64,000 nt of DNA from Verrucomicrobiota bacterium. GTDB taxonomy: Bacteria > Verrucomicrobiota > Verrucomicrobiia > Limisphaerales > UBA11320. The DNA lies in the NCBI GenBank assembly GCA_016199985.1, contig JACQFQ010000006.1, positions 124,001 through 188,000 of the forward strand, written 5' to 3'. Under the pieces are notes generated by a model. It made no database searches. It was not told the origin of the DNA and worked only from the letters and a program-made list of their open reading frames with translations. Made by a program: the position numbers and the translations under genes. Every line of letters starts with the position of its first letter. Positions within the stretch are counted from its first letter, which is position 1. Shown here one piece after another: positions 1 to 64,000 of this stretch.

Positions 1-1520
1 GCGGTCGGCTCTGTGACGAGCGCCTTGCCTTGCAGACGCGGTGGCAGCGCGTCGCTGACCATGAAGGCGTGACCGGCCGCGGCGGTGTAGCCGCCGAAGT
101 TATCGACCATGCGAACGTTTGGCGTGTTGGGATGCATTCGCATTCCCGGAGCCATCGACTTGGCGGACGAAATGCGGCGAACATTGGCCGTGGCTGCGGG
201 GGCCTCGGGTGTATTGGTGTCGCCGAGTCGATAGCCGGGGCGGAATCCACCACCACCGCCGCTTCCGCCTCCTCCACCACCACGCCGTCCGAACCCGGCC
301 TGCGTCGGGTTCAAAATGGTCGCAGGCAGATAGCCGTAGAAAGTTGGGTTGCCATTCGCCGTCGAGCCGAAGACATCGCCGAACGCATTTTGTCCGAAGC
401 CCCACGTGTTGTTGTTGAACTGATAGAGGAACTCCAACGCCGAGCCATCGGCCTTGAAACGAAACACGCCTTGCCCGAACTGAAGCTCCTTGCCGCCGAC
501 GTTGCCGCGGAAGTTCGAGTAGCCGACCGTGCCGTAGAGCCAGTTGTCAAAGCCGCGGCCGAGATTGCTCTGCATGGCGTGCGTGTCGCCCGTGCCCCAG
601 CCGGGAAGAATGGCTTGGCGCACATCGGCCTTGTCGTCACCGTCGACGTCTTTGAGGAAGAGCATGTGGCGCGCTTCTGACACAATGATGCCGCCGTTGA
701 CGAACATCAGCGCGGTCGGGAGGTTCAGTTTGTCGGCGAAGAGGGTGAACTTGTCCGCCTTGCCGTCGCCGTCGGTGTCTTCGCAAATCTTGATGTCCGC
801 CTTGCCCGGCTCGCCTTCGTCCACAAGACCGTGCGGATAATCGCTCGCTTCGACGATCCAAGCGCGACCGCGCTCGTCCCAAGCCATGTAGATGGGCTTC
901 ACGACGTCCGGCTCGGCGGCGAAGAGTTGCAGATCAAAATCCGCCGGGACCTGCGTGTAGCGCATGGAGTCCTTGGGCGAGAGCGGGGCCTGATATTTCA
1001 CCGGCGCCGGGCGGCGCTCGTAGTTCGGCACTTCGCCATCGAGCCGCTTCAACGCAGGACGCGATGCGAGCGACGCTTCCCAGTCCGACTTGGCCTTCTT
1101 GCTAACCGAGCCGAGGACAGCCTCCCGCAGAACCGAATCTTCCGGGCGCTTGCCATCGGTGTATTGGATCAGCCCGCTTCCCGCGCCCTTGAAACTATCG
1201 AGCATCTTCCGCTGGGCCGCGCCCACCTCGGCGTCAGGCATCACCACCACCGCGTCGAAGTGCTTCAGATACGCCTCGGTGAGGTCGGTGGCATGGGCGG
1301 GGTGATCGAAATAGATCGCCTCAGGCGCCAGCGTCTGGCCGGGCAGGTAAACGTAGTTCGTGCGCGCGCCGCCGAATCCGCCGCCTCGGGCGCCGCCACC
1401 GGCGCTGACCGGGCCAAGATAAAGAACATGGAGCGGACGATCCGGCGCGTCGGCTGCGAAGGTGTTGAGGGCCAGAAGTCCTCCAGTCAAAAGAATCGGA
1501 ATTTGAATTAAGCTGTTCAT
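1..1520 (-). CDS. PVC-type membrane-bound dehydrogenase with ThuA-like N-terminus (5' part; 3' end outside window)
   Basis: The reading frame opens at an ATG at 1520 and stays open to the left edge, so about 506 codons are visible. It starts with a signal peptide (MNSLIQIPILLTGGLLALNT followed by FAADAP). Residues ~27-110 look like a ThuA-like domain (VLYLGPV, YFDHPAH, FDAVVVMPD). From ~170 the pattern DFDLQLFAAEP, MAWDERGRAWIVEASDYP and DTDGDGKADKF is the beta-propeller start of the putative membrane-bound dehydrogenase family that is typical of Planctomycetes and Verrucomicrobia. A long Gly run near residues 405-420 probably is a linker. The protein is expected to be exported. A haem or PQQ-type redox role is family knowledge and nothing in the visible part proves it. 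Start codon is the only ATG in frame near the signal peptide. Confidence 0.85.
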   Translation of the reverse strand, partial: MNSLIQIPILLTGGLLALNTFAADAPDRPLHVLYLGPVSAGGGARGGGFGGARTNYVYLPGQTLAPEAIYFDHPAHATDLTEAYLKHFDAVVVMPDAEVGAAQRKMLDSFKGAGSGLIQYTDGKRPEDSVLREAVLGSVSKKAKSDWEASLASRPALKRLDGEVPNYERRPAPVKYQAPLSPKDSMRYTQVPADFDLQLFAAEPDVVKPIYMAWDERGRAWIVEASDYPHGLVDEGEPGKADIKICEDTDGDGKADKFTLFADKLNLPTALMFVNGGIIVSEARHMLFLKDVDGDDKADVRQAILPGWGTGDTHAMQSNLGRGFDNWLYGTVGYSNFRGNVGGKELQFGQGVFRFKADGSALEFLYQFNNNTWGFGQNAFGDVFGSTANGNPTFYGYLPATILNPTQAGFGRRGGGGGGSGGGGGFRPGYRLGDTNTPEAPAATANVRRISSAKSMAPGMRMHPNTPNVRMVDNFGGYTAAAGHAFMVSDALPPRLQGKALVTEPT

Positions 1521-1699
1521 GCGAGATCATCTTGCGTGCAGACGAAGCGAATCGAGAGAACGTCGCGTATTTGTAGTTGGACCGCGAGAAAGAAGCGCGG
1601 AGCCATTTAGGGCGCGCCAATCAAAACCGCGACGCGCGTTAGACGCGGTGGATACCCACGTCAGACGGACTGTCGAAGGCCCTCGCGACATCGGCGTGC

Positions 1700-2941
<1,242 letters not shown>

Positions 2942-2955
2942 TTATAAATGGCCTC

Positions 2956-4300
<1,345 letters not shown>

Positions 4301-4354
4301 GGAAAAATCACTTAACCTTTGTTCGTTGACGCAGAGACGATAGGACAATAGGAA

Positions 4355-4966
4355 ATGAAGCCGACGCAAGAGCAATTCTCTGTGAACCGCGCGGCGTCAA
4401 AAAAGCGGTTCCCTACCGGTATGGATCAACTTTCAGGCTTCATTGCGGAATTCGAAAAGGCTGTGGTCGTCCACAAGGACACGAGCGATGTGGCCGGTGT
4501 GCGCGACGACCTGATCGCGCTCACCATCGAGTTCCGGACACTGTGTCATCTGGAGATCTCAGTCACCGGCTACAACGACGACATACGGGCGCTGTACGAT
4601 GTCCCGGAGGTCAGACGATGGATCGGCGTGATCCTCAATCGGTGGCCGGACATGCTCTTTTGGCTGACGCCCGGCGCGCTGTGGGTCTTCATCCTGAGCA
4701 TGAATCCGGACATGAACGAACCGCTGCCAGGCGGTGGACACAGGCTCACATTGGATCCCGAGGTCATCGAAGCTCAGGTCGCGTCCAGTCATGTCGCCGC
4801 CGAGGGGTTGCTCAAGAAAGGCGGCCTCAACGCCGCACAAATTGCGCCGATCACCGAGATCGCGCGCGAGAATCTGCTCGCGATGTTCAAGCGGAAGAAA
4901 CTCGGCGAGTACATGGTCTTGCATCCAAAGCTGAATCAAGTGATCACGTACCGACGAGGCATATGA
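4355..4966 (+). CDS. Uncharacterised protein, first gene of the metallopeptidase cassette
   Basis: This is a 203-residue soluble protein that I do not recognise. The start may be the ATG at 4355 or the internal ATG at 4421 (MDQLSGFIAEFEKA); the first 22 residues overlap a short direct repeat that flanks the cassette, which favours 4421. Features are a helical N-terminal half, an aromatic stretch (WPDMLFWLTPGALWVFILSM, ~residues 101-120) that is probably buried rather than membrane-spanning, and a basic C-terminus. It lies 27 bases upstream of the EACC1-like gene and on the same strand, so it is likely the first gene of a three-gene operon. A sensor, adaptor or self-protection role would fit the context, but this is only inference. 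Confidence 0.65.
   Translation: MKPTQEQFSVNRAASKKRFPTGMDQLSGFIAEFEKAVVVHKDTSDVAGVRDDLIALTIEFRTLCHLEISVTGYNDDIRALYDVPEVRRWIGVILNRWPDMLFWLTPGALWVFILSMNPDMNEPLPGGGHRLTLDPEVIEAQVASSHVAAEGLLKKGGLNAAQIAPITEIARENLLAMFKRKKLGEYMVLHPKLNQVITYRRGI
4383..4407. repeat. Left copy of imperfect direct repeat bounding the EACC1/metallopeptidase cassette
   Basis: The segment begins TGAACCGCGCGGCGTC and continues into an A-rich stretch. It matches 22 of 25 positions with 7111-7135. The two copies are 2.7 kb apart and enclose all three cassette genes. Confidence 0.6.
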
Positions 4967-4993
4967 TCGCCCATTCTCGAAAGGACTCACCTC

Positions 4994-5350
4994 ATGGATA
5001 ACGTTCGCATTCCCGGCCTCAGCCGGCTGGACAGTCTGGATCTCAAGAAGCGGTTTCCGAAGGCCGAGATCGCCTTCGAACCCACCACCGGCAGCGACGC
5101 CGCGCACGGTGAGTTGGCGGCGATCGCGCTGGTCGCGCTGACGGTCGTTGGCGTGCAGGCGCTCGCGGCATGGCTGATGAAGAACCGCAAGAAGAACAGG
5201 ATCGAGAAGACGGTGGAGATCGTCGACAAGAAGGGCGCGCGCCGCACCGAGAAGATCGTCATCGAGCTCAGCGAGAGCACCTCGGAGGCGGACGTTGTCA
5301 AGCAGCTCGGCAAGATGATGCATGTCGACGTCGCCTCGCTCTTCAAGTGA
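4994..5350 (+). CDS. Small single-pass membrane protein resembling effector-associated constant component EACC1
   Basis: The 118-residue product has a short N-terminal strand/helix region (~1-35), one hydrophobic segment (~38-62, ELAAIALVALTVVGVQALAA), a basic stop-transfer sequence (MKNKKN-type: MKNRKKNRIEK) and a C-terminal beta hairpin plus helix (TVEIVDKKGARR, EKIVIELSES, SEADVVKQLGKMM). This order matches the layout I associate with EACC1, a small constant partner of variable effectors in NTP-dependent bacterial conflict systems. The match is by architecture and not by search. An AAAGGA ribosome-binding site lies before the ATG. Its TGA overlaps the GTG start of the metallopeptidase by four bases (GTGA), so the two proteins are translationally coupled and probably work together. 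Confidence 0.6.
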   Translation: MDNVRIPGLSRLDSLDLKKRFPKAEIAFEPTTGSDAAHGELAAIALVALTVVGVQALAAWLMKNRKKNRIEKTVEIVDKKGARRTEKIVIELSESTSEADVVKQLGKMMHVDVASLFK

Positions 5351-7092
5351 GCGACGAAGCCGACCTTACGGGCGGATCCGGCGACGAGTTCGCCCGGATC
5401 GACCTGGTGACGAACCACACCGTCTTCCGCGATCCCGACCACTATCATGCGCTCCTCCGCCAGCGGGATCTGCCGGTCGACACGTTTTCGAGCTTCATCC
5501 ACGAAGCCACGCACCATTGGTGCTTCATTTCGCCGGTCGGGACGGCGCTCAGCTTTCTTTTCCTGTCCGCCGCCAAGCGGACGCTCCGGGCCCTCGCGAA
5601 GCGGAACGACTCGCTGCTCAACCAGGCGCTCGATGATCTGTGCGCCTTTGACATCGCCGTCAGGTTCCTCCGGCCGCTGAACGAGGGCCTCGCGCAGTTC
5701 GCTGAATACGACGTCCGGCCGTCAGAGACCGCTGATCTGGCGTCGCCGCCGTTGCTCGCCACGCTCGGGCATCTGTTCAACATGCGCGCCCGGCTCGGCG
5801 ATCGCGACGCCGATCACTGGCGTGAGAAGTCGTACGCGTTCCAAGATGACCTGACGCGATGGCGCGTGTCGCAACGATCGATCGATCGAAAATGCGAGCT
5901 GCTGCTGCAGCCGCTCGAAGCGGACCGCAGCGCGTATCTGCTCGGGTATCTGACCGTCAAACAGTTGTGGAAGAACGCGATCAGGTTCTATGACGAGCTC
6001 CGCTCCGCGGACGTGTTCCTGATTCTCATCCGCAAACTGATCTTCGCCGACTACTCGCTCGTCGAGGCCTTGCTCGATCGCAAGCAACCGCCACGGGCGC
6101 GCGGTCTTAACTTCGCCCGTCTCCTGCACGATCGCCTCAACTGGATCCGGCTGATGCCGTTCGCCGAGGAGACTCCATGGAGCGAGTTCGAACAGGTTTT
6201 GGCCAGCCCGTCGCGCGACGAAGGCGCGGGGCTGCAGATCGCGGACCCCGTGCCGTTCGCAGCGCTCGATACAAAACGCGCGGTCAAGCGGGGGCTCAAG
6301 TTGTACCGGGAGAGATTTCGCGAAGTCGCCGAGGTCGAACCCTTCCCGTTACAGGGCGACTTGGCGAACGTGCCGCCAGACATCTTCTTCGACATTGTCC
6401 GCGAGCGATACCTGATGTGGCTAGGCGACCTGCCGGCCCGATGGAAATCCACCGGCAAGAACGTGGGCCACGTGATGGCGCACGATGCCGTGCTTTACGA
6501 AGGCTACAAGCTGACCGAATCCTCAGACGAGGGGCTCGACGCGTTGCGACTCGATCTCTACATCGATCTCTACCGCGGCTTTCAAGTGACGACGATCGGC
6601 AACGAGCGCGGGGTTTTCGGCATGGCACTGCCCGACACGGTTGCCGAGCGCGTGCGCAAGGATGTGTTCGCCGCCAGGCTCGACCGGGCCAGGATCGTTC
6701 GCTGGATGGACGTCTTCCAGCGACTCATGCGCAACGTCATGAGCCACACGGATTATTCGGCGCTCATGTCGAAGTTCTGGTCGAAGGAAATGCGCGGGCT
6801 GCTCACACTCACATATCTGGATTACGCGGTCGACTCTGACAAGAAAGCGGAGTCACTGCTCTTGAAAAAGGGGTTCGGTGGAGTGCTCGAGGGTGACCCT
6901 GAACTGGTGCGCAACGTCGCTGCGATCAGTTTGGCGGCGAGCGCGGAGCTATCCATGGAAGGGCTGGTTTCGCTCTCGGACATGGCGTTGAAGCCCGACG
7001 AGGCCATTCGTAGGGTGGCGGCGCTCTGGCCGATCGCAAACTTCCCACTGGCGACGATTGGCCGGGACGGCTTCCCCGCCAGCGTCGTCTGA
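5347..7092 (+). CDS. Gluzincin-like zinc metallopeptidase, presumed effector of the cassette
   Basis: The start is the GTG at 5347 overlapping the previous stop codon, giving 581 residues. Near the N-terminus H52-E-A-T-H56 forms an HExxH zinc site (SSFIHEATHHWCF), and NEGLAQFAEYD at ~112-122 supplies the downstream glutamate seen in gluzincins (compare the WLNEGFA motif of M1 peptidases). The remaining ~450 residues are helical, without membrane segments or a signal peptide, and I cannot assign them. The gene is the last and largest in a three-gene operon with an EACC1-like membrane protein. A cytoplasmic protease triggered by its partners would be consistent with an antiphage or self-killing role; that is inference. 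Its GC-rich coding style resembles the neighbours, so transfer is suggested by position rather than composition. Confidence 0.72.
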   Translation: MSDEADLTGGSGDEFARIDLVTNHTVFRDPDHYHALLRQRDLPVDTFSSFIHEATHHWCFISPVGTALSFLFLSAAKRTLRALAKRNDSLLNQALDDLCAFDIAVRFLRPLNEGLAQFAEYDVRPSETADLASPPLLATLGHLFNMRARLGDRDADHWREKSYAFQDDLTRWRVSQRSIDRKCELLLQPLEADRSAYLLGYLTVKQLWKNAIRFYDELRSADVFLILIRKLIFADYSLVEALLDRKQPPRARGLNFARLLHDRLNWIRLMPFAEETPWSEFEQVLASPSRDEGAGLQIADPVPFAALDTKRAVKRGLKLYRERFREVAEVEPFPLQGDLANVPPDIFFDIVRERYLMWLGDLPARWKSTGKNVGHVMAHDAVLYEGYKLTESSDEGLDALRLDLYIDLYRGFQVTTIGNERGVFGMALPDTVAERVRKDVFAARLDRARIVRWMDVFQRLMRNVMSHTDYSALMSKFWSKEMRGLLTLTYLDYAVDSDKKAESLLLKKGFGGVLEGDPELVRNVAAISLAASAELSMEGLVSLSDMALKPDEAIRRVAALWPIANFPLATIGRDGFPASVV

Positions 7093-7110
7093 GCGCACCC
7101 TATCCCTTCC

Positions 7111-7135
7111 TGAACCGCACGGCGTCCAAAAAGGG
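7111..7135. repeat. Right copy of imperfect direct repeat bounding the cassette
   Basis: The segment begins TGAACCGCACGGCGTC and lies 18 bases after the metallopeptidase stop codon. It is the partner of 4383-4407, with three mismatches. It could be an attachment-site relic or a remnant of homologous flanks. Confidence 0.6.
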
Positions 7136-7203
7136 ATCTACTATCAGTTCCGGCGGTATCCGGCGTGGATGGCAGCTAGTTTTTAGTCCCCAACACTCCC
7201 CAG

Positions 7204-7458
7204 GTGAAGAAGGAGATGAAGAAGGCCAAAAGCTGGCGTCACCGGGCAGCCTTCGCCAAGGTGGAAGTAGGCGTCTTGGTGGAGTTGGGGATGCACAACC
7301 CGATTGCAACCTCGATCGTCAACCCATCCGATCTTCAAGGGATGAAAACCGATCCTTTCCTCTTTCCAACGAGAGTCTCGATCGGAGGGTTCGATTCCAT
7401 TCACACACTCAATTGCTTATCCATTACTTGCGAAGAAGCGCAAGCAAAGCGCAAGTGA
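7204..7458 (+). pseudogene. Possible transposase fragment
   Basis: An 84-codon frame begins MKKEMKKAKSWRHRAAFAKV and contains EVGVLVELGMHNPIA. The first ~45 residues look to me like an internal piece of a DDE transposase, but I cannot name the family with certainty. The second half does not look like protein. It sits in 670 bases (7093-7760) that otherwise hold no convincing gene, only the right repeat copy and non-coding sequence. Confidence 0.3.
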
Positions 7459-7760
7459 AATTGCCGAAGAACAACCGTCATTGAAATCATCCGGTTTGTT
7501 CCTGTTCGCATTCGCAGGACCGCGCTCTTGGATCAATTGCCATTTCGATTTCAGCCTGTGCTCACGCGCATCCGCCTTGGCATAGTGGCGTTGGTTTTGG
7601 CGACGCCGTTTGTCCTCGGCCACGACACTCTCCTCGAATCAGGCACGGCGATGCTCGGCGATTTTTGTTCAACTTCGGAAAGCCTTTCTCTTAAATTCCA
7701 CTCGTTGGCAGCCTCGGGATCCACGTCGACGAAACGGGTTTGGCTGCCGACCATCCTGAC

Positions 7761-8616
7761 ATGCTGAACCTTTACGAGGGAGTCCGCACGAATCCGGGCT
7801 ACAACAAGCTCGAGATTGGTGATTTTCTTTTCGCCGAATACACCTGCGGAGTTGGCGACGAGAAGCTGGGGCTTTGGACGCACACGGATTATCTGGTGAA
7901 TGTTGTGACCGGCAAGAAGACCTGGCACACCGCCGAAGGGGTCTGGCGCGCCAATCCGGGCGAAACTTTGTTCTTCAAGAAGGGCGCGGCCATCGTGGAA
8001 CAGCACTTTGAAGTGGATTTCTGCCTGCTGATGTTCTTCATCCCGGACGACCTGGTCCGCAGCACCGTCCGGGAGATCGCCGGCAGTTTGGTCGCCGCCC
8101 CCGCCGGGATCGCGACAATCAAGTCGGCGGTGCGGGTGGAGAACGACACGGCTCTTTCCGCCTTCTTCCAGTCCATGCGCACCTACTTTGCAGGAAAGGA
8201 AAAGCCGTCCGAGCCACTGGTGCGTCTGAAAGTGAAGGAGCTGATCGTCAGCATTCTGACGAGCGGCCGGAATCCGGCGCTGGCGGTTTACTTCCGACTG
8301 CTCGGCGACGGCACGCTGCCTTCGGTGGTCGGGATCATGGAGGAAAACTTTCGCTTCAATCTGTCGCTAGAAGAATACGCCCGGCTGTGTCATCGCAGTC
8401 TGTCTTCCTTCAAGCGCGATTTCCAAACGAGCTTTCAGGAAGCGCCGGGCAAATGGCTGCTCCGAAAACGCCTCGATTATTCCGCCGCGTTGCTGCGCAC
8501 CTCGAAGATGAACGTCACGGAGATCGCCTTTGAAAGCGGCTTCGAGGACGTCTCCCATTTCAGTCGTGAGCATTTCGCCCGTTGCTTACCGACAGAATTC
8601 TTCCCTCGCCGACTGA
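7761..8616 (+). pseudogene. AraC-family regulator (ExsA-like), broken by a small deletion in the last helix-turn-helix
   Basis: From the ATG at 7761 the protein has a cupin-like N-terminal domain (~1-130: LWTHTDYLVNVVTGKKTWHT, WRANPGETLFFKKGA) and an AraC-type DNA-binding domain (SSFKRDFQTSFQEAPGKW, NVTEIAFESGFEDVSHFSR). After SHFSR the expected VFKERF segment is missing. One frame over, the sequence continues sensibly as SISPVAYRQNSSLAD and stops at 8614-8616, so a deletion of roughly a dozen bases with a frame change best explains the site. In the original frame the ORF runs on through non-coding DNA into the MarR gene, which makes it look like a 500-residue fusion. A paralogous, intact 3' end occurs at 12283-12507. 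It is either a decayed gene or an assembly error. Confidence 0.75.
8409..8568 (+). repeat. 160-bp duplicated AraC segment, copy A
   Basis: This segment encodes the middle of the AraC DNA-binding domain and is identical to 12283-12442 except for one base (GCCGGG versus GCCCGG). The flanks diverge sharply on both sides. It is a recent duplication or gene-conversion tract within two otherwise different genes. Confidence 0.9.
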
Positions 8617-8828
8617 CTCTCACAGTCAAAAGTTTGAACCTTGCGGCAAAGCATGGCCTGTCGATTTTCCGAATCATGCTTCCGGCTATTACAACAAGAG
8701 ACGATGATGCAAACGCAAACACACCCACACGTTCCGCTGTATTTGCGAGTCTCTCGGCCTGTTGCGAGAGCGGCCACATTCGTTGTCCAAGCGAAGAACT
8801 TGTTGACAACTTGTCCGAGCTGTCTCAT

Positions 8829-8843
8829 GTATATGCACGTTAT
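8829..8843 (+). promoter_or_regulatory. Probable MarR operator overlapping the marR-like start
   Basis: GTATATGCACGTTAT lies directly before the ATG of the MarR-family gene. Its exact reverse complement occurs at 9331-9345, before the next gene. A TTGACA at 8803-8808 is a possible -35 element, so the operator would cover the -10 region and the message could start at or very near the ATG. Paired sites that flank a MarR gene on both sides are typical for autoregulation plus target control. Confidence 0.6.
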
Positions 8844-9278
8844 ATGAATTTGACCGGCCTCATAAACGAATGCGCATGCTTAAAAGTTCGAACAGCAGCC
8901 CGCGCACTGACCAGGTTTTATGACGACGCCTTTCGTCCCGTGGGGCTGCGCGCCACGCAACTTTCTGTTCTCGTCGCTGTGGCGTTCGGCGAAGCTGTAT
9001 CCATCGCGTCTCTCTCGCGCCTGTTGGGAATGGATCGCTCGACGTTGACCCGGAACTTGAAGCCGCTCGAGGCAAAAGGTTTGGTTTCGCTGGGTCCTGA
9101 AGGTCGTCATCGGAGCCGAACGCTGAGCATCACATCCAAGGGAGACCAACTGGTCCGAACAGCCCTGCCCATTTGGGAAAAGACCCAGCAAACACTTCGC
9201 GAAGAACTGAAGAAACCGCATTGGATGAATCTTCACGCCGAGCTGGATCACGTTATCAAGTCAGCAGATGCGCTCTAA
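8844..9278 (+). CDS. MarR-family transcriptional regulator
   Basis: The 144-residue product begins MNLTGLINECACLKVRTAAR and carries the winged helix at ~45-115 (LRATQLSVLVAVAFG, SIASLSRLLGMDRSTLTRNL, PLEAKGLVSLGPEGRHRSRT, wing then LSITSKGDQL). Helical ends form the dimer interface expected for the family. The frame is open far upstream into the broken AraC gene, but the start at 8844 gives the normal MarR length and follows a plausible operator. MarR proteins usually repress their own gene and a nearby target in response to small phenolic or oxidative signals. The likely targets are the genes from 9420 onward (DUF4242 protein, SDR protein, AhpD-like protein). Confidence 0.85.
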   Translation: MNLTGLINECACLKVRTAARALTRFYDDAFRPVGLRATQLSVLVAVAFGEAVSIASLSRLLGMDRSTLTRNLKPLEAKGLVSLGPEGRHRSRTLSITSKGDQLVRTALPIWEKTQQTLREELKKPHWMNLHAELDHVIKSADAL

Positions 9279-9330
9279 CCATGAATTTTCAGAAACGATC
9301 ACTGAGATTGATTCAACATTTTTTTACTCC

Positions 9331-9345
9331 ATAACGTGCATATAC
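9331..9345 (+). promoter_or_regulatory. Second MarR-type operator, upstream of the DUF4242 gene
   Basis: ATAACGTGCATATAC is the exact reverse complement of 8829-8843. It lies 75 bases before the ATG at 9420, in the promoter region of the putative target operon. Confidence 0.55.
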
Positions 9346-9419
9346 ACCTAAGGATTTTGGTTGGGTGAATCAATCACCAGCCAGAAGCGCAGTTAACCAA
9401 TAAACAATGACGGAGTCCT

Positions 9420-9701
9420 ATGAAATACTTCATCGACACACATGACAAAACCAAGGGGAGCTTTCCCGCTGGCGAATTGACCGAAGAGCAGTTTCTCGCG
9501 CAATTCGACGAATTGGAAAAGGCCGCCGCGGACTTTGACGCGTTTGCGCATGCGGCGCACGTCAACCTCAAGGAGGGAAAAGCGTTTTGCTTTATGTGCG
9601 GACCGGACGAGGAGTCCATCCGCAAAGCGCACGAAGCGGTTCACCTTCGTTACGATTCAATCACCGAGGTCAAACGCGTGACCGGCGCGGATATGCGCTG
9701 A
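9420..9701 (+). CDS. DUF4242-family small protein (nickel-binding-like)
   Basis: The 93-residue product MKYFIDTHDKTKGSFPAGEL fits the alpha/beta DUF4242 family, ending in the usual GPDEESIRKAHEA and YDSITEVKRV pattern. Residues CFMCG at ~61-65 add two cysteines. Some members bind nickel, but no function is established here. A GGAG lies seven bases before the ATG. It is the first gene behind the downstream MarR-type operator, followed after 110 bases by an SDR gene and an AhpD-like gene, so it may belong to a MarR-controlled stress response. Confidence 0.75.
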   Translation: MKYFIDTHDKTKGSFPAGELTEEQFLAQFDELEKAAADFDAFAHAAHVNLKEGKAFCFMCGPDEESIRKAHEAVHLRYDSITEVKRVTGADMR

Positions 9702-9810
9702 GTGCTTCGGCGTCGCACGCCCCCAAAAGAGGAAGCAACGACCCATTTAAGACGATCGGTCGTCTTGAAAAAACCAAAGCGAAAACAAACCAAAAACATA
9801 CAAACAAAAA

Positions 9811-10608
9811 ATGAGCAATAGACTAAATGGCAAAGTGGCCCTGGTGACCGGGGGCAATAGCGGTATCGGCAGGGAAGCCGTCCAGCGCTTCCTGGAGGAA
9901 GGGGCGACGGTGTATTTGACGGGAAGAAATCCGAAAACGATTGAGGACACGGTGGAGTCCCTCGGCCGTGGGAAAATAGCGGGAATACCTTGTGATGCGA
10001 ATGACGCGCCGGGTTTCGTTCGAGTGCTGGAACGGATTCGGAAGGAGCAAGGCCGGCTTGATGTCCTTTTCCTGAATGCCGGCATCGCGGAGTTGACGCC
10101 GCTCGGGAGCACGACGGAGGAGCAAGTGGATCGGCTGCTTGATACCAACGTGAAAAGTGTCTTTCTCTCTGTTCAATCCGCCATCCCCTACTTTCCTGAA
10201 ACCGGCGGCGCGATTATTTTAAGCGGCGCATGGCTGGCAGAATGTGGCGCTCCGCTGCTACCTGTTGTTTCAGCCACGAAAGCGGCGGTTCGCAACTTTG
10301 CGCGCAGCTTCTCCGCGGCGCTGCTTGAGAAAAAAATCAGGGTCAACTGTGTCAGTCCCGGTGCGATCGCGACTCCCCTCTACCGCCGGCTCGGGTTGCC
10401 AGACGACCAGCTGAACGAATTGTCGAATCTGGTCGCAAGCAAAATTCCTTTGGGACAGTTCGGGACGGCCAGAGACATTGCTAATTGCGCGGTCTATCTG
10501 GCCAGCGATGAATCAAACTATGTTTTGGGAGCTGACTTCGTCGTGGATGGCGGATTCAGCCAGCTGCTATTCACTCGCACAAATGAGTGCCCCGTCCATC
10601 CAGATTAA
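9811..10608 (+). CDS. Short-chain dehydrogenase/reductase family protein lacking the catalytic tyrosine
   Basis: The 265-residue protein has a classical SDR Rossmann fold: cofactor loop TGGNSGIGR (~14-22), TGRNP after strand 2, structural motif LNAGIAEL (~89-96), and the C-terminal signature GADFVVDGGFS. The normal YSATKAAV active-site motif reads VSATKAAV (GTT at the tyrosine codon), so the Tyr is replaced by Val while the Lys is kept; the preceding Ser region reads ILSGAWL. Without the Tyr, ordinary hydride-transfer chemistry is unlikely. It could be a pseudoenzyme that still binds NAD(P), or a degenerating copy. It lies 26 bases upstream of an AhpD-like gene. Confidence 0.88.
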   Translation: MSNRLNGKVALVTGGNSGIGREAVQRFLEEGATVYLTGRNPKTIEDTVESLGRGKIAGIPCDANDAPGFVRVLERIRKEQGRLDVLFLNAGIAELTPLGSTTEEQVDRLLDTNVKSVFLSVQSAIPYFPETGGAIILSGAWLAECGAPLLPVVSATKAAVRNFARSFSAALLEKKIRVNCVSPGAIATPLYRRLGLPDDQLNELSNLVASKIPLGQFGTARDIANCAVYLASDESNYVLGADFVVDGGFSQLLFTRTNECPVHPD

Positions 10609-10634
10609 CAGAACAAACCAAATGAAAGGATCGT

Positions 10635-10940
10635 ATGTATAACAAGGAAAGCCTGACCAAATTGAAGAAGCTGAACGAACTCGCGCCGGAAGTGATGAAA
10701 GCCTTCTGGGCGTTCGACAAGGCCGCCGTCGCTGATGGCGGAATTCCCGTCAAATACAAGGAATTGATCGCTGTCGCCGTCGCCCTCACGACGCAATGCC
10801 CCTATTGCATTGAAATCCACAGCAACAACGCGCGCAAAGCCGGCGCGACGGACGCCGAATTGGCCGAAGCCGCGATGGTCGCCGCGGCACTGCGAGCCGG
10901 AGGAGCGGTCACTCACGCGACGCACGCGTTAGGCGGTTGA
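10635..10940 (+). CDS. AhpD/carboxymuconolactone decarboxylase-like protein, copy 1
   Basis: This 101-residue protein has the AhpD core helix with the redox motif CPYC followed by IEIH (~54-61), which supplies the Cys pair and His of the family. The family acts in alkylhydroperoxide reduction or related peroxidatic chemistry. GGAT precedes the ATG by a few bases. A close paralogue lies at 12627-12932, differing mainly near the C-terminus (GGAVTHATHALGG versus GAAVTHATHALLS), and both have a similar sequence (GTATGTATAACA) at the start. It probably belongs to the MarR-controlled group. Confidence 0.88.
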   Translation: MYNKESLTKLKKLNELAPEVMKAFWAFDKAAVADGGIPVKYKELIAVAVALTTQCPYCIEIHSNNARKAGATDAELAEAAMVAAALRAGGAVTHATHALGG

Positions 10941-10960
10941 GTTGAGTGTTTGGTATCCGA

Positions 10961-10993
10961 GCCCAGGGCTGGATCGCTCGATCCGCCCTGGGC
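10961..10993 (+). terminator. Long hairpin after the AhpD-like gene
   Basis: GCCCAGGGC and GCCCTGGGC flank GGATCG/CGATCC, giving a 15-bp stem with one bulged T and a two-base loop. No T-run follows, so it is either a weak or Rho-assisted terminator or an mRNA-stabilising end. Confidence 0.6.
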
Positions 10994-11038
10994 ATCGGGT
11001 TAGGCCAACAACGCATGCACTTTTGAAGGAGATCTAAA

Positions 11039-11857
11039 ATGCGGATTAAATTTCAGACAGCTTTGATTACTGGCAGCTCACGCGGATTGGGCCGTCAGAT
11101 TGCCGTGAAGTTGGCGAGGGAGGGCGTAAAGAAAATCGCGATTCATTATCGGACAGGAAAGTCCGATGCGGAGACGACTTTGTCTTTGATCGAGGCGGAG
11201 GGTGCGTCCGGGACTCTTGTGCAGGGCGATGTGGCCAACGCGTCAGGTGGGGAGAACATTGTGATGGAGGCGGCGAAGAAGCTTGGAGGCTGCGACATCT
11301 ATGTTCAAAGCGTCGTGCCCCGGCTGGGAGAGATCTATGAGCATGTGATGGCAACGGAACTTTCGCTGGAGAAGTGGCAGCTCGCGTTTGATACGCAGGC
11401 GCGGGCGTTTTTTGTTTGTGCGCGGACTGCGGCGAAATTCATGAGTGGTGGTGGGCGAATTATTGGGTTGTCTTACACGATGGGCGGACGGACCGGTGGT
11501 TGGCAACCCTGGGTGGGCATGGGATCGGCGAAGGCCGCGATGGACAGTATCAGCCGATATTTCGCAGTGGCGCTGGGGCGGCATGGGATTACGGTGAATA
11601 CCGTGAGCCCTGGATTCTCGGATGCGTCAACAGTGGTTGGGCAGACCCCGCAAGAGTGGCAGGATGCGATGCTGAAATGGGCGGAGTCGGGATGGACTCC
11701 TATGGGACGGCGAGGCACGCCCGCAGATGTTGCGGGTATTTGTGCGCTGCTGTGCAGTGATGAGGCGCGTTTTATGACGGGACAGGCGCTTACGGTGGAT
11801 GGTGGAGCTTGTTTGATGAATCCGCACTTTCCTTTGGCGCTTCAAGTTCCGGCGTAG
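11039..11857 (+). CDS. SDR family protein, enoyl-ACP reductase-like, with altered active site
   Basis: The 272-residue protein has the SDR cofactor loop TGSSRGLGR (~11-19) and the C-terminal signature TGQALTVDGGA. Its centre (GLSYTMGGRTGG, WVGMGSAKAAMDSI) resembles divergent FabI/FabL-like SDRs that use Tyr-(6 residues)-Lys. Here the position seven before the Lys is Trp (WVGMGSAK) and the position four before it is Met, so neither the classical nor the FabI-type Tyr is present. It follows an AAGGAG ribosome-binding site. Together with the protein at 9811 it makes two SDR proteins in 2 kb that lack the Tyr. The stretch is GC-poorer in third positions (GCG to GGG usage) than the neighbours. Confidence 0.85.
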   Translation: MRIKFQTALITGSSRGLGRQIAVKLAREGVKKIAIHYRTGKSDAETTLSLIEAEGASGTLVQGDVANASGGENIVMEAAKKLGGCDIYVQSVVPRLGEIYEHVMATELSLEKWQLAFDTQARAFFVCARTAAKFMSGGGRIIGLSYTMGGRTGGWQPWVGMGSAKAAMDSISRYFAVALGRHGITVNTVSPGFSDASTVVGQTPQEWQDAMLKWAESGWTPMGRRGTPADVAGICALLCSDEARFMTGQALTVDGGACLMNPHFPLALQVPA

Positions 11858-11874
11858 GGCTTTCTCTTGGTTGT

Positions 11875-12507
11875 ATGCGTCTCAGCGTCAAGCGCGTTTA
11901 CGAAAAGCCAGCGCGCGAGGATGGAACTCGCGTGCTGGTGGACCGGTTATGGCCGCGCGGCTTGACGAAAGAAGCGGCCGCGGTTGACGTGTGGCTGCGC
12001 GAGCTTGCGCCCTCCAATGATCTGCGAAAGTGGTTTCACGAGAACCGCGCGGCATGGACAGTTTTCCGGCGTCAGTATGCTCGTGAGTTGAGAAATCCGG
12101 AAGCAACGCGGGCGCTCCAACAACTCTACGAGCTGATGTCGCGCAAGAAGTCGATCACGTTGCTGTTTGCCTCGACAAATCTGGAACGCAATAACGGGGT
12201 TGCCTTGAAGAAAATGGTGGAAGGGGCGCGCAAACCGCCGACGGGCGCCGAGCTGGCGCGCGCGGCTCGCAGCCCGTCCTCGTTCAAGCGCGATTTCCAA
12301 ACGAGCTTTCAGGAAGCGCCCGGCAAATGGCTGCTCCGAAAACGCCTCGATTATTCCGCCGCGTTGCTGCGCACCTCGAAGATGAACGTCACGGAGATCG
12401 CCTTTGAAAGCGGCTTCGAGGACGTCTCCCATTTCAGTCGTGTGTTCAAGGAGCGGTTCGATGTGCCGCCGATGACCTACCGTCAGGCCGGCCCATGCGC
12501 CGAGTGA
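11875..12507 (+). CDS. Chimeric protein: DUF488 domain fused to the C-terminal half of an AraC DNA-binding domain
   Basis: From the ATG at 11875 residues 1-~118 are a complete DUF488 domain (SVKRVYEKP, LVDRLWPRGLTKE, FRRQYARELR, SITLLFASTN). After a short linker (GARKPPTGAELARAARS) the sequence switches to the second helix-turn-helix of an AraC regulator (SSFKRDFQTSFQEAPGKW to SHFSRVFKERFDVPPMTYRQ) and stops at 12507. The AraC part lacks its sensor domain and first HTH start. The junction coincides with the edge of the 160-bp direct repeat, so this is a recombination product rather than a designed fusion. The DUF488 half may still be functional. A looser similarity to the region after 8616 continues past the stop codon. 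Confidence 0.8.
   Translation: MRLSVKRVYEKPAREDGTRVLVDRLWPRGLTKEAAAVDVWLRELAPSNDLRKWFHENRAAWTVFRRQYARELRNPEATRALQQLYELMSRKKSITLLFASTNLERNNGVALKKMVEGARKPPTGAELARAARSPSSFKRDFQTSFQEAPGKWLLRKRLDYSAALLRTSKMNVTEIAFESGFEDVSHFSRVFKERFDVPPMTYRQAGPCAE
12283..12442 (+). repeat. 160-bp duplicated AraC segment, copy B
   Basis: Partner of 8409-8568 with 159 of 160 bases identical. It starts at the DUF488/AraC junction and ends where copy A suffers its deletion. Confidence 0.9.
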
Positions 12508-12626
12508 CCTGACCCGCCCAGTCAAATAGTTGAGCCGTGCAGCCAAGCGCGGCTTTTCTGCTTTTGGCATCGTGATTCCAGACAGTGCGACTGAACGCAT
12601 TGCTGAAACAGCGAACAACCCAACGT

Positions 12627-12932
12627 ATGTATAACAGCGAAAACCTGACCAGACTCAAGAAAATGGACGGCCTCGCGCCGGAAGTGATGAAGGCCTTTTG
12701 GGCTTTTGACAAGGCAGCCGTCGCCGAAGGCGCAATCCCGGTCAAATACAAAGAATTGATCGCCGTCGCCGTGGCGCTTACGACGCAATGCCCCTATTGC
12801 ATCAGCATCCACAGCGGTAACGCGCGCAGGGCTGGCGCGGTTGACGCCGAGTTAACCGAGGCCGGGATGATCGCGGCCGCTCTGCGCGCCGGAGCGGCTG
12901 TCACTCATGCGACACACGCATTGTTAAGTTAA
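12627..12932 (+). CDS. AhpD/carboxymuconolactone decarboxylase-like protein, copy 2
   Basis: A paralogue of the protein at 10635 with the same length (101 residues) and the same redox motif CPYC plus ISIH. The ATG at 12627 is chosen over an upstream ATG because it aligns with the start of copy 1 and with its context GTATGTATAACA. It follows the DUF488-AraC chimera, just as copy 1 follows the first SDR gene, which points to a segmental duplication of the AraC/AhpD locus. The likely role is peroxidatic or decarboxylase-type chemistry. Confidence 0.87.
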   Translation: MYNSENLTRLKKMDGLAPEVMKAFWAFDKAAVAEGAIPVKYKELIAVAVALTTQCPYCISIHSGNARRAGAVDAELTEAGMIAAALRAGAAVTHATHALLS

Positions 12933-12959
12933 TTCAACGCCAACCAACCCATAAGAATC

Positions 12960-13799
12960 ATGAAATCCCATCTCGATTGCACAACCATCCCCAACCTCGA
13001 AGCCGTCAAAGCCCGGCAGAAGGCGACCTGGGAAGCCGGCGACTTCGGCGAGATCGCCCGCACCATAGAAGATCTCGCCGAGGAATTCATGGCGCGGCAA
13101 TCCATCCCGGCCGGAGCGCAAGTGCTCGACGTGGCTTGCGGGACGGGGAATCTCGCGGTCATTGCGGCGCGTCGTGGTGGTGTCGTCAGCGGCATTGACA
13201 TCGCGGCCAACCTCATTGACCAAGCCCGAGCCCGCGCCGTCGCGGAAGGTTTGCGCATCGCCTACGAGGAAGGCGATGCCGAGGATCTGCCCTATGCGGA
13301 CGGCCAGTTCGATCTCGTCGTGAGCATGTTCGGCGTGATGTTCGCGCCGCGACCGAGCATCGCGACCGCAGAAATGCTGCGCGTGACCCGGCCCAGCGGA
13401 CGCGTCGCGATGGCCAACTGGACGCCCGAAGGTTTCATCGGGAAAATGTTGAAGGTCTTCAAAGCGCACCTGCCGCCACCACCCGCTGGCGTCCCGTCGC
13501 CGATGGGATGGGGTGACGAAGCCACGGCGCGCGCGCGACTGAGGCATGGCTTTTCAGACGTGCGCCTCACTCGTCGAATCGGGATGATGCGTTACTCGCT
13601 CCCGCCCGCCGAAACAGTCGAGTTTTTCCGTCAATACTACGGCCCGACGCAAAAAGCATTCGCCGCGCTCGATCCCTCCGGACAAGCCGCGCTGCGTCGC
13701 GACTTGGTGGAACTGCAAACCGCTCACAACACCGCCACAACTCTTGGCACGACCGAAGTCGCCGCCGAATACCTGGAAGTCGTCGCGGTCCGGGGATGA
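12960..13799 (+). CDS. Class I SAM-dependent methyltransferase
   Basis: The 279-residue protein has the seven-strand methyltransferase signature: motif I VLDVACGTGNLA (~56-67), the acidic end of strand 2 in GIDIA, EEGDAEDLPY (motif for adenine contact), and FDLVVSMFGVMFAP (~115-128). It resembles the UbiE/Coq5-like small-molecule methyltransferases. The substrate is unknown. It lies 27 bases after the second AhpD-like gene on the same strand and could be part of the same transcript. Confidence 0.88.
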   Translation: MKSHLDCTTIPNLEAVKARQKATWEAGDFGEIARTIEDLAEEFMARQSIPAGAQVLDVACGTGNLAVIAARRGGVVSGIDIAANLIDQARARAVAEGLRIAYEEGDAEDLPYADGQFDLVVSMFGVMFAPRPSIATAEMLRVTRPSGRVAMANWTPEGFIGKMLKVFKAHLPPPPAGVPSPMGWGDEATARARLRHGFSDVRLTRRIGMMRYSLPPAETVEFFRQYYGPTQKAFAALDPSGQAALRRDLVELQTAHNTATTLGTTEVAAEYLEVVAVRG

Positions 13800-13872
13800 A
13801 GGAAGGCTGGTTATCCACGAACCCTTTCTGCGAACGCTGAAGCGCGATCCAACGTCAAAAAGAAGCAAACTT

Positions 13873-15168
13873 ATGAAATCATCATCCATTCTTGCCGTCA
13901 TTCTGAGCGGCGTCGTTCAACTGGCCGGTCCGTCCACGCGCGCCGATGAAACTTGTTCCTCGCCCTACCTGGCCCGCATCGAAGGCCAGGAAGAATTCGT
14001 TTATGTTTGGACGCTCGGTGTCGAGGGTCTCGGCGATGGTTCGGACAAGCTCGTCGTCGTGGACGTGAAGCCCGGTTCGTCCAGATACGGCAAAGTCATT
14101 TACCACTACTCGGTCGGCGGACGGAACGAGGCGCATCACGGCGGCTTCACCGATGACCGCCGCCAGCTCTGGCTGTCTGGATTGGAGACCAGCAAGATAT
14201 TCATCTTCGATGTGCATTCGCAGCCCGCGAAGCCAGTTTGCGTGAAGACTATCGAGAACTTCGCCAAAGTCACCGGCGGGGCGGCCGGGCCGCATGGCGT
14301 CTATGCGCTGCCGGGCCGCGTGCTCGTTCCGTGTCTCTCGAACGCCAAGGACAAGGGCGGACGCACCGCGCTCGTGGAATACAGCAACGACGGCGACTAC
14401 ATCGCCACGCACTGGCTGCCAACGAAAGAGACGGCTGGTGTGGCAGGCGCGGAGTTCGCCGACGGCTACGGCTACGATGCGCGCGTGTTGCCGCGCAAGA
14501 ACGTCATGCTCACCTCGTCGTTCACCGGCTTGGACAATTACATGCGCGATTTTGAGGGATTGGTGAAGGACGCCGGGGCGATGCGGCAGTTCGGCGGTTC
14601 GATGGTGCTCTGGGATTTCCACACGCGAAAGCCGAAGAAAGTCTTCAGCGTGCCGGGCGCGCCATTGGAAATCCGCTGGGCCTGGGGCGAGAAGCACAAC
14701 TACGCCTTCACCGCCACCGCGCTGGCCTCGAAGCTCTGGCTTTGCCACGAAGACCAGAGCGGCGAATGGCAGGCGAAGGAAATCGCCACCATTGGCGGCG
14801 AGGGCGGAGTGCTGCCCGTGGATATGAGCCTGAGTGCCGACGACAAGACGCTGTTCGTGGATTCCTTTGGCGACGGCACGTGCCGTGTGTTTGATGTGTC
14901 GAATCCGCGCCAGCCGAAGCTGATTTACAAAAAGCAAATCGGCCGGCAGCTCAACATGGTATCGCAAAGCTGGGACGGAAAGCGGCTCTACTTCAGCAGC
15001 TCCCTCCTCGCGCGCTGGGACAAGGGTGGTGACGACAATGAGCAGTTCGTCAAAGCCTACGGATGGGACGGCGAAGAGTTAACGCCAAAATTCGCGCTCG
15101 ACTTCACCGCGCTGAAACTCGGTCGCCCGCACCACATGCTCTTCGGTTCGACGAAGCTGGGGAAGTGA
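13873..15168 (+). CDS. Exported selenium-binding-protein (SBP56)/methanethiol-oxidase-like protein
   Basis: Starting at the ATG at 13873, the 431-residue protein begins with a signal peptide (MKSSSILAVILSGVVQLAGP, cleavage near TRADE). The frame is open further upstream, but that part is antisense or spacer and lacks a leader. The rest is a beta-propeller with family landmarks: SSPYLAR near the start, AHHGGFTDD, TGGAAGPHGVYALPG, the VLPVDMSLSADDKTLFV stretch and PHHMLFG at the end, with histidines that bind copper in methanethiol oxidases. The SCO1-like gene 30 bases downstream, a copper chaperone family, fits with a copper enzyme in the periplasm. Oxidation of methanethiol is a family-based suggestion. 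Confidence 0.85.
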   Translation: MKSSSILAVILSGVVQLAGPSTRADETCSSPYLARIEGQEEFVYVWTLGVEGLGDGSDKLVVVDVKPGSSRYGKVIYHYSVGGRNEAHHGGFTDDRRQLWLSGLETSKIFIFDVHSQPAKPVCVKTIENFAKVTGGAAGPHGVYALPGRVLVPCLSNAKDKGGRTALVEYSNDGDYIATHWLPTKETAGVAGAEFADGYGYDARVLPRKNVMLTSSFTGLDNYMRDFEGLVKDAGAMRQFGGSMVLWDFHTRKPKKVFSVPGAPLEIRWAWGEKHNYAFTATALASKLWLCHEDQSGEWQAKEIATIGGEGGVLPVDMSLSADDKTLFVDSFGDGTCRVFDVSNPRQPKLIYKKQIGRQLNMVSQSWDGKRLYFSSSLLARWDKGGDDNEQFVKAYGWDGEELTPKFALDFTALKLGRPHHMLFGSTKLGK

Positions 15169-15197
15169 GGCGCGCAAACAATCACCAAGTCACAAGC

Positions 15198-15860
15198 ATG
15201 AAAACACTCGCCACGATTCTCGCCATCGCCGCCATCAGCGCGGCAGCGCATGCCGCGGACAACGCCCGGACCGCTGATTACGACTACGACCTGCCCGTGC
15301 CAGGCAGCTACACGTTGCCGGTCATCAAACCAGCCGCCGACGGTGCGTTGCTGGACTCGACAGGAAAACCCCGCCGCCTTGCCGAACTCACGCGCGGACG
15401 CATCACGGTGGTGAGCTTCATCTACACCCGCTGCGCCGCCGCGAAGGCCTGCCCCTACGCAACCGGCGTGCTGATGCAATTGCACCGCGACAGCGCGGAA
15501 GACGCCGCGCTCGCGAAGGAATTGCGCCTCGTGAGCATGAGTTTCGACCCCGCGAACGACACGCCCGAACTCATGGCGGCCTACTCGCGCCTCGCCTCGC
15601 AACACCCGACCGCCGCACCGTGGCACTTCGTCACGACGAGGTCGCAAGCGGAGTTGCAACCAATACTCGCGGCCTATGGGCAGGCTGTGGACAAAAAGCA
15701 AAACTCGCTCGACCCAACCGGCCCGCTGAATCACGCCCTGCGGGTCTTCCTCATCGACCGCAAGGGCTGCATCCGTAACATTTACAGTTCCGGCACGCTC
15801 GACCCGCGCCTCGTGCTTGCCGACGTGCGAACGCTGATGATGGAGAAAGGCCGGCCATGA
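15198..15860 (+). CDS. Exported SCO1/SenC-like thioredoxin-fold protein
   Basis: The 220-residue protein has a signal peptide (MKTLATILAIAAISAAAHA). Its thioredoxin fold carries SFIYTRCAAAKACPYA, where two cysteines are separated by five residues instead of the three typical for SCO (CxxxCP), and a conserved His in LNHALRVFLID. SCO proteins deliver copper or keep its ligands reduced during assembly of copper enzymes. The gene directly follows the selenium-binding-protein-like gene, which makes it a plausible maturation factor for it. Its stop codon overlaps the next start (ATGA). Confidence 0.82.
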   Translation: MKTLATILAIAAISAAAHAADNARTADYDYDLPVPGSYTLPVIKPAADGALLDSTGKPRRLAELTRGRITVVSFIYTRCAAAKACPYATGVLMQLHRDSAEDAALAKELRLVSMSFDPANDTPELMAAYSRLASQHPTAAPWHFVTTRSQAELQPILAAYGQAVDKKQNSLDPTGPLNHALRVFLIDRKGCIRNIYSSGTLDPRLVLADVRTLMMEKGRP

Positions 15861-16141
15861 AACTTGCGATCATGCCGAAAGAGCCGACGTGGTGGGTCTG
15901 GCTCGTTATGTTGTCCGCGCACGCCGCCGGTTTAGCGGGGCACTTCGCCGGTTTCATCGCGGACATCGCGCTCGCGCCGCGCCGAAGTCATCCTCGCGCC
16001 ATGATTCTCAAGATCAACCGCCACATTTCAGCTGGCGCCGCATTATCGCGGGCTGGTCGGCAAGGTGCTGGCGCGGATGACAAGGGGTTTGACCCGCCGC
16101 TATCTTGGGTTCGAGGCGAACGGGTTGAAACAACGCCGTGA
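15857..16141 (+). CDS. Small open frame with one membrane segment, possibly truncated
   Basis: The 94-codon frame starts with an ATGA overlap on the SCO1-like gene. Its first 40 residues (MKLAIMPKEPTWWVWLVMLS and the following hydrophobic AHAAGLAGHFAGFIADIAL) look like a real membrane-anchored N-terminus. From ~45 on the frame runs through DNA that in another frame encodes the tail of an SRPBCC protein, so the original 3' end was probably lost. Function is not recognisable. Confidence 0.45.
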   Translation: MKLAIMPKEPTWWVWLVMLSAHAAGLAGHFAGFIADIALAPRRSHPRAMILKINRHISAGAALSRAGRQGAGADDKGFDPPLSWVRGERVETTP

Positions 16142-16145
16142 ATAG
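16026..16145 (+). pseudogene. C-terminal remnant of an SRPBCC (polyketide cyclase/START-like) protein
   Basis: In the frame ending with TAG at 16143-16145 the sequence reads FQLAPHYRGLVGKVLARMTR then GLTRRYLGFEANGLKQRRE, a typical end of short SRPBCC proteins. No upstream part of the domain exists. It is a 3' stump joined to the small membrane frame. Confidence 0.6.
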
Positions 16146-16235
16146 CCCATCAATTCAACAGCGGGCATTGCTCGTCTTTGCCGAAAAGCGCCTACGGATT
16201 GCGGTCAGCGAGGCCGCGTGCTTTACTGATTTGCA

Positions 16236-16880
16236 ATGCAGAATCGTGATCAAAGCTCGTCAGTAGTGCGGCCACCGGGTTCATGCTCCTCTACTCCTTC
16301 CAACTTGACAATTCCCAACCTGCTCTCTGCACTCCGCATCGCGTCGATTCCGCTCCTAGTCTTCCTGGCTTGGAAGGGCGAGGCCCGATTATATTTGATT
16401 TGTTTTGGAATCGCTCTTTCCACCGACCTCTTGGACGGCCTGATTGCCCGCTTGCTTAACCAGCGCACGGATCTGGGAGCGAAGTTGGATCAATGGGGAG
16501 ATGTAGGAGTATTCCTCTCCTGGCCACTCGCCCTCTGGTGGCTCTGGCCGGAGGTACTCCGGAGCGAGCGTTGGTTCCTCGGAACCGCTGTGGTCAGCTA
16601 CGCGGGGAGTGCCGGTTTTGCGCTGTGGAAGTTTGGCCGTGTGGCTAGCTACCATTCCTGGTTGGGGAAAAGTGCCACGGTGGTGCTGACCATTGGCGCC
16701 ATTGTCGTAATGCTCGGTTGGGCGCGATGGCCGTTTCGTGTTGGCATTCTCCTTCTGATCGGAGCGATTGTCGAAGAGGTTGCCATCTCTTCGTCCTTGA
16801 ATGAACCGCGCAGCAACGTGTCGTCATGGTGGCATGCACGCCGAATGTCAGCCTCTGCCAGCCAGACGACGAAGTTTTAA
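16236..16880 (+). CDS. CDP-alcohol phosphatidyltransferase
   Basis: The 214-residue membrane protein contains the family signature D-(2)-DG-(2)-AR-(8)-G-(3)-D-(3)-D as TDLLDGLIAR followed by DLGAKLDQWGD (~71-97). Several hydrophobic helices surround it (IASIPLLVFLAWKG, GVFLSWPLALWWLWP, SATVVLTIGAIVVMLGW). It transfers a phosphoalcohol from a CDP-activated donor in phospholipid synthesis at the inner membrane; the alcohol acceptor cannot be read from sequence. The next gene, an anchored alpha/beta hydrolase, starts 16 bases downstream, so the two are probably an operon involved in lipid metabolism. Confidence 0.87.
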   Translation: MQNRDQSSSVVRPPGSCSSTPSNLTIPNLLSALRIASIPLLVFLAWKGEARLYLICFGIALSTDLLDGLIARLLNQRTDLGAKLDQWGDVGVFLSWPLALWWLWPEVLRSERWFLGTAVVSYAGSAGFALWKFGRVASYHSWLGKSATVVLTIGAIVVMLGWARWPFRVGILLLIGAIVEEVAISSSLNEPRSNVSSWWHARRMSASASQTTKF

Positions 16881-16895
16881 GATAGCCCATTCCCG

Positions 16896-17876
16896 ATGAA
16901 TAGACCATTCGCCCGACCTACCGTAATGAAGCTGCTTCGCCTTCTCCTGGTGCTCGTGGCCTTCCTCGTCTTGAGTTTGGGGATTTTCTGGTTCTTGCGA
17001 CCGCTGGACGTGGACTTCGAGGCATCGCGTTCGCAGGTGCCGCACCAAGAGTTTAGTCACTTCGCCGACATGGATGGCTTGCGCATCCACTACCAGGAGT
17101 GCGGCGCTGGCACGCCATTGATCTTGGTGCATGGTTTCATGGCCTCCTCCTACGATTGGAAAGAGGCTCTCACTTTGGTCTCCAATCGCTTTCGCGTCGT
17201 TGCGATTGACTTGAAAGGATTTGGCTTCTCCGCGAAGCCCTCCGGTGATTATACGCTGGCGGCTCAGGCGGATCTGGTTGTCCGGTTGCTCGATCATTTG
17301 AAAATAGACAAAGCGGTGCTCTGCGGCCAATCCATGGGCGGCAACGTTGTGATGCGCGTCGCATTGCGGCACCCGGAGCGCGTTATGGGGCTAATCCTCG
17401 TGGACAGCGCAGGATTGAAACCTGTTAATGGCAAGGGCGGAGGCGCTGCTCCCGGCTATGCGCGATGGCCAGTGATCGGCCCGCTCGTCACCGCTCTGGC
17501 CCTTTCTTCTGATGCCGTGGTCCGTTCTGGTTTAAGCAAGTGTTACTTCGACAAGGCGAAGGTGACCGGTGAGCGCGTGGCGACATGTTATCGAGTACTT
17601 AGGACAAGAGACGGATTGAGTGCAGCCATGGCGACGCAAGCACAGAACTCAACTGACCTGACCGAATCGTTGATTGGCAGTCTTCGACAACCGACTCTTG
17701 TCATCTGGGGCGCAGAAGATCAACTCATCCCGATCGAGGCGGGCAAGAGATTCAATGCCTTGATCCACGGCTCGCGACTGGTCACGTTTGAGCGATGCGG
17801 ACACGTGCCGCAGGCGGAGATGCCCAGGCAGTTTGCCAAGGAGGTCTTGGAGTTCCTCAACTCTAGACCTCAGTAA
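16896..17876 (+). CDS. Membrane-anchored alpha/beta hydrolase
   Basis: A 326-residue protein with an N-terminal signal anchor (LLRLLLVLVAFLVLSLGIFW; the start could also be the inner ATG at 16926) and an alpha/beta-hydrolase domain. The catalytic triad is visible as Ser in GQSMGGNV, Asp in WGAEDQLIP and His in CGHVPQAE; LILVHGFMASSYDW is the oxyanion loop. A lipid or ester substrate at the membrane is likely given the adjacent phosphatidyltransferase gene, but this is inference. Confidence 0.87.
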   Translation: MNRPFARPTVMKLLRLLLVLVAFLVLSLGIFWFLRPLDVDFEASRSQVPHQEFSHFADMDGLRIHYQECGAGTPLILVHGFMASSYDWKEALTLVSNRFRVVAIDLKGFGFSAKPSGDYTLAAQADLVVRLLDHLKIDKAVLCGQSMGGNVVMRVALRHPERVMGLILVDSAGLKPVNGKGGGAAPGYARWPVIGPLVTALALSSDAVVRSGLSKCYFDKAKVTGERVATCYRVLRTRDGLSAAMATQAQNSTDLTESLIGSLRQPTLVIWGAEDQLIPIEAGKRFNALIHGSRLVTFERCGHVPQAEMPRQFAKEVLEFLNSRPQ

Positions 17877-18140
17877 CCAATGGCCGTCTTCCTGAAAACA
17901 AGCCATTGTACCCGGCCGCCGTCAAACACGGCAGAGGCTTTGGTTTTCAACTGAACTACGTTGTCCTTATTCATGTGTGCGTTCTGTCTGCCCTTGTCGG
18001 GCGGGTTTTACGTTGAACTGCTCACGCTTCTCTTTTCATCACACACACCTTTCAATTATACTGCAAGGGCGAGGGCGCGTTGGCCAGCCGCCGCATTTCT
18101 CGGAACAACGCAGCGAGAGCAAACCGCTGCGCACCCGCGT

Positions 18141-18358
18141 CAGCGGCACGCCGTGGAAACCTAACGGTTGCCCGATGACGTATTTCACGATTACCCGCGC
18201 GGACACCGGATACGTGGCGGCGTGGCCAACGAAAGGGCAGGTCAATTTTGCCCGGCTCGATAAAGCCGGCACGGTTATGCCGCCCGGAGAAATTAAGACG
18301 CCCGGAGCGAGCGGGATGCGCAATGGCCTGGTGGCGTTGAGCGCCACCGATGGAGCGC
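18141..18358 (+). pseudogene. Tail of a sialidase-like (BNR-type) beta-propeller protein, interrupted by an IS element
   Basis: The frame reads SGTPWKPNGCPMTYFTITRA, then GYVAAWPTKGQVNFARLDKA and GLVALSATDG before it meets the left inverted repeat of the IS element at 18359. This repeats the pattern of the last blades in exported sialidase-like proteins of Verrucomicrobia. Neither an N-terminal part upstream nor a clear continuation beyond 19938 is present. The preceding 264 bases (17877-18140) contain nothing I can support. Confidence 0.55.
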
Positions 18359-19938
18359 AACCGTCCGGCGAAGCTTTCGATTACCCACAAGTGATGGGGG
18401 AAAAAGATTTCTCACGAATGAAATGTACAAAAAGAGACAGTTGTGGTGAATCCTGTGGGTGCGAAAACAGAAAGCCCTCGTGGGCGCAAACTCGAATAGT
18501 ACGTCCACGCCGAAACCATGGATTGTGACGGAGACAGAGAACTGTGATTTTCCCGACGAGCGCTTCGGAAAGCGATTTGGCAGTCTGCTTGAAATGATCT
18601 CGCATGGAGTTGGCGATAGCATTCCAGCGGCCTGCCAGGATTGGGCGAATACCAAGGCCGCCTATCGGTTCTTTTCCAACGACCGGGTCACCGACGGCGC
18701 CATCATGAAAGGGCACTTCGCAGCCACACATGGCCGTTGTGCACTCAGTTCCGGAACCCCGCTGGTGCTCCATGACACCTGTGAATTCACCTACCATCGC
18801 AATAAGGAATCGGAAATCGGCGTGATCGGGCATACGGCCTCCGGCAAAAACAAGGCCGGTCGGCCAATCCGTCACACCATCCGAGGCGTCCTGATGCATT
18901 CCAGTCTGGTGATCACCACAGACGGACTGCCACTGGGGCTGGCGGCGATTAAGTTTTGGAGTCCGAAGAAATTCAAAGGCTGTAATGCCCGCAAACGCAA
19001 GATCAACCCAACACGGGTCCCCATCGAGGAGAAGGAGAGCGCGCGTTGGATTGAAAACATTCAACAATCGTCGGCCTTGATTAGTCGCCTCGCTGACTGT
19101 GTCCACATTGGCGACCGGGAAGCAGACATCTACGAGCTTTTCGCGGCGGCGGCTGAGTTGGGGACATGTTTTCTAGTCCGAACCTGTGTGGATCGACGCA
19201 TCGAAGATGGCAGCCGTGCCGTCGCCGCCGCTATGGACGAATCGACCGTAAAGGGGGTTCGCCGAATCTCGGTGCGCGGTAATGACGGCGAGATGCGTCA
19301 GGCCGTGATGGAAATCAAGTATGAGCGTCTACTGCTGCGACCACCGGTGGGCAAGCGCAAGCACTTCCCAGATCTAATGCCGACGGTAATCCACGCAACC
19401 GAGCGGGACGTCCCCGAGGGCCAGGTGCCAATCGCATGGAAGCTGTTGACGAATCTGCCCGTGCGATCTTTGGCAGCGGCCATCAAGAAGCTGACGTGGT
19501 ATGCCTTGCGCTGGAAGATCGAAACATTCCACAAGATCCTGAAATCCGGTTGCAAGGCAGAAGAATCTCAACTGCGCACATCGCCGCGCCTGGCGAACCT
19601 ATTGGCAGTGTTGTGTATCATCAGTTGGCGCATCTTCTGGATGACCATGCTCCAAAGATCCGCAACCAGTCAGCCCGCTTCCGTCGTCTTTGCGAAAACG
19701 GAAACTCACCTGCTGGATCATTTCGTCAAGGAAAAGGTCGCCAGGAGACCGGCCGCAAGAGACCTGTCCAGCTACATCATCAAACTTGCCCGCCTTGGTG
19801 GCTACCTGAATCGCGCCGGCGATCTGCCTCCCGGTAATAAGGTAATCTGGCGGGGCATGGCTAAACTGAATGACATTCAACTAGGATTTGATTTCGGCCC
19901 TAAAAGTTGTGGGTAATCGAAAGCTCCGCCGGACGATT
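18359..19938 (+). mobile_element. IS4-family insertion sequence, 1.58 kb, apparently complete
   Basis: A 32-bp terminal inverted repeat (18359-18390 and 19907-19938; 30 of 32 bases pair, core CTTTCGATTACCCACAA) encloses a single transposase gene. Size and gene organisation fit the IS4 family. A perfect target duplication is not evident: only CGATGG occurs next to both ends. The element sits in the tail of a sialidase-like gene. Confidence 0.85.
18459..19916 (+). CDS. IS4-family transposase (Tn5-like subgroup)
   Basis: The 485-residue protein starts at a GTG (an in-frame stop lies at 18447). It shows the DDE catalytic triad of the family: Asp in LVLHDTCEFTY (~105), Asp in IGDREADIYEL (~223) and Glu in the YREK signature Y-ALR-WKIETFHKILK (~347-361). 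The N-terminal domain has the typical FGSLLEMISHGVGDSIP and TKAAYRFFSN elements, as in Tn5/IS50. The stop codon lies inside the right terminal repeat, so the gene fills the element. No frameshift or stop is visible; it is probably active. Confidence 0.93.
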   Translation: MRKQKALVGANSNSTSTPKPWIVTETENCDFPDERFGKRFGSLLEMISHGVGDSIPAACQDWANTKAAYRFFSNDRVTDGAIMKGHFAATHGRCALSSGTPLVLHDTCEFTYHRNKESEIGVIGHTASGKNKAGRPIRHTIRGVLMHSSLVITTDGLPLGLAAIKFWSPKKFKGCNARKRKINPTRVPIEEKESARWIENIQQSSALISRLADCVHIGDREADIYELFAAAAELGTCFLVRTCVDRRIEDGSRAVAAAMDESTVKGVRRISVRGNDGEMRQAVMEIKYERLLLRPPVGKRKHFPDLMPTVIHATERDVPEGQVPIAWKLLTNLPVRSLAAAIKKLTWYALRWKIETFHKILKSGCKAEESQLRTSPRLANLLAVLCIISWRIFWMTMLQRSATSQPASVVFAKTETHLLDHFVKEKVARRPAARDLSSYIIKLARLGGYLNRAGDLPPGNKVIWRGMAKLNDIQLGFDFGPKSCG

Positions 19939-20088
19939 ACGATGGCGTTCGATCGCCAGCTAAACGAGCAGGGGCGCGTGCTTTGAGCCACAGCTCGCGC
20001 GCCCCTGCGGTCGAACTGCATGAGACATCCGTGGACCCCTCCATGAGCGTTCACAGCTCAGGGAACATACACCTCAGAATCCTGGGTC

Positions 20089-20445
20089 TCAGATATTCCT
20101 CGTTCCGTAGCCCGTATGCCCGGCGCTGGATGACACGACAGGTCGGTGAATCGGCGCCTTCGCCCGCGGGAGGGCTTCATCGATGGTGGTTGTCGATCGC
20201 TTCAGAACATGACGGTAGAAGAACCGCAAACCGCTGACGTGGACGATAAGCGACTTGGGAGCGAGTTTCCTCTCACGGAGGAGATGGAGGAGGTAGCTCT
20301 TGATGTCCGGATCCTCAATCCGATCCGGCGATCGTTTGTAGTGAGCCGCCAGAGCGGCGACAATGCGCACGTAGGCGCGCTGAGTGTGAACTGAGAATCC
20401 GCGGAGCTGAATCTCGTCGATTAGTTTTTGGCGTAGTAGAGTCAT
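20089..20445 (-). pseudogene. N-terminal domain of a tyrosine recombinase (XerC-like), truncated
   Basis: The first ~90 residues are a SAM-like core-binding domain of phage-integrase type (RGFSVHTQRAYVRIVAALA, AHYKRSPDRIEDPDIKSYLL, LRFFYRHVLKR). After ~92 the homology stops and the frame ends without any catalytic domain, so the Arg, His and Tyr residues are absent. Such recombinases often travel with IS91-like elements. A 10-bp-arm palindrome lies 86 bases upstream of its start. Confidence 0.65.
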
Positions 20446-20530
20446 AGCGACCCCACTGTGAAACGCGTCGAATTAATCTGAGACTCGAAATTGCCCTCTT
20501 TCTGCCGCGAAGCGACTTAGTTCAATAGCT

Positions 20531-20552
20531 CTTATGCCGATCTCGGCATAAG
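20531..20552. repeat. Palindrome CTTATGCCGA/TCGGCATAAG
   Basis: Two perfect 10-bp arms separated by TC, followed by a T-rich stretch (GGGTTATTTTTATT). It could be an element end, a recombinase recognition site or a bidirectional terminator. It lies just upstream of the truncated recombinase. Confidence 0.5.
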
Positions 20553-20847
20553 GGTTATTTTTATTAGCCCAAGGGGCGGTGATCGGTTCACCAAGCGCCG
20601 CTTGGAGAATCGCAAGCCAATCATTGAATGGGGTAAGCCGGGGCGCGGGTTTGCCCTGCCTTCATTCTTGAAGTGTTTCGTGGCTTGGCGCGTCTCCAGC
20701 GCATTGCTTCAATACGAAATGGACCGACTCAAGGTTCAGAAAAAGTCTGTCGCACTCGATAAAAAAATCCCGCACCTCAGGTGCCGACGCCATTATTCCG
20801 CTTTGTGTTTTGCTCACAGAATTGTTCTTGCAAAGGCACTTTTCACT

Positions 20848-20915
20848 GTCAGCAAAAACGTGAGCAAAGGAGTAGTGAAAGTGTTGGTTCAGGTAGTGGT
20901 GTCAGCGACGGAATG
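20848..20915 (+). repeat. Dispersed repeat family, copy 1
   Basis: Starts GTCAGCAAAAACGTGAGCAA and continues AGGAGTAGTGAAAGTGTTGG. It is related to copies at 21477 and 38851. All three read VSKNVS(K/N)GV in the same frame, with several differences at third codon positions. Apart from this repeat, I see no gene in 20446-21124. Confidence 0.55.
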
Positions 20916-21124
20916 AAAATGGGGTGAAAGGGGCGGTTTGAAAACGCGGTTTTCTTGATCTGGGTTTTCTTGGCACTTCAGCCGCGATCTCTTCTTCCTT
21001 CTTCGCCGGAGTGTTCTTCCTTTGAGCGGGGCAACTTCGAGGTTGGACCGACAACGAGTCGCGGCCGCGCCTTGCGCGGAGGTGAAGTCGTCCTGAACCG
21101 TGACGGAATACGAACCCGAAGGCT

Positions 21125-21343
21125 TACTCGGTGGTGTCGAATTCAGAAGGCTCCGTGACGAGTATAAACGCGCGTCTTTACATTTTGACACCACCTGGCA
21201 TCAGTCAGCAACCTTCCAATCAATCCGTCAGCTTGGGTGCCAAAGTCAAATTCCAGATTGTGGTCACCAACATTCACCCGCCGATCCGATACCAGTGGCA
21301 ACTCGCAGGAACTAATCTCACCAACCAGACCAACACCAAATGA
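21125..21343 (+). pseudogene. Fragment of an Ig-like domain protein
   Basis: The plus-strand frame reads YSVVSNSEGSVTSINARLYI, ITPPG-like LTPPGISQQPSNQSV and IRYQWQLAGTNL before a stop, which is one end of an Ig-like domain and the start of the next, as in the N-terminus of the giant protein encoded at 21815-25744. It has no start and no continuation, so it is a relic of a similar secreted protein. Confidence 0.55.
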
Positions 21344-21476
21344 TACTTGCATCCCGACTCGGGCTCTGTCCGGGTTCCGAACCCGGGGAGATCATCTGGG
21401 CGACTTTGCCCCCTTGAGTAGCGCTTCACTTTCCTGAAGTTCGACGGATTGATCGCTTTGGCACTCGCCGCCGACT

Positions 21477-21617
21477 GTAAGCAAAAACGTCAGCAACGGT
21501 GTACTAAAGGTGCTAGTTCTTGTAGAGGCGGTGTCGTGCTTGTGTAGCCCATGAAAATGGGTAATTTTGTCGCGGAAACGCAGCTTGAGGCGACCGATTC
21601 CGACCCTCGCCTCCAAC
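21477..21617 (+). repeat. Dispersed repeat family, copy 2
   Basis: Begins GTAAGCAAAAACGTCAGCAA and ends with a 34-bp block (21584-21617, starting CTTGAGGCGACCGATTCC) that is identical to 38957-38990. Between these ends the two copies diverge. I see no gene between 21344 and 21815. Confidence 0.7.
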
Positions 21618-21814
21618 TTTATTAATCGCAGCAACTTACGTGAGATTATCGTTGACGGTTCTCACATTCTTTTCAGAGTAGGCGAGAGATGAAAACCGAC
21701 CCTCGCCTTCGCCCTTTTCAAAGTTGCAAGTAACAGGATTCTGGGTGATAAGCGCTTTTCAGAATCGCGGAATATCTGTTTTCGAAATCTCAAACCCTTA
21801 CTCCTCAACCCAGC

Positions 21815-24800
21815 TTATGGGAACGCCCGAACGCGGTAAAAGCGGTTACTCGGCGTCAGCGTATCCAGTTTGCTGGCAGTGTTGCTGAAGGTGGTGACGT
21901 CACCCGCAACGGCGGTCCAGTTCGTGGAACCTAGGTCGCCGTTGTTTTCCAGCCGATATGTGACGTTGGAAGTGGCGGTCCAGGTGAGCAGGGCGTTTGA
22001 ACCGAGTAGTTGCGGAGTCAAGAGAACCGGCTGTGGAATCGGGAGAACGTCGGTGGCGCGGAGAATGACGGAGGTGGGCGAGTTGCTCAGTGACAGCGTT
22101 ACGCGGTTTGAGGGATAAGAGAAGCTCGCAAATGTGCCGCTGCGCGTGCCGGCGGTAAGCACAGTGAATGTGTCGTTGGTGGCGGGCGAAAAACCGGGAA
22201 GCAAATCTACGCTCAGGCCCCCATTCAAGGTTAGTGTGCCGGCAACCTGGAGTTGTCCATAGTTGGTGCCGGCCGTCGTGCCGCCCAGGGCGCAGTTGAG
22301 CAGCCCGTTCGGCGAGGATGCGTAGCCGCCGTTCGCAGCCAGGATGCCGCTGCGAATGTCCACGGTGCCATAGTTGGCGAAGGTCACACCACTGGGGACG
22401 GTCGTGGAGCCGACGCTGACGGATTTGCGGAAAGTCCCAGCGTTGTCGAAACGGCTGGCACCGCCGCCGAACAGGAAGGACGCGGCATTCTGAGCATGAA
22501 ACAACCCCGTAGGGCGGTTGGTGATGACAGCACCGCTGCTGATCTGGATGACTCCGGCGCCGGTCCAAAGAACTGTCCCGCCGTTCTCCAACGTGCGGCT
22601 CGTCAGAAACGCAACACTCGGGATGGCGGCATTGAGCGTCACGCCCGCCGGAATGATCGTCCGTCCGCTGCCGCCCATGATGCCTCCCGTCCAATTCATC
22701 GCGTTGCTGATCGTCACCGTGCCAGAGCCGTCCAGCGTGCCATTGAACAAGTCCAGATTCGCTACTGGAAGAGTCGTGTTGGCGGTGACCGTGCCGTTGT
22801 TGATCCGGTAAAGGCCGGCGCCGTTGAGCTGCGCGCCCGCTATCAACGTGAAGGCGCCGCCGGTCCATTCCAGCATCGCCGTGGTGGGAGTGGTGAACGC
22901 GCCGCGGCCAGCTCCGCCGCTGGCCAGGCGGTTCGTTGTTCCTGCCGAAAGATTCACCGCGCCGTTGTTGGTGAAGCTGCCATTGCACAACAAGGTGCCG
23001 GTCTGAATCTCCACCGTGCCGGAGTTATTGAAGCTCACGGCGCTGCCGAAGCTAGTGGTTCCAGCGTTGGCGGACTTGCGGAACGTGCCGGCATTGTCAA
23101 AGCGCGCGCCGGAAGCGAAGGAGAGACTGGCGGCGTTGCGGACATCGAACAACGCCCCCGCGCGGTTGGTGATGACCCCCATGCCAATGCCGCCGGCCCC
23201 AGTCCAAAGCACGGTCCCGCCGTTTTCCAGGGTGCGGGACAGAGTGACTCCGCTCGCGCCGGAGAGATTAAGTGTTGCCGCCGGAAGGATGATCGTCCGT
23301 CCACTACCGCTCATCAATCCCGACGTCCAATTCATCAAACTGCCGACGGTCACCAGGTTGCTGCCGCCGAGCGTGCCGTTGCTAAACAGCGCGACTGCCG
23401 GCGAAATGGTTCCCGAGCCGTCGAAATTAGCAGTGCCACCGGAAATCGTCAGCGTGTTGTTCGTGCAGATGTAATTGCCAGTCAGATTGGCGGTGCCGCT
23501 GCTGAAAATGTTGCTCCCGCTCACATTGACCAGTCCTCCCAGCGTCGCGGTTGCGCCGCTGACGGTGAGTTGGCCCGCGCCCGTGATACTGGAACTCCCG
23601 ACGGCGGTGTGTGTGCCGCCTGAGAGAATGAGCTCCGTGCCCGCTGGCACGGTGAAGCTGCCGCTGTGCGCGCCACCCCCGGCCAGGCTAAGCGTGCCGG
23701 CCTGAATTTCCACCGTGCCGGAATTGTTGAAGCTCAGGCTGCTGGGAACGGTCAAAGCGCCGGTGCTGACGGATTTGCGAAACGTTCCGGCGTTGTCAAT
23801 TCGATTGCCCGTGAAGAGGGAGCCAAATGACGCGGCGCTCTGGTAGTCAAAAAGGGCTCCGGCACGGTTGGTGATGACCGCCCCAGTATCCAACCCGATG
23901 CCGCCAGCGCCCGTCTTGAGGAGGAGGGTGCCGCCGTTCTCCAGCGTGCGGCCCCCGCTGAGTGAAGCGGCGGCCGCATTGGAGAGGGTAAGCGTCACGC
24001 CCGGGGCAATGATCGTCCGCCCGCTGCCGCTCATCGCGCCACCCGTCCAATTCATCGCGTTGGAAATTGTTACCGCGCCGGTGCCGCCTAGCGTGCCGCT
24101 GATCATGTCCAGGTTCGGCACGACGATGTTTGTGTTCGCGGTGACCGTGGTGCTGATCCTGTAAAGCCCAGCGCCGTTGAGCTGCGCGCCCGCATTCAAC
24201 GTGAACGTGCCGCCGGTCCATTCGACAAGGGTTGTGTTCGTGGTGGCGAGGATGCCACTCGACGAACCGCCCCCGGCGAGCCGCAGCGTGCCGGACTGAA
24301 TTTCCGCCGTGCCGTAGTTGTTGAAGGTCATGCCGCTAGGCACTGTCAGGACGTTCGTGGTCTCGGATTTGCGGACCGTGCCGGCGTTGTCAAACCGAGG
24401 GCTGCCGCTTTGAAACACGAAACTTCCCGCGTTCTGAACATGGAACAGCGCCCCCGGCCGATTGGTGATGACCGCGCCGGTGCTCATCCCTATGGTTCCG
24501 ACGGCGGTCCAGAACACCGTCCCGCCGTTCTCCAGGGTGCGGCTCAGGCCAACCTGGCCCGGGTTGTCGAGGCTGAGCGTTGCCCCCGGTTCCAAAATAG
24601 TGCTGCCACTCCCACCCATGTTTCCAGACACCCACACAAAGGCCCCGCGGACCGTCAGCGTGCCGCTGCCCGTCAGCGTCGGGCCACTGGCGGCACTGCC
24701 TAAAGTGAAGTCGCCGAGATCCGCCGGAGTATTCAGCGTGACGCTGACGGTGTTCAAGATGACGGCGGTGTCATTCGAGCCGGGCGCAAGGTTGGGCGAC

Positions 24801-25744
24801 CAATTCGTGGCCGTGTCCCAATCGCCACTGAACAGATTCGTCCAGTTGAGAACGATGGGAGTGAAACGGGCGTACACCGTTTTGTCATTGGTCATCACGA
24901 GGGTGACAGGGTTGGTCCGCGTAACGATGTCCCCGAGCCAGGCATAAAACAGGCCGTTAGTGGGCGGGATGGCGGTGATTGTGACCGCTTGCCCGTTGGT
25001 GTAGGTGGTCTGGTTGGGCGTTTTGCTCACCGAGCCGAGGTCGCTGATCACCGTAAGACGGCAAGCGAAGGAGTTGGGGTCGGCCGGGTCAGTGCCGTCG
25101 AGGAATTCCCGGAGGTTGGAAACGCCATCGTGGTCGAAGTCAGCGGTGGCGTTTTGATTTAGGTTGCCGAAGAAGGTCACCTCCCATGAATCGCCCATGC
25201 CATCGCCATCGCTATCAATGATCAGCAACGCCGGAGCGCTGGTCACGCTGCCGAAGGCATTGGAGACCACCACCGAGTACTGGCCCTCGCTGTTTGTGCC
25301 CACATTGAGCAGGAGCAACGCTTGCGCCGTTGCGCCAATATTCGTGTTGTTGAACCGCCATTCGTAGCTCAGCGGTTTGGTCCCGGTCGCGATGACAGCG
25401 AAGGAGGCCGTTTCGCCGGTTTCGACGACCGAGTTTTGGGGCTGGCGGGTGATTTGCGGCGCGGCGTTGATTGCCGGCGCTTGCACCTGGAGATTTCCGT
25501 TGACGTCGAAAAGGAATTGCGAGTCCTGGGCGGGGGCGAGGGTGGTGAACAGGAGGAGAAGGAGCGCAATAACCACGGATGCACCCGGATAAACACAGAT
25601 TTTACAGGAGGAAACTAAGGGAACTGAGGGAAGGGAGTTTGAACCGCTAATGAACGCTAATCGACGCCAATCCGGAGATTTAGGCAGAAAGATGGGGACA
25701 GAAAGATATTTACCGCGCAATTTTGTGACGCTTGGCATTTTCAT
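21815..25744 (-). CDS. Giant secreted repeat protein with Ig-like, InlB-like and autotransporter-like beta-strand repeats
   Basis: The 1309-residue protein has a late hydrophobic leader (VVIALLLLLFTTLAPAQ, ~56-72). It is followed by an Ig-like domain (~90-180), a thrombospondin/EF-hand-like calcium stretch (DSDGDGMGDSWE, DFDHDGVSNLREF), an InlB-type beta repeat (YAWLGDIVTRTNPVTLVMTN), then at least five long beta-helix repeats. Each repeat carries MNWTGG, SGRTI, RTLENGGT, GAVITNR, DNAGTFRKS and NSGTVEIQ-like motifs. The C-terminus is a short module ending NRFYRVRAFP. It is presumably exported to the surface and adhesive or structural. The first ~55 codons are unusual: they coincide with what looks like an intergenic repeat (see findings), so the true start could be later. 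Confidence 0.8.
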   Translation of the reverse strand: MKMPSVTKLRGKYLSVPIFLPKSPDWRRLAFISGSNSLPSVPLVSSCKICVYPGASVVIALLLLLFTTLAPAQDSQFLFDVNGNLQVQAPAINAAPQITRQPQNSVVETGETASFAVIATGTKPLSYEWRFNNTNIGATAQALLLLNVGTNSEGQYSVVVSNAFGSVTSAPALLIIDSDGDGMGDSWEVTFFGNLNQNATADFDHDGVSNLREFLDGTDPADPNSFACRLTVISDLGSVSKTPNQTTYTNGQAVTITAIPPTNGLFYAWLGDIVTRTNPVTLVMTNDKTVYARFTPIVLNWTNLFSGDWDTATNWSPNLAPGSNDTAVILNTVSVTLNTPADLGDFTLGSAASGPTLTGSGTLTVRGAFVWVSGNMGGSGSTILEPGATLSLDNPGQVGLSRTLENGGTVFWTAVGTIGMSTGAVITNRPGALFHVQNAGSFVFQSGSPRFDNAGTVRKSETTNVLTVPSGMTFNNYGTAEIQSGTLRLAGGGSSSGILATTNTTLVEWTGGTFTLNAGAQLNGAGLYRISTTVTANTNIVVPNLDMISGTLGGTGAVTISNAMNWTGGAMSGSGRTIIAPGVTLTLSNAAAASLSGGRTLENGGTLLLKTGAGGIGLDTGAVITNRAGALFDYQSAASFGSLFTGNRIDNAGTFRKSVSTGALTVPSSLSFNNSGTVEIQAGTLSLAGGGAHSGSFTVPAGTELILSGGTHTAVGSSSITGAGQLTVSGATATLGGLVNVSGSNIFSSGTANLTGNYICTNNTLTISGGTANFDGSGTISPAVALFSNGTLGGSNLVTVGSLMNWTSGLMSGSGRTIILPAATLNLSGASGVTLSRTLENGGTVLWTGAGGIGMGVITNRAGALFDVRNAASLSFASGARFDNAGTFRKSANAGTTSFGSAVSFNNSGTVEIQTGTLLCNGSFTNNGAVNLSAGTTNRLASGGAGRGAFTTPTTAMLEWTGGAFTLIAGAQLNGAGLYRINNGTVTANTTLPVANLDLFNGTLDGSGTVTISNAMNWTGGIMGGSGRTIIPAGVTLNAAIPSVAFLTSRTLENGGTVLWTGAGVIQISSGAVITNRPTGLFHAQNAASFLFGGGASRFDNAGTFRKSVSVGSTTVPSGVTFANYGTVDIRSGILAANGGYASSPNGLLNCALGGTTAGTNYGQLQVAGTLTLNGGLSVDLLPGFSPATNDTFTVLTAGTRSGTFASFSYPSNRVTLSLSNSPTSVILRATDVLPIPQPVLLTPQLLGSNALLTWTATSNVTYRLENNGDLGSTNWTAVAGDVTTFSNTASKLDTLTPSNRFYRVRAFP

Positions 25745-25795
25745 GAGAGACAGCTAGCATCGGGGGCCTTGCTCATAATCAATGGTCTCCGAAAG

Positions 25796-28700
25796 TCATT
25801 GGCCGGGCCAAAGCCTGGGGTTAAACTCCAGCAGCAAGGCTAGCCTCTGCCACGCCTGGGTATATGATATCTTCTCCAAGAGATGCAGGTCCCAGACTAT
25901 TTCTGCAAACCCCGTCTCAACAGCGTAAAGGTCGTCCGTCATAAAACCCTGCTCCCTCAGTATTTGGAAATCTATCTGTGAGACTGTAGTACGAAACCGC
26001 TGTCCGAGCTCTATGATGCGCTGTGCTATGGAGCGGACTGCTGGCGCTTCAACCACCAACTCGACGCGTTGAAGTTGCAGGACGGTGCCTTCGAGCGCGC
26101 CTGGAACCCGGGTTGCTGCGTTTTGCCCGCATTGCGCGGCTTGACTGACCGCGGGTGCCGCTCTTTGGAAAAGCGCACCAAATCGTGTAATAGCCGGCCC
26201 AGCTCTTGAAAGGGCCGGTCCATATGTTCGGGCAAGCTGTACGCCCCCGCCGATAGCGGCTAGAGCGGCACCGCACTTTACGGGATTGGCGGTGCATGAG
26301 TTGGGGATGAGTGTGTTTGGGAAGCCAGCGAGACCAGAAGGATCAACGTAGTTGACCGGATCGTTCAGCACGTAGGGGTACAGATTTGGGCCTTGCAACA
26401 TCTCGGCACCCGGAAGTGGGTCGCGTGAAAGCCACCGCCCTACCTCAGGATCGTAAGCCCGGTAGAGGGCCAGGGAAAGACTGGCCTCGGTGGACCAGAA
26501 CATGCCGGCGAACCCGAAGTCGGTCTCCATGTCACCGGTCAGCTTCGTCCGACGGCCATACGGATCGTAGGCGTAGCGCGCCCGCACATTGCCGCTACTG
26601 TCAGTCAACTCTCGGATGGAACCGAGATGGTCGCGGGTGTAGTAGTAGTTGAGAGTCAATGGTTGAGGGTTGAGAGTCGTGATTTGAACCCCTTGCGGGA
26701 AGAATCGTTTCGTCACTGCGCCGGCGGCATCCCGTTCCTCGCAAATTTCGCCGCCGCACCAGACAAACCGCCGAAACGACACTTCAGAGCCGTTCACCAG
26801 TTGCCGAATTCCGACCCTGCGGCTTAGACCATCGTAGGTAAACTCGGTGCGCTGGCTCCCAACAGTGACGACCGCAAGGCGATCTTCGGCGTCCCATTCG
26901 TTAGTGCGCGTGGTTCCGGGAGTAGTCGTGGTCTGGATCTCGTTCAGGGCGTTGTAAGTGGCGGTGTAGTTTGAGGTGCCGACCTGCTCGGTCAGGCGAT
27001 TGGCGGCGGTGTCATAGCTGTAGGCGAACGTGCTTAGGAGATGTCCCCCGTTGGTGACGGTGGCCGAAAGCAATTGATTGGCGGCGTCATAGCCGAAAGT
27101 GTGAAGATCGGGTGACTGCGCGCCAGCTTGTTGTGACCAGGTGGCAATGCGATTCGCGGCCACATCATGGCCGTAGAGGAATTCAGAAAGTGCCGTCGCC
27201 CCGACCTGATGAGTGATGCGTTGGAGCATCAGGTCCTGAAGATTGTTGCCGTAGTTCCGCCCCTCCGATTGGCCGTTCGGCAGTGATTTGGACACGAGTT
27301 GGGCGGTACTCCCGTCGTAGCCGTAAACGAAGGCGCCCAGCGCATTGGTGACGCCAACCAGGCGTCCGGCGACGTCGAACATCATCGCCGAATCCACCCC
27401 ATTGATGGCACGGTGAACTGGCCGGCACAGTTCATCGTAAGTGTAGGTGATCGTGTCATTGGGAAGCGGACCGTCCACACTGGCCAAGGCTCCAGCGCCC
27501 AAAGCCGCAACGCCGGTGATAGGATTGTACGAATATAGCGTGGTCCCAGTGCCATCGGTCATGGAAGCAGGGCGCTTATAATTAAGTTCGTAGGTGAAAC
27601 TGACGCCCGGCGTCACGATGGCTGCGCTGCCGTAAGCCATGGACTTGACCGTATCGTCGCGATTCCAGGTGAACTCGGTGACCTGATCCTTTTCGTCAAT
27701 GATCCGTTTCAAACGGCTGCTGGCGCTCTCATAAACATAGGAAACCTGCGAGCCATTGCTGTACTTCTTGGCGATGTTGCGTCCTTGCACGTCCGTGAGC
27801 CAGGAGGTCGTGCGGCCCAGCGGGTCGGTCAGGCTTTTCATCTGTCCGCAGCGGCACCATTCAAAGCGCGTCACCCGGCCCAACGGGTCCGTTTGCTTCT
27901 TCACTTGCCGCATGTTGTCGTGTTCGAGCAGCGTCTGCCGCCCCGCTCGATCCCGGAACGTGACCAAGTCCAGATTGGTGTAGGTCAACTGCTCGAAAGT
28001 CGAATCGGGGTGCGTGATTTTAGTAATCCGGTCCATCACGTCGTAATCGAAGGTCACCGTGTAACCGGTAACGCCGGTCAGAACCCGTACCCGGCCAAAA
28101 AAATCGTACGAGGCCAATACGCGGTCGCTGATTCCCGGCAGCGGCCCGTCCACGCCAATGAGATAGTGGTCGGTGGAGTAGGTATAGGTCGTGGTCTCGC
28201 CTTTGGGATTGCTGGCGGTTAGCAATTGGCCGAGGGCGTTGTAGGTAAAGGTATTGGTCTGGCCGTCGGCCCCAGCCGTAGTGAGCGGCAGATGTTGGGT
28301 GTTGTACGTCGCACGAAACAGCAACTCGTTGTTCCCAGCCCGCGTCTGCCGCACTTCGAGCAGGTCAATGCCGTTGGTCGCATAGAGGTAGCTGAACGTC
28401 CGCCCAAGGGGATCAGCCGAGTTGGTCAGGTGGCCAAAGGCGTTGTAGCCGTTGGTATAAAGCTGCGTCTGCCCGTCGTCGAGCACGCGGCCAATGAATG
28501 TGGGCAGGTTGTTGGAGCCGACGACTGTGACTGCGTATTGCCCCGCGTAGTTGAAATAGACGCGCCGTTCCAGGGGTTCCTTGGTGCTTTCAAGGATCCC
28601 CGAGGTGAGCCCAGTATTTTCGGCGTGCAGCCAGTGATAGATTTTTGCCTTTGTGTAATTGCCACCGCTGCTCGCCATCGCCGTCCGGCTCCAAAGATAC

Positions 28701-30922
28701 GTGTTGCGCGCGGCGAGAACCGCGCCGATACCAGGCGACATCCCCGTGGGAATTTCGGCGGAAGGCGCGGTATCCGGGATGCCGAGAGTGTTGGACTGAT
28801 TGTACTCGACGCGTTCCTTGGTGCCGTCGGGATAGGAGATTTCCGCAATGCGCGTGTTGGTCCCCCCAGGCGGCCCGCCAGACAGGGTGAAGAAGGTGGT
28901 GCCGTATGGCGTTTGCATGAGCTGGACAATGTCGGTATAAAGGGTGGGAGGGAGAGGGGCGGGGGGTGGGAAGAGGCAGCCCGTGGCGCTGTCCGGCTGA
29001 TACAAAAAGCGCGACTCCAGCCCGAGGACGTCCGTGATTTTTGCGAGGAAATCATGATAGAGATATTCTACATGATTGGTATTGGTATCCCCGGGGCAGA
29101 GGGTGCCTTTGGAAACGGCCAAATGGTCATACTCAAAAGTGGCGAAGCGCCCAAACGGATCGGTGACTTTGGTAATCAGAAAGCTGTTGGTGGGGTGGTC
29201 GTAGGAAATGGTCGTCACCTGGCCAATCGCATCGGTGAGGGCGACGAGTGTCAGGTCCCCGTCGTACGTGAGGGTGACGGCGTTGCCGGCGGGGTCAATC
29301 ACTTGCGAGAGCAGGAAACCCAGACTGCCGCTGAGGGGGCCAAAGAGTTTCTTCGAGCCATCGGGATAGATCAGCTCGTAGGTGTTCGCGCTGAGTCGCT
29401 TGAGCAAGGTCTGGTCGTACTGGTTCGGGGCGTAAGTTTGAGTGTTCGTGTTGAACCCGGAGAAGACGCGCCCGCCGCCGCCACCAACAATGAGCTTGGG
29501 AGACCCCGAAGAAAAGTTGAGGGCTTCGTTCCAATCGTGCGTCCACTTCGGGCCAAGGAGTTCATCGGTTTGAGCCGCCGGCTGAAGGTAGTCCCGTTGA
29601 TTGTAACGGACTGTGAAGTACACAGGCGGACCAACGGGCGGCGTATAGCCCACCGGTGTATCCCTGATCTGCAAATTGGCGAGCATGAGATGCACGCTGC
29701 AAACGGCCATGCCCATCCCGCAACCCGAACCCGTGCAGGAGGCGGTCTGGTGGTTGTTGCACGCGTACTGATCCGGGTCGTTGCCGCCCGTTAGGCCCTT
29801 GCCCCAGATAGCTTCGCCTTCCTTTGTGTCAACGCTCCGCCAACCGCGCGGCAAGTCGCCCGGCGGGATGAGGAAATAACCGCTGGTCTCGGCTTCAAGC
29901 GCCTGACGGGTCGCCCACAACTCAGTCCCAAACGTTGGGTCTTTCACGAGAAAGCGTTCGCCGTCCTGGCGTACGAGCGCCGCATAATGACCGGCCTTCC
30001 AATGCACGACGGAAGGCACAACAAATGGTAGGGACGCGTTCCACCGCGTCCGATTATCGCTTTTATTTGGGGACGCGCTGGAACGCGTCCCTACCTGTCC
30101 CCTGAACGCCATCTGATAATACAGCCCCACTTTCTTCGAAAGTTCGGCCACTTGCGTCAGCGAGAAGCCTTTTTGCGTCGAGACGGAATTGAAAATCTCA
30201 ATGAACGCGTTTGTGGAACGCGACACGAGAAGTTGTTGATCCGACCTGAGGATACTCTGCAACGCCATCGGCCCGCACTTAAACGATACCCCCGGTTGGT
30301 TCCGCATCATCCAAAGCGAGTCCGAGGCGATATTAATCCGTTCGCTCGTTCCGCCGATGAACGTGCGTTTCTCGACGGATTTTAGCAGCGCCTCCAATTC
30401 GGTCATCCGCCCCAACCGTGAATAAAGGCCGGCCAATTCGCACACAGCCCGATCCGCGAGAAACTTACCTTTGGCATCTGTGGCCTTTTGCCCCAGCGCC
30501 CATGCGTCTTGCCACGCCTCCAACGCACGAGAGTAATACGCCGTGTTGTAATAATTGAGACCAAGACAGGTGAGCAGCCCCGCACGCCAGGGCGACTGGG
30601 GATGCCTTTCCAAAAACCCCGTTAGGCTGGCGAAATCATCAGGGCTGCTCCGTTTGGCATAACCGAGCAGTGCGGCCGCCAGGGCGGCGTTCTCCTCCCC
30701 ACTTGGCTCGCCACCAATCGGCACCAGCGGTTCTTCAAAAACTCTCGCGCGAAAGATCTCTTGGGTCGTTGGATTGGCGGAGAATTCCAGTTCCGTTTTC
30801 GGAGGCTGGACCTTGGGAAGGGTTCGGTTCACCCGTGTCGGTTTGTCCGCTGCGTCAGCAGCGGGAGAGAACGACGGTCCCATAACCAGCAGCGTTGCCA
30901 GGAGGAATCGAAGGGTTTTCAT
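25796..30922 (-). CDS. RHS-repeat protein with N-terminal C39-like cysteine peptidase domain
   Basis: Starting at the ATG at 30922 (signal peptide MKTLRFLLATLLVMGPSFSP) the protein has ~1708 residues. A helical, TPR-like region (~50-200) precedes a papain-like C39 peptidase domain with Cys in FKCGPMALQS, His in KAGHYAALV and Asp in LVKDPTFG. A long array of YD/RHS repeats follows (TFTYNALGQLLTASNPKGET, TYTYDELCRPVHRAI) and the conserved RHS core (DHLGSIRELTDSSG, SLALYRAYDPEVGRWLSRDP, DPVNYVDPSGL). The last ~150 residues form a variable tail I do not recognise. RHS shells often encapsulate toxins that a protease releases; a toxin role for the tail is inference, and no immunity gene follows directly. 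Two repeat sequences are embedded in frame at 26645-26675 and 30027-30095. Confidence 0.87.
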   Translation of the reverse strand: MKTLRFLLATLLVMGPSFSPAADAADKPTRVNRTLPKVQPPKTELEFSANPTTQEIFRARVFEEPLVPIGGEPSGEENAALAAALLGYAKRSSPDDFASLTGFLERHPQSPWRAGLLTCLGLNYYNTAYYSRALEAWQDAWALGQKATDAKGKFLADRAVCELAGLYSRLGRMTELEALLKSVEKRTFIGGTSERINIASDSLWMMRNQPGVSFKCGPMALQSILRSDQQLLVSRSTNAFIEIFNSVSTQKGFSLTQVAELSKKVGLYYQMAFRGQVGTRSSASPNKSDNRTRWNASLPFVVPSVVHWKAGHYAALVRQDGERFLVKDPTFGTELWATRQALEAETSGYFLIPPGDLPRGWRSVDTKEGEAIWGKGLTGGNDPDQYACNNHQTASCTGSGCGMGMAVCSVHLMLANLQIRDTPVGYTPPVGPPVYFTVRYNQRDYLQPAAQTDELLGPKWTHDWNEALNFSSGSPKLIVGGGGGRVFSGFNTNTQTYAPNQYDQTLLKRLSANTYELIYPDGSKKLFGPLSGSLGFLLSQVIDPAGNAVTLTYDGDLTLVALTDAIGQVTTISYDHPTNSFLITKVTDPFGRFATFEYDHLAVSKGTLCPGDTNTNHVEYLYHDFLAKITDVLGLESRFLYQPDSATGCLFPPPAPLPPTLYTDIVQLMQTPYGTTFFTLSGGPPGGTNTRIAEISYPDGTKERVEYNQSNTLGIPDTAPSAEIPTGMSPGIGAVLAARNTYLWSRTAMASSGGNYTKAKIYHWLHAENTGLTSGILESTKEPLERRVYFNYAGQYAVTVVGSNNLPTFIGRVLDDGQTQLYTNGYNAFGHLTNSADPLGRTFSYLYATNGIDLLEVRQTRAGNNELLFRATYNTQHLPLTTAGADGQTNTFTYNALGQLLTASNPKGETTTYTYSTDHYLIGVDGPLPGISDRVLASYDFFGRVRVLTGVTGYTVTFDYDVMDRITKITHPDSTFEQLTYTNLDLVTFRDRAGRQTLLEHDNMRQVKKQTDPLGRVTRFEWCRCGQMKSLTDPLGRTTSWLTDVQGRNIAKKYSNGSQVSYVYESASSRLKRIIDEKDQVTEFTWNRDDTVKSMAYGSAAIVTPGVSFTYELNYKRPASMTDGTGTTLYSYNPITGVAALGAGALASVDGPLPNDTITYTYDELCRPVHRAINGVDSAMMFDVAGRLVGVTNALGAFVYGYDGSTAQLVSKSLPNGQSEGRNYGNNLQDLMLQRITHQVGATALSEFLYGHDVAANRIATWSQQAGAQSPDLHTFGYDAANQLLSATVTNGGHLLSTFAYSYDTAANRLTEQVGTSNYTATYNALNEIQTTTTPGTTRTNEWDAEDRLAVVTVGSQRTEFTYDGLSRRVGIRQLVNGSEVSFRRFVWCGGEICEERDAAGAVTKRFFPQGVQITTLNPQPLTLNYYYTRDHLGSIRELTDSSGNVRARYAYDPYGRRTKLTGDMETDFGFAGMFWSTEASLSLALYRAYDPEVGRWLSRDPLPGAEMLQGPNLYPYVLNDPVNYVDPSGLAGFPNTLIPNSCTANPVKCGAALAAIGGGVQLARTYGPALSRAGPAITRFGALFQRAAPAVSQAAQCGQNAATRVPGALEGTVLQLQRVELVVEAPAVRSIAQRIIELGQRFRTTVSQIDFQILREQGFMTDDLYAVETGFAEIVWDLHLLEKISYTQAWQRLALLLEFNPRLWPGQ
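26645..26675. repeat. Low-complexity CTCAACC-type repeat inside the RHS gene
   Basis: On the coding strand GACTCTCAAC, CCTCAACC and GACTCTCAAC follow one another and encode TLNPQPLTLN between GVQIT and YYYTRDHL, where RHS proteins normally have only a few residues. It is an in-frame insertion of a simple repeat. Confidence 0.55.
30027..30095. repeat. 69-bp inverted-repeat (REP/MITE-like) element inside the C39 domain
   Basis: Two 25-bp arms (GGTAGGGACGCGTTCCACCG... and its complement at 30071-30095, one mismatch) enclose a 19-base loop. The length is a multiple of three, and it encodes an in-frame insert (GQVGTRSSASPNKSDNRT region) just before the catalytic His. Confidence 0.75.
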
Positions 30923-30942
30923 GGTGGGTATTCGTTCGGCGA

Positions 30943-31233
30943 TCACGGCCAGCGCAGGCGATAGAAGCGCTGCGGGAGGGCTGGGGCGTTAGTGTCGGTG
31001 AAGAGATAGCGCGGCGTGGCGGGGCCGAGGAAATACCAGTCCACAAGGTTGGTCGTGAATTCCACGCTGAACGCGCCGACGAAGGAATTGGTTAACGCGA
31101 AGGTCACGTTCGTGCCGCTGAAGATGTTCGTGATGTTGCTCAACGTATTGGTTGCCCCGTCGTTCACCACTTGTGCGCGCAGGGGCGGAGCAGCCACCAC
31201 CAACACCGCCAGCAAGGAGAGAGACGCTTTCAT
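30943..31233 (-). CDS. Small secreted protein consisting of a lone C-terminal module
   Basis: The 96-residue product has a signal peptide (MKASLSLLAVLVVAAPPLRA) and then a beta-rich module ending QRFYRLRWP. The same end (RFYRVRAFP, RFFRLRIP) closes the giant proteins encoded at 21815 and 31301, so this gene encodes little more than that tail module. Its stop lies 20 bases upstream of the C39-RHS start, so the two are likely co-transcribed. The upstream start codons in the same frame are ignored because only this one gives a leader. Confidence 0.65.
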   Translation of the reverse strand: MKASLSLLAVLVVAAPPLRAQVVNDGATNTLSNITNIFSGTNVTFALTNSFVGAFSVEFTTNLVDWYFLGPATPRYLFTDTNAPALPQRFYRLRWP

Positions 31234-31300
31234 ATTCGTTCCATTTCTTTGTGTTCTCTGCACGGGCGGTGGCCGAAAGTCTCGGCGTGGATTCTGGCGC

Positions 31301-33286
31301 CTACGGGATGCGCAGCCGGAAAAACCTGCTGCCGTTACCGATGGGAAGAGTGCGCGGATCGTCTGAACCGGGAACCGGAGTCCAAAGTGCGTTGGCATCC
31401 AACGTGGACGCGCTTTCCAAAATGGCGGTGGCAGACTCCGCTGGCCAGGACAACAGCATAGAGTTGCCCGAAAGCTGCATCTGCAATTTGAGCGCAGGCA
31501 CCGCTCGAACCAGCGCAAGGCTGTGAAAGTCTCCCCCCGTCACCGCCACCACACCATTCAATCCAGCCGGCACGGTGCTTTGACCGGCGCGGTTGTCTCC
31601 CCACGCCACGACGGTGCCGTTTGATTTGAGCGCCAGGCTGTGAAAGCCTCCCCCCGCCACCGCGACCACGCCGTTCAAATTAGCCGGCACGGTGGTTTGG
31701 TCAAAATTGTTCCATCCTCCCCACGCCACGACGGTGCCGTCGGATTTGAGCGCCAGGCTGTGATAGAATCCCGCCGCCACCGCGACCACGCCTGCCAGTC
31801 CAGCCGGCACTGTGGCAGGAACGTAGGCTGAACCGTTCCAAATGACTTCCCACGCCACGACTGCGCCATCGGATTTGAGCGCCAGGCTGTGATCGGCTCC
31901 CGCCGCCACGGCGACCACGCCAGTTAATACAGCCGGCACGGTGGCAGGAACGTTGGCTGAACCGTTATAAATTTTTCCCCATGCCGCGACTGTGCCGTCG
32001 GATTTGAGCGCCAGGTTGTGCGTGCCTCCCGCCGCAACCGCCATCACGCCAGTCAATCCAGCCGGCACGGTGCTTTGGCCATAAGAATTGTCTCCCCACG
32101 CCACGACTGTGCCGTTGGATTTGAGCGCCAGGCTGTGCAAGCTTCCCTCCGCCACGGCGACCACGTCAGTCAATCCAGCCGGCACGGTGACAGGAACGTA
32201 GCCACCAATGCCATTGTTCCAAATTCTTCCCCAGGCCACGACCGTGCCGTTGGATTTGAGCGTCAGGCCGTGACCGCTTCCCCCCGCCACGGCGACCACG
32301 TCATTCAATCCAACCGGCTCGGTGCTTTGGCCATAGTCGTTATTTCCCCACGCCACGACTGTGCCGTCGGATTTGAGCGCCAGGCTGTGATAGATTCCCG
32401 CCGCCACCGCGACCACGCCAGTCAATCCAGCCGGCACGGTGCTCTGGCCCTCATAGTTCCGTCCCCACGCCACGACTGTGCCGTCGGATTTAAGCGCCAG
32501 ACTGTGATAGCCTCCCTCCGCCACCGCGACCATGCCTGTCATTCCAGCGGGCATGGGCACGATGCTTTGGCCAGAAGCCTCGGATCCCCACGCCAGGATT
32601 GTGCCATCGGATTTGAGCGCCAGGCTGTGATAGATTCCCGCCGCCACGGCGACCACGCCAGTTAATCCAGCCGGGAGGGTGCTTTGGCCCGAACCGTTAT
32701 TTCCCCACGCCACCACTGTGCTGTCTGATTTGAGCGCGAGGCCGTGAGAGCCTCCTGCCGCCACCGCGACCACGCCAGTCAATCCAGCCGGCACTGTGGC
32801 AGGAGCGTAGCCTAAACCGTTCAAAATTGATCCCCACGCCACGATTGTGCCGTTGGACTGGAGCGCCAGGTTTTGAGCGTATCCCGCCGCCACCGCGACC
32901 ACGCCAGTCAATCCAGCGGGCACGGTGCTCTGGCCCTCATAGTTCCGTCCCCACGCCACGACTGTGCCATCGGATTTGAGCGCAATGCTGTGAGAGCTTC
33001 CTGCCCCTACCGCAACCACGCCATTCAATCCAGCCGGCACAGTGCTTTGGTGCGATCCGTTGTCTGCCCACGCGTTGTCTGCCCACGCCAGGACTGTGCC
33101 GTCGGATTTGAGCGCCAGGCTGTGAGCGCCTCCCGCCGCAACTTGCGAAAAGCGCGTGCCTGGTTCGAGGTAAGAAATGACGTGGTTGCCCCAACCGACG
33201 ACCGTGCCCGCGCCGGCCAGCGCATTCAGGGAAGCCAGCGCCAGCAGCACAACGAGACTGGTGTTTTTGTCTGTTTTGTTTTTCAC
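31301..33286 (-). CDS. Secreted RCC1-repeat beta-propeller protein
   Basis: A 661-residue protein read from a GTG, with a leader (KNTSLVVLLALASLNALAGA). About a dozen RCC1-like repeats of ~45-50 residues follow, each with HSLALKSDGTVVAWG, GQSTVPAGLTGVVAVAAG and similar wording. They should form one or two seven-bladed propellers. The C-terminus is a ~70-residue module ending SRFFRLRIP. The repeats are very similar at DNA level, as expected from recent expansion. Bacterial RCC1-repeat proteins of this kind are probably extracellular binding proteins; no enzymatic motif is present. Confidence 0.85.
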   Translation of the reverse strand: MKNKTDKNTSLVVLLALASLNALAGAGTVVGWGNHVISYLEPGTRFSQVAAGGAHSLALKSDGTVLAWADNAWADNGSHQSTVPAGLNGVVAVGAGSSHSIALKSDGTVVAWGRNYEGQSTVPAGLTGVVAVAAGYAQNLALQSNGTIVAWGSILNGLGYAPATVPAGLTGVVAVAAGGSHGLALKSDSTVVAWGNNGSGQSTLPAGLTGVVAVAAGIYHSLALKSDGTILAWGSEASGQSIVPMPAGMTGMVAVAEGGYHSLALKSDGTVVAWGRNYEGQSTVPAGLTGVVAVAAGIYHSLALKSDGTVVAWGNNDYGQSTEPVGLNDVVAVAGGSGHGLTLKSNGTVVAWGRIWNNGIGGYVPVTVPAGLTDVVAVAEGSLHSLALKSNGTVVAWGDNSYGQSTVPAGLTGVMAVAAGGTHNLALKSDGTVAAWGKIYNGSANVPATVPAVLTGVVAVAAGADHSLALKSDGAVVAWEVIWNGSAYVPATVPAGLAGVVAVAAGFYHSLALKSDGTVVAWGGWNNFDQTTVPANLNGVVAVAGGGFHSLALKSNGTVVAWGDNRAGQSTVPAGLNGVVAVTGGDFHSLALVRAVPALKLQMQLSGNSMLLSWPAESATAILESASTLDANALWTPVPGSDDPRTLPIGNGSRFFRLRIP

Positions 33287-33611
33287 AAGCTTTTCCTGGT
33301 TTTGGTTTCAATTACACATTACACATGCGCGTCGCAGGAGAAAACGGACATTGGAGGTTCGTGATAACACATTGCTGCACTCTCTGCTTCACGGACCGCG
33401 GCCAGCCTGCGGCTATCGGGTAAGTGCTGCTTGCGTTTCCGATTGAAGCAATGCTTTCGCTTCCTTATGCGGAGCATCGCCTGCTCCGGCCCGCATTCTT
33501 TCACTCTGCTAGAACAGAGTGGCGGAGTTGCCGTCGAGGATGCCGATGCTGCTGGTGCCGTCCAGATACAGTGTGCCGGAGTTGTACAGTGGATTCTCGT
33601 TTTCATACTCT

Positions 33612-34085
33612 TCACCGGCCCTTGTCACCAAAGATGAAGAGATAGAGCGGGTCGAAATCAGGGAACACTCTGGCGTAATGTCCGTGATCCTGAACGACGT
33701 ATTTCATGCAGAGGAGGCCGTCGCCGTCAAAGTCAACCAATTCTAACGCCTCCAGAGCTCCTGCCTTATCCACGACATTGCTCCAAAAGAACGCCTCCAA
33801 ACTCCGGTCGGGATAATCCAAGGCCGCCTCTTCCTGGATCGCATAGGCGTCTGCTCCGGTCGGCAGGGCTTCCACCTCAGTTTCGGTAAAAGCATATATG
33901 TCGAAGGTTTGGAACGGTGTTGGACAATCGGGTTTCTGCGGAACCGCCGCAGAACAGGTCACGACAATCCCAAATGCCATTAACCCGACGAAGGTTCTGA
34001 CGAGAATTTGATTGTTAATGAGGTTTGATGCCGCGCGGTTCAAACACGAGAGACCCGGCAGAATATTGATGATGAATGGTTTCAT
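33612..34085 (-). CDS. Small exported protein, possibly cut short by a frameshift
   Basis: The 157-residue product has a hydrophobic N-terminal segment (VRTFVGLMAFGIVVTCSAAV, ~29-48) and a soluble part with a calcium-like loop LVDFDGDGLLC and two further cysteines (KPDCPTPF). It ends FGDKGR. Removing one G near 33617 would continue the frame as DKAGEEYENENPLYNSGTLY and onward to a stop at 33509, an acceptable protein end. I cannot assign a family. An ECF-type promoter identical in layout to that of the downstream kinase gene precedes it, so the two are probably co-regulated. Apart from that possible extension I see nothing in 33287-33611. Confidence 0.65.
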   Translation of the reverse strand: MKPFIINILPGLSCLNRAASNLINNQILVRTFVGLMAFGIVVTCSAAVPQKPDCPTPFQTFDIYAFTETEVEALPTGADAYAIQEEAALDYPDRSLEAFFWSNVVDKAGALEALELVDFDGDGLLCMKYVVQDHGHYARVFPDFDPLYLFIFGDKGR

Positions 34086-34113
34086 AGTTGGTTCATGCAG
34101 TAGCTTTCACTCC

Positions 34114-34150
34114 GTACCTAAGCGGCGAGAACAAAAGGTTACAACCTTTC
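34114..34150 (-). promoter_or_regulatory. ECF-type promoter for the small exported protein
   Basis: On the minus strand TTGTAACC (-35) is followed after 15 bases by TTAGGTAC (-10), about 30 bases before the ATG at 34085. The same elements with the same spacing occur before the kinase gene. Confidence 0.65.
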
Positions 34151-34331
34151 GGGAATCTCCCTTTTAATGGAAAGGTGTGGCGTGCTGTCTCAGCGCGCCG
34201 GACGATGCAGGGAAGCTTCCCAATGGCGGTCGGCCTGGAGCAGCGCGGTGAGAACGCCAAGCCCCATCTGGAAACGTTTTCGGCCGCGCATGTAAGCGAT
34301 TGAGCCGAAGGGATACGCGGGATTGGCCGCT

Positions 34332-37300
34332 CTATTGCGCCGTCTTTTTCCGAGATTCCGCCTCTTCGATCTGTTTCCAAGTGGGTGCGGTCCAGAAGTG
34401 GATCCGGCCTTTCGTGTTCGAGGCCCCGATGGTGTTTCCGTCGGGAGAAAATGCCCCAGAAAGGAAGTGCGACCCGTCTTGCTCTCCGGCCAGAGTCGCC
34501 ACTTCTTCGTGCACATGCAGGTCCCACACTTTGATGGCGTCCCTCCCGCTGCTGCCCGCCGCCACGCGCTGTCCGTCAGGAGAAATCATGACGGAATAAA
34601 AGCCGTGCAAAGCGCCGCTCAACAACGCCCGGCGTGTCAGCGTCTCCGTATCCCAGAGCTCCACAGTCCCAATTTGGCTCGCCGCGGCAAACGTTTTGCC
34701 ATCCGGCGAGAGTGTCACCGAGAGGATGCCGCTCTGGCCTTTGAAGCGCCTCGGCTTGTCCGGATCATGAATCGGGATCAGAGCACAAAGTCCATCCCGG
34801 TACGCTATGCCTAGCAACTGTGCCGCCGAACTGAACGTCCAGCAGTCGTTCGTGAAGACCGGCCACTGGCGTATCTGCTTCCAGGTTGAGACATTCCATT
34901 CCGTGACCGGATCCCGAAAGTCATGCGTCAGGACTGTCCCGCCATTGAAAGCAAATCTCGTCGAGAGGCGTGCCGCAAAGTTTGTAACCATGCGCTGCTC
35001 TTGCACATCCCAGCAGACCAAGGTCCCCCCGTTGGTCCCTCCGTTGCCAGTCGCGAGGAGCCACCGCATGTCTGGCGAAAAAGCGAACGCGTAAATGTTC
35101 GTTAATGGCAGGGCTGGTTCGCTGATCAGTTGGAAGGTCGTCGGATCATAGAACCTGAGCCGGCCGCTTTTTTCGAGGGCGAGCAATCGGCCATCCGGTG
35201 AGTACCCCCACGAACGTGAAGTCCCGTCCTGTGGTATCCGATACTCAGCCGGCCGGTTCGTCGAGGCAGTGAGGTCCCACAGAATCACCGAACCATCCTT
35301 GCCGCCGCCAGCCAGCCAACGACCGTCCGGCGACACGTCAATTGTCCATAACTCACCGCCATGGCCGCGCAGAGTCCGAATGGGCTGGCGAGATTCAAAA
35401 TTCCAGAGGCGGACCGTTCGGTCCGCGCTGGCAGAAGCGAGAGTTTTGCCATCCGGCAAGAACTTCAAGCAACTGACCCAAGCTCGGTGGCCTTCCAGTG
35501 ATCCGAGAAGTTGACGTGTTCGTACATCCCATAACTTGATCGTGCGTTCCGCATAAGCGCCGGCCGTAACGAGGGTTTCTCCGTCCGGAGAGAACTCCAG
35601 CGCGGTGGTGTCCTCGTCCGCGACACGAAAGGGGCGGTGCGATCTGCCATTGGCGTCAGTCACCTGGACAAAACCAAGCGCGATGTCGGCGAATCGATTT
35701 CCATCGCGGCTGATGGCTAAGAATGGGCAGTTCATAACTGCTACGTTGCCGAGGTTAGCGGTAAAACTTGTGATCGACTTACCCTGAACAGGATCCCAAA
35801 TGGTGACGTTGTTTGACCGCCTTATGTCCGCGGTAAAGAGCCTTCCATCACCCGAGAAGGCGAGGCTCTTGACGTAAGCGGCAGCGGGGAGGCGATGCAT
35901 TTCCTTTCCGCTCCGAGCGTCCCAAAGCACAATGTTGCCCGGGCGATTGGATGCGTTGTAGAAGGCCAGCGTGTCGCTGTTGGGTGCGAACGAGATCCGG
36001 CTCCCGGGAAGATCTTCAAGATCTTCAAAGCTCGAAAGCAACTGGCGTTTACCAACGTCCCAGATGGTCACTTCATTTGGGAAAATCCCTCCGACTGCGA
36101 GCAAATTTCCATCGCCCGAGAATGAAACCGAGTGGATCGAATTGGACCGCTTGCACAGGGTGAAGGCCTCGTCGCCCTGGCAGAACTGCCAGAAGTAGCG
36201 CCATTCCCACCCCCGCAGGTCTTCTTCCCCTAGCTGAGGCCGATGTCTGTTCAACAGTTCCTGGGCACGGTCAAGCTCGCCCGCCGCCAGCGCCACTTGG
36301 AGCAGCTTCATGTCGGAGGCGTAGGCCTTTCTTCGCGCGGCCAGGGTCTGAGCCTCAGCGTCCTGGCGCATGCGAAGCTCGCTGGCTCTAGCTGCTTCAG
36401 CCCGCTGCCGCTGGCGTGTTTGGTCGCGCTCAGCTGTTTCGGCGCGTTGACGCGTTCTCCGCTCCTTAAGGAACAACCAGGTCGATAGTCCCAACCCAAT
36501 CACCAGCGCCGCCGCTATCGCGCTCGCTGCAGCAAAGGCCAGCTTGTTGCGCCTGAGCAGCTTCTGGAATCGATATAGCTGGCTCGGCGGCCGAGCCGTC
36601 ACAGGCTCATTGTTCAGATATCGCTGAATGTCGGAGGCGAGGTCATTGGCGGTGTCGCAACGGCGCGCGCGGTCTTTCTCCAGGCACTTCATCACGATCC
36701 AGTCCAGGTCACCCCTAATCTGGCTAACCAATTTAGGCAGCTCCATTTGCCGCCGCCTGGCTACCGTCGTTTGCTCCTCGGCTGTTAGCGCGCTGATGCG
36801 TGTGGATGGACGCGCCGGTTCCTGTTCGCGAATAATCCGGCGGACCTCATCCAGACTTGCCTCGATCAGCATTTTGCCGTCGAAGGGAGTCTTGCCCGTC
36901 AGTAATTCGTACAAAAGCACGCCCAGCGAATAAATGTCGCTGCGGGTATCAATATCCAAGCCGCTCATTTCGGCCTGCTCCGGGCTCATGTAAGCCGGCG
37001 TGCCAATAAACTGGTGCAGTTGTGTATAGACCGTCTTTTCCGTCAGTTCCTGCTGAGTCGCCTTGGCAATCCCGAAATCTATGACTTTCGGAACCGGTAC
37101 CCCGTCGTGCAATGTCACAAGGATATTCGAAGGCTTGATATCGCGGTGGATGATTCCCTTTTGGTGCGCGTGCTGGATCGCGCGGCAAATTTGGATGAAC
37201 AGTTCCAACCGTTGGATCGTGAGCAAATTATTCTGGTCGCAGTAGTCGGTAATTCTGATCCCGCGCACCAGCTCCATCACAAAATAAGGCCGGCCGGCCG

Positions 37301-37820
37301 CAGTCGCGCCGCCGTCGAAGACCTTGGCAATGTTCGGATGGTCCATCAACGCCAGCGCCTGCCGCTCCGCTTCGAACCTGGCAACGACCTGCCGGGTATC
37401 CATGCCCAATTTGACAATCTTGAGCGCCACTCGGCGCTTGACCGGTTCGCACTGCTCGGCCACGTACACCACGCCAAACCCGCCTTCGCCAACTTGTTCG
37501 AGCAGCTTGTAGCGGCCAATGTGATCGCCTGGTTTTTCGATGGGCGCCACGGACAGGACCATGGTCTGGACACCCGGCGCGAGCCTCTGAGCGTCGCGTT
37601 CTTCCGGAGACGCAGAGCCAGCCAGGGCACGGGAGAGTCCCTGAACAGGGATCATCTCGGACGCGATTATTTTTTTATGAGCGTGGAGGAGGGCGTCCAC
37701 GAGGTCGCGAAGTTCGCGGTCGTGACCGCATAGTTTGTCGAGATAAGCCGCGCGCTCATGAGCCGGTATCTCCAAAGCGGCATCAACAATCGCCTCTTCA
37801 GGATTTGGAGGCGTATTCAT
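34332..37820 (-). CDS. Membrane serine/threonine protein kinase with C-terminal WD40 propellers
   Basis: The 1162-residue protein has a Hanks-type kinase domain (~103-400): P-loop VGEGGFGVVY, Lys in ALKIVK, catalytic IIHRDIKPSN, metal-binding VIDFGIAK and GTPAYMSPEQ. A transmembrane helix follows at ~430-455 (AAASAIAAALVIGLGLSTWL), then a charged coiled coil rich in RQRAEAA repeats, and about twelve WD40 repeats to the C-terminus (LWDVRTRQLLGSLEGHRAWV, ASADRTVRLWN). The propellers are presumably outside and act as sensor or scaffold. The sigma factor gene lies upstream on the same strand, a common pairing in which kinase and ECF factor form one signalling pathway. An ECF-type promoter precedes it. 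Confidence 0.93.
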   Translation of the reverse strand: MNTPPNPEEAIVDAALEIPAHERAAYLDKLCGHDRELRDLVDALLHAHKKIIASEMIPVQGLSRALAGSASPEERDAQRLAPGVQTMVLSVAPIEKPGDHIGRYKLLEQVGEGGFGVVYVAEQCEPVKRRVALKIVKLGMDTRQVVARFEAERQALALMDHPNIAKVFDGGATAAGRPYFVMELVRGIRITDYCDQNNLLTIQRLELFIQICRAIQHAHQKGIIHRDIKPSNILVTLHDGVPVPKVIDFGIAKATQQELTEKTVYTQLHQFIGTPAYMSPEQAEMSGLDIDTRSDIYSLGVLLYELLTGKTPFDGKMLIEASLDEVRRIIREQEPARPSTRISALTAEEQTTVARRRQMELPKLVSQIRGDLDWIVMKCLEKDRARRCDTANDLASDIQRYLNNEPVTARPPSQLYRFQKLLRRNKLAFAAASAIAAALVIGLGLSTWLFLKERRTRQRAETAERDQTRQRQRAEAARASELRMRQDAEAQTLAARRKAYASDMKLLQVALAAGELDRAQELLNRHRPQLGEEDLRGWEWRYFWQFCQGDEAFTLCKRSNSIHSVSFSGDGNLLAVGGIFPNEVTIWDVGKRQLLSSFEDLEDLPGSRISFAPNSDTLAFYNASNRPGNIVLWDARSGKEMHRLPAAAYVKSLAFSGDGRLFTADIRRSNNVTIWDPVQGKSITSFTANLGNVAVMNCPFLAISRDGNRFADIALGFVQVTDANGRSHRPFRVADEDTTALEFSPDGETLVTAGAYAERTIKLWDVRTRQLLGSLEGHRAWVSCLKFLPDGKTLASASADRTVRLWNFESRQPIRTLRGHGGELWTIDVSPDGRWLAGGGKDGSVILWDLTASTNRPAEYRIPQDGTSRSWGYSPDGRLLALEKSGRLRFYDPTTFQLISEPALPLTNIYAFAFSPDMRWLLATGNGGTNGGTLVCWDVQEQRMVTNFAARLSTRFAFNGGTVLTHDFRDPVTEWNVSTWKQIRQWPVFTNDCWTFSSAAQLLGIAYRDGLCALIPIHDPDKPRRFKGQSGILSVTLSPDGKTFAAASQIGTVELWDTETLTRRALLSGALHGFYSVMISPDGQRVAAGSSGRDAIKVWDLHVHEEVATLAGEQDGSHFLSGAFSPDGNTIGASNTKGRIHFWTAPTWKQIEEAESRKKTAQ

Positions 37821-37884
37821 GGAAAGTGATTTCCAGCACCCATTTCACCAATCGTTCACTGTTCAACACGCTGTTGTTCTAGCT

Positions 37885-37920
37885 GTACCTAAGCTTTCTC
37901 AGCAGATGGTTACAATCATT
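37885..37920 (-). promoter_or_regulatory. ECF-type promoter of the kinase gene
   Basis: Minus-strand TTGTAACC (-35), 15 bases, TTAGGTAC (-10), about 65 bases before the kinase ATG. It falls between the sigma factor stop and the kinase start, so the kinase has its own promoter. Confidence 0.65.
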
Positions 37921-38676
37921 TCACAAGCTTAACGTCGCGAACAGATGCCGGATTTCCTCATTGGCGTCTTCGGGGTTATCCACCGTGGCCGCGACTTCCT
38001 CGCGCAGAAGCTCCCGGTAACGACGACGCAACCGGTGAACTGTGACCTTCACATTGCTTTCGCTCATCCCGAAGCGCTGGCCCAGTTCCGCGTAAGAATT
38101 GCCTGTTTCTTCGCCGCTGAGGAGCCCCTTTAGAGCCTGGAAAAGTGGGCCTTTGTCGGAAGCGCAGAACTCCTTCTCCAGGCGGCTCAGGACCTGGCTC
38201 AGCAAAGCCAGTGCCCAACGCCGCTCGAAAGCTTTTTCCGGCGACATCCCATCCACCGGCTCAGCAAGAAAGCGATTTTCCGTATTCTGCGCGTCAAATG
38301 AAACCAGTTCCTGACCGCCACCACGCTTGAGCCGGCGGGCTCGGTCCCATTCATTTGCGAGAAAGCCTTTCAACGCCACCAACAGAAATGATCGAAACTT
38401 GGCTTTTTCCTGTTTGACTCCTTTGAGGTAACCTTTGTGCACCAGCCGGGCCAGGAATTCCTGTGTCAAATCCTCGGCATCCTCCGGAGTATGTCCGAGC
38501 CGGCGAATATAGTAGTACAGCGGATACCAATAAGTTTGGCACAGGCTCGAGAGCGAGGCCTCTGCCGTTGGGTCATTCGAATCGGCAGCGTGCAGCACGG
38601 AAGACCACTGGGTAGTTTTGAACCAGGCATCACCTGATTCCGTGCCAGAAGTGCCGGGGCGTGATTCGTCGTGCAT
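37921..38676 (-). CDS. RNA polymerase ECF-family sigma factor
   Basis: The 251-residue protein contains region 2 (YWYPLYYYIRRLGHTPEDAE, DLTQEFLARL) and region 4 (YAELGQRFGMSESNVKVTVH, RLRRRYRELL) joined by a linker longer than usual. It belongs to the large-ECF type common in Planctomycetes, Verrucomicrobia and Acidobacteria, where the gene sits beside a Hanks-type kinase. The kinase follows on the same strand. The likely target promoters are the TTGTAACC/TTAGGTAC pairs at 37885-37920 and 34114-34150; its own upstream region shows no such pair. Confidence 0.92.
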   Translation of the reverse strand: MHDESRPGTSGTESGDAWFKTTQWSSVLHAADSNDPTAEASLSSLCQTYWYPLYYYIRRLGHTPEDAEDLTQEFLARLVHKGYLKGVKQEKAKFRSFLLVALKGFLANEWDRARRLKRGGGQELVSFDAQNTENRFLAEPVDGMSPEKAFERRWALALLSQVLSRLEKEFCASDKGPLFQALKGLLSGEETGNSYAELGQRFGMSESNVKVTVHRLRRRYRELLREEVAATVDNPEDANEEIRHLFATLSL

Positions 38677-38850
38677 TTAATCTGGAGAGACGTTTCACTC
38701 TGTCAGCGCCAACGTATCTTAGCAACACATCGTTGTGTCTCGTGCGTGGTGCGAGGCCGGCTCCCGGGCCCGCAGTAAATATGATCACGATCTCCACTGC
38801 ATGATTGTCAGGTCGCTACGAAAATGGCTCGGAAAAGTGCTCGGAAAAGT

Positions 38851-38990
38851 GTCAGCAAAAACGTCAGCAAAGGTGTAATACCAGTGCTCGGTCGGGTAAT
38901 GACAGTGTTAGCTTGTGTTGCTCAACAAATCTGGCATCTTTTGCCTTGAAACGACGCTTGAGGCGACCGATTCCGACCCTCGCCTCCAAC
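38851..38990 (+). repeat. Dispersed repeat family, copy 3, upstream of the tyrosine recombinase
   Basis: Begins GTCAGCAAAAACGTCAGCAA and ends with the 34-bp block shared exactly with copy 2. It is preceded by two GCTCGGAAAAGT direct repeats (from 38827). Together with flanking sequence it fills the 480-base gap 38677-39155, in which I find no gene. Confidence 0.7.
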
Positions 38991-39155
38991 CGCAACTGCG
39001 GCTTCGATAAGGAGATACGCCGGGCGGAACGGCCACTGTCAGTGAAACTGTCAGTAAACCGGCGGTTGGCACGGCCACTCGCCAGGATTCCGCAGAATTC
39101 GCTGAAACTCGCCCATTACTGCTTAACGCAGTGAAGGCGGACAAGGGCACGATTC

Positions 39156-40208
39156 ATGACAACGATCATGAAGACGCGTTTCATCCTGTTCCGCCGCGCG
39201 GGAGTTTTCTACTACGAGGACACCAACACCGGCCAGCAACTGAGCCTCCGCACCAAAATCGAAAGCGAAGCTCTCACCCTGCTTCACGTCAAAAACGAAT
39301 CGCACCGCCAGCCCGTTCTGAATCGTCAGATCGCGCGCACCTACCTCGCCGCCACCGACTCGGAAGCAGCCACACGCACCTGGCAAGTGCCGATGGACGA
39401 GATGGGCAAGACGAAGACCGGCGCGACTCGCACTCGCCACCTCTGCGCGATGAAAGACAAAGCCTTCAATCTCATCCGCAACCTTCCCATCCTGGAAACC
39501 CAATCCATGCACTTTCTGAAAGTGCTGGAGGCCGGAGGCATCTCGACCAACGTGTTTTTGCGCCGTGTCCATAACTTCGCGCTCGATATGAACTGGCTGC
39601 CCTGGCCGGTGCTGCCGAAAAAGCAGTGGCCGAAAGTGCGCTTCGGAGAGAAGCGTGCCGTCACCGCCGCCGAACACCAGGCCATCGTCAGCGGCGAAGC
39701 AAACCCCGAACGCCGCGCATTCTACGAATGTTGCTGGCACCTCGGCGGCGCACAGTCCGACGTGGCCGAACTCAGCGCTGAAGACATCGACTGGCAAAAT
39801 CGCGTGGTGAGCTTCCACCGCAACAAGACCGGTATGGCCTCAATCATCCGCTTCGGCGCAGAGCTTGAACGTGTGTTCTCCTCTCTGCCGCACACCGGGG
39901 CGCTCTTCCCGAAGTTGAAGCCGATGCGCGAAGCCCACCGCTCGACCGAGTTTCGGCGATGCTGCCGCCGCCTGGGCATCACCGGCATCACGCTGCATAG
40001 CTACCGCTACGCATGGGCGGAACGCGCCAAGACCTGCGGCTATCCGGAGCGTTTCGCCCAGGAAGCCCTCGGCCACAACAGCAAAGCCGTCCATCGCGCA
40101 TACGCTCGGAAAGCGCAGGTGGTAATTCCGACGCTGGAGGACTACGAGAGGAAACTCACCTCGGCAACAGAGTCCAATGTCCTGCCGATACCGGCGGCAG
40201 TGGGTTGA
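39156..40208 (+). CDS. Tyrosine recombinase-like protein with altered first catalytic arginine
   Basis: The 350-residue protein has a core-binding domain (~85-150) and a catalytic domain with HSYR (H281, R284), GHNSKAVHRAY (H307, Y316) and a Lys in HRNKTG (K224). The first catalytic Arg, normally in a TGxRxSE motif, is replaced: the site reads GGAQSDVAEL, with Gln at 200. Related recombinases in this phylum may share this change, so it is not necessarily dead. The start could also be the ATG twelve bases downstream. A dispersed repeat copy lies directly upstream, possibly its site of action. Integration or inversion of the RHS locus next door is conceivable. Confidence 0.82.
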   Translation: MTTIMKTRFILFRRAGVFYYEDTNTGQQLSLRTKIESEALTLLHVKNESHRQPVLNRQIARTYLAATDSEAATRTWQVPMDEMGKTKTGATRTRHLCAMKDKAFNLIRNLPILETQSMHFLKVLEAGGISTNVFLRRVHNFALDMNWLPWPVLPKKQWPKVRFGEKRAVTAAEHQAIVSGEANPERRAFYECCWHLGGAQSDVAELSAEDIDWQNRVVSFHRNKTGMASIIRFGAELERVFSSLPHTGALFPKLKPMREAHRSTEFRRCCRRLGITGITLHSYRYAWAERAKTCGYPERFAQEALGHNSKAVHRAYARKAQVVIPTLEDYERKLTSATESNVLPIPAAVG

Positions 40209-40357
40209 TCGCGTTAGAGGCTGAAAATACCGCATTGCATAGCAAAGACGCAGCGTCCAGGGCTCTGCGGCAGGCACGAGCGGCCGACTTACTTCGCGCC
40301 GGCGTAAGGTAGCCTAAATTCCGTCATACCACTTGTGCGGGACACCTGCGGCATTCG

Positions 40358-40945
40358 TCATTTACCACATTGTTTCTCAGCGAACTCCAGCTTGGCAACC
40401 TCGGTTTCAGTCAGAGCGGCACGCGATGGCTTTAGCGCCTCAACAACTGCCGCATAGTCCTTCGTGCGCCAGGCAGCTTCGGCTTTTCTGCGCGCTTGCT
40501 CCAATTGCGTTTCGAGCGCGTAGTCTTTGGCTAGCTCCTTGCGTTGAAGTCTGAGATGCAGGAACAGTTCTTTGTCATTCAAGATGCCGATGCAGTGTTG
40601 AAAGAGTTCCGCCAGTTTGCGGACTCCTTCGGCTACGCCTTGCATTGTGTGCGTCGCGTAGTTCCTATATCGCTCGCCGCGTTTGCGGTCAACCAAGCGA
40701 AGGACTTCGGAGAGAGAGTAATTGTCCGTGGGCGAAGATGCGGACTCAATCTCAAGCCCGATCTCAAAAGACTGCCGACCGTGATAGACGTTGACGCCAG
40801 CCGTCGGTGATTCAAACCGCACGAAAGTCGCCTCAGAGCGCACGCAGCGGAAGCCCGACGTTTCCAAGAAGGAAAACTGCGTCTTGACTTCTTCGGCGAA
40901 CCGGTAAAGCGACCTATCGGTGATGCGTTCAGTAGCCATAGTCAT
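40358..40945 (-). CDS. Probable immunity protein of the RHS toxin
   Basis: A 195-residue protein I cannot assign to a named family. The first ~85 residues look like an alpha/beta immunity fold (RFAEEVKTQFSFLETSGFRC, ATFVRFESPTAGVNVYHGR, SFEIGLEIE); the remainder is helical and charged. Its ATG overlaps the RHS stop codon (ATGA), so both are translated in a coupled manner, which is the usual arrangement of polymorphic toxin and immunity genes. There is no signal peptide, consistent with cytoplasmic protection of the producer. Confidence 0.6.
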   Translation of the reverse strand: MTMATERITDRSLYRFAEEVKTQFSFLETSGFRCVRSEATFVRFESPTAGVNVYHGRQSFEIGLEIESASSPTDNYSLSEVLRLVDRKRGERYRNYATHTMQGVAEGVRKLAELFQHCIGILNDKELFLHLRLQRKELAKDYALETQLEQARRKAEAAWRTKDYAAVVEALKPSRAALTETEVAKLEFAEKQCGK

Positions 40946-43900
40946 TTAGCCTGCGGCATCCAATAACCAGTGTTAGCATCAAAGTTCCATCCACGGTCTC
41001 GGAGTAGATTTCGTTCTGCATTCAAGAACTGACCGCTTGTATCACCAACAGACGCGTCACGAATTGGCAAACCGCGGTTCATTTCTTGACGAATCACGCC
41101 TGAGTTCCTTTGCCAATTGGCCTTCGGGCTTCCTAAATTGGGCGTCAACCGATCCAGCAAAGACTTTTCTCCGGTTCCTAGCTCTTGAAGGTCTGGAACC
41201 CGTCCGATAACCGTGGTTGTCTCCTTCGTGACAAACCTTCTGGCAGCTTTTATTCCCACCGTCAACAGTTTCGCTCCCCCAAGAGCGTAGGGTGCCCATT
41301 CGCCTACTCTGTAGGAAGTCAAACACGGGTCTGCGTAGTCGGTACCTAGCTCTTTCCTAGCCCAGCTTGATACTCCAAACGTTACGCTGTCGCTAAAACC
41401 CGCCCAGGCCTGTAACGCGCTGATTTCAACATCGTTCCAATCCCAACTAATGAGGCCGGTATCGTCAGCACGAGTTAACGGATTGCCATCAACGTATCCA
41501 AAAACACTAGTGCCTCCTTCGAGTCCGATCGGGTCTGCTTCGATGTAACGCCCGAGCGACGGGTCGTAATCGCGCATCAGGTTGTAGTTGAGGCCGGATT
41601 CAACGTCGTAATACTGCCCCGGGAAGCGAAGGTTGTGAGTTACGCTATGCGAGCCAACAGAACGCATCTCCACAACTCGGTAAAATTTGGTTTCCGAGTT
41701 CCCCGCGCCGGAATCGGCAAAGACGAACGGAGCCGCGTTGGTGCTAAGCGATGCCCAGTTTCCGCCGCCGAGATTCGTCGAAACCTGCACGACGTAACTG
41801 ATACCCGTATTTCCGGAGACGCTGAACTCGAACTGCCCTTGGCCGTCAAATCCTGCCTGCGTCAACACCGTATAGAGCGGCTCCCCAAACGGTAGCTGGT
41901 CACGCTGCCACACCACGGCCTGCGTTGCGTCCGTCAGCTTCTGCGGCGTGTTCAAGTGGTCGCAATGGATAAAATACGCCGTGCCGTCGCTTTCGATTTG
42001 CGCCAGCGGCATGTCATCCAGCCAGACGTACTCGCGCAGCATTGCTCCGGTCGTGCCGTCAGATTCGCCGATAAGGTGGCTTTGCTGGTCGTAGTGAAAG
42101 TGGGTGACGTTTGTCCCTATCGCTTTGACCAGCCGCTGGCCGAGAGCGTTGTATCGGTACGTTGCCACTACCTGCCCGCCAACGGTCAGTGCGCTGAGGC
42201 GATTTCGGCTGCCGTAACCGTAGCCGAAGACGCCCGCCGCTCCTCGGTCATCGTTCTCAATGTTCCCGGTGGCAGAGTAAGTGAGGGCGCGAATCCCGCC
42301 GCTGCCCTGGATGGATTCAAGCCGGTTCGCATCCGGCGGATAGATGAAGCGGTTGCTTTTGCCCCCAGCGACTTGCAGGACGCGGTTGCCTACACCGTCA
42401 TAGCCGTAACTGACGCTCCCGTAGACTCCGGCGGCGTTGGTTAGCCGGTAATTGACGTCGTAATCAAAGCTCTGACTGCGCGCGGAGTCGAGAAGGTCGC
42501 TAATCGCGGTGATGTTATTCGCCGCGTCGTAGGCCAAACCAAGCGCCTGAATGTTCGTATTGCTGGAAGAAGTATCGATCCCGACCAGTCGGTAATCCAG
42601 GTCGTACACGCTGCGCCGAATCAGCCCATTGCCGTAGGTAAAGCCGGCTACCGGCCCGAACGGGCGGTAAGAGATGTCGCTCGCGAGCACCACCGGAGCC
42701 GCGGAGGCGGAGGAACGAAAAGCAACCGAGTTCACCCGACCGAGGCTATCTCGCCCGTAGGTGATGATGTGCCCGGACGGATAGGTGACGCCGGTCACGC
42801 GGTCGGCAATGTCATACGTGTAGGCGGTTCCGTAAGTTATGTTCCCGATGGTGCGCGTGGTCGAGGCGAGGTCTCCCCGTTCGTTGTAGCTGAGCGCCGT
42901 GCTGCCGGTCTCATCAGAAAATCCCGTGAGTCTGCCGATACCCCTGTTGCCGCCATTCGTGTCATCGTAGCGGTAGGTGATGTCTTCTTGTGGCGATGAA
43001 GGAAAGGACTCCGCGGTCAGGCGGTTGAGTGCGTCGAAGCTGCGCTGCGTCACTACGCCGCGCGCATCCACCTGCGAAACACGGTTGCCTGCCTCGTCCA
43101 GCGTGTAAACCGTCCTGCCCCGGTCAGGGCTGCTCTCCTGAATTGTTTGGCCGAAACCGTCTTGGATGTAACGCGTAACCAGCGACCGAGGATCGGCAAC
43201 CGAAGACAGGTTGTCCTGCTCATCGTAACCAAACTGCGTGGGAATGTTGAGCGGGTCGAACGTTGCCATCAGGCGATTCAGACCGTCGAAGGCCTGCTTC
43301 GTCGTGTTGCCTAGCCCGTCCTTGGTTGATAACCGGTTGCCGTCCGCGTCGTACCCGAAGCTGTTCGTTTGCGAGGCTGCGCCGATTGCTCGCAACAATC
43401 GGTCAATCGGGTCAAACACGTGCCTCTGTATTCTTGCGAGGCTTCCGTCGGCAGCCCTCACGTTCTGCTCAATGACGTTTCCGTTTCCATCACGGACGAA
43501 GGTAATACTTTCGCCCAGTGCGTTGCTCACCGATTGCAGCCGGTGCGCCGGGTCGTAATGGTAGCCGAGCTTTGAACCGTCCGGCAACGTGACCGAAGTC
43601 ATCTGCCCTAACACGTCATAAGAAAACGCGGTGAGCGCATTGCCCAAGGCCGCTAACACCTCTTGCGTCAGCAGCCGCCCGCGCAAATCGTAGCCGAACC
43701 GATTGGTGACTCCGTTTGGGTCAATCATCGCCCGCAGCAGACCACGGGCATCGTAGGCCAAGAACTGCGTCACGTGCCCAAGCGGGTCGGTGACCGTGGC
43801 GAGGTTTCCGCTGGCATCGTAGATGTTTCTCGTGGTTGCCGTGACGTCCCGCCTCGGCCGCGTGACCGTTAGCACCTGCCCAACATCATTGTAAGTAAAC

Positions 43901-46170
43901 GTCCAGACACGAGTGAGCCCGCTTGTCGAATACGGCGCTTCATTGGTACTCGCATCCGTTTCCGTCCGAGTCAAAAGGTTCCCCGCGTCGTCATACGCTA
44001 AATCCGTCGTCGCCCGCGGCGCGACGATTCTCAGCGGCAGGTGAAAAACTGGGTCATACGTGATCACCGTTACCCGTTCCTGCGGCGTGCCGGCGGCCTG
44101 AGTGATGTTCGTCGGCTGCCCACGGCCGTCATTGATATACTTGGTCAGATTGCCGTTCCAATCCGTCGCGCTCGCGAGAAAGCCGTTACTGTCATAGCTG
44201 TGCAGTGAGACCGCCGCCGAAACATTCGCTGTTTCAATGCGATGAATCTCAGCAACCTTCGGCACGCTTTCGCGAACGATAAAACGGTAAAACTCCACGC
44301 CTCCGAGCGCATTGGTCACCCACCGGCTGCCGTCCGCGTCCTCGTAGCCAATCGTGGCTCGCTCCGCCCCTCCGGCGCGCTGGCTGGAGGTTGCACGTCC
44401 CTGCGAGTCATAAGTCCAACTCGTAAACCGGCTGCCGCTTTCGTCGATTACAGCGGTGAGCGCGAAAGGCAGACCCGAAGCTTCGTACAGATAAGAATTG
44501 CTGGTTTGAGGGCTCGTCGAATAGGTCGCGGCTGCCAACCTGTCGAGCATCTCGCCGCTTTGCCCGCTCGCAGTGTAGTCGTAGCTCGCGACCAGCCCGC
44601 CGGGCACGGTCATGGATGCAAGTAAACTGCCCTGATAATCAAATTGCAGCGTGCGTCCGAAGGAATCGGTTACGAATGACAGACGATTTTGGGTGTCATA
44701 TTCCAAGCTCTGCGTGTAGCCGCCGCGACTTCTTATCGCAGTCAGCCGCAAATGGCCGGAGTCGTTTGTTCGGTAAAGCTCGATGGTGTCGTCGCCGTCA
44801 GTCAGTTGCCATCCGGAATCTGTCGTCGTAAGTCGCACATCCACGTCGCTATCGCTGCCCCACCCGCCAGCGATTGCGCGGAAAGTGAGTATTTGGCCAT
44901 TGGCGCGCTCGGCAACCGCCAGCGGCATTCCCTCCGCCGAGACGGTGATGATTAGAAAGCGGTCAAAAGTCGAACGCCAACGCTGTCCCAAGCTAACCGC
45001 CTGGACATTCGTTGCAGCCAGACTGTTGTAATACCGGACAAACTGAAGCGAGTGTTCACCCGCCGTTCGAAAGTCGGTGACTTTGTCGAACATGTTGCCG
45101 CTGCCGATGTCGATCGGATCGCCCTGGCAACAATTGGAGGGGTCATCCTTTTGTCCGTCGTTTTTGTGCGTCTGCTGCGGCTCGGCCGGACAAATGACAT
45201 CGCCATTTGCGTCACGCCTGCACACCGTAACCCTGAAACTTTGGCTGGCACTGAGCGGTGGAACGCCATCGTCGGTGACGCGAACGGTGATCTGGTAGGT
45301 CGCCATCGCCTGTGCCTCGCTGGGTGTCCAGACGAACGTCCCGCCGAGATCGATGCTTGAGCCGTAGGGCGCGCCGGCGTCGAGGCTGTAAGCCAACTGA
45401 TTCGCCGGCACATCATCATCGGTTGCTCCTACGTTGAAAGCCAGGATGCTTCCCACGACAACGGTTGTGTCTCCAATCGATGGTAGTTTGGGAGGTGTAT
45501 TGGGGATCGCGGTCAGCTCGAGGACGATTTCCGCGTGTCCACTCGTCGGCTCGCCTGTGGACAATTGAGGGTCGATATAAACAAAACCCCCAGACGCCGC
45601 GATTAACGAAACAATCGTGTCCTTCGGTATTATTCCAGAGGCATCAGTACGGCTATTAAGCGTGAGCATGTCCCTGCCAGCAACAACCCGCCCACCGACT
45701 GATAGTTCCATGTCGGCGACTCCCACGATATGTCCGTCTTTGTCCAATTGCCCTGCCAGCGAAGCTGAAATCGTGTACGAGACAGGCCTAGTCGTTCGAA
45801 ACGTGATCGGTTCTCTTCCGTACACGCCCTGCTCAAAAACACCATCATATGTATTGGCGCTGTAGTCGGTAATGATGGAAAAGCTGGCCGAATCGCCGTC
45901 GCCCGAGAACGTATAGAGCGCCGACAACGAGCCTCCGTAGAACCCGTCAATGGTGAAAGAATCAAACGCCGGTAGCGTGCTGCCGGAAAAAACTCCCGAC
46001 GACCGACGAGCACCTGTGGTTCTGTCCCCTGCGACTACTTCGCGGCTAAAGCTGACATCGGTGAGAAGCTGCGCCGCGCCCGAACACGACAGGGCGCGAA
46101 ACGCCAAAACCGCAACCAAGAAAGTCCAGGACATTCTTAAGACCGACCGCTTCGACTCGGGCAGCGCCAT
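40942..46170 (-). CDS. RHS-repeat polymorphic toxin with cadherin-like N-terminal region
   Basis: From the ATG at 46170 (hydrophobic leader WTFLVAVLAFRALSCSGA) the protein has 1742 residues. The N-terminal third contains a beta domain and a dystroglycan/cadherin-like Ig domain (~230-325: NQLAYSLDAGAPYGSSIDLG, GTFVWTPSEAQ, RVTDDGVPPLSASQS), then a DUF6531-like entry motif (GDPIDIGSGNMFDKVTDFRT). Tandem YD/RHS repeats follow, ending in the core GQYYDVESGLNYNLMRDYDP, RYIEADPIGLEGG. The region after it (~130 residues) is the variable toxin part, finishing with RDASVGDTSGQFLNAERNLL RDRGWNF-type sequence that I have a sense is a recurring RHS tail but cannot name. A foreign ~80-residue module is inserted in the core. 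The gene downstream is the likely immunity gene. Confidence 0.87.
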   Translation of the reverse strand: MALPESKRSVLRMSWTFLVAVLAFRALSCSGAAQLLTDVSFSREVVAGDRTTGARRSSGVFSGSTLPAFDSFTIDGFYGGSLSALYTFSGDGDSASFSIITDYSANTYDGVFEQGVYGREPITFRTTRPVSYTISASLAGQLDKDGHIVGVADMELSVGGRVVAGRDMLTLNSRTDASGIIPKDTIVSLIAASGGFVYIDPQLSTGEPTSGHAEIVLELTAIPNTPPKLPSIGDTTVVVGSILAFNVGATDDDVPANQLAYSLDAGAPYGSSIDLGGTFVWTPSEAQAMATYQITVRVTDDGVPPLSASQSFRVTVCRRDANGDVICPAEPQQTHKNDGQKDDPSNCCQGDPIDIGSGNMFDKVTDFRTAGEHSLQFVRYYNSLAATNVQAVSLGQRWRSTFDRFLIITVSAEGMPLAVAERANGQILTFRAIAGGWGSDSDVDVRLTTTDSGWQLTDGDDTIELYRTNDSGHLRLTAIRSRGGYTQSLEYDTQNRLSFVTDSFGRTLQFDYQGSLLASMTVPGGLVASYDYTASGQSGEMLDRLAAATYSTSPQTSNSYLYEASGLPFALTAVIDESGSRFTSWTYDSQGRATSSQRAGGAERATIGYEDADGSRWVTNALGGVEFYRFIVRESVPKVAEIHRIETANVSAAVSLHSYDSNGFLASATDWNGNLTKYINDGRGQPTNITQAAGTPQERVTVITYDPVFHLPLRIVAPRATTDLAYDDAGNLLTRTETDASTNEAPYSTSGLTRVWTFTYNDVGQVLTVTRPRRDVTATTRNIYDASGNLATVTDPLGHVTQFLAYDARGLLRAMIDPNGVTNRFGYDLRGRLLTQEVLAALGNALTAFSYDVLGQMTSVTLPDGSKLGYHYDPAHRLQSVSNALGESITFVRDGNGNVIEQNVRAADGSLARIQRHVFDPIDRLLRAIGAASQTNSFGYDADGNRLSTKDGLGNTTKQAFDGLNRLMATFDPLNIPTQFGYDEQDNLSSVADPRSLVTRYIQDGFGQTIQESSPDRGRTVYTLDEAGNRVSQVDARGVVTQRSFDALNRLTAESFPSSPQEDITYRYDDTNGGNRGIGRLTGFSDETGSTALSYNERGDLASTTRTIGNITYGTAYTYDIADRVTGVTYPSGHIITYGRDSLGRVNSVAFRSSASAAPVVLASDISYRPFGPVAGFTYGNGLIRRSVYDLDYRLVGIDTSSSNTNIQALGLAYDAANNITAISDLLDSARSQSFDYDVNYRLTNAAGVYGSVSYGYDGVGNRVLQVAGGKSNRFIYPPDANRLESIQGSGGIRALTYSATGNIENDDRGAAGVFGYGYGSRNRLSALTVGGQVVATYRYNALGQRLVKAIGTNVTHFHYDQQSHLIGESDGTTGAMLREYVWLDDMPLAQIESDGTAYFIHCDHLNTPQKLTDATQAVVWQRDQLPFGEPLYTVLTQAGFDGQGQFEFSVSGNTGISYVVQVSTNLGGGNWASLSTNAAPFVFADSGAGNSETKFYRVVEMRSVGSHSVTHNLRFPGQYYDVESGLNYNLMRDYDPSLGRYIEADPIGLEGGTSVFGYVDGNPLTRADDTGLISWDWNDVEISALQAWAGFSDSVTFGVSSWARKELGTDYADPCLTSYRVGEWAPYALGGAKLLTVGIKAARRFVTKETTTVIGRVPDLQELGTGEKSLLDRLTPNLGSPKANWQRNSGVIRQEMNRGLPIRDASVGDTSGQFLNAERNLLRDRGWNFDANTGYWMPQAK

Positions 46171-46379
46171 AAACGTAGACACAACAGCATCACTTGAAAG
46201 TTCACGCTTTGAGTCAACAGAAGCGTAGTTCCGCCGCGCACCGGTTGCAATGCAGATTCCCTATCGATCACCGGGCGTAGCCTCCCGTTGCACGCGCCCC
46301 TTCACGCAGCCGTCCGCGACATCTTCTGACCAACGGGAAACGCTTTGAACGAGGCATTGCTTCGGGTAATAGTGGCCTC

Positions 46380-46961
46380 ATGGCCTATCTCAGCTTTGCC
46401 ATCTCCGCCCTGGCTTTGATGCTTTCCGGCACGGTTGCCTGGCTGACGCTGTTCCGGCGCGGCACATTGAAAATCACTCGGCCGGCATTTATTGCGTTTC
46501 GTTACGATGTGGACAAAGACAACCAATCTTTGCCGAAGATATTCGTTCGCGCGCTTTTGTACAGCACCGGTAAGCGAGGGCATGTCGTTGAAAACATGTA
46601 TCTCATCGTCCGCTTCGGCAAGGAGCGCCGAACATTCAACGTTTGGGGGCACGGTGATGAGAAACTGTCTCGCGGCAGTGGGCTGTTCATTGGAGAAACG
46701 GGTGTCGCGGCCAACCACCATTTCAATCCTGTGTCCGATTCACCGGCATTTGAGTTCTTGCCGGGGGAATATGAAGTTTCGGTTTTTGCGACATTGCCGG
46801 GACGGCAGAAGCCTCTCCACCTCCACACGGTCACTCTGGAATTTGAGGAACCCATGCGCGTAACCAGACAGAACGCAGACGCGTCGATTTGGTTTGACTG
46901 GCAGCCCGAGGCAAATCGCTATCACGCGCACAGTGAAGTCCGACGCCGGACGATTCCTTAA
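46380..46961 (+). CDS. Uncharacterised protein with N-terminal membrane anchor
   Basis: The 193-residue product has one N-terminal transmembrane helix (LSFAISALALMLSGTVAWLTLF) and a soluble beta-rich part with alternating hydrophobic strands (IFVRALLYSTGKRGHVV, MYLIVRFGKERRTF, YEVSVFATLPG, HTVTLEF). It could have an immunoglobulin-like fold facing the cytoplasm or periplasm. No family is recognised. It converges on the HTH gene, overlapping by four bases at the stop codons. Confidence 0.65.
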   Translation: MAYLSFAISALALMLSGTVAWLTLFRRGTLKITRPAFIAFRYDVDKDNQSLPKIFVRALLYSTGKRGHVVENMYLIVRFGKERRTFNVWGHGDEKLSRGSGLFIGETGVAANHHFNPVSDSPAFEFLPGEYEVSVFATLPGRQKPLHLHTVTLEFEEPMRVTRQNADASIWFDWQPEANRYHAHSEVRRRTIP

Positions 46962-47305
46962 CCAGCCGCCGCCTCGGAAACGGCTCGAAATGGGGCGTGG
47001 CCATTCGTAGTGGCATCGCAAGACCGGCTCCTCAGCCGTGCATTCTGCTTGTGCCAGTGCTGATTGATGGCGGTGGTGGCGCGCACCAGCCAGTTACGGT
47101 CTTTGGCCAGTTCCAGCACGTCGGATGTTGCGAAGAACTTGATGGAATTTGCGAGCGGGTTGCCAAGGGGCTTCAGGAGGCGCGTGGCAACCAAGATTGG
47201 AACGTCGTGCGATTGGCAGCCTAGCACCCAGGCCACTTGCTCAGCCGTCAGCCGCGCCGGAACTTGCCCGAGCAGCGCCAGGAACCGGTGTTGATCGTCT
47301 CGCAT
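46958..47305 (-). CDS. Small DNA-binding-like protein with helix-turn-helix
   Basis: The start is set at the ATG at 47305 (MRDDQHRFLALLGQVPARLT), giving 115 residues; an upstream extension in the same frame lacks conserved features. Residues ~15-60 (ARLTAEQVAWVLGCQSHDVP, ILVATRLLKPLGNP) look like a winged helix related to excisionase or MerR-type domains, followed by KFFATSDVLELAKDR. Similar small proteins recur in Verrucomicrobia; a regulatory role is inferred. It marks the left edge of the mobile region. Confidence 0.6.
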   Translation of the reverse strand: MRDDQHRFLALLGQVPARLTAEQVAWVLGCQSHDVPILVATRLLKPLGNPLANSIKFFATSDVLELAKDRNWLVRATTAINQHWHKQNARLRSRSCDATTNGHAPFRAVSEAAAG

Positions 47306-47600
47306 ACTAAAAGAGAAGTCGTGCTCCGCCCCTAAAACCGAACGGCTCGCGTCTAAAAAGCATCGCGGCATTCTTCGCCGCAAGGTCACCCATCGCCCCG
47401 GCGAATGCGGGCGGCTGCTTCTGTTTTACCCGGTGCATCGTGATGCGTTTGCCGAGCTCGGCGTTGTGTCCGTCAGATTGCCGCCTCCAAGCGCTGCGAC
47501 GTTTCGCTTCGCGCAACTTCGTGCCAGGCGCAGCCTGTCACTTTCGTTGCTGATGCTTCGCTTCAACTCTGCATCCCTTTCCGGCCGCCGTTTCTCCTCC

Positions 47601-47652
47601 GGCGGGTGTCATCCGCTCCCATGACGTGGCGAGGAGCGGGAATGAACCCGCC
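47601..47652 (+). ncRNA. 5' hairpin in front of the plasmid-type gene at 47673
   Basis: GGCGGGTGTCATCCGCTCC and GGAGCGGGAATGAACCCGCC form an imperfect ~19-bp stem over a 12-base loop. The stem ends seven bases before the AGGAG ribosome-binding site. Comparable hairpins precede the genes at 49088 and 49392. From 47306 to 47600 I see no gene. Confidence 0.5.
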
Positions 47653-47672
47653 CGAAACAGGAGAAACTAAAC

Positions 47673-47951
47673 ATGACATCCACAACCTCGAAATTCCCGC
47701 TCGGCCAGACCTGCATCACTCCCGCCGCGCAAGAAACCCTGAACCCAATGGACATCGTCCGCTCGCTTGCCCGCCACGCCGGCGGAGACTGGGGCGAGTG
47801 TGGCAAGGAAGACTGGGCGGAGAATGAACTCTCCCTCAAAGAAGGATTCCGCCTGTTCTCGGTTTACCGCGACAGCCGGGGCACCCGGTTCTGGATTATC
47901 ACGGAAAGTGACCGCAGCGTGACCACAATCCTGCTGCCCGAGGACTACTGA
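47673..47951 (+). CDS. Small conserved plasmid-type protein
   Basis: The 92-residue protein (MTSTTSKFPLGQTCITPAAQ, WGECGKEDWAENELSLKEGF, YRDSRGTRFWIITESDRSVT) resembles a family of ~90-residue proteins found on plasmids and integrative elements of proteobacteria, where their function is unknown. It has a good ribosome-binding site (CAGGAGAAAC) and a 5' hairpin. Its presence with the genes at 49088 and 49392 indicates DNA of plasmid origin. Confidence 0.7.
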   Translation: MTSTTSKFPLGQTCITPAAQETLNPMDIVRSLARHAGGDWGECGKEDWAENELSLKEGFRLFSVYRDSRGTRFWIITESDRSVTTILLPEDY

Positions 47952-48036
47952 GTCTGCCTGCCGTTGCGGCCTTTGGGCTGCGGCGGCAACGCCTCTTAAG
48001 CACGATTGGCCTCGGAGATGTTCATGGTCGGCGAGA

Positions 48037-48363
48037 TTATTCCTCCGCCATTTCTTCGCCTGTCATGTGCTCACGCGCACCGTGGCGGATATGCAGGATT
48101 CGCACCTTCTTTCCCACGACATCGAAGAGGATGCGGTACGCATACTGACGCTTGCCGTGGATCAGCTGGCGGATTTCATGGTCGAACAAGCCGCTCTCAG
48201 GAGCGATCGGGCAGCGTTCGGGAAATGTCTCCAACGTCAGGAAGGCGGCGAGAGCACGGTTGTACCATGCGGCAGCTTCCACAGGCGCGCGCTCGGCAAT
48301 CCACAGGTAAGCGTCTTCAAGCTCGCCCTCCGCGGAGGGCATGATGAGCACCTCGTATTTCAC
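48037..48363 (-). CDS. RelE/ParE-family toxin
   Basis: A 108-residue protein starting at a GTG that overlaps the antitoxin stop (GTGA). The ParE/RelE fold is visible as VLIMPSAEGELEDAYLWIAE, AAWYNRALAAFLTLETFP and RQYAYRILFDVVGKKVRILH followed by IRHGARE. ParE-type members poison gyrase and RelE-type members cleave mRNA; the sequence does not decide which. Coupled translation with the Phd/YefM-like antitoxin supports a working type II module. Confidence 0.85.
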   Translation of the reverse strand: MKYEVLIMPSAEGELEDAYLWIAERAPVEAAAWYNRALAAFLTLETFPERCPIAPESGLFDHEIRQLIHGKRQYAYRILFDVVGKKVRILHIRHGAREHMTGEEMAEE

Positions 48364-48653
48364 GAGATCTTCGGTATGCGGTGCTTCGCCCGGATGGCGT
48401 CTAGTGCCTGTTTCACCGGACGACCTTTACCTGCCTGTGCTTCCGCCAATCCGCGCCGGATTCCTTCCACCGCCTCCCCCCGTTCGGCCTTATCAGCCAA
48501 TTCCTGGAATGCGTCCGCCGAGAGCACGACCAGTTCGGCCATGCCGTTGACGGTCAACACCTCGGGATGGCCTGTCTTCTTAAGCCTCGCCACATGCGCC
48601 TTGGCGTTGCGCTGAAAATCGGAAAGTGAATGGATGTCTTCGGTTCTAATCAT
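48360..48653 (-). CDS. Phd/YefM-family antitoxin
   Basis: The 97-residue protein has the typical N-terminal DNA-binding fold of the family (DIHSLSDFQRNAKAHVARLK, TGHPEVLTVNGMAELVVLSA) and a flexible C-terminus that would bind the toxin. A CAGGAGAAAG ribosome-binding site precedes the ATG. A small palindrome at 48675-48689 may be its operator, as these antitoxins repress their own operon. Confidence 0.85.
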   Translation of the reverse strand: MIRTEDIHSLSDFQRNAKAHVARLKKTGHPEVLTVNGMAELVVLSADAFQELADKAERGEAVEGIRRGLAEAQAGKGRPVKQALDAIRAKHRIPKIS

Positions 48654-48674
48654 AGGCTTTCTCCTGAAACATTC

Positions 48675-48689
48675 AATTAACAGCTAATT
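48675..48689. promoter_or_regulatory. Candidate operator of the toxin-antitoxin operon
   Basis: AATTA and TAATT flank ACAGC, about 22 bases before the antitoxin ATG. The position fits autoregulation. Between 48690 and 49018 I see no gene. Confidence 0.4.
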
Positions 48690-49018
48690 ACATGCTACCA
48701 CAGCCCGCCTGGCAAGTAAACCGGAAATCCGCTGCGGGCATCGTGCCATGTCGGGAAGCGCCCTTCTGTCGCCGCGACGATGTCCTATTCCTGCCCGTCC
48801 TCCTCACCACTGTCGGTGACTTCCGCGGCCGCCCGGCTGCTTCCGTCCAGAGCGCCCTGCCTGGACTGAACTCCGTGAAGCGCTTTTCCAGTACGCTGTG
48901 CTCCGGGTGAAGCTCGCGGGTTGCGCCAGGTCGGTGCCATCGCAGGCTCTGTCACAGCCCCGGCTTTTGCAACCCCGGCTCGCATCAACTCCCATCGCAC
49001 GCTCCTTTCTCCGTTTAC

Positions 49019-49065
49019 GGGGTGAATTCCTCTTCCGGTCTTCGGTGAGAAGAGGGAATCACCCC
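49019..49065 (+). ncRNA. 5' hairpin in front of the plasmid-type gene at 49088
   Basis: GGGGTGAATTCCTCTTC pairs with GAAGAGGGAATCACCCC, with one bulge and one mismatch, around a 13-base loop. It ends just before the ribosome-binding site (ACGGAGAAAG). Confidence 0.55.
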
Positions 49066-49087
49066 TCCTCAAAAACGGAGAAAGACA

Positions 49088-49318
49088 ATGGAAAAGCAAA
49101 AACCAGTTCACGAAGTCCACTACGGCCAGATAAAGGCCGCTATCTGGAGGAATCAGACCGAGCACGGCGTCCGCCACAACGTCACCGTCACTCGCATCTA
49201 CAAGAAGGACGACCAGTGGAAATCCACCGACTCGTTCGGCCGCGACGATCTGCTGCTCGTCGCCAAGGTGCTCAACGACGCCCACAGCTGGATCTGCCAG
49301 CAACAACCGGAGGCGTAA
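49088..49318 (+). CDS. Small conserved plasmid-type protein
   Basis: The 76-residue protein (KPVHEVHYGQIKAAIWRNQT, VTVTRIYKKDDQWKSTDSFG, RDDLLLVAKVLNDAHSWICQ) belongs to a group of short proteins that recur on plasmids and integrative elements of many bacteria; it may have a ribbon-type beta fold. It has a strong ribosome-binding site and an upstream hairpin. A small hairpin spans its stop codon (GGAGGC-GTAAA-GCCTCC). Confidence 0.7.
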   Translation: MEKQKPVHEVHYGQIKAAIWRNQTEHGVRHNVTVTRIYKKDDQWKSTDSFGRDDLLLVAKVLNDAHSWICQQQPEA

Positions 49319-49327
49319 AGCCTCCCC

Positions 49328-49356
49328 GCGTCGGCGGGCAGCGTGCTCGCCGGCGC
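49328..49356 (+). ncRNA. 5' hairpin in front of the gene at 49392
   Basis: GCGTCGGCGGGC pairs with GCTCGCCGGCGC at 10 of 12 positions over a short loop. It is the third hairpin of this kind before a small island gene. Confidence 0.45.
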
Positions 49357-49391
49357 AATTGCATCTTAACATTTCATACGGAGATTTTCCC

Positions 49392-49628
49392 ATGACCATT
49401 TCCAAAGACATCCTTTCCAAAATCGACATCGACGATTTGCTCGAACAGCGCAAACAGGTGGCTATCATCTGGTGCGTAGAAGACGTGCAGGAGATGCGCC
49501 CCGACCTCAGCGAAGACCAGGCGTTCGAAGTCCTTCTCGAATGCAAGCGCGCTCACGACGGTGAAATCGGCTTTACTTGGACGCTCATTCAGGAGATAGC
49601 GAGTGATATGTTTCCTCGCAGCCGATAG
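49392..49628 (+). CDS. Small conserved acidic plasmid-type protein
   Basis: The 78-residue protein (MTISKDILSKIDIDDLLEQR, CVEDVQEMRPDLSEDQAFEV, LLECKRAHDGEIGFTW) resembles a family of ~75-residue proteins found with the preceding two in alphaproteobacterial plasmids and islands. A GGAGA lies before the ATG, chosen over an upstream in-frame start for this reason. Function unknown. Confidence 0.7.
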   Translation: MTISKDILSKIDIDDLLEQRKQVAIIWCVEDVQEMRPDLSEDQAFEVLLECKRAHDGEIGFTWTLIQEIASDMFPRSR

Positions 49629-49782
49629 GAGCAGACCGCAGACGCCCACGGCCACAATCTGGCCGTGGGTGCAATTCCAGCGTTCCGTGCGACCGCTTCG
49701 CGGAGAGCGCGTTGACTCACTGCACAACAGGGTAAAAACCGTTGCTTCCAACGTGGGCAAACCGGTAGCGTCTCCTCTGAAG

Positions 49783-50340
49783 ATGGATCAGCTCATTAAG
49801 CTCGTCCGCACGTATCGGTTGTCGGACGGTCTGGCCGAACGGCTGCAATTGGCCAACGAGATTTTCAGGCTCATCGAACCGAGGCTGCGCCTATTTGTAT
49901 TCGGCGCACTTGCGCGTCCCGCCGCAGAGGATGTGCACCAGGAAGCCCTGAAAGGCGTGGCCGCCGGACTGGCCGGCTTCGCCGGCAGCACTCCCGGCGA
50001 GTTCTGGGGATGGTGCTACCGCATCGCACGCAACAAGGTGAGCGACCACCTCCGCAAGCAAGCCGCGGAGCGCGCACAACTCATGCCCCCAGAGGAACTC
50101 ATGCGTCTGGTCGAAGTCTCAGGCCGTGATACCGCTCTCTCCTCGGCCGACCGGCTCGACCTGGAATACGCTCTCAAGCTCCTCGCTGAAGCCAAGCCCG
50201 AGTGCCGGGACTACCTGTGGAAGCACTATATCCTTGGGCTCGATTACCGCGAGATTGCCGAGGAACAGAGCCTCACCTACGACAACGTGCGGATGAGAAT
50301 CGGACGCTGCCTGGATGAGGCACAATCGCTCATTTCGTAA
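49783..50340 (+). CDS. ECF-like sigma factor of the island
   Basis: A 185-residue protein starting at MDQLIKLVRTYRLSDGLAER; the open frame extends upstream to 49603 but lacks conservation there. It shows sigma region 2 (ARPAAEDVHQEALKGVAAGL, GEFWGWCYRIARNKVSDHLR) and region 4 (ECRDYLWKHYILGLDYREIA, SLTYDNVRMRIGRCLDEAQS). The next gene follows after 13 bases. It differs clearly from the sigma factor at 37921, so it is not part of the kinase pathway, and it may drive transcription of the island or of the ATPase gene downstream. Confidence 0.78.
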   Translation: MDQLIKLVRTYRLSDGLAERLQLANEIFRLIEPRLRLFVFGALARPAAEDVHQEALKGVAAGLAGFAGSTPGEFWGWCYRIARNKVSDHLRKQAAERAQLMPPEELMRLVEVSGRDTALSSADRLDLEYALKLLAEAKPECRDYLWKHYILGLDYREIAEEQSLTYDNVRMRIGRCLDEAQSLIS

Positions 50341-50353
50341 ACTCCGCCCAGCT

Positions 50354-50578
50354 ATGCCAGACGACAACCCCACCGACACCGAAAAGAAGCTGCAAAAGCT
50401 CGGCCAGCGCGTCCGCGACGGCTTCGCGAAGAAGAATCCCACGACGGAGAAAAGCCTTGAGACCGTCCGCGACGCCGTGCGCGAACAGTGGGAGAAGGAG
50501 CGTCGCGCCCGACCCACTCCACCATCACCCAGTCCCGGCAGAAACCGAGAACCTGAAGAACCAGGGGACAGCCGCTGA
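50354..50578 (+). CDS. Small charged protein downstream of the sigma factor
   Basis: The 74-residue product (MPDDNPTDTEKKLQKLGQRV and a Pro/Glu-rich tail) is helical and highly charged without membrane segments. It follows the sigma factor after 13 bases and could be a partner or an anti-sigma-like peptide, but nothing in the sequence proves this. The family is not recognised. Confidence 0.5.
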   Translation: MPDDNPTDTEKKLQKLGQRVRDGFAKKNPTTEKSLETVRDAVREQWEKERRARPTPPSPSPGRNREPEEPGDSR

Positions 50579-50766
50579 CGCAGCTGATCCGAACCAACAT
50601 CTCAGACGAATCGGCATCCCGGTTTTCCGTTGCTCATAATGAGCAAATAGCCTACAAACATAGGTCGTAGCGGCGCGCAGAGCGATCACCTGTGGCAGGG
50701 AGAATCTCCTTTGAATATTTCGCGCCAGAGAGACCGTGCAGAGTTGGATATTATCCAGAGTTTTCC

Positions 50767-53445
50767 ATGCCCAGTGGAGTGAACGCATCTGCCCCGGCGG
50801 CCAGTGGTGCAGCACCACCATCCACCGCTGACCCAATTCGCGCAGCGCTGAATGACATCATCGTGTGGTCAGTGGACGCACCCTCATGGCAGCGCGATGC
50901 GCTTCGCCGACTATACGGACAACTGAAACACGCGCCAGCCGAAGTGGAGGAACTTTACGTTCTTTGCCGCCAAGCCCACGACCTGCTTGAAGCCGGGGAA
51001 ACACCGCTAACGGCGCAACCGCTCACCACAAGCCATGTTCCCGCATTCTGGAACACCGGCGGCGCGGTCGCGCTCAAATCAATCGGACACGCGAAAAACG
51101 TCAACGCGCTTGCTGACGACCAAACGCTGCATTTCGCGGAAGCGGGTCTGACCGTTGTTTATGGCGACAACGGCGCAGGCAAGTCCGGCTACGGGCGCGT
51201 GCTCAAGCGCGCGTGCCGTGCCCGCGACCAGGAAGACATTCTGACGAACGCTTACGCAACGCCGGGCGGCGCGCCGTCGGCCCGAATCAAGTATTCGCTG
51301 GCAAGCGCCGTGCAGCCAGAAATCGCGTGGCAGGATGGTGTCGCAGCAAATCCTGACCTTTCCAACATCAGCGTTTTCGACTCAAAGTGCGCCTCAATCC
51401 ATGTGGACGGAAAAAACGAGTTGGCATACACGCCTGTTCCTCTTCAGTTGCTCCAAACATTGGCGGACGTTGCCCGCGACATTGGCAATAGACTGAAAAC
51501 GAAGAAGACCGCTCTTGAAGGACAAGTCCCGTCGTTCAACAAAAAGCCCATGTCCCGCGAAGGGACAGCGGTTCACCAAATCATCCTGAGCCTGTCTCCA
51601 ACCACGCAAGCAGCGGCCATAAACTCGCTGGGGCAGATGTCAGAGCATGAGGCAGCGCGGCTCGAACAACTCAAACGCGACCTGGCCGCTGACCCGGTGA
51701 AGGAAGTCAAGAAACTGAAGGCGCAGAAGCAGCGCGTCGAAGAGTTGGCTAAGTTGGTCACAAATTCCGAATTCGTTTTACTTCCCGCTCGCGCTGATGA
51801 ATTACGCCAACTGTTGATAACGGCGAAGGACAAGGCGACTGCTGCAAAGCTCGCCGCAAATGAAGCTTTCAACACGGAGCCATTGCCACAAGCTGGCTCG
51901 GAAGTGTGGAAGACCCTTTGGGAGGCGGCACGCGCATTCTCGACGCAAGAGGCATACCCGGCAAAACCATTCCCGAACTCTGGAGAAGGCGAAGCCTGTG
52001 TTCTTTGTCAACAGCCGCTCTCGCCGGATGCAGCAATTCGTCTGAACGCATTTGAGAAATTCGTCCAGCAAAAGGTTCAGCAGGCCGCTGAAGACGCCCG
52101 GCGCGCGATTCAGCCTTGGAAGGATACAATCAAGAGTTCCTGTGCAACCAATGAAGCACTGGCGGAAGCAGTCCGTCTGCTTCGCGACGAGTTAGACCAA
52201 CCCGCGGTTTGTAGAAAGATCGTTCGCACTCTCACCAAAGCGCGAGTGCGAGGGCGAAAGCTCGTCGCGGCGACCGACCCAACGCTTTTCGGAACGCAAC
52301 GGGCGGTAGCCAGCGTCGTCGCCCAACTCACCGCGCTCGCTACGAATCTTGACGTGCGAATCGGCGAGTTTCAGAATGCAGCCGACCCAACCCAGCGCAA
52401 GCTTCAAGAGAATGAACTGCGCGGACTGGAAGACCGAGTGTGGCTCGCAAGCATTCTGCCGGATGTTGAAGCCGAGATTGGGCGGCTGAAGAAGATTGCG
52501 GCGTTTGGATTGGCGATGCAGGACGCGGACACAAACCGCATCACTCGAAAGACGACCGAAGTCTCCAAGGCGCTCGTCACAAATACCATTCGTGATGCGT
52601 TCGCTGCGGAAACCGTAGCCTTGAGTATCGCGGACCGGCGGCTGGAACTGACGCAGGAAGCAAGCGGGTATGGCTCAACGAAGTTCAAAGTATCTCTGGT
52701 TCGCAATCCCAAGGCAAAGGTCGAAAGGGTCTTGAGCGAGGGGGAGCATCGATGCGTCGCGCTGGCCGCGTTTCTTGCCGAATTATCCACAGCGCACAAC
52801 CGCTCCGGTGTCATCTTCGACGACCCGGTTTCATCGCTCGACCACAACTACCGGGAGTTGGTGGCGGCGCGTTTGGTGAAGGAGGCTGCGAGCGGGCGGC
52901 AGGTTATTGTTTTCACACACGATATTCCATTTTTAATGATGCTGGACGAAGAAGCTCGCAGTAAATCACTCAACCCAAATTACCAGTGCGTGAACCGTGC
53001 GGACGATCGAGCGGGCATTTGCACGCAGGGAGCACCCTCGAAAGCTCAACCGGTGCCGGAGATTGTTTCAAAAGTGGAGAACCGACTGACGACAACGAGA
53101 TCGCTGCACGGAGCAGGCCGCCTGGATGAGTGGTCAGACCAGGTAAAGGCGATGGCTGGCCTGTTGCGCGACGGGTGGGAACGAGCCTCGGAATTTGCAG
53201 TGTCTCACGTCGTGCGGCGCTTCAGCAATGCCGTCCACACTGGCGGCCTGCGGAAAGTGACAGTATTGACTGACGCGGATTGTGACGATTTGAAGGAAGG
53301 CTACGGGTTTTGCTGCACCCACTGCCACACTGACCCGCCAGGAGTAAATCGACCAACACCCACACCGGACAGGATGAGCGACGAAATCACCCGCCTGCGA
53401 AACTGGTTCGAGAGCGTTCGTACGCGGCAAGAACAAAAGAAATAG
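50767..53445 (+). CDS. RloC/PrrC-like AAA ATPase with CxxC zinc-hook-like motif, probable defence gene
   Basis: Starting at the ATG at 50767 the protein has 892 residues. Walker A GDNGAGKSGYGR lies at ~133-144 (K139), a coiled-coil region spans ~280-680 with CVLCQQPL in its middle (similar to the zinc hook of Rad50/RloC), and the ABC-like signature region SEGEHRCVALAAFLAEL is followed by Walker B VIFDDPVSSLDH and the H-loop VFTHDIPF. This is the SMC-like AAA_13 layout of RloC and PrrC anticodon nucleases and of related antiphage ATPases. The C-terminal ~110 residues contain another CCTHCH motif; I cannot see a definite nuclease motif. The isolated gene in a mobile island suggests an antiphage function, inferred from architecture. 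Confidence 0.75.
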   Translation: MPSGVNASAPAASGAAPPSTADPIRAALNDIIVWSVDAPSWQRDALRRLYGQLKHAPAEVEELYVLCRQAHDLLEAGETPLTAQPLTTSHVPAFWNTGGAVALKSIGHAKNVNALADDQTLHFAEAGLTVVYGDNGAGKSGYGRVLKRACRARDQEDILTNAYATPGGAPSARIKYSLASAVQPEIAWQDGVAANPDLSNISVFDSKCASIHVDGKNELAYTPVPLQLLQTLADVARDIGNRLKTKKTALEGQVPSFNKKPMSREGTAVHQIILSLSPTTQAAAINSLGQMSEHEAARLEQLKRDLAADPVKEVKKLKAQKQRVEELAKLVTNSEFVLLPARADELRQLLITAKDKATAAKLAANEAFNTEPLPQAGSEVWKTLWEAARAFSTQEAYPAKPFPNSGEGEACVLCQQPLSPDAAIRLNAFEKFVQQKVQQAAEDARRAIQPWKDTIKSSCATNEALAEAVRLLRDELDQPAVCRKIVRTLTKARVRGRKLVAATDPTLFGTQRAVASVVAQLTALATNLDVRIGEFQNAADPTQRKLQENELRGLEDRVWLASILPDVEAEIGRLKKIAAFGLAMQDADTNRITRKTTEVSKALVTNTIRDAFAAETVALSIADRRLELTQEASGYGSTKFKVSLVRNPKAKVERVLSEGEHRCVALAAFLAELSTAHNRSGVIFDDPVSSLDHNYRELVAARLVKEAASGRQVIVFTHDIPFLMMLDEEARSKSLNPNYQCVNRADDRAGICTQGAPSKAQPVPEIVSKVENRLTTTRSLHGAGRLDEWSDQVKAMAGLLRDGWERASEFAVSHVVRRFSNAVHTGGLRKVTVLTDADCDDLKEGYGFCCTHCHTDPPGVNRPTPTPDRMSDEITRLRNWFESVRTRQEQKK

Positions 53446-53513
53446 ACATTCTGATGCACGTGCTTGCCGCGTGGATCCGCGTTCCGGGTTGAGAATGGAG
53501 GGCGCTCGGAACT

Positions 53514-53651
53514 TTATCGAAGAGGGTTTCGTGATCCGAGCAACTTTCGCGCGCGATCCCAAATGCACGCGATGACGTTGAGCAGCGCTGCTAACGCGGT
53601 TACAAGCCGCGACAAAGCCGTAATCAAGACAGTAAAATCGATAATCGTCAT
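53514..53651 (-). CDS. Small hydrophobic peptide, 45 residues
   Basis: An ATG at 53651 is preceded by an excellent ribosome-binding site (TGAGGAGAAAAAC). The peptide MTIIDFTVLITALSRLVTAL continues AALLNVIACIW and ends in a basic tail (DRARKLLGSRNPLR), so it has one transmembrane helix. Small membrane peptides of this kind include type I toxins and membrane regulators, but no antisense RNA can be shown. It lies in the 437 bases between the ATPase and integrase genes, which otherwise hold nothing recognisable. Confidence 0.6.
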   Translation of the reverse strand: MTIIDFTVLITALSRLVTALAALLNVIACIWDRARKLLGSRNPLR

Positions 53652-53882
53652 GTTTTTCTCCTCATTTGCGTCGGCCTTCATTGGCCTGACGTGAACGAGG
53701 CAAAAGCCGGTGCTCAGTTGTAACGGGAAAGGCCGCGCCAGCGCCGCCGGGCGGGGCGAAGCTGCACAAGCGTCAGCGCGGAAGTGAGTAGCCTTGGACG
53801 CTTGCACGCTACCGGCTAAACCATGGTTACGTTCAGGACAACGGCGGACGTTTGAGGAAATCTGACAATTTGAGACGGTGCT

Positions 53883-55058
53883 TTACTGCGTCACGCTATC
53901 GAGATAATCCGCCCACCACTGCATCATCTTCCGGCGTTCGGGCAGATATTGCGCGTGGTTGTAGGCCGCTCTCACTTGGTTGCGCTCACAGTGGGCAAGC
54001 TGACGCTCGATGACGTCAGGCATGAAGCCATGCTCATTCAGTATGGTACTGGCGGTACTTCGGAATCCATGCCCGGTCGTGCGTGAATGATAGCCCATGC
54101 GGTACAGCGCATAAAGCATGGTGTTCTCGCTCATGAAGGATTTAGGGCTGTGCTGATTGGGAAACAGATGCTGCCGGTTCCCGGTGAGCTTTTTCAATTG
54201 CCGCAACACTTCAACGGCCTGACGTGACAGCGGCACCATGTGCTCCTCTTTCATTTTCATTCGGCTCGCGGGGATCCGCCACTCGGCTTTGTCGAAATCC
54301 AACTCCATCCATCCGGCCGCGCGCAATTCGGTGGTGCGAACGAAGGTGAGCAAAAGGAGGCGAAGCGCCAGCTTGGTTTGCAATGCCCCATCGTAGGTTT
54401 CCAGTTTTTGCAGGAATTCCGGCAGATCGACAGCCTTCAAGTACGAATGGTGCTTGCTGACTGGTGTTTTGAGCGCTCCCCGAAGGTCAGGCACGGGGTT
54501 TCTCTCGGCGCGCCCCGTGGCGATGGCATACATGAAAACTTGCCCGCACGACTGCATGACGCGCCGGGCTGTGTGCAGGGTTCCTCTGCTTTCAACGACG
54601 CGCAGTACTGAGAGAATCTCGGCGGCCGTAATCTCAGCGACTGGTCTTTTGCCAAGCTTTGGGAATAAATGCCTTTCCAGACGATCTTTTGTCAGCTTGG
54701 CAGTATTCGCCGCCCAGGCGTGTTTGCGCTGCTCAAACCACTCGCGGGCTACCGGCTCAAATGCGTTCTCAGCTTTGAGCACCACAAGGCGCTTTGCCGT
54801 TTTCTTCACCTCTCCGGGGTCGCTCCCGGCTGCCAGCGCCTTTCGCGCATGTGCCCGCCGCTCCCTGGCGTCACTCAGAGTGACTTCAGGATAGACCCCC
54901 AGTGCCAACAGCTTTTCCTTGCCGGCATAGTGGTATTTAAGCCGCCAGTATTTGCTGCCGGCTGGGTTAACCAGCAGAAACATTCCTTCGCCATCGGTTA
55001 TTTTGTAAGGCTTGGCTCTCGGCTTGGCGTTGCGAACCTTCGCATCTGAAAGAGACAT
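53883..55058 (-). CDS. P4-type tyrosine integrase
   Basis: The 391-residue protein has the DUF4102 N-terminal arm-binding domain (ITDGEGMFLLVNPAGSKYWR, YPEVTLSDARERR), a SAM-like core-binding domain (~95-195) and a full catalytic set: R241 (LTFVRTTELR), K in MKMKEEH, H330 and R333 (TGHGFRSTAS), H356 (QLAHCERN), Y366 (RAAYNHAQYL). It integrates genomic islands, usually at a tRNA or tmRNA gene, yet no tRNA is visible on either side. Upstream lie six ATACCCC-like sites. It probably belongs to the island that runs right from here (AlpA, relaxase, coupling protein). Confidence 0.92.
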   Translation of the reverse strand: MSLSDAKVRNAKPRAKPYKITDGEGMFLLVNPAGSKYWRLKYHYAGKEKLLALGVYPEVTLSDARERRAHARKALAAGSDPGEVKKTAKRLVVLKAENAFEPVAREWFEQRKHAWAANTAKLTKDRLERHLFPKLGKRPVAEITAAEILSVLRVVESRGTLHTARRVMQSCGQVFMYAIATGRAERNPVPDLRGALKTPVSKHHSYLKAVDLPEFLQKLETYDGALQTKLALRLLLLTFVRTTELRAAGWMELDFDKAEWRIPASRMKMKEEHMVPLSRQAVEVLRQLKKLTGNRQHLFPNQHSPKSFMSENTMLYALYRMGYHSRTTGHGFRSTASTILNEHGFMPDVIERQLAHCERNQVRAAYNHAQYLPERRKMMQWWADYLDSVTQ

Positions 55059-55060
55059 CT

Positions 55061-55317
55061 GGGGTATATTCTCCGAACGGTGGGGTATCTATGAAGAATT
55101 GTACCCCAAAATACCCCCGAATGTCAACAATCCGCCCCGGACACCGCCGGTGGCGGAATGTCATTAAACTGGCTGTCAGTGCTGCTTTGGCGGATGTTGC
55201 CGGACGGTGCCGGCTGAAGAATTGGTGACCCCTACGGCAATCACGAAAATGACTTATTACTTTGTTTTATAACGACAATTTGCAGTTCCAAAAACAAGAT
55301 ACCCCCGTTAATACCCC
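55061..55317. promoter_or_regulatory. Cluster of ATACCCC sites upstream of the integrase
   Basis: ATACCCC or its complement GGGGTAT occurs at 55061-55067, 55082-55088, 55111-55117, 55299-55305 and 55311-55317, with a sixth variant (TACCCC) at 55102. They form two groups about 190 bases apart, which is the layout of integrase arm sites. No gene lies in 55059-55408. Confidence 0.5.
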
Positions 55318-55408
55318 CACTTTTGCACCATTCTTCGGGTCACGTTCCCGTTGTCCCCTTAAAGCCGTTTTTTGAGTCTCCCGATACTGGTTGTGCGAAG
55401 CACATCCG

Positions 55409-56527
55409 TCAATCGATAGTCAGCGATTTCGGCAAGCGAAGTTGATAACTTGTGCTTCGCCCGCCTGCTTCGTCTTTGGTCAGAATCTGGCGATTGAGCA
55501 GATCGCTAATGTCCCGCAGCGCCGTGTCCTGCGAACACTTCGTCAGCTTTGCCCACTTTGAGGATGTGAGTTTCCCTTCAAACCCGTCCAGCAGGCGATT
55601 GATGATCGTTCGTTGTCGATCGTTGAACGATTCACCGGCATGGGTTTTCCAGAAGTTCGCTTTCACCAGCACGGCTTCGAGCAGCTTTTCCGACGCAGTG
55701 ATCGCGTGCTTAAGGCAGTTCAAAAACCATTCAATCCAAATCGTGATGTCGAGCGTGCCTTTTTGGCAGCTTTCCAGAACATTGTAGTATTCCTTGCGCT
55801 CGCGCTGAATCTGCGCGGACATGCTGTAAAAACGTTGGGCGCTCTTCTCAGACCGCGCCAACATCATGTCCGCGATCGCTCGCGCAATTCTCCCGTTGCC
55901 ATCCTCGAACGGGTGAATGGTCACAAACCAGAAATGCGCGAGCGCGGACTTAATCACCGGGTCGGTTTCCGACGGGGCATTAAACCATTTTAGGAAGCGA
56001 GCCATCTCTTTCTTGAGCCGGTCAGGCGATGGCGCTTCATAATGCACCCACTCGCGCCCGATAGCTCCGGACACGACCTGCATCGGACCGCTGACCTCCG
56101 TACGCCATCCCCCTACTGTGATGCGTTGCATCCCGCTCCGCCCGGTGGGAAATAGCGCGGCGTGCCAGGCGAACAATCTCTCCTGCGTCAGAGGCGCGAC
56201 ATACTTGCGCGTCGCATCCAGCATGATCTCCACAATGCCTTCCACGTTGCGGTCAATCTGTAGCGCAGCCCCAATATCCATGCCCAACCGCCTGGCGATG
56301 GAAGATCGCACCTGCTGGGCGTCGAGTTTCTCGCCCTCGATCTCGCTGGTTTTGATGACATCCTGAGTCAGCGTTTGCAGCGTTGCCTCCTCGCGCAGCT
56401 CGAAACCCAACGCCTCCATGCGCCCCAGCAAACGGCCTTGAAGGTGGCGCACTTCAGCGAGCAGATCGACCACGTCCCCCTGCTTCCAGGTCAGTTCAGG
56501 CCACGCTTTAAGCTCGTAAATGTACAT
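55409..56527 (-). CDS. Fic-domain AMPylase-like protein with N-terminal inhibitory motif
   Basis: Starting at the ATG at 56527 (MYIYELKAWPELTWKQGDVV) the protein has 372 residues. An N-terminal DUF4172-like domain carries the inhibitory motif TSEIEG (~60-65). The Fic domain has the complete active site HPFEDGNGRIAR (~205-216), so nucleotide transfer should be possible when the inhibition is relieved. A C-terminal winged helix follows (TSSKWAKLTKCSQDTALRDI). It resembles free-standing class II Fic proteins of the kind often found on islands. Targets are unknown. It is transcribed in the direction of the integrase. Confidence 0.88.
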   Translation of the reverse strand: MYIYELKAWPELTWKQGDVVDLLAEVRHLQGRLLGRMEALGFELREEATLQTLTQDVIKTSEIEGEKLDAQQVRSSIARRLGMDIGAALQIDRNVEGIVEIMLDATRKYVAPLTQERLFAWHAALFPTGRSGMQRITVGGWRTEVSGPMQVVSGAIGREWVHYEAPSPDRLKKEMARFLKWFNAPSETDPVIKSALAHFWFVTIHPFEDGNGRIARAIADMMLARSEKSAQRFYSMSAQIQRERKEYYNVLESCQKGTLDITIWIEWFLNCLKHAITASEKLLEAVLVKANFWKTHAGESFNDRQRTIINRLLDGFEGKLTSSKWAKLTKCSQDTALRDISDLLNRQILTKDEAGGRSTSYQLRLPKSLTID

Positions 56528-56697
56528 AGCAATCTCCGCATTGATTAAGGAGATGGTAGCCGATATTCGCCTCGTGAGCAATGAGTTTCTCCGCATAGAA
56601 TGCGGTGATTAAGACGGCTATTCACCGCAGCTACTACTCTACGTTCTGGAATTCTCGCGCCGGCACAAAATCAAAGCCAAGTTGCCCCCGAAACTTC

Positions 56698-56973
56698 TCA
56701 TGGCCAATCTTGCGCCCCGTGATAGATGCGGGAGATTTCGACGGCATGTTCCTTGAACTGGTAAACGACGATGTAGGGCAACGACGGAAACACCAGTTCG
56801 CGTCGGCCTTTCATCCGGCCTACTCGTCCACGATTGGGGAATTCCCGAAGTGCTGAACACCCATCATACAAGGTCTGCACCACTTCACGCGCTGCCACGG
56901 GGTTGCTTGCCCGGATGCGCCAATAAATGCGTTCAATGTCCTCGGACGCCCGTGCAGACCAGAGGACCTCCAT
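56698..56973 (-). CDS. ParE/RelE-family toxin
   Basis: The 91-residue protein shows the family fold: LWSARASEDIERIYWRIRAS, ALREFPNRGRVGRMKGRREL, PYIVVYQFKEHAVEISRIYH. Its ATG shares one base with the antitoxin stop (TGATG), showing coupled translation. ParE-type toxins act on gyrase. It is a second toxin-antitoxin pair in the island, unrelated to that at 48.0-48.6 kb in its antitoxin. Confidence 0.85.
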   Translation of the reverse strand: MEVLWSARASEDIERIYWRIRASNPVAAREVVQTLYDGCSALREFPNRGRVGRMKGRRELVFPSLPYIVVYQFKEHAVEISRIYHGAQDWP

Positions 56974-57197
56974 CAGGAGCGGAGCAACATATTCAGTTGA
57001 ATCCCCACCTGCTCGTGAGTGAGATAGTCTCCTCGTTCAAGCGCGGCTTCGCCGGCTTTAACGGCTTCAACGAAGCGAGCCTGTTGTTCCAGATAGTCGA
57101 CGAGAACCTCTTGAGCAAGCGCATTTGCATCGCGTCCATTTTCAGAGGCGAGCTTGGAAAGTTGAGCTTCTTTTTCCGGGGTGAGGGGCACTTCCAT
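56973..57197 (-). CDS. ParD-like antitoxin
   Basis: A 74-residue protein with MEVPLTPEKEAQLSKLASEN, a ribbon-helix-helix-like start, and VLVDYLEQQARFVEAVKAGE, the helix that would hold the toxin. The arrangement antitoxin first, toxin second and overlapping stop/start is the normal parDE order. It likely represses its own transcription. Confidence 0.8.
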   Translation of the reverse strand: MEVPLTPEKEAQLSKLASENGRDANALAQEVLVDYLEQQARFVEAVKAGEAALERGDYLTHEQVGIQLNMLLRS

Positions 57198-57264
57198 CGT
57201 TAAATCTTAGCCAATTCCATCGCTTTTGTCAAAGTGCCTGCATTTTGTGGATGATCAACCCGAT

Positions 57265-57361
57265 TCAATTCAGAGGCGCTTTTTCGGCAAGCTCCTGTTT
57301 CAGCCTACGAATATCTTCCGCCCGGCATGCAGTGCAGCGTTGTGAGAGCTTCACCGGCTTG
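57265..57361 (-). pseudogene. Duplicated 3' end of the AlpA gene
   Basis: The frame reads AKPVKLSQRCTACRAEDIRR and LKQELAEKAPLN before a TGA, matching the C-terminal half of the AlpA protein directly upstream (KPVKLSARCTAWRAEDIREL). The start and the first half are missing. It begins within a few bases of the complete gene's stop codon, so it is a tandem partial duplication or a scar of unequal recombination. Confidence 0.65.
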
Positions 57362-57362
57362 G

Positions 57363-57611
57363 CTAGTTCGCCCTCGGCTTAGTCAATGCCTCCCCTAGGC
57401 GTTTGCGAGTCTGAAAGGGCTTGCGTTTAGAGAGTTCAGAAATCAGCTCCCGAATATCCTCCGCCCGCCACGCCGTGCACCTTGCCGACAGTTTCACCGG
57501 CTTCGGGAACCGGCCGGATTTGACACCTTCCCACCAGCACGTCTTGCCAATGGGTATGACATTTAGAACTTCCGGCAGCCGTACGAAGCCGGTTTCGGGA
57601 ATTGTGTTCAT
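57363..57611 (-). CDS. AlpA-family transcriptional regulator/excisionase
   Basis: An 82-residue protein with a MerR/AlpA-type helix-turn-helix (VRLPEVLNVIPIGKTCWWEG, VKSGRFPKPVKLSARCTAWR, AEDIRELI). AlpA proteins activate integrase genes or act as directionality factors during excision of P4-like islands. Here the P4-type integrase lies 2.3 kb downstream. A partial copy of the gene follows its stop codon. Confidence 0.85.
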   Translation of the reverse strand: MNTIPETGFVRLPEVLNVIPIGKTCWWEGVKSGRFPKPVKLSARCTAWRAEDIRELISELSKRKPFQTRKRLGEALTKPRAN

Positions 57612-57695
57612 AATACCCTCCTTGTGTCATTGAGACGTCGAAAGCTCCTTTGAAAGCCTTCCCATCTCTATGCGCTTCCCCGATTGGATGCGCTT

Positions 57696-58145
57696 CTAAT
57701 GCGGTTTGCGCGTCATGCTGACCTTCTCTGCTTCTTCCACGCCGTCACCGCTTTCCTTTACGACCACTTCGATGCTTTCGATAAACGCTGCGGTCGCATC
57801 GCTGGGCTTTGCCCAGCGGTCGGGGTCGTATTCCTGGATAAAATCGCAGGTGCCGAGCTCAAGCGCCGTCACCACCTGTTGCAGATTCTTGCCCCTCACC
57901 AGCACCATGAGGAACGTGTAGGCGAGAACAAAGTTGGTGCCGAACGGCCCGTCATAGGAGATGTCGAGAAGGTAGGCATAGCCGGGCGAGCGCGTCGGTG
58001 CAGCCGCTCGCCGCACTCTCAATCGCTCGACCCTGTCTTTCGTGCCGAAGGCGAGATAGTCCTCCGGCCCCTGATCGGTCGGAGGCGATTGCTCGCGTGT
58101 GGGTTGCTTCTTGCGAAACTGTGCTAAGGGGTCATTCATAATCAT
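57696..58145 (-). CDS. Uncharacterised mobilisation-locus protein
   Basis: The 149-residue product has a charged N-terminus (~1-50), a central beta-rich region (GYAYLLDISYDGPFGTNFVL, AYTFLMVLVRGKNLQQVVTA, LELGTCDFIQEYDPDRW) and an acidic end. It overlaps the stop of the upstream gene by four bases, so it is translated with the mobilisation genes. I do not recognise its family. A role as relaxase accessory is only contextual. Confidence 0.6.
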   Translation of the reverse strand: MIMNDPLAQFRKKQPTREQSPPTDQGPEDYLAFGTKDRVERLRVRRAAAPTRSPGYAYLLDISYDGPFGTNFVLAYTFLMVLVRGKNLQQVVTALELGTCDFIQEYDPDRWAKPSDATAAFIESIEVVVKESGDGVEEAEKVSMTRKPH

Positions 58146-58504
58146 TCCCTCCCGAGGCGCTCAACATGCGCCTGCTGTTTTTGCACGATGCCCCGCGTTC
58201 GTACCTTACGGCGCATGGCGTCGCGGTCCATTTCACGGATACGCGCCGCATATAAAGCGATGCCGCCGGTCATTTTAATCACTCCGATCTGCGCCACCGT
58301 TTCGACATTGGTAATCGCGTTCATCATCTGACGTTTCACCTCTCCTGTGAGAGAATGGCCAGGAGCCTGAGTACGTGGCACAGCGCCCGGACTGCCCACG
58401 GTGGGAATTCTTGCCCCTCGCTGGAATGTTCGTCTATGGGCGGCAGTTTCGGAGTGCGACACCGCATCCATCGCCCGGCGTTTCGATTCGTTGGGTGTTT
58501 CCAT
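58142..58504 (-). CDS. Uncharacterised mobilisation-locus protein
   Basis: A 120-residue basic protein (RRTFQRGARIPTVGSPGAVP, VKRQMMNAITNVETVAQIGV, GIALYAARIREMDRDAMRRK). No domain is recognised. It starts seven bases after the relaxase stop and overlaps the following gene, so relaxase, this gene and the next form one operon; a DNA-binding accessory role would fit its positive charge. Confidence 0.55.
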   Translation of the reverse strand: METPNESKRRAMDAVSHSETAAHRRTFQRGARIPTVGSPGAVPRTQAPGHSLTGEVKRQMMNAITNVETVAQIGVIKMTGGIALYAARIREMDRDAMRRKVRTRGIVQKQQAHVERLGRE

Positions 58505-58510
58505 AAATCG

Positions 58511-59422
58511 TCATCGTGAAAGTTCTGGCTCATGGCCTTCCCCTTTCGACCGGCTCGGCTGGATCATCTTTCGCCAGGACTTCTTCATCCAAGCGGTGGC
58601 CTGATCGCGTACCCTCGCGGCGAAGATGATGGATTTTTCCCACCACATCGCCCCGACGCCGCGCTCGCTTACCGCGCCGTCCCTTTGAATGGCCTTGGCC
58701 AGCGGGCGCATTTCATTAAGCGCCCTCACCCAGCGGACGAGCTTAAACCGCTCGGGGTCGGCCTCGACGCCCCGGCGCTTCATGGCGGTGGCCGCCACCC
58801 CGATTTTCGGCTCGGGCTGGCGGTCGATGCCCCGGTCTTTAAGCGACCGGTGATCGACCCTCTCTGGCCTTCCGGCTTTCTCTAGGGCTGTATTCACCGC
58901 CTCAGCCCAGGACTCGCGCTGCTCGACGAGCAGTCCGACGTCGTTCCACTCCCTGGGCTTCTTCGTACTGAACTTATCCCCCTCCAGTTTCCGCATCGTG
59001 GTGAGGATATGGACGTGGGGGTTTTTCCCGGTCTTCGTATGGTGCAAAGACAGCTCGGCGACCATGCCCTTTGAGACCAACTCTTGCCTTGCCCAAGCCA
59101 GCGCCGTGGCGAATTGGGCTTCGGTGGAAAGCTCCGGGGGAACGGCCAGGATGAACTCTCGGGCAAGCTGTGCGTCCACGCGCTTTTCCCCGGCTTCGAC
59201 CGCGTTCCAAAAACGCCCGGAATCAAGCGCCCACTCGGGCGCTCCCTCCGGCGTCAGTATCGTTGTGTTTACGACCCCTTTCATTCGGCGCGCGTAGTCA
59301 TAGATTTTGCCGTCGCGCTCATCTCGAAGCTTGCTTCCCGCCCGGTAGGCGGCTGCCGCGATGACGGATCTGCCACGCTTTTCGCGGCTGAAGATCTTCG
59401 CTTCGAGTCGGTAGATCGCCAT
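58511..59422 (-). CDS. MobA/MobL-family relaxase (MOB-Q type)
   Basis: The 303-residue protein starts MAIYRLEAKIFSREKRGRSV; Tyr26 in AAAAYRAGS is the probable nicking residue, and the histidine set is HH (~127-128) and NPHVHIL (H136, H138). The domain usually continues into a primase or other region; here only the relaxase and a short C-terminus are present. It would nick at an oriT and lead the strand through a transfer channel. The coupling protein gene lies upstream on the same strand, after 513 bases of structured DNA that may contain the oriT. A GAGAGGTGG site precedes the start. Confidence 0.9.
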   Translation of the reverse strand: MAIYRLEAKIFSREKRGRSVIAAAAYRAGSKLRDERDGKIYDYARRMKGVVNTTILTPEGAPEWALDSGRFWNAVEAGEKRVDAQLAREFILAVPPELSTEAQFATALAWARQELVSKGMVAELSLHHTKTGKNPHVHILTTMRKLEGDKFSTKKPREWNDVGLLVEQRESWAEAVNTALEKAGRPERVDHRSLKDRGIDRQPEPKIGVAATAMKRRGVEADPERFKLVRWVRALNEMRPLAKAIQRDGAVSERGVGAMWWEKSIIFAARVRDQATAWMKKSWRKMIQPSRSKGEGHEPELSR

Positions 59423-59650
59423 AGGCGTTTACCCACCTCTCTTAGTTTGTATTGTACCATACTTGCATTGCGTTTGTCCCATGACATCGAGGCTAAGAGC
59501 GGCTTTGCGCCTGTTTCGCCTCACATAAAAGACAGTCGTCCGCAGACGTCCGCAGCGAACAAAAAATGTGGAATGGCGAGGTTATACATTGCTTCGCAAC
59601 GTCACCTCGCAGGGTCGCTCCAAAGCCGCGCCCTTGACCCTGGCTTGTCC

Positions 59651-59824
59651 GGGCACGACGCTTTGCTTCGTGCCCCAAAGGCGTGCCGCCCTTGGACGCT
59701 TGACGTCTATCCCTGCTCAAGGGAGTGCCTCCCCTGAACCCCTGCCGCAAGGCGCTCAGGCCGCCCTTGCCTACCCGGCCCGAAGCGTGCCGCCTCGACC
59801 TGCCCAAAGGGCAGAGCCCCTTGG
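59651..59824. repeat. Array of short stem-loops between relaxase and coupling protein genes
   Basis: Five hairpins follow each other: GGGCACGA/TCGTGCCC (59651-59675), CCAAAGGCGTGCCGCCCTTGG (59675-59695), AGGGAGTGCCTCCCCT (59719-59735), GCAAGGCGC...GCCCTTGC (59747-59770) and CCAAAGGGC...GCCCCTTGG (59804-59824). Four share a consensus of the form CAAGG-GC-N-GC-CCTTG. No protein-coding gene is supported anywhere in 59423-59935, so this is a candidate oriT or structured RNA. Confidence 0.55.
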
Positions 59825-59935
59825 AACCTCCACCATGCGGATACGGGTGCAGTGAGCTCCGATCCGGCCTTCCTGCCTCGCATCCCGTTTCTGCGAAACG
59901 ACGCCCACCGGCCTCATGGTGAAAGCGCATAAAGC

Positions 59936-61408
59936 CTACCGCTGCCTAAAGGTCAAAAGCTTGTGGGGCAGTATCTCGCCGTGGCCGCCCGCGGGGTCGA
60001 GGAATTGGTTACCGCCATTGTAGACAATGGCCTCGACCAGGTAGTCGTTTTGCTGGCCGCCGCGCTTCAGAGTGGTGAAGCGCGAGGGCTCTATAAAGCG
60101 TCGCCGCTCCTCTTTGCGAGAGACCGCCGCGCTCCGGCTTTCCTGCCCGGCGGCTTGCTGCGTACCATCGTTGCTCCCCCGCGCGACATTGGTGCTGGTA
60201 ACGTGCAACCAGTGTTCCCCGAGAAGCTTCGCCGCCCAGTCGTTGGTTCCCCCGCTGTTTTGACAGAAAAACTTGGCTTGCAGGTTGCCGAGCAGCGAGT
60301 CCACGGCGTCATCGTTTCCGAGCACTCTTCTTAAGCTCTCGCGGCTTTGCGTGATGTAAACCGTGCACCCACCGGCCGACCTGGCTACCGCCTGATACTC
60401 GGCGTCGAAATCGGTGACGAAGTTCTGTGCTTCATCCGCCCACAGGAAGACCGGTCGCATGAAGCCGCCCTCCGGCGGCATCCGGCGGAGCACGGCAAGC
60501 TGGAAACAGAACTTCCAGGCTAGATTGGCGATTTTGCCGACCAGGCGGTATTCCTGGATGGGCAGGTCGACGATAATGATTTTACCGGCAAAGGCGTCCT
60601 CCGGCTTGATATTGGTATCCGTGCAAAAGAGCTTCCTCAGCGGGCGGGTGACGAAGGGGCGCAGCAACATCGAAAACGTCAGGTCGACGATTGAGCGCGT
60701 CTTCTCGGAGAGAGCAGGATATTCCCGCAGCCAGTAGGTCTGGCACTCCTCGAAATCGGCGCGGATGTCGGCATCGCCTTTGACGGTCGCTTCGTCGCCT
60801 TCGTGCAAGGTGATGGCGCAAACGCTCTTCTCATGCCAGTCCTCATCCTCAGTCTGGAGCGCGGTGAGTGGAGCCGAGTTCATGATCGAGCGCAAAAGCG
60901 GTAGTGAGATTCGAAGCCCGGCGAAGAGAGGGAGGTCGACCAGGTTGGTCAGCATGTGGGCAAGCGCGTCGTCCCAGAACCGGTCGCCTCCCGCGCTGAC
61001 CTTCGCAGTTCGTCCTGAAACGGCGGTGGCGATTTGCGAGAGAATGGCGACGATGTTAATCGTCAGCCCGCCGCCCTCTCCAGGCCGCGCTGCCTCCCAG
61101 TCCATGAAGTTGTATCGCCACTGGCCTTGCCCATCGACGATGACCAGATCATCCGTTCGCCCGGTCTCCGCCGCCCATTGCTCCCATTGGAACCGTTCTT
61201 CCTGTTTGGCGCAGAGAACGAGGCCGCCGAAGTCGGCGGCAAGGTAGCTGTAAGCAAGATGCTTGGCCGGACCGGAGGTCTTGCCCGAGCCGGTTGCGCC
61301 GAAGATACAGACGCCGGTGCCGGCATCGGCGAGCCGAAATGCGTCGCCGTCGCCCCAATCCTGAAGGATGGTCTGCGGATGGAAGTCCGCCAGATTGTCG
61401 TGGTGCAT
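59936..61408 (-). CDS. VirD4/TraD-type coupling ATPase
   Basis: The ATG at 61408 (MHHDNLADFHPQTILQDWGD) gives 490 residues. Walker A is FGATGSGKTSG (~38-46) and Walker B VFLWADEAQNF (~320-330); YITQSRESLRRVLGN near the C-terminal third resembles the motif 3 region of the coupling proteins. There is no N-terminal membrane segment, so it is the soluble type seen in some TraD/TraG relatives. It would bring the relaxase-DNA complex to a secretion channel, but no other type IV secretion genes are visible in the window, so the element is mobilisable or its channel genes lie to the right. Confidence 0.87.
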   Translation of the reverse strand: MHHDNLADFHPQTILQDWGDGDAFRLADAGTGVCIFGATGSGKTSGPAKHLAYSYLAADFGGLVLCAKQEERFQWEQWAAETGRTDDLVIVDGQGQWRYNFMDWEAARPGEGGGLTINIVAILSQIATAVSGRTAKVSAGGDRFWDDALAHMLTNLVDLPLFAGLRISLPLLRSIMNSAPLTALQTEDEDWHEKSVCAITLHEGDEATVKGDADIRADFEECQTYWLREYPALSEKTRSIVDLTFSMLLRPFVTRPLRKLFCTDTNIKPEDAFAGKIIIVDLPIQEYRLVGKIANLAWKFCFQLAVLRRMPPEGGFMRPVFLWADEAQNFVTDFDAEYQAVARSAGGCTVYITQSRESLRRVLGNDDAVDSLLGNLQAKFFCQNSGGTNDWAAKLLGEHWLHVTSTNVARGSNDGTQQAAGQESRSAAVSRKEERRRFIEPSRFTTLKRGGQQNDYLVEAIVYNGGNQFLDPAGGHGEILPHKLLTFRQR

Positions 61409-61447
61409 ACGCAAGTCGGCTGGTAACCGGAGTACGTTTCTGGTTTG

Positions 61448-61858
61448 TCAGTTCCAAATGAGAATCCATTTTGGTTCTAAGCCTCGCCAGGCACAGGCTC
61501 CGGCGATGAATTCCCCGTGCTCGGCCAGGTGGCGCTGGATGTTCTCCGGGGCAACGGTGCGGTAGTGTGGAACCAGACGCACGCCGGGGGCGTGCTGGCC
61601 AAAATGTTGACCGAGAAGGCGCGAGTGGATACCGGCCACGTCGATGTCGTAACGGGCAAGAGGCGAAAGAATAATCAGAATGGCAAAGCCGATATGCAGG
61701 CGGCGTCTATACTGTGGCAGCGCAAGGTAGATGGCTGTGACTGGAAGCCACAACGCCAGGGACACCACGCGGAAGCAAATCGCTAGTGGAATGAGAGTGC
61801 CAACGAAATAGGACAGCGTGGAACGGAACGTCTCGCAGCGGGCGGGGCTTGGGTTCAT
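61448..61858 (-). CDS. Small membrane protein of the transfer region
   Basis: The 136-residue product has two or three hydrophobic helices in its first 75 residues (FVGTLIPLAICFRVVSLALW, VTAIYLALP, HIGFAILIILSPLA) and a soluble C-terminus with several histidines (IDVAGIHSRLLGQHFGQHAP). It lies between the GTPase and the coupling protein genes on the same strand, with gaps of 8 and 39 bases. It may supply the membrane anchor that the coupling protein lacks. No family is recognised. Confidence 0.6.
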   Translation of the reverse strand: MNPSPARCETFRSTLSYFVGTLIPLAICFRVVSLALWLPVTAIYLALPQYRRRLHIGFAILIILSPLARYDIDVAGIHSRLLGQHFGQHAPGVRLVPHYRTVAPENIQRHLAEHGEFIAGACAWRGLEPKWILIWN

Positions 61859-61866
61859 GAATGGAT

Positions 61867-63051
61867 TCAGTTGAGCTTGGACGAAGGGTAGGCCATCGCG
61901 AAGGCGCTCTCGGTGGTGGCCATGCTTTGCATGACGAATTGGGCGGCGGTCTCCTGGTCGCTCACCAGCGTTTTTAGCCGCTGCGCCTCCGCCTGATTCT
62001 GCTCCTGCAATTGCTCGGCGTTGAGGAGTTTCAGTTGTGCCGAGCGGCTGGAGAACTTTGCAAACCAGGCAAAAATGCCGCCGTCGATGTTACGTTCCTC
62101 TAAAAAGCGATGGATGAATCTCCCAGCCCAGTTTCCAAAAATTTCCCACGGCTCAAGTTTCGCAAGAACGGGTCTGTTAAGCTCTCTGGCGCGTTGTTCA
62201 AGCGCCGCCTGCGCTGCTTTCATCTCCCGGTGAATCATGTCCGGCAGCACGCAGGCAAAAGGCACTTCTACGTGCAACGGTGTCGGCAGGGTGCCGTTGC
62301 TTCGGGCGGCAGTGCCGTTGAGAATGGCGGCGTATTCACGCCCGACCGAGCTTACCGGAATGAGACGCACGGTTCCGGTGCAGTTGGCAACGACGTTGTG
62401 AAACGCCGGAAACGCGAGCAGGGCGTCGCGCACTTTTCTTAAGGAATCGTCGCAAGCTTCAAAACAGTCCCATTTGGTGACGACGAAGTGAATGGATTTG
62501 TCCTTGCCGTCATACTTGGTCATCTGCTCGCACAGCGCTTGCATCTCGTGCATCCAGAACATTTCGTCCGCTGCGCCGCCGCTGAGTTGCTTGCATAGTT
62601 TTTCGCCGTCGATGAAGCCGAGCAGGATGTCGGCAATCTCGAAAATGCCGGCGGTCGCTTCTTCAATCTCTGGGTCGCCGGTGTCCTCGGTAAGCCGCTC
62701 TCCCGACATGTCGCAGTAGCAAAGAGTAACCGCGTGTTGATTGCCTGATGGCGATTTGACCGTGATGTCAAACTCGAACACATCCGTGTCAGCCAGCGCG
62801 GTAGGAGGTGGCCAAGCAGCGGTGAGCGAGTTGTAGGCGAAGCGCAGGCGCTTTTGCTGCGGCAACGGCGCGTCGAGGAAATACCCGACTTCGCTGGGGG
62901 TAGAAAGTTTGCGGTAGAGGGCGCTTAAATAGACGGTTTTTCCAGAGCCCGCCGCCCCAAGGATGACGGTATTGTATTTTCGCATAGGTTTGTGTTTGTA
63001 GTAGAAATGCACACCATCACTCGAACTTGCCGTTTGCGTGATGGCGTTCAT
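61867..63051 (-). CDS. TRAFAC/double-GTPase-like P-loop protein
   Basis: The 394-residue protein contains a Ras-like G domain: G1 ILGAAGSGKTVYL (~29-41), G3-like CYCDMSGERL, and G4 HFVVTKWDCF (TKxD). Arg-free switch regions and a long insertion between G1 and G3 resemble the double-GTPase (DO-GTPase) families described in bacterial conflict systems. The last ~60 residues form a coiled coil (LKLLNAEQLQEQNQAEAQRL). The start could be the ATG at 62985 instead of 63051. It is the middle gene between the tail-anchored protein upstream and the small membrane protein downstream. A role in defence or in controlling transfer is inferred. Confidence 0.72.
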   Translation of the reverse strand: MNAITQTASSSDGVHFYYKHKPMRKYNTVILGAAGSGKTVYLSALYRKLSTPSEVGYFLDAPLPQQKRLRFAYNSLTAAWPPPTALADTDVFEFDITVKSPSGNQHAVTLCYCDMSGERLTEDTGDPEIEEATAGIFEIADILLGFIDGEKLCKQLSGGAADEMFWMHEMQALCEQMTKYDGKDKSIHFVVTKWDCFEACDDSLRKVRDALLAFPAFHNVVANCTGTVRLIPVSSVGREYAAILNGTAARSNGTLPTPLHVEVPFACVLPDMIHREMKAAQAALEQRARELNRPVLAKLEPWEIFGNWAGRFIHRFLEERNIDGGIFAWFAKFSSRSAQLKLLNAEQLQEQNQAEAQRLKTLVSDQETAAQFVMQSMATTESAFAMAYPSSKLN

Positions 63052-63082
63052 GCCTGGTTAGTTTGGTGGAAATGTGGCGGGC

Positions 63083-63886
63083 TTAGAGGTTGCGGTGGAT
63101 GTCCGCCGTTTGGCGCTCTTGCCCGACGCGCTGAACGAAGCCGTGCTGCTTCGTTTTGGGTTTGGAAGAATGCCGATAGGCCAGATAGGCCGCGCCGATG
63201 GCAACCGCGGCGACCACGCCAAAGACGACTGTCTTGTTCATCCCGGATTTCGGCAGGTCTTTTTCCAATGCCGGCAGGGGTGATTCGGGCGGCGCGAATT
63301 TCGGAAGCGCTTGGGCGGCAGGCGGCACTTCGCGCAAGGGCGGCGGGCTGGGCGGAGCCGGTGGGTGCAGATTGGGCGACTCCTTAATGTGCAGACGCAG
63401 CTTGTCGCCCGTCGCCGCGGCGACGGGAAGCTCGATGGCATCGGAGGTAATGTGTTTCCAATCACGCGATACCTTCCAATCGCTCCCGGCCTCCCAGAAT
63501 GTTCTAAAATCCCCTTCAACGGCTTTGTGGGCGGCATCGAGTTGGACTTGCGTAAAGTGCAACTGTTCATCGGGCAACCGCTCGGTCAGGACAAGCCCCT
63601 CGTAGAGGGGAATCGGACGGCGCACATCGTCGCGCAAGATGGCGTCACTGTCCTTGCCGAGCATTCGCTCGGTGCCCTGCACCACTCGAAACACCATGTC
63701 CACCACGCCCACGGATTCATGATAGCCTTTGAGGTAAATCGCTTCCCCCGCGCCGGACTGGAATTCATTAGAACAGGCGCGGACGACCTCGTGAGCCGCG
63801 CCGGCCTTCTGGAGGAACTCGGGAATGGTCACCATCGAAAAACCGCGGATGTGGTTCTTGGTAATCAAAAATGGCCAGGCTTTCAT
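63083..63886 (-). CDS. Tail-anchored partner protein of the GTPase
   Basis: From the ATG at 63886 (MKAWPFLITKNHIRGFSMVT) the product has 267 residues: a soluble alpha/beta domain (~1-150), a Pro-rich linker (~160-200: HPPAPPSPPPLREVPP), and one C-terminal transmembrane helix (~212-232, VVFGVVAAVAIGAAYLAY) followed by a basic tail. It is encoded 32 bases upstream of the GTPase gene. The architecture of a cytosolic domain on a C-terminal anchor suits a membrane sensor or docking platform for the GTPase. I do not recognise the soluble domain; a GTPase-associated protein is a guess from context. Confidence 0.65.
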   Translation of the reverse strand: MKAWPFLITKNHIRGFSMVTIPEFLQKAGAAHEVVRACSNEFQSGAGEAIYLKGYHESVGVVDMVFRVVQGTERMLGKDSDAILRDDVRRPIPLYEGLVLTERLPDEQLHFTQVQLDAAHKAVEGDFRTFWEAGSDWKVSRDWKHITSDAIELPVAAATGDKLRLHIKESPNLHPPAPPSPPPLREVPPAAQALPKFAPPESPLPALEKDLPKSGMNKTVVFGVVAAVAIGAAYLAYRHSSKPKTKQHGFVQRVGQERQTADIHRNL

Positions 63887-63921
63887 AGTGTGTAAGTGTA
63901 TCACGCTGTAGCGAAACAGTT

Positions 63922-63954
63922 TATGACATTTCTATGACAGTGGTTGCGACAGTG
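63922..63954. promoter_or_regulatory. Short direct repeats upstream of the GTPase operon
   Basis: TATGACA occurs at 63922 and 63933 (11 bases apart) and GACAGTG at 63936 and 63948 (12 bases apart). They lie 35-70 bases before the first gene, in the expected operator region. The spacing of about one helical turn suggests a regulator. Confidence 0.4.
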
Positions 63955-64000
63955 TTTATGCCGTGGCTTCCGTAGCTTGAGTGCTGCCTTCATTGTCCTT

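Follow-up and report, generated by a model that had tools for sequence, protein, structure and literature searches.

This Verrucomicrobiota genome probably carries, side by side, two copies of an AraC-methyltransferase-AhpD module that diverged separately and were recently homogenized over 160 bases by gene conversion; both modules have decayed around this patch. The broken AraC gene of module A and the DUF488-AraC fusion of module B are real in the assembly. The analysis was based on a window of 64,000 nucleotides (positions 124,001 to 188,000 of contig JACQFQ010000006.1, assembly GCA_016199985.1), in which the locus contains the following features:

7761-8568, + strand: copy A of the AraC-family regulator, comprising the ExsA_N domain at the N-terminus and the greater part of the HTH region; reading frame uninterrupted up to the repeat end
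8409-8568, + strand: repeat copy A, putative recombination tract; 159/160 identical to 12283-12442
8569-8616, + strand: remnant of the AraC tail of copy A, out of frame (alignment with relatives)
8623-8652, + strand: 30-base motif conserved downstream of AraC, copy A; putative operator (exact pattern match and alignment)
8707-8722, + strand: residual methyltransferase start, module A (matches the start of this gene in the relative L025)
8828-8843, + strand: putative MarR site immediately upstream of the MarR start; a second, inverted copy at 9331-9346
8844-9278, + strand: MarR-family regulator, first gene of the module A cassette (Pfam MarR_2, E 2.4e-8, inside a 512-aa open frame)
9420-9701, + strand: SCO4226-like protein of the nickel-responsive family (Pfam PF14026, E 2.5e-9)
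9811-10608, + strand: short-chain dehydrogenase (SDR) 1 (Pfam adh_short_C2, E 5.9e-53)
10635-10940, + strand: AhpD1, carboxymuconolactone decarboxylase family (Pfam CMD, E 4.4e-24)
11039-11857, + strand: short-chain dehydrogenase (SDR) 2 (Pfam adh_short_C2, E 1.1e-48)
11875-12507, + strand: DUF488-AraC fusion; DUF488 to about 12249, AraC HTH region from about 12250
12283-12442, + strand: repeat copy B, putative recombination tract; pairs with 8409-8568
12519-12548, + strand: 30-base motif conserved downstream of AraC, copy B; putative operator (exact pattern match)
12627-12932, + strand: AhpD2 (Pfam CMD, E 1.7e-20)
12960-13799, + strand: methyltransferase of module B (Pfam Methyltransf_11, E 1.1e-22; 76% identity to L025)

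The repeat and its flanks

The initial annotation described two 160-base segments with a one-base difference, and both were recovered at the same positions. The sole mismatch (position 8447) is a synonymous third position, and the longest exact run common to both copies is 121 bases. The repeats are direct, lie 3,874 bases apart and share the same codon phase. Within the 360 aligned columns of copies A and B, the longest run with at most one mismatch spans 160 columns, a length that none of 10,000 column permutations attained (largest 53), and third-position identity is 98% in the tract compared with 62% in the neighboring AhpD pair. The repeat is far beyond chance, and it is the sole exact repeat of more than 64 bases in the 388 kb of the genome that were sampled (contig C5 as a whole, 139 kb of C23 and 40 kb of C47).

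The flanks of the repeat had been regarded as unrelated but are homologous on both sides. On the right, where both copies run on into an AraC tail and intergenic region that are shared but diverged, 96 of 167 aligned columns are identical (local alignment score 45 compared with 12.2 ± 2.1 for shuffled sequences, 0 of 500 shuffles reaching 45), and these flanks are homologous to relatives as well as to each other. On the left, the two copies agree at 19 of 33 bases once a one-codon gap is allowed; 7 of 9,138 33-mers sampled across the window score at least as well. Plain local alignment of longer left flanks (209 and 203 bases) did not score above shuffles (173 of 500 reach the score), and the homology on this side is therefore short, about 33 bases. 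Copy B contains approximately 11 further diverged AraC codons left of the repeat and is one codon shorter than copy A ahead of the tract; three of the four differences in the last five codons before the tract are third positions. The overall organization, a near-identical stretch between homologous but diverged flanks with a short left side, fits that of a gene conversion tract.

Because AraC-like codons precede the repeat in copy B, the DUF488/AraC junction is located about 33 bases upstream of the repeat start rather than at the repeat start, where it had been placed initially. These upstream codons and the absence of an AraC-like tail after the DUF488 domain in 12 out of 12 DUF488 relatives rule out the initial placement. 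The repeat did not create the DUF488-AraC fusion. The locus serves as a warning that the flanks of a short exact repeat may look unrelated and yet be diverged homologs.

Relationships inside and outside the tract

The phylogenetic relationships of the two copies conflict between the tract and its surroundings. Within the tract, copies A and B are sisters (support 98/98), whereas the right-flank tree groups copy B with L025 (81/91) and not with copy A, although the support is modest and no fork in this tree reaches both support limits. The right flank of copy B is 73% identical to L025 and 58% identical to copy A, and outside the 160 bases the divergence between the two copies is similar to that between either copy and other genera. 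An AhpD gene is located downstream of each copy, as previously noted, and the two genes share 82% DNA identity over 299 bases. Their nearest relatives are found in other genomes (90% and 88% protein identity, compared with 82-84% to each other), in G018 for AhpD1 (90%) and, beside a methyltransferase, in G043 for AhpD2. In an AhpD tree with 18 rows each gene is nearer to another genome, whereas in a small tree (8 rows) the two are each other's nearest rows. An AU test did not reject AhpD1/AhpD2 sisterhood (p = 0.25 for DNA, p = 0.19 for protein), which leaves room for an old duplication.

The conversion probably proceeded from B to A, a direction suggested by the 52 codons of the tract. Third positions are identical to L025 in 37 out of 52 cases within the tract compared with 119 out of 216 in the N-terminal part of copy A (Fisher p = 0.042), and a likelihood ratio of 10.8 favors a B-type tract. 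At four-fold sites the same comparison (13/20 and 35/76) is not significant (p = 0.21), and copy A is partly L025-like at third positions just left of the tract (17/26). The methyltransferase of module B is closer to L025 at four-fold sites (81/128) than the N-terminal part of copy A (35/76, p = 0.019); among four pairs of L025 and other relatives the same two genes differ by only -0.09 to +0.03.

Gene content of the two modules

Copy A displays an ExsA_N domain (E 7.8e-27) together with an incomplete HTH domain (HTH_18 positions 1-65 of 80) and is 52-75% identical to the intact AraC proteins of 11 relatives. The VFKERF codons are absent directly after the repeat, in agreement with the initial annotation, and the gene is 17 bases shorter than in relatives, resulting in a frame shift. 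The stop codon of the tail (8614-8616) is out of frame, and the native frame resembles the L044 tail. Normal DNA binding by copy A is probably lost since the second HTH of the AraC domain is cut. The 512-aa open frame that joins copy A to MarR was rejected as a fusion gene and is probably due to chance, because a stop-free stretch of this kind arises in 102 out of 5,000 shuffles and MarR has its own start behind a probable MarR site (2 matches compared with 0.05 expected).

AhpD1 looks like a member of a MarR-controlled operon. The possibility that a MarR-SCO4226-SDR-AhpD operon was carried in from elsewhere found no support: none of the examined loci (14 MarR and 16 AhpD loci, mostly about 3.3 kb and some ending at contig ends) contains both MarR and AhpD; a weak SDR match (25-30%) lies beside MarR in 6 of the 14 MarR loci. 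A plasmid origin of AraC was likewise unsupported, with no plasmid match to the gene at E 1e-30.

Copy B shares the reading frame of DUF488 and retains an intact AraC end, as initially described. The DUF488 domain is whole (PF04343 positions 1-120 of 121), with the inactive N3 subclade as its best Pfam match (DUF488-N3i, E 1.9e-33), and the AraC-type DNA-binding region is complete (HTH_18 positions 3-79 of 80). The fusion protein could still bind the 30-base motif kept by AhpD2 and the methyltransferase. Exact matches to this motif occur twice in this genome and once each in G610, G053, G081, and G054, always at the module. An Rfam search returned no convincing family (three matches up to E 5, none over the motif; the best, at E 0.22, is a eukaryotic snoRNA below its cut-off) and the predicted folds differ between relatives. 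These results do not favor an RNA, and the motif is therefore considered a putative DNA operator, one that makes the uncharacterized AraC-methyltransferase-AhpD module accessible to testing.

Origin of the locus and comparison with known systems

The most probable history starts with two separately diverged module copies that came to adjoin each other. A recent gene conversion, probably from B into A, would have homogenized 160 bases of the AraC DNA-binding region, and copy A would have lost 17 bases right at the tract edge, shifting the frame. A single repair event, homologous at one end and illegitimate at the other, may account both for the seamless left edge and for the bases lost on the right. 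Module A would also have lost its methyltransferase except for the start, with the MarR-SCO4226-SDR cassette now in its place, and a deletion of the N-terminal half of copy B would have brought its AraC HTH region into one reading frame with DUF488. The identity pattern, the homologous flanks, the motif in both copies and the missing pieces are observed; the direction and the order of events are inferred from them.

An assembly chimera, in which two paths (loci or metagenome strains) were joined crosswise at the 121-base run so that the left part of A actually continues into the right part of B, is unlikely. The assembly consists of 78 contigs and its SSU rRNA was not found among the 26 candidates scored out of 165, a situation shared by many short-read metagenome bins, and the 388 kb contain no second long exact repeat to show whether the assembly passes repeats correctly. 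The cross join would also keep the codon phase and give a 290-aa AraC, the usual length in relatives, followed by AhpD2 and the methyltransferase. However, a swap can create neither the identical tract nor the junctions between tract and flanks, which lie outside the shared run; a common read of 150 bases is longer than the 121-base run, the lineage signal speaks against placing the N-terminal part of copy A in the B lineage, and the 3.87 kb middle piece would be left as a circle or in another strain. The same normal-length AraC formed by the outer halves, together with direct repeats in the same codon phase 3,874 bases apart, could be explained by a single-crossover (Campbell-type) insertion of foreign AraC-bearing DNA into an intact AraC-AhpD2-methyltransferase module, which would leave a 3.87 kb insert bounded by the tract on either side. 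This is quite improbable: a crossover between diverged copies leaves tracts as diverged as their parents and not 99% identical, so that a conversion patch would still be needed, the N-terminal part of copy A and the methyltransferase of module B do not resemble one lineage, and no integrase or plasmid gene was seen by Pfam among the proteins between the repeats.

The initial annotation had proposed either an exchange between homologous segments, which fits the data, or a recent tandem duplication followed by deletions, which is unsupported since the copies are diverged outside the 160 bases. The co-oriented pairs of AraC pieces, motifs and AhpD genes and the pairing of the AhpD genes in the 8-row tree speak for duplication of the whole locus; the AU test is compatible with an old duplication. 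Recent copies would be alike over the whole unit, but identity is 58% in the flank and 80-82% in AhpD, the third positions of the AhpD pair are far more diverged than those of the tract, and in the 18-row tree each AhpD is nearer to another genome, making a recent duplication extremely improbable. It is also very unlikely that the modules now form a functional split, with copy A as sensor and the DNA-binding part of DUF488-AraC acting on both motifs as a rewired regulator. On this reading, recombination between the 160-base direct repeats could also delete 3.87 kb, rejoin a normal-length AraC beside AhpD2 and the methyltransferase, and act as a rare genetic switch in the population.

With conversion between two old modules as the preferred explanation, the locus is an ordinary genome patchwork and not a new system; it would exemplify how two regulator modules can end up as a broken regulator and an in-frame fusion of domains through a short conversion tract, minor deletions and a cassette. 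No published name was found for an AraC/ExsA-type regulator with a methyltransferase-AhpD module, and none of four same-genus genomes holds the module. The modules of relatives share the domain make-up, the gene neighbors and the motif after AraC; their AraC gene is single and intact, and in most cases a methyltransferase gene, an AhpD gene or both come next, whereas this genome contains two incomplete AraC genes, one of them fused to DUF488. Gene conversion between diverged bacterial homologs, as outlined in PMC12046097 and PMC13061034, likewise produces a short near-identical tract in diverged homologs of one genome; compared with those accounts, both host genes are incomplete here and 17 bases are missing right at the tract edge. 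Homology-facilitated illegitimate recombination, described in PMC3240628 for linear DNA entering the cell, combines a homologous and a non-homologous end as suggested here for the tract edges, but the donor in the present case was probably the neighboring copy.

The repeat and its flanks

The segments 8409-8568 (copy A, within an AraC gene with an ExsA_N domain) and 12283-12442 (copy B, within a DUF488-AraC fusion) differ at one base, as the initial annotation had it; 159 of 160 bases are identical and the mismatch is at 8447. The repeat is genuinely present in the assembly. The longest exact run shared by the two copies is 121 bases. Permutation of the 360 aligned A/B columns never reached this length (0/10,000, largest permuted run 53) and the repeat is far from a chance match. 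No other exact repeat >64 bases was found in the 388 kb examined of the source genome (6.83 Mb, 78 contigs). Two looser repeats were observed elsewhere in the window: an array of 13 repeats at 31512-33142 (period ~117-135 bases, each copy sharing 77-89% identity with the reference one) that looks like a repeat protein gene, possibly with RCC1-type repeats, and an 80-base repeat (21538-21617 and 38911-38990, 79% identity) with copies 17 kb apart.

The flanks, initially described as unrelated, proved to be related on both sides. To the right of the 160-base tract, 96 out of 167 aligned columns are identical and the local alignment score is 45 (shuffles 12.2 +/- 2.1, 0/500 reach 45); A and B share one diverged AraC end and intergenic region here. 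Immediately to the left, copy B retains ~11 AraC codons (19 out of 33 bases match copy A, with a one-codon gap), a score equalled by 7 of 9,138 33-mers sampled from the window; further left, the flank alignment is not above shuffles (173/500 reach the score). Because copy B carries these codons and none of 12 DUF488 relatives has an AraC-like tail (the proteins end soon after the domain), the fusion junction lies near 12250, upstream of the repeat start at 12283 where it had been placed. The repeat was thus partly misread, in its flanks and its junction.

Two modules in different states of decay

In all eleven distinct relatives compared, AraC is encoded by one frame (286-295 aa) whose end is unbroken, and eight of them have a methyltransferase and/or AhpD relative after it; the others are L030 (at a contig end), L031 (weak methyltransferase match only), and L049 (none). 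The module is sporadic: it was identified, with the source genome counted, in 6 out of 320 genomes of the order and 3 out of 387 of a phylum sample (E 1e-40), and at E 1e-30 in one out of five genomes of the family (the source genome alone), hence in none of four same-genus genomes. The short elements associated with the two modules are:

8623-8652: conserved ~30-base motif directly following AraC copy A
12519-12548: second copy of the motif, just after AraC copy B
8828-8843: 16-base site before the MarR gene
9331-9346: identical 16-base site in the opposite orientation, before the SCO4226-like gene

In copy A the ExsA_N domain is present and the HTH region extends as far as the tract, at whose edge 17 bases are missing, so that the tail is out of frame; the gene is indeed broken right after the repeat. 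The tail is still recognisable and its native frame resembles the tail of the relative L044. Beyond the motif, a methyltransferase is reduced to its first bases (8707-8722, cf. relative L025), and MarR, SCO4226-like, and SDR genes follow. The 16-base site (2 matches against 0.05 expected) is likely a MarR binding site through which MarR would regulate both its own gene and the SCO4226-SDR-AhpD1 genes. A single 512-aa open frame (7740-9278) takes in AraC copy A, the intergenic region and MarR up to its end; it is probably due to chance since a similar stop-free stretch arose in 102 out of 5,000 shuffles.

Copy B has lost the N-terminal AraC half and is joined in frame to DUF488, and it retains a nearly whole HTH region (positions 3-79 of 80), the motif, AhpD2, the methyltransferase, and the intact AraC end noted initially.

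The AhpD1 and AhpD2 proteins, encoded downstream of copies A and B, are about 82-84% identical (82% over all 101 residues, 84% over 99). AhpD1 is 90% identical to AhpD of genome G018, and AhpD2 88% identical to AhpD of G043, the latter beside a methyltransferase. The two are each other's nearest rows in an 8-row tree and not in an 18-row tree; their sisterhood was not rejected by the AU test (p 0.25 DNA, 0.19 protein).

Origin of the identical tract

Third-position identity between A and B is 98% in the tract and 62% in the AhpD pair. A and B are paired in the tract tree (98/98), and in the right-flank tree B pairs with L025 (81/91, modest), pairwise identities in this flank being 73% (B-L025), 60% (A-L025), and 58% (A-B). 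No SSU rRNA was found among the 26 candidates scored out of 165, a lack shared by many short-read metagenome bins; a crosswise assembly join through the 121-base exact run is therefore possible, and would yield a 290-aa AraC with AhpD2 and the methyltransferase behind it. Neither the identical tract nor the junctions bounding it could arise from such a join, and the lineage signal argues against it. Ordinary recombination between two regulator modules that have diverged and are decaying best explains the repeat, and the tract would represent a conversion.

At four-fold sites, L025 is matched more closely by the module B methyltransferase (81 of 128 positions) than by the N-terminal part of copy A (35 of 76; p 0.019); as controls, four pairings of L025 with other relatives gave a difference between these two genes of only -0.09 to +0.03. 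The tract appears to be of B type, matching L025 at 37 of 52 third positions; for the N-terminal part of copy A the count is 119 of 216 (likelihood ratio 10.8, p 0.042). Restricting the tract comparison to four-fold sites removes the significance (13/20, p 0.21), and in copy A the 26 codons close to the tract also show a fair resemblance to L025 (17/26). The direction was most likely from B to A, the weakest step of the argument.

A conserved motif downstream of AraC

The motif lies directly 3' of the AraC stop in most relatives and its core is present in all nine aligned (L025, L027, L029, L030, L044-L048); L031 and L049, left out of this alignment, showed no clear copy by eye. It occurs across Verrucomicrobiota genomes, with a less close version on a KSB1 MAG contig (L030). 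In a pattern search of seven genomes, exact matches were confined to the module: two in the source genome (at 8625 and 12521, each two bases into the 30-base motif) and one each in G610, G053, G081, and G054. G313 carries the motif with one mismatch and G063 has no match at its module. One-mismatch matches elsewhere were at noise level (four, versus three for the reversed control pattern). Its position and conservation suggest that the motif may serve as the operator for an AraC-methyltransferase-AhpD module that is as yet uncharacterised.

Follow-up and report, generated by a model that had tools for sequence, protein, structure and literature searches.

The locus described here raises the question of whether a palindrome that is read without a stop inside a peptidase-like domain is a captured mobile element and, if so, what its capture has given to the protein. 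In the window, by which we mean the whole stretch of 64,000 nucleotides that was analysed, a 1716-aa ORF runs without interruption through a 69-bp inverted repeat, which encodes VGTRSSASPNKSDNRTRWNASLP (approximately residues 285-307) and directly precedes VPSVVHWKAGHYAAL, the segment that contains the catalytic His. An inverted-repeat search and folding of the DNA both confirmed what a preliminary description of this DNA had read there, namely two 25-bp arms with one mismatch around a 19-base loop (Table 1). As single-stranded DNA the element folds at -30.4 kcal/mol, compared with -11.5 +/- 2.3 kcal/mol for shuffled sequences (z = -8.35; none of 200 shuffles folded as well), and no chance matches are expected in the window for the 20-mer given in that description. 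Both arms form complete REP units, with GTAG immediately before a hairpin whose stem is 7 bp long (GGACGCG-TTCCAC-CGCGTCC), and the GTAG tetranucleotide adjoining a short hairpin by which REPs are recognized is present in both units. The two units lie head to head with GTAG outermost and a spacer between them, which is the anatomy of a REP doublet. GTAG REP dimers in this head-to-head arrangement were defined in PMC3733652, and the arrangement is called REPIN in PMC3116915. No target-site duplication was established at the 69-bp element.

Table 1 Positions in the window of the palindromic element, its parts and its host gene
Feature	Position	Strand	Evidence
Host ORF, 1716 aa: N-terminal region, C39-like domain, RHS repeats	25796..30946	-	ORF, repeat and domain evidence
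C39-like (papain-fold) domain with insert	29742..30386	-	Approximate bounds, those of the modelled stretch
REP doublet (REPIN-like), 69 bp, in frame	30027..30095	.	Inverted repeat, fold z, family dispersed in relatives
First arm, 25 nt, 96% complementary to the second	30027..30051		Inverted-repeat search
First REP unit	30028..30051	+	Direct reading and pattern match, 0 mismatches
GTAG of first unit	30028..30031		
Stem GGACGCG of first unit	30032..30038		
Loop TTCCAC of first unit			
Stem CGCGTCC of first unit	30045..30051		
AT-rich spacer, 19 nt, joining the two REP units	30052..30070	.	Inverted-repeat search
Second arm, 25 nt	30071..30095		Inverted-repeat search
Second REP unit, inverted	30071..30094	-	Direct reading and pattern match, 0 mismatches
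Stem-loop of second unit	30071..30090		
CTAC of second unit, complement of GTAG	30091..30094		

The element is alone in its own genome. No second copy with up to two mismatches was found in the 6.83 Mb, BLAST of the element against this genome gave nothing beyond weak short matches, the GTAGGGACG...GTCCCTAC pair did not occur elsewhere in it, and when 800 kb of the genome were scanned, none of the nine inverted repeats with arms of at least 18 belonged to the family. The arm GTAGGGACGCGTTCCANCGCGTC, searched as a 23-nt sequence with at most one mismatch, was present in 11 of the 58 genomes searched from the order, its own included, with 31 matches in G044 and 68 in G055, the richest genomes, whereas the reversed pattern, used as a control, gave no matches. 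At least 119 arm stretches were found in named Verrucomicrobiota and, among the titles listed, several belong to Limisphaerales or subdivision 3. From loci of relatives, 73 complete doublets with GTAG outermost were collected; their arms are near constant, in part because they were retrieved by exact arm, and their spacers differ in both sequence and length. Many-copy dispersal is thus a property of the family, as seen in G044 and G055, but not of the window's own genome. The repeat element proposed in the preliminary description belongs to a dispersed family of palindromes, although the search that it called for within the genome yielded nothing and the copies came from relatives; the sequence is absent elsewhere only as far as its own genome is concerned. 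That the inverted repeat arose by chance or by local duplication, with no tie to a mobile element, would fit the sole copy in its own genome, but the matches to the arm in other genomes, as many as 68 in one against none for the reversed control, refute this explanation, and we give it practically no weight.

Several other repeats were recorded in the same genome. Another inverted repeat, with 21-bp arms and a 29-nt loop, lies in frame in a 1286-aa ORF (L338:7727-7797, G000:C68); in a CRISPR-like array, a repeat containing CCGCGCTCAGTTGAGCGCGG recurs regularly between spacers that differ (L360:1-560, G000:C46); and the end of one contig (L373:1-273, G000:C23) holds a 133-bp inverted repeat that resembles a folded-back 16S rRNA fragment and is probably an assembly artefact. 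The window itself holds two more inverted repeats, whose arms measure 16-17 bp (49019-49065 and 20524-20559). Adjoining the host gene on the minus strand is a 661-aa ORF (31301-33286) of GTVVAWG...GLTGVVAVAAG-type repeats, which we take to resemble RCC1-like repeats.

The domain that received the palindrome matches Pfam Peptidase_C39 weakly (19.7 bits, under the cut-off of 22), and the same profile matches 40 of 44 homologues at E <= 0.1. Across the 44 sequences C40, H136 and D152 are invariant, and the Cys, His and Asp are retained in the window domain. Its structural model (mean pLDDT 87) has C39 peptidases as best PDB matches in Foldseek (6mpz, 3b79 and 5xe8; E 1e-4 to 1e-3, with modest TM-scores), and the invariant residues together with these matches identify the papain-like fold with Cys, His and Asp that is expected of a C39 peptidase. 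The ORF, Pfam and Foldseek results therefore uphold the placement of the insert in a C39-like domain just before the catalytic His. The insert is modelled with low confidence, with block means of 61 and 57, and lies between strands 94-98 and 128-132; it is probably a disordered loop ahead of the catalytic His, and as modelled it looks tolerated rather than destructive for the putative peptidase. The insert is presumably translated, as judged from frame conservation.

The loop between FR and VPSVVHW was compared in about 45 homologues of the C39-RHS region, nearly all of which have about 5 residues there. The loop is long in five, namely the window gene, L241, L238, L239 and L242. In the window gene, the 23 residues encoded by the element take the place of about 3 of those in the 5-residue orthologue loop; the 23 or so in-frame residues of the preliminary description are indeed encoded without a stop, but the net gain over orthologues is about 20. 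The insert is missing from most orthologues and is not conserved in distant homologues, so its capture, as first proposed, withstood the comparison.

L241, which belongs to another family, carries a related doublet with the same length, frame and boundaries as the window insert. The two share 44 of 50 arm positions and 12 of 19 spacer positions in genes whose flanks are about 62-71% identical, and their stems differ by one compensating change (C-G to G-C). None of 128 comparisons with further spacers from the family gave so high a spacer identity (the best reached 11; shuffle p ~0.007). The L238 loop has exactly the same length as that of the window gene. These likenesses would be expected if a single insertion had occurred before the window gene and L241 diverged, with subsequent loss in L240 and L252 and replacement or overwriting in L238 and L239. 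However, when the gene tree is built with the insert columns excluded, L239, the closest, and L238 join the window gene (99/94, 100/98), the insert-free L240 and L252 fall between the window gene and L241, and a clade of the window gene with L241 is rejected (p = 0.0002). A single insertion would also require several losses or replacements, and similar spacers recur among family copies in unrelated genes. We therefore regard a single ancestral insertion as a possible but less probable history, and because insert-free genes intervene and the joint clade is rejected, two separate captures at the two loops are the simpler reading. Near-identical arms at shared sites (21-24 of 24, with gene flanks of 54-86%) were also considered as DNA-level conservation; this was rejected, since the loci were retrieved by exact arm match and similar spacers occur in unrelated genes, so that separate insertions suffice. 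As the family is otherwise absent from its own genome and the closest relatives of the gene are in other families, the gene may have been carrying its insert when it entered this genome.

The remaining long loops are of other kinds. The DNA of the L238 loop is unrelated to that of the window insert and folds weakly (z -2.5), and its other matches are weak (E 0.07); the long loop of L239 (G085) before VPSVVHW is EPRRARSGEHDGNGTGH, encoded by DNA that forms no palindrome and is not an obvious repeat; and the L242 loop consists of a simple AAATCG-type repeat that was also matched in G029, G031 and G004. With a weak fold, a non-palindromic sequence and a simple repeat, respectively, these three inserts were not established as clear mobile elements.

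Copies of the family also lie in frame in other genes. When the 240 bp flanking every doublet on each side were scored for codon usage, strand and frame agreed in all 12 doublets whose flanks both scored as coding, against a chance expectation of one third. Inserts were found inside profile-matched regions of LigA, AroA, NuoM, MutS, FeoB, PurL, ApbE, an RND permease and a P-type ATPase, the last carrying two, and the peptide encoded by the window element is also present in unrelated enzymes. The loop might conversely be a functional, selected part of the protein, such as a substrate-binding or regulatory loop, with the DNA palindrome as a by-product; the kept frame and the compensating stem change between the window gene and L241 are in keeping with this. 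We consider it improbable, because most orthologues do not have the insert, unrelated sequences fill the same loop in L238, L239 and L242, the same peptide occurs in unrelated enzymes and the insert is a low-confidence region of the model. Nothing shows that the insert is favoured rather than tolerated. The suggestion that such elements drive domain growth holds insofar as many family copies are in frame in real genes, but what is gained is a low-confidence loop or linker and no domain; the phrase is too strong, and growth is confined to loops and linkers.

LigA offers a parallel. In 36 LigA proteins compared at the linker between IPLEL and LLEVRGEA, the linker has exactly 7 residues in 21, 11 in one and 22-36 in 14, and all 14 long linkers are in frame with no stop; this sample is biased, as the query bore an insert, best matches were taken and some loci were chosen for length. 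A long insert is present in roughly one-eighth of full-length LigA matches, an estimate made by eye from match length. Strong palindromes (z -4.6 to -12.8) occupy 12 of the 14 long inserts (L294, L296, L299, L302, L303, L305, L306, L308, L318, L322, L323 and L162), and each takes the place of the native 7-residue linker. At least six palindrome types occur there, in different genomes of the order, including GTAGGGACGCG, GACAGGC, GTAGCGGC, GTAGCGTAGGC, CACAGAG and CGCCGAG, and the LigA tree needs seven changes between filled and empty states, three of them forced by well-supported branches. On balance, we lean towards the view that certain short beta-hairpin linkers, those of LigA and of the C39 domain of RHS proteins in this order, are recurrent landing sites at which the native linker has been replaced in frame by many unrelated palindrome families, each independently, which would make mobile DNA a regular source of new loops even in essential enzymes.

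The frames of these copies also bear on whether the insert is present in the protein at all. Hairpin inserts that are skipped are known from mitochondria, and the window hairpin is very stable, so ribosomes might skip the palindrome, or it might be cut out of the mRNA, and the protein would then never contain it. Removal or skipping would require neither an intact frame nor freedom from stops, yet both are seen in all 12 copies that could be scored and in each of the 14 long LigA inserts, which makes this explanation very improbable.

Y1 transposase genes are common in this order. Among the Y1 loci read, none was a RAYT flanked by the REP family of the window element, the flanks being other GTAG hairpins or none, and a single REP copy of the family lies about 1 kb from one Y1 gene. 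Y1 genes in L199, L202, L205, L236 and others are flanked by several other GTAG hairpin families, for example GTAGCCGTGGGTTT and GTAGCGCAGA; REP-RAYT pairs therefore exist in this order. TnpA-REP transposases recognise GTAG plus the hairpin as their substrate (PMC8266576).

We conclude that the element is very probably a non-autonomous GTAG REP doublet of the REPIN kind, of a family dispersed in the order, of which one copy entered a short variable loop of the C39-like domain, replaced a few residues and was read through, adding about 20 residues of disordered loop. The doublet would have been mobilised by a RAYT-type (TnpA-REP) single-strand transposase in some genome of the order and would have landed in a permissive short variable loop joining two beta strands of the domain. 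Read-through would have followed because two of the three frames in which an arm can be entered are open and the overall change in length preserves the frame. Purifying selection, and not targeting, would account for the survivors being in frame and in loops.

The window element belongs to an already described kind, the in-frame GTAG REP dimers, and is not a new element type. REP dimers inside genes that encode 20-30 residues were published in 2013; intragenic GTAG repeats are most numerous in Opitutus terrae (Verrucomicrobia), where their hosts include DNA ligase and uvrA, and two Xanthomonas recB genes carry REPs at about the same site (PMC3733652). By anatomy, not by consensus sequence, the window family resembles the O. 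terrae dimers in having GTAG plus a hairpin, head to head, in coding genes, with 20-30 residues encoded, a DNA ligase host and the same phylum; it differs in order and host gene, the window element being single in its genome and in an RHS protein. With the REPINs of Pseudomonas fluorescens (PMC3116915) and the BIMEs of Escherichia coli (PMC8266576), it shares two inverted REP units with GTAG outermost, dispersal and non-autonomy; those elements, however, lie mostly outside genes and have been linked to an identified RAYT, whereas among the Y1 loci read no RAYT could be tied to the window family. An older parallel is provided by the Rickettsia palindromic elements (PMC10969869), mobile palindromes that lie in frame in unrelated genes and are tolerated as extra residues, and an in-frame palindrome in coding genes is likewise what the window element and its relatives present. 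That likeness is one of description, as the Rickettsia elements measure about 150 bp (69 bp in the window), belong to other sequence families and occur in intracellular Alphaproteobacteria. No earlier description of the same linkers being filled repeatedly by different palindrome families was found in the cited REP and Rickettsia palindromic element literature.

In summary, mobile palindromes appear to become protein sequence in free-living bacteria, and the C39 loop presents empty and filled orthologues at one site. In addition, the LigA linker, with at least six palindrome types, would let one ask whether such sites are targeted or tolerated and whether the new loops get used.

Follow-up and report, generated by a model that had tools for sequence, protein, structure and literature searches.

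We asked why a gene for a GTPase of a superfamily placed in bacterial conflict systems should lie between two genes of DNA transfer in a member of the Verrucomicrobiota, and whether the GTPase and its immediate neighbours are passengers or parts of the transfer machinery. The window (the whole stretch of 64,000 nt analysed here) comes from a draft genome of 6.8 Mb that is 95% complete, and the genes in question stand at its right-hand end (L numbers denote loci, here and below):

63990..64000 (-), 3' end of up289, a gene for a 289-aa membrane protein that runs past the window to about 64859 (L002:11990-12859)
63083..63886 (-), tail-anchored protein, 267 aa; ATG at 63886, alternative GTG at 63904
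61867..63051 (-), GTPase of TRAFAC type, DO-GTPase superfamily, 394 aa; Pfam PF19975 and PF19993, G motifs
61448..61858 (-), small membrane protein, 136 aa, recognised by hydropathy; no family match (Pfam, NCBIfam, PHROGs)
59936..61414 (-), type IV coupling protein (T4CP); TTG start, probable ATG at 61408; Pfam TraG-D_C and TrwB_AAD_bind

On the minus strand the order is thus up289, tail-anchored protein, GTPase, small membrane protein and T4CP, with intergenic gaps of 103, 31, 8 and 33 nt. The last three gaps give the four genes from tail-anchored protein to T4CP an operon-like spacing, and the tail-anchored protein, GTPase and small membrane protein genes (hereafter the trio) are presumably co-transcribed with that of the T4CP. 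A first-pass annotation had described a one-strand gene set with short gaps directly upstream of a coupling protein, and this description holds, as the open reading frames are real and the spacing is as given. Codon-position GC differs little between the trio and the transfer genes (GC3 of 66-72% versus 72-76%). Judged from gene order, a three-gene module is inserted between T4CP and up289.

The GTPase has complete G1, G3, G4 and G5 motifs (GAAGSGKT at 32, DMSGE at 114, TKWD at 192 and SSVG at 234) and scores above the Pfam cut-off of 27 for both DO-GTPase1 (PF19975, 34.2 bits) and DO-GTPase2 (PF19993, 31.4 bits). The two matches bear out its initial identification as a TRAFAC/double-GTPase-like protein, and the intact G motifs give no sign of the loss of GTP binding that had been named as evidence against the first-pass proposal. 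The hallmark of DO-GTPases is a conserved glutamate after the DxxG of Walker B (PMC7159879), which is present here in the DxxGE form (DMSGE). DO-GTPases have been assigned to conflict systems, and membrane components are found in 67% of these (eLife 2020, PMC7159879); the hydrophobic segments of the tail-anchored and small proteins provide such components in the trio. In the described systems a GAP1 protein is adjacent or fused to the GTPase, and 38% have two paralogous GTPases (PMC7159879). Scanning the trio, T4CP, up289 and the next genes with Pfam revealed no GAP1 domain, and no second GTPase of DO-GTPase type was found at the locus or elsewhere in the genome; nor was an effector domain recognised in the trio proteins. 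While the TRAFAC GTPase, its two Pfam matches, the DxxGE motif and partners with membrane segments are therefore shared with DO-GTPase conflict systems (PMC7159879), the window differs from them in its single GTPase, in having neither GAP1 nor a recognised effector, and in its position inside a mobilization locus. Since both GAP1 and a GTPase pair are lacking, the GTPase set falls outside the described systems, and on sequence grounds we class the GTPase as a DO-GTPase-superfamily member outside them. Classical DO-GTPase systems do occur in the same order, as indicated by a classical GTPase pair with a protein resembling GAP1 in G452 (L062).

The tail-anchored protein consists of a soluble N-terminal part, a Pro-rich linker (about 170-207), a hydrophobic segment from 219 and a basic tail, and the small membrane protein has two hydrophobic segments, one clear (18-45) and one weaker (about 55-75), all such segments being called by a Kyte-Doolittle scan and not by a trained predictor. 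These segments agree with the original description of the GTPase as flanked by a tail-anchored protein with a Pro-rich linker and by a small membrane protein. Cell-wall sorting of the tail-anchored protein was considered because its LPKSG, which precedes the hydrophobic segment, resembles LPxTG, and was rejected: the Pfam match is below cut-off (E 0.14) and there is no evident signal peptide.

The tail-anchored protein has no match in Pfam, PADLOC, NCBIfam, PHROGs or plasmids, the small membrane protein none in plasmids, and no PADLOC defence model fits any protein of the trio. Orthologues of the GTPase were absent from genome contigs (pattern search), IMG/VR, plasmids, phages and 58 relatives, as well as from the genomes of the phylum (388, with one weak match) and of the order (210), and a PDB sequence search gave no match; most of the 35 genomes with matches had short P-loop matches, which were excluded from relatives. 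Single-sequence structure predictions had mean pLDDT values of 41.8 and 36.0, so that the models were unusable. Across all collections searched the trio was seen once only, and no homologous gene sets confined to places outside mobile elements, a distribution that had been said to speak against the proposal, were found. Its single occurrence, and the lack of a family assignment for two of its genes, would suit a chance insertion unlinked to defence or transfer, for example of a host-derived membrane-stress GTPase gene set, and an association of a DO-GTPase with phage-shock-protein operons has been described (PMC11237479). We consider such an origin improbable, however: the compact same-strand spacing and a codon-position GC near that of the transfer genes suggest an established operon.

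The surroundings of the trio are those of a mobile element:

59558..59640 (unstranded), block of conserved non-coding DNA upstream of MobA that contains an imperfect inverted repeat; oriT or promoter candidate
58511..59422 (-), MobA/MobL relaxase; Pfam PF03389, E 1e-64
57696..58504 (-), orf149 and orf120, small genes with homologues beside MobA in L005, L007, L008 and others
53883..55058 (-), tyrosine integrase of the element; 75-80% identical to the integrases of L005, L007 and L008
50692..53445 (+), candidate defence protein, carried as cargo by the window element; PADLOC PDC-S06, E 5e-192

Leftward from the T4CP, the genes are those of MobA, orf120, orf149, AlpA, a toxin-antitoxin-like pair, a Fic protein, the integrase and the PDC-S06 protein. 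MobA is 61-74% identical in L005, L007, L008 and L009, and the non-coding block, shared by five elements with the window's included, has 77-80% DNA identity to L005, L007, L008 and L079. The PDC-S06 gene lies between the integrase and a sigma-factor-like gene (49603-50340), in what is a further position for cargo; the corresponding site of L005 is occupied by a Fic gene. No VirB4 was found in the 95% complete draft (one VirB4 model, strict score cut-off), which makes the element mobilizable at best; an integrase and a relaxase are present and mating-pair genes, by the VirB4 search, are absent. The best explanation is that this end of the window is the transfer module of an integrative mobilizable element, comprising integrase, AlpA, MobA, candidate oriT, T4CP and up289. 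The term 'transfer operon' used in the first-pass annotation is strong for a locus that encodes a MobA relaxase and a T4CP in a genome with no VirB4 match. Integrative and mobilizable elements with defence cargo (PMC11389934) have in common with the window an integrase, a relaxase, their own coupling protein and defence genes, but in the window cargo lies within the gene pair of T4CP and partner. We did not find where the element ends on the right: the contig stops inside or just after a gene for a 1624-aa helicase of SNF2/ResIII type (L003:7821-12695). A 1992-aa protein near the T4CP of Thermogemmatispora (L006) resembles this helicase by eye only.

An element without a VirB4-type system of its own would need a helper, and the trio has two membrane-located products and a position among transfer genes. 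These features could suggest an exclusion or helper-control module that counteracts incoming or helper conjugative elements at the membrane. The trio proteins, however, have no similarity to known exclusion or fertility-inhibition proteins (Pfam, NCBIfam, PHROGs), and we regard this role as very unlikely.

The coupling protein matches TraG-D_C (E 2e-13), has its Walker A motif at 39 and contains no hydrophobic segment in the Kyte-Doolittle scan, in line with the earlier remark that it lacks a membrane helix of its own. Eight relatives at 59-70% identity belong to Verrucomicrobia, a Chloroflexota strain (Thermogemmatispora), a Phycisphaerae bin and a Rubrivivax bin. We read 43 distinct homologous T4CP loci from genomes and plasmids; a membrane protein of the up289 family directly follows the T4CP on the same strand in 22 of these, usually within 5 nt, and in L079 up289 lies 26 nt from the T4CP on the opposite strand. 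No homologous locus has a gene between T4CP and up289, and the window pair alone is split, by the trio. The convergent pair of L079 (L079:7249-9093) is the only other rearranged one and comes nearest to the window in layout, without a GTPase.

For T4CPs without a membrane domain an external anchor has been postulated (PMC7434980). The first-pass annotation had likewise thought of an external anchor. The principle is right, the protein it suggests is not: the conserved neighbour of the T4CP is the up289 family, which, in place of the tail-anchored protein, is the likely membrane anchor. The arrangement resembles that of T4CPs lacking a transmembrane domain, of the type of TraJ of pIP501 (PMC7434980), in which a small membrane protein is likewise encoded alongside a helix-free T4CP; the window differs in that no mating-pair system was found, in its up289-family partner, and in the trio that separates the two genes. 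A helix-free T4CP with an adjacent up289-family gene was seen in a group of loci (L005-L012, L033-L037, L080-L085, L087, L089, L090) from Verrucomicrobia, Chloroflexota, Planctomycetota and Proteobacteria. More distant T4CPs (L038, L039, L042-L048) have C-terminal hydrophobic segments in place of a separate partner gene; a fused up289 was considered for these segments and not adopted, the architecture being suggestive and the profiles unsupportive.

In DNA alignment the window is collinear with L005, L007 and L008 from integrase to MobA, and its T4CP is inverted. The strand of the T4CP relative to MobA is opposite to that in all close relatives: in L005, L007 and L008 the T4CP starts divergently from MobA, and the start of the window T4CP is turned towards the trio. 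Given this inversion, the T4CP would most simply be read from upstream of the trio. The trio was found in none of the 43 homologous T4CP loci, and a profile that includes the window GTPase detected the GTPase in none of them. Immediately beyond the T4CP-up289 pair, related loci encode type I restriction-modification and a ThsB-type (Thoeris-type) TIR protein (L005), a CBASS cyclase with a phospholipase (L008, L012), a type III methyltransferase (L011) and, directly downstream, a SIR2-linked Argonaute (L033:3507-6638), and the start of the L005 type I methyltransferase recurs in a gene of L009, L077 and L032. The cargo of relatives is always outside the pair and never inside it; the trio of the window is inside.

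Alternatively, the trio might regulate transfer, licensing assembly or membrane positioning of the T4CP as a gate set by GTP state. The trio lies between T4CP and membrane partner on the same strand with gaps of 8-33 nt, the inverted T4CP would most simply be transcribed with it, and cargo is never placed there in relatives. The same relatives, however, keep MobA, T4CP and up289 without the trio, and we think transfer control unlikely; the earlier suggestion that the GTPase controls transfer is weakened by its absence from the 43 loci and keeps some force from the inversion and the probable joint transcription. A GTPase switch and tail-anchored partner built into the mobilization operon, with expression and perhaps activity of the T4CP dependent on a conflict-type GTPase module, would couple defence and transfer, which we hold to be a rather improbable arrangement.

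A distant parallel to the trio is a sparse cassette of two genes, which encode a GTPase in the DO-GTPase2 range and an adjacent partner and have no counterpart in Pfam, PADLOC or NCBIfam:

L040:205-2161, GTPase-partner cassette adjoining a tyrosine recombinase
L095:8223-10364, GTPase-partner cassette
L096:7234-9267, GTPase-partner cassette
L094:8010-9499, GTPase-partner cassette on a Curtobacterium plasmid, among TniQ, type ISP restriction enzyme, SAVED and DncV-like genes
L097:5938-7520, GTPase-partner cassette in MT835574.1

The five partners share the motifs FLWxTRG..WGFRFL and RxIPHE. Those of L040, L095 and L096, which belong to the phylum of the window (Verrucomicrobiota), have one C-terminal membrane segment, and those of L094 and L097 have none. 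Like the trio, the cassette sets a DO-GTPase2-range GTPase beside a partner that in three cases has a single C-terminal membrane segment; unlike in the trio, the GTPase comes first, and the N-domain of the partner is not detectably related to that of the window protein. The window GTPase matches the cassette GTPases weakly (21.6 bits, E 0.004 for a million sequences; about 20% identity). Membership of the tail-anchored protein in the partner family of L040 and L095 was rejected: a loose motif alignment looked convincing by eye, but a profile of the five partners did not score it above shuffles. The cassette family is used here as an analogy and not as proof of membership. On the Curtobacterium plasmid the partner gene is missing from the annotation. 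The entry MT835574.1, labelled Bacteriophage sp., has bacterial-looking, actinobacterial-looking metabolic genes around the cassette and is probably a mislabelled bacterial contig.

With confidence about evenly balanced, we favour the explanation that the trio is cargo transcribed together with the T4CP, a conflict or stress module of DO-GTPase-like type that associates with the membrane. The trio is missing at the T4CP genes of relatives, where anti-phage systems stand beside the same genes, which makes cargo likelier than a part of the transfer machine. The DO-GTPase Pfam matches, the DMSGE motif and the record of the superfamily in conflict systems (PMC7159879) count for conflict or stress cargo, and the cargo reading is further favoured by PDC-S06 in the same element, by a distant GTPase family with its own partner, membrane-anchored in three loci of the phylum, and by the soluble-partner member in the Curtobacterium plasmid island. 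Against it count the lack of an effector domain, of GAP1 and of a PADLOC fit, the single occurrence of the trio, the placement of relatives' cargo outside the pair, and a parallel family whose partner has no significant sequence similarity to the tail-anchored protein and whose GTPase is weakly matched. The idea of a defence system travelling within the transfer operon is therefore favoured by the comparison of loci, the neighbouring defence genes and the superfamily, and finds no counterpart among PADLOC models.

Because no orthologue was found, we infer the function of the trio, including its membrane recruitment, trigger, output and defence or stress role. The tail-anchored protein would hold the GTPase at the inner membrane, infection or membrane stress would trigger a change in its nucleotide state, and this change would be passed to the membrane proteins, which may act on the membrane. 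We know of no DO-GTPase system for which a mechanism has been worked out.

The up289 family is the likely membrane partner for a widespread group of helix-free coupling proteins, an assignment that is directly testable. If the trio controls transfer, it would represent a GTPase gate on DNA mobilization. If it is a defence or stress module, it would be a GAP1-free, tail-anchored form of DO-GTPase systems, and a case of cargo that has invaded the gene pair of the coupling protein.
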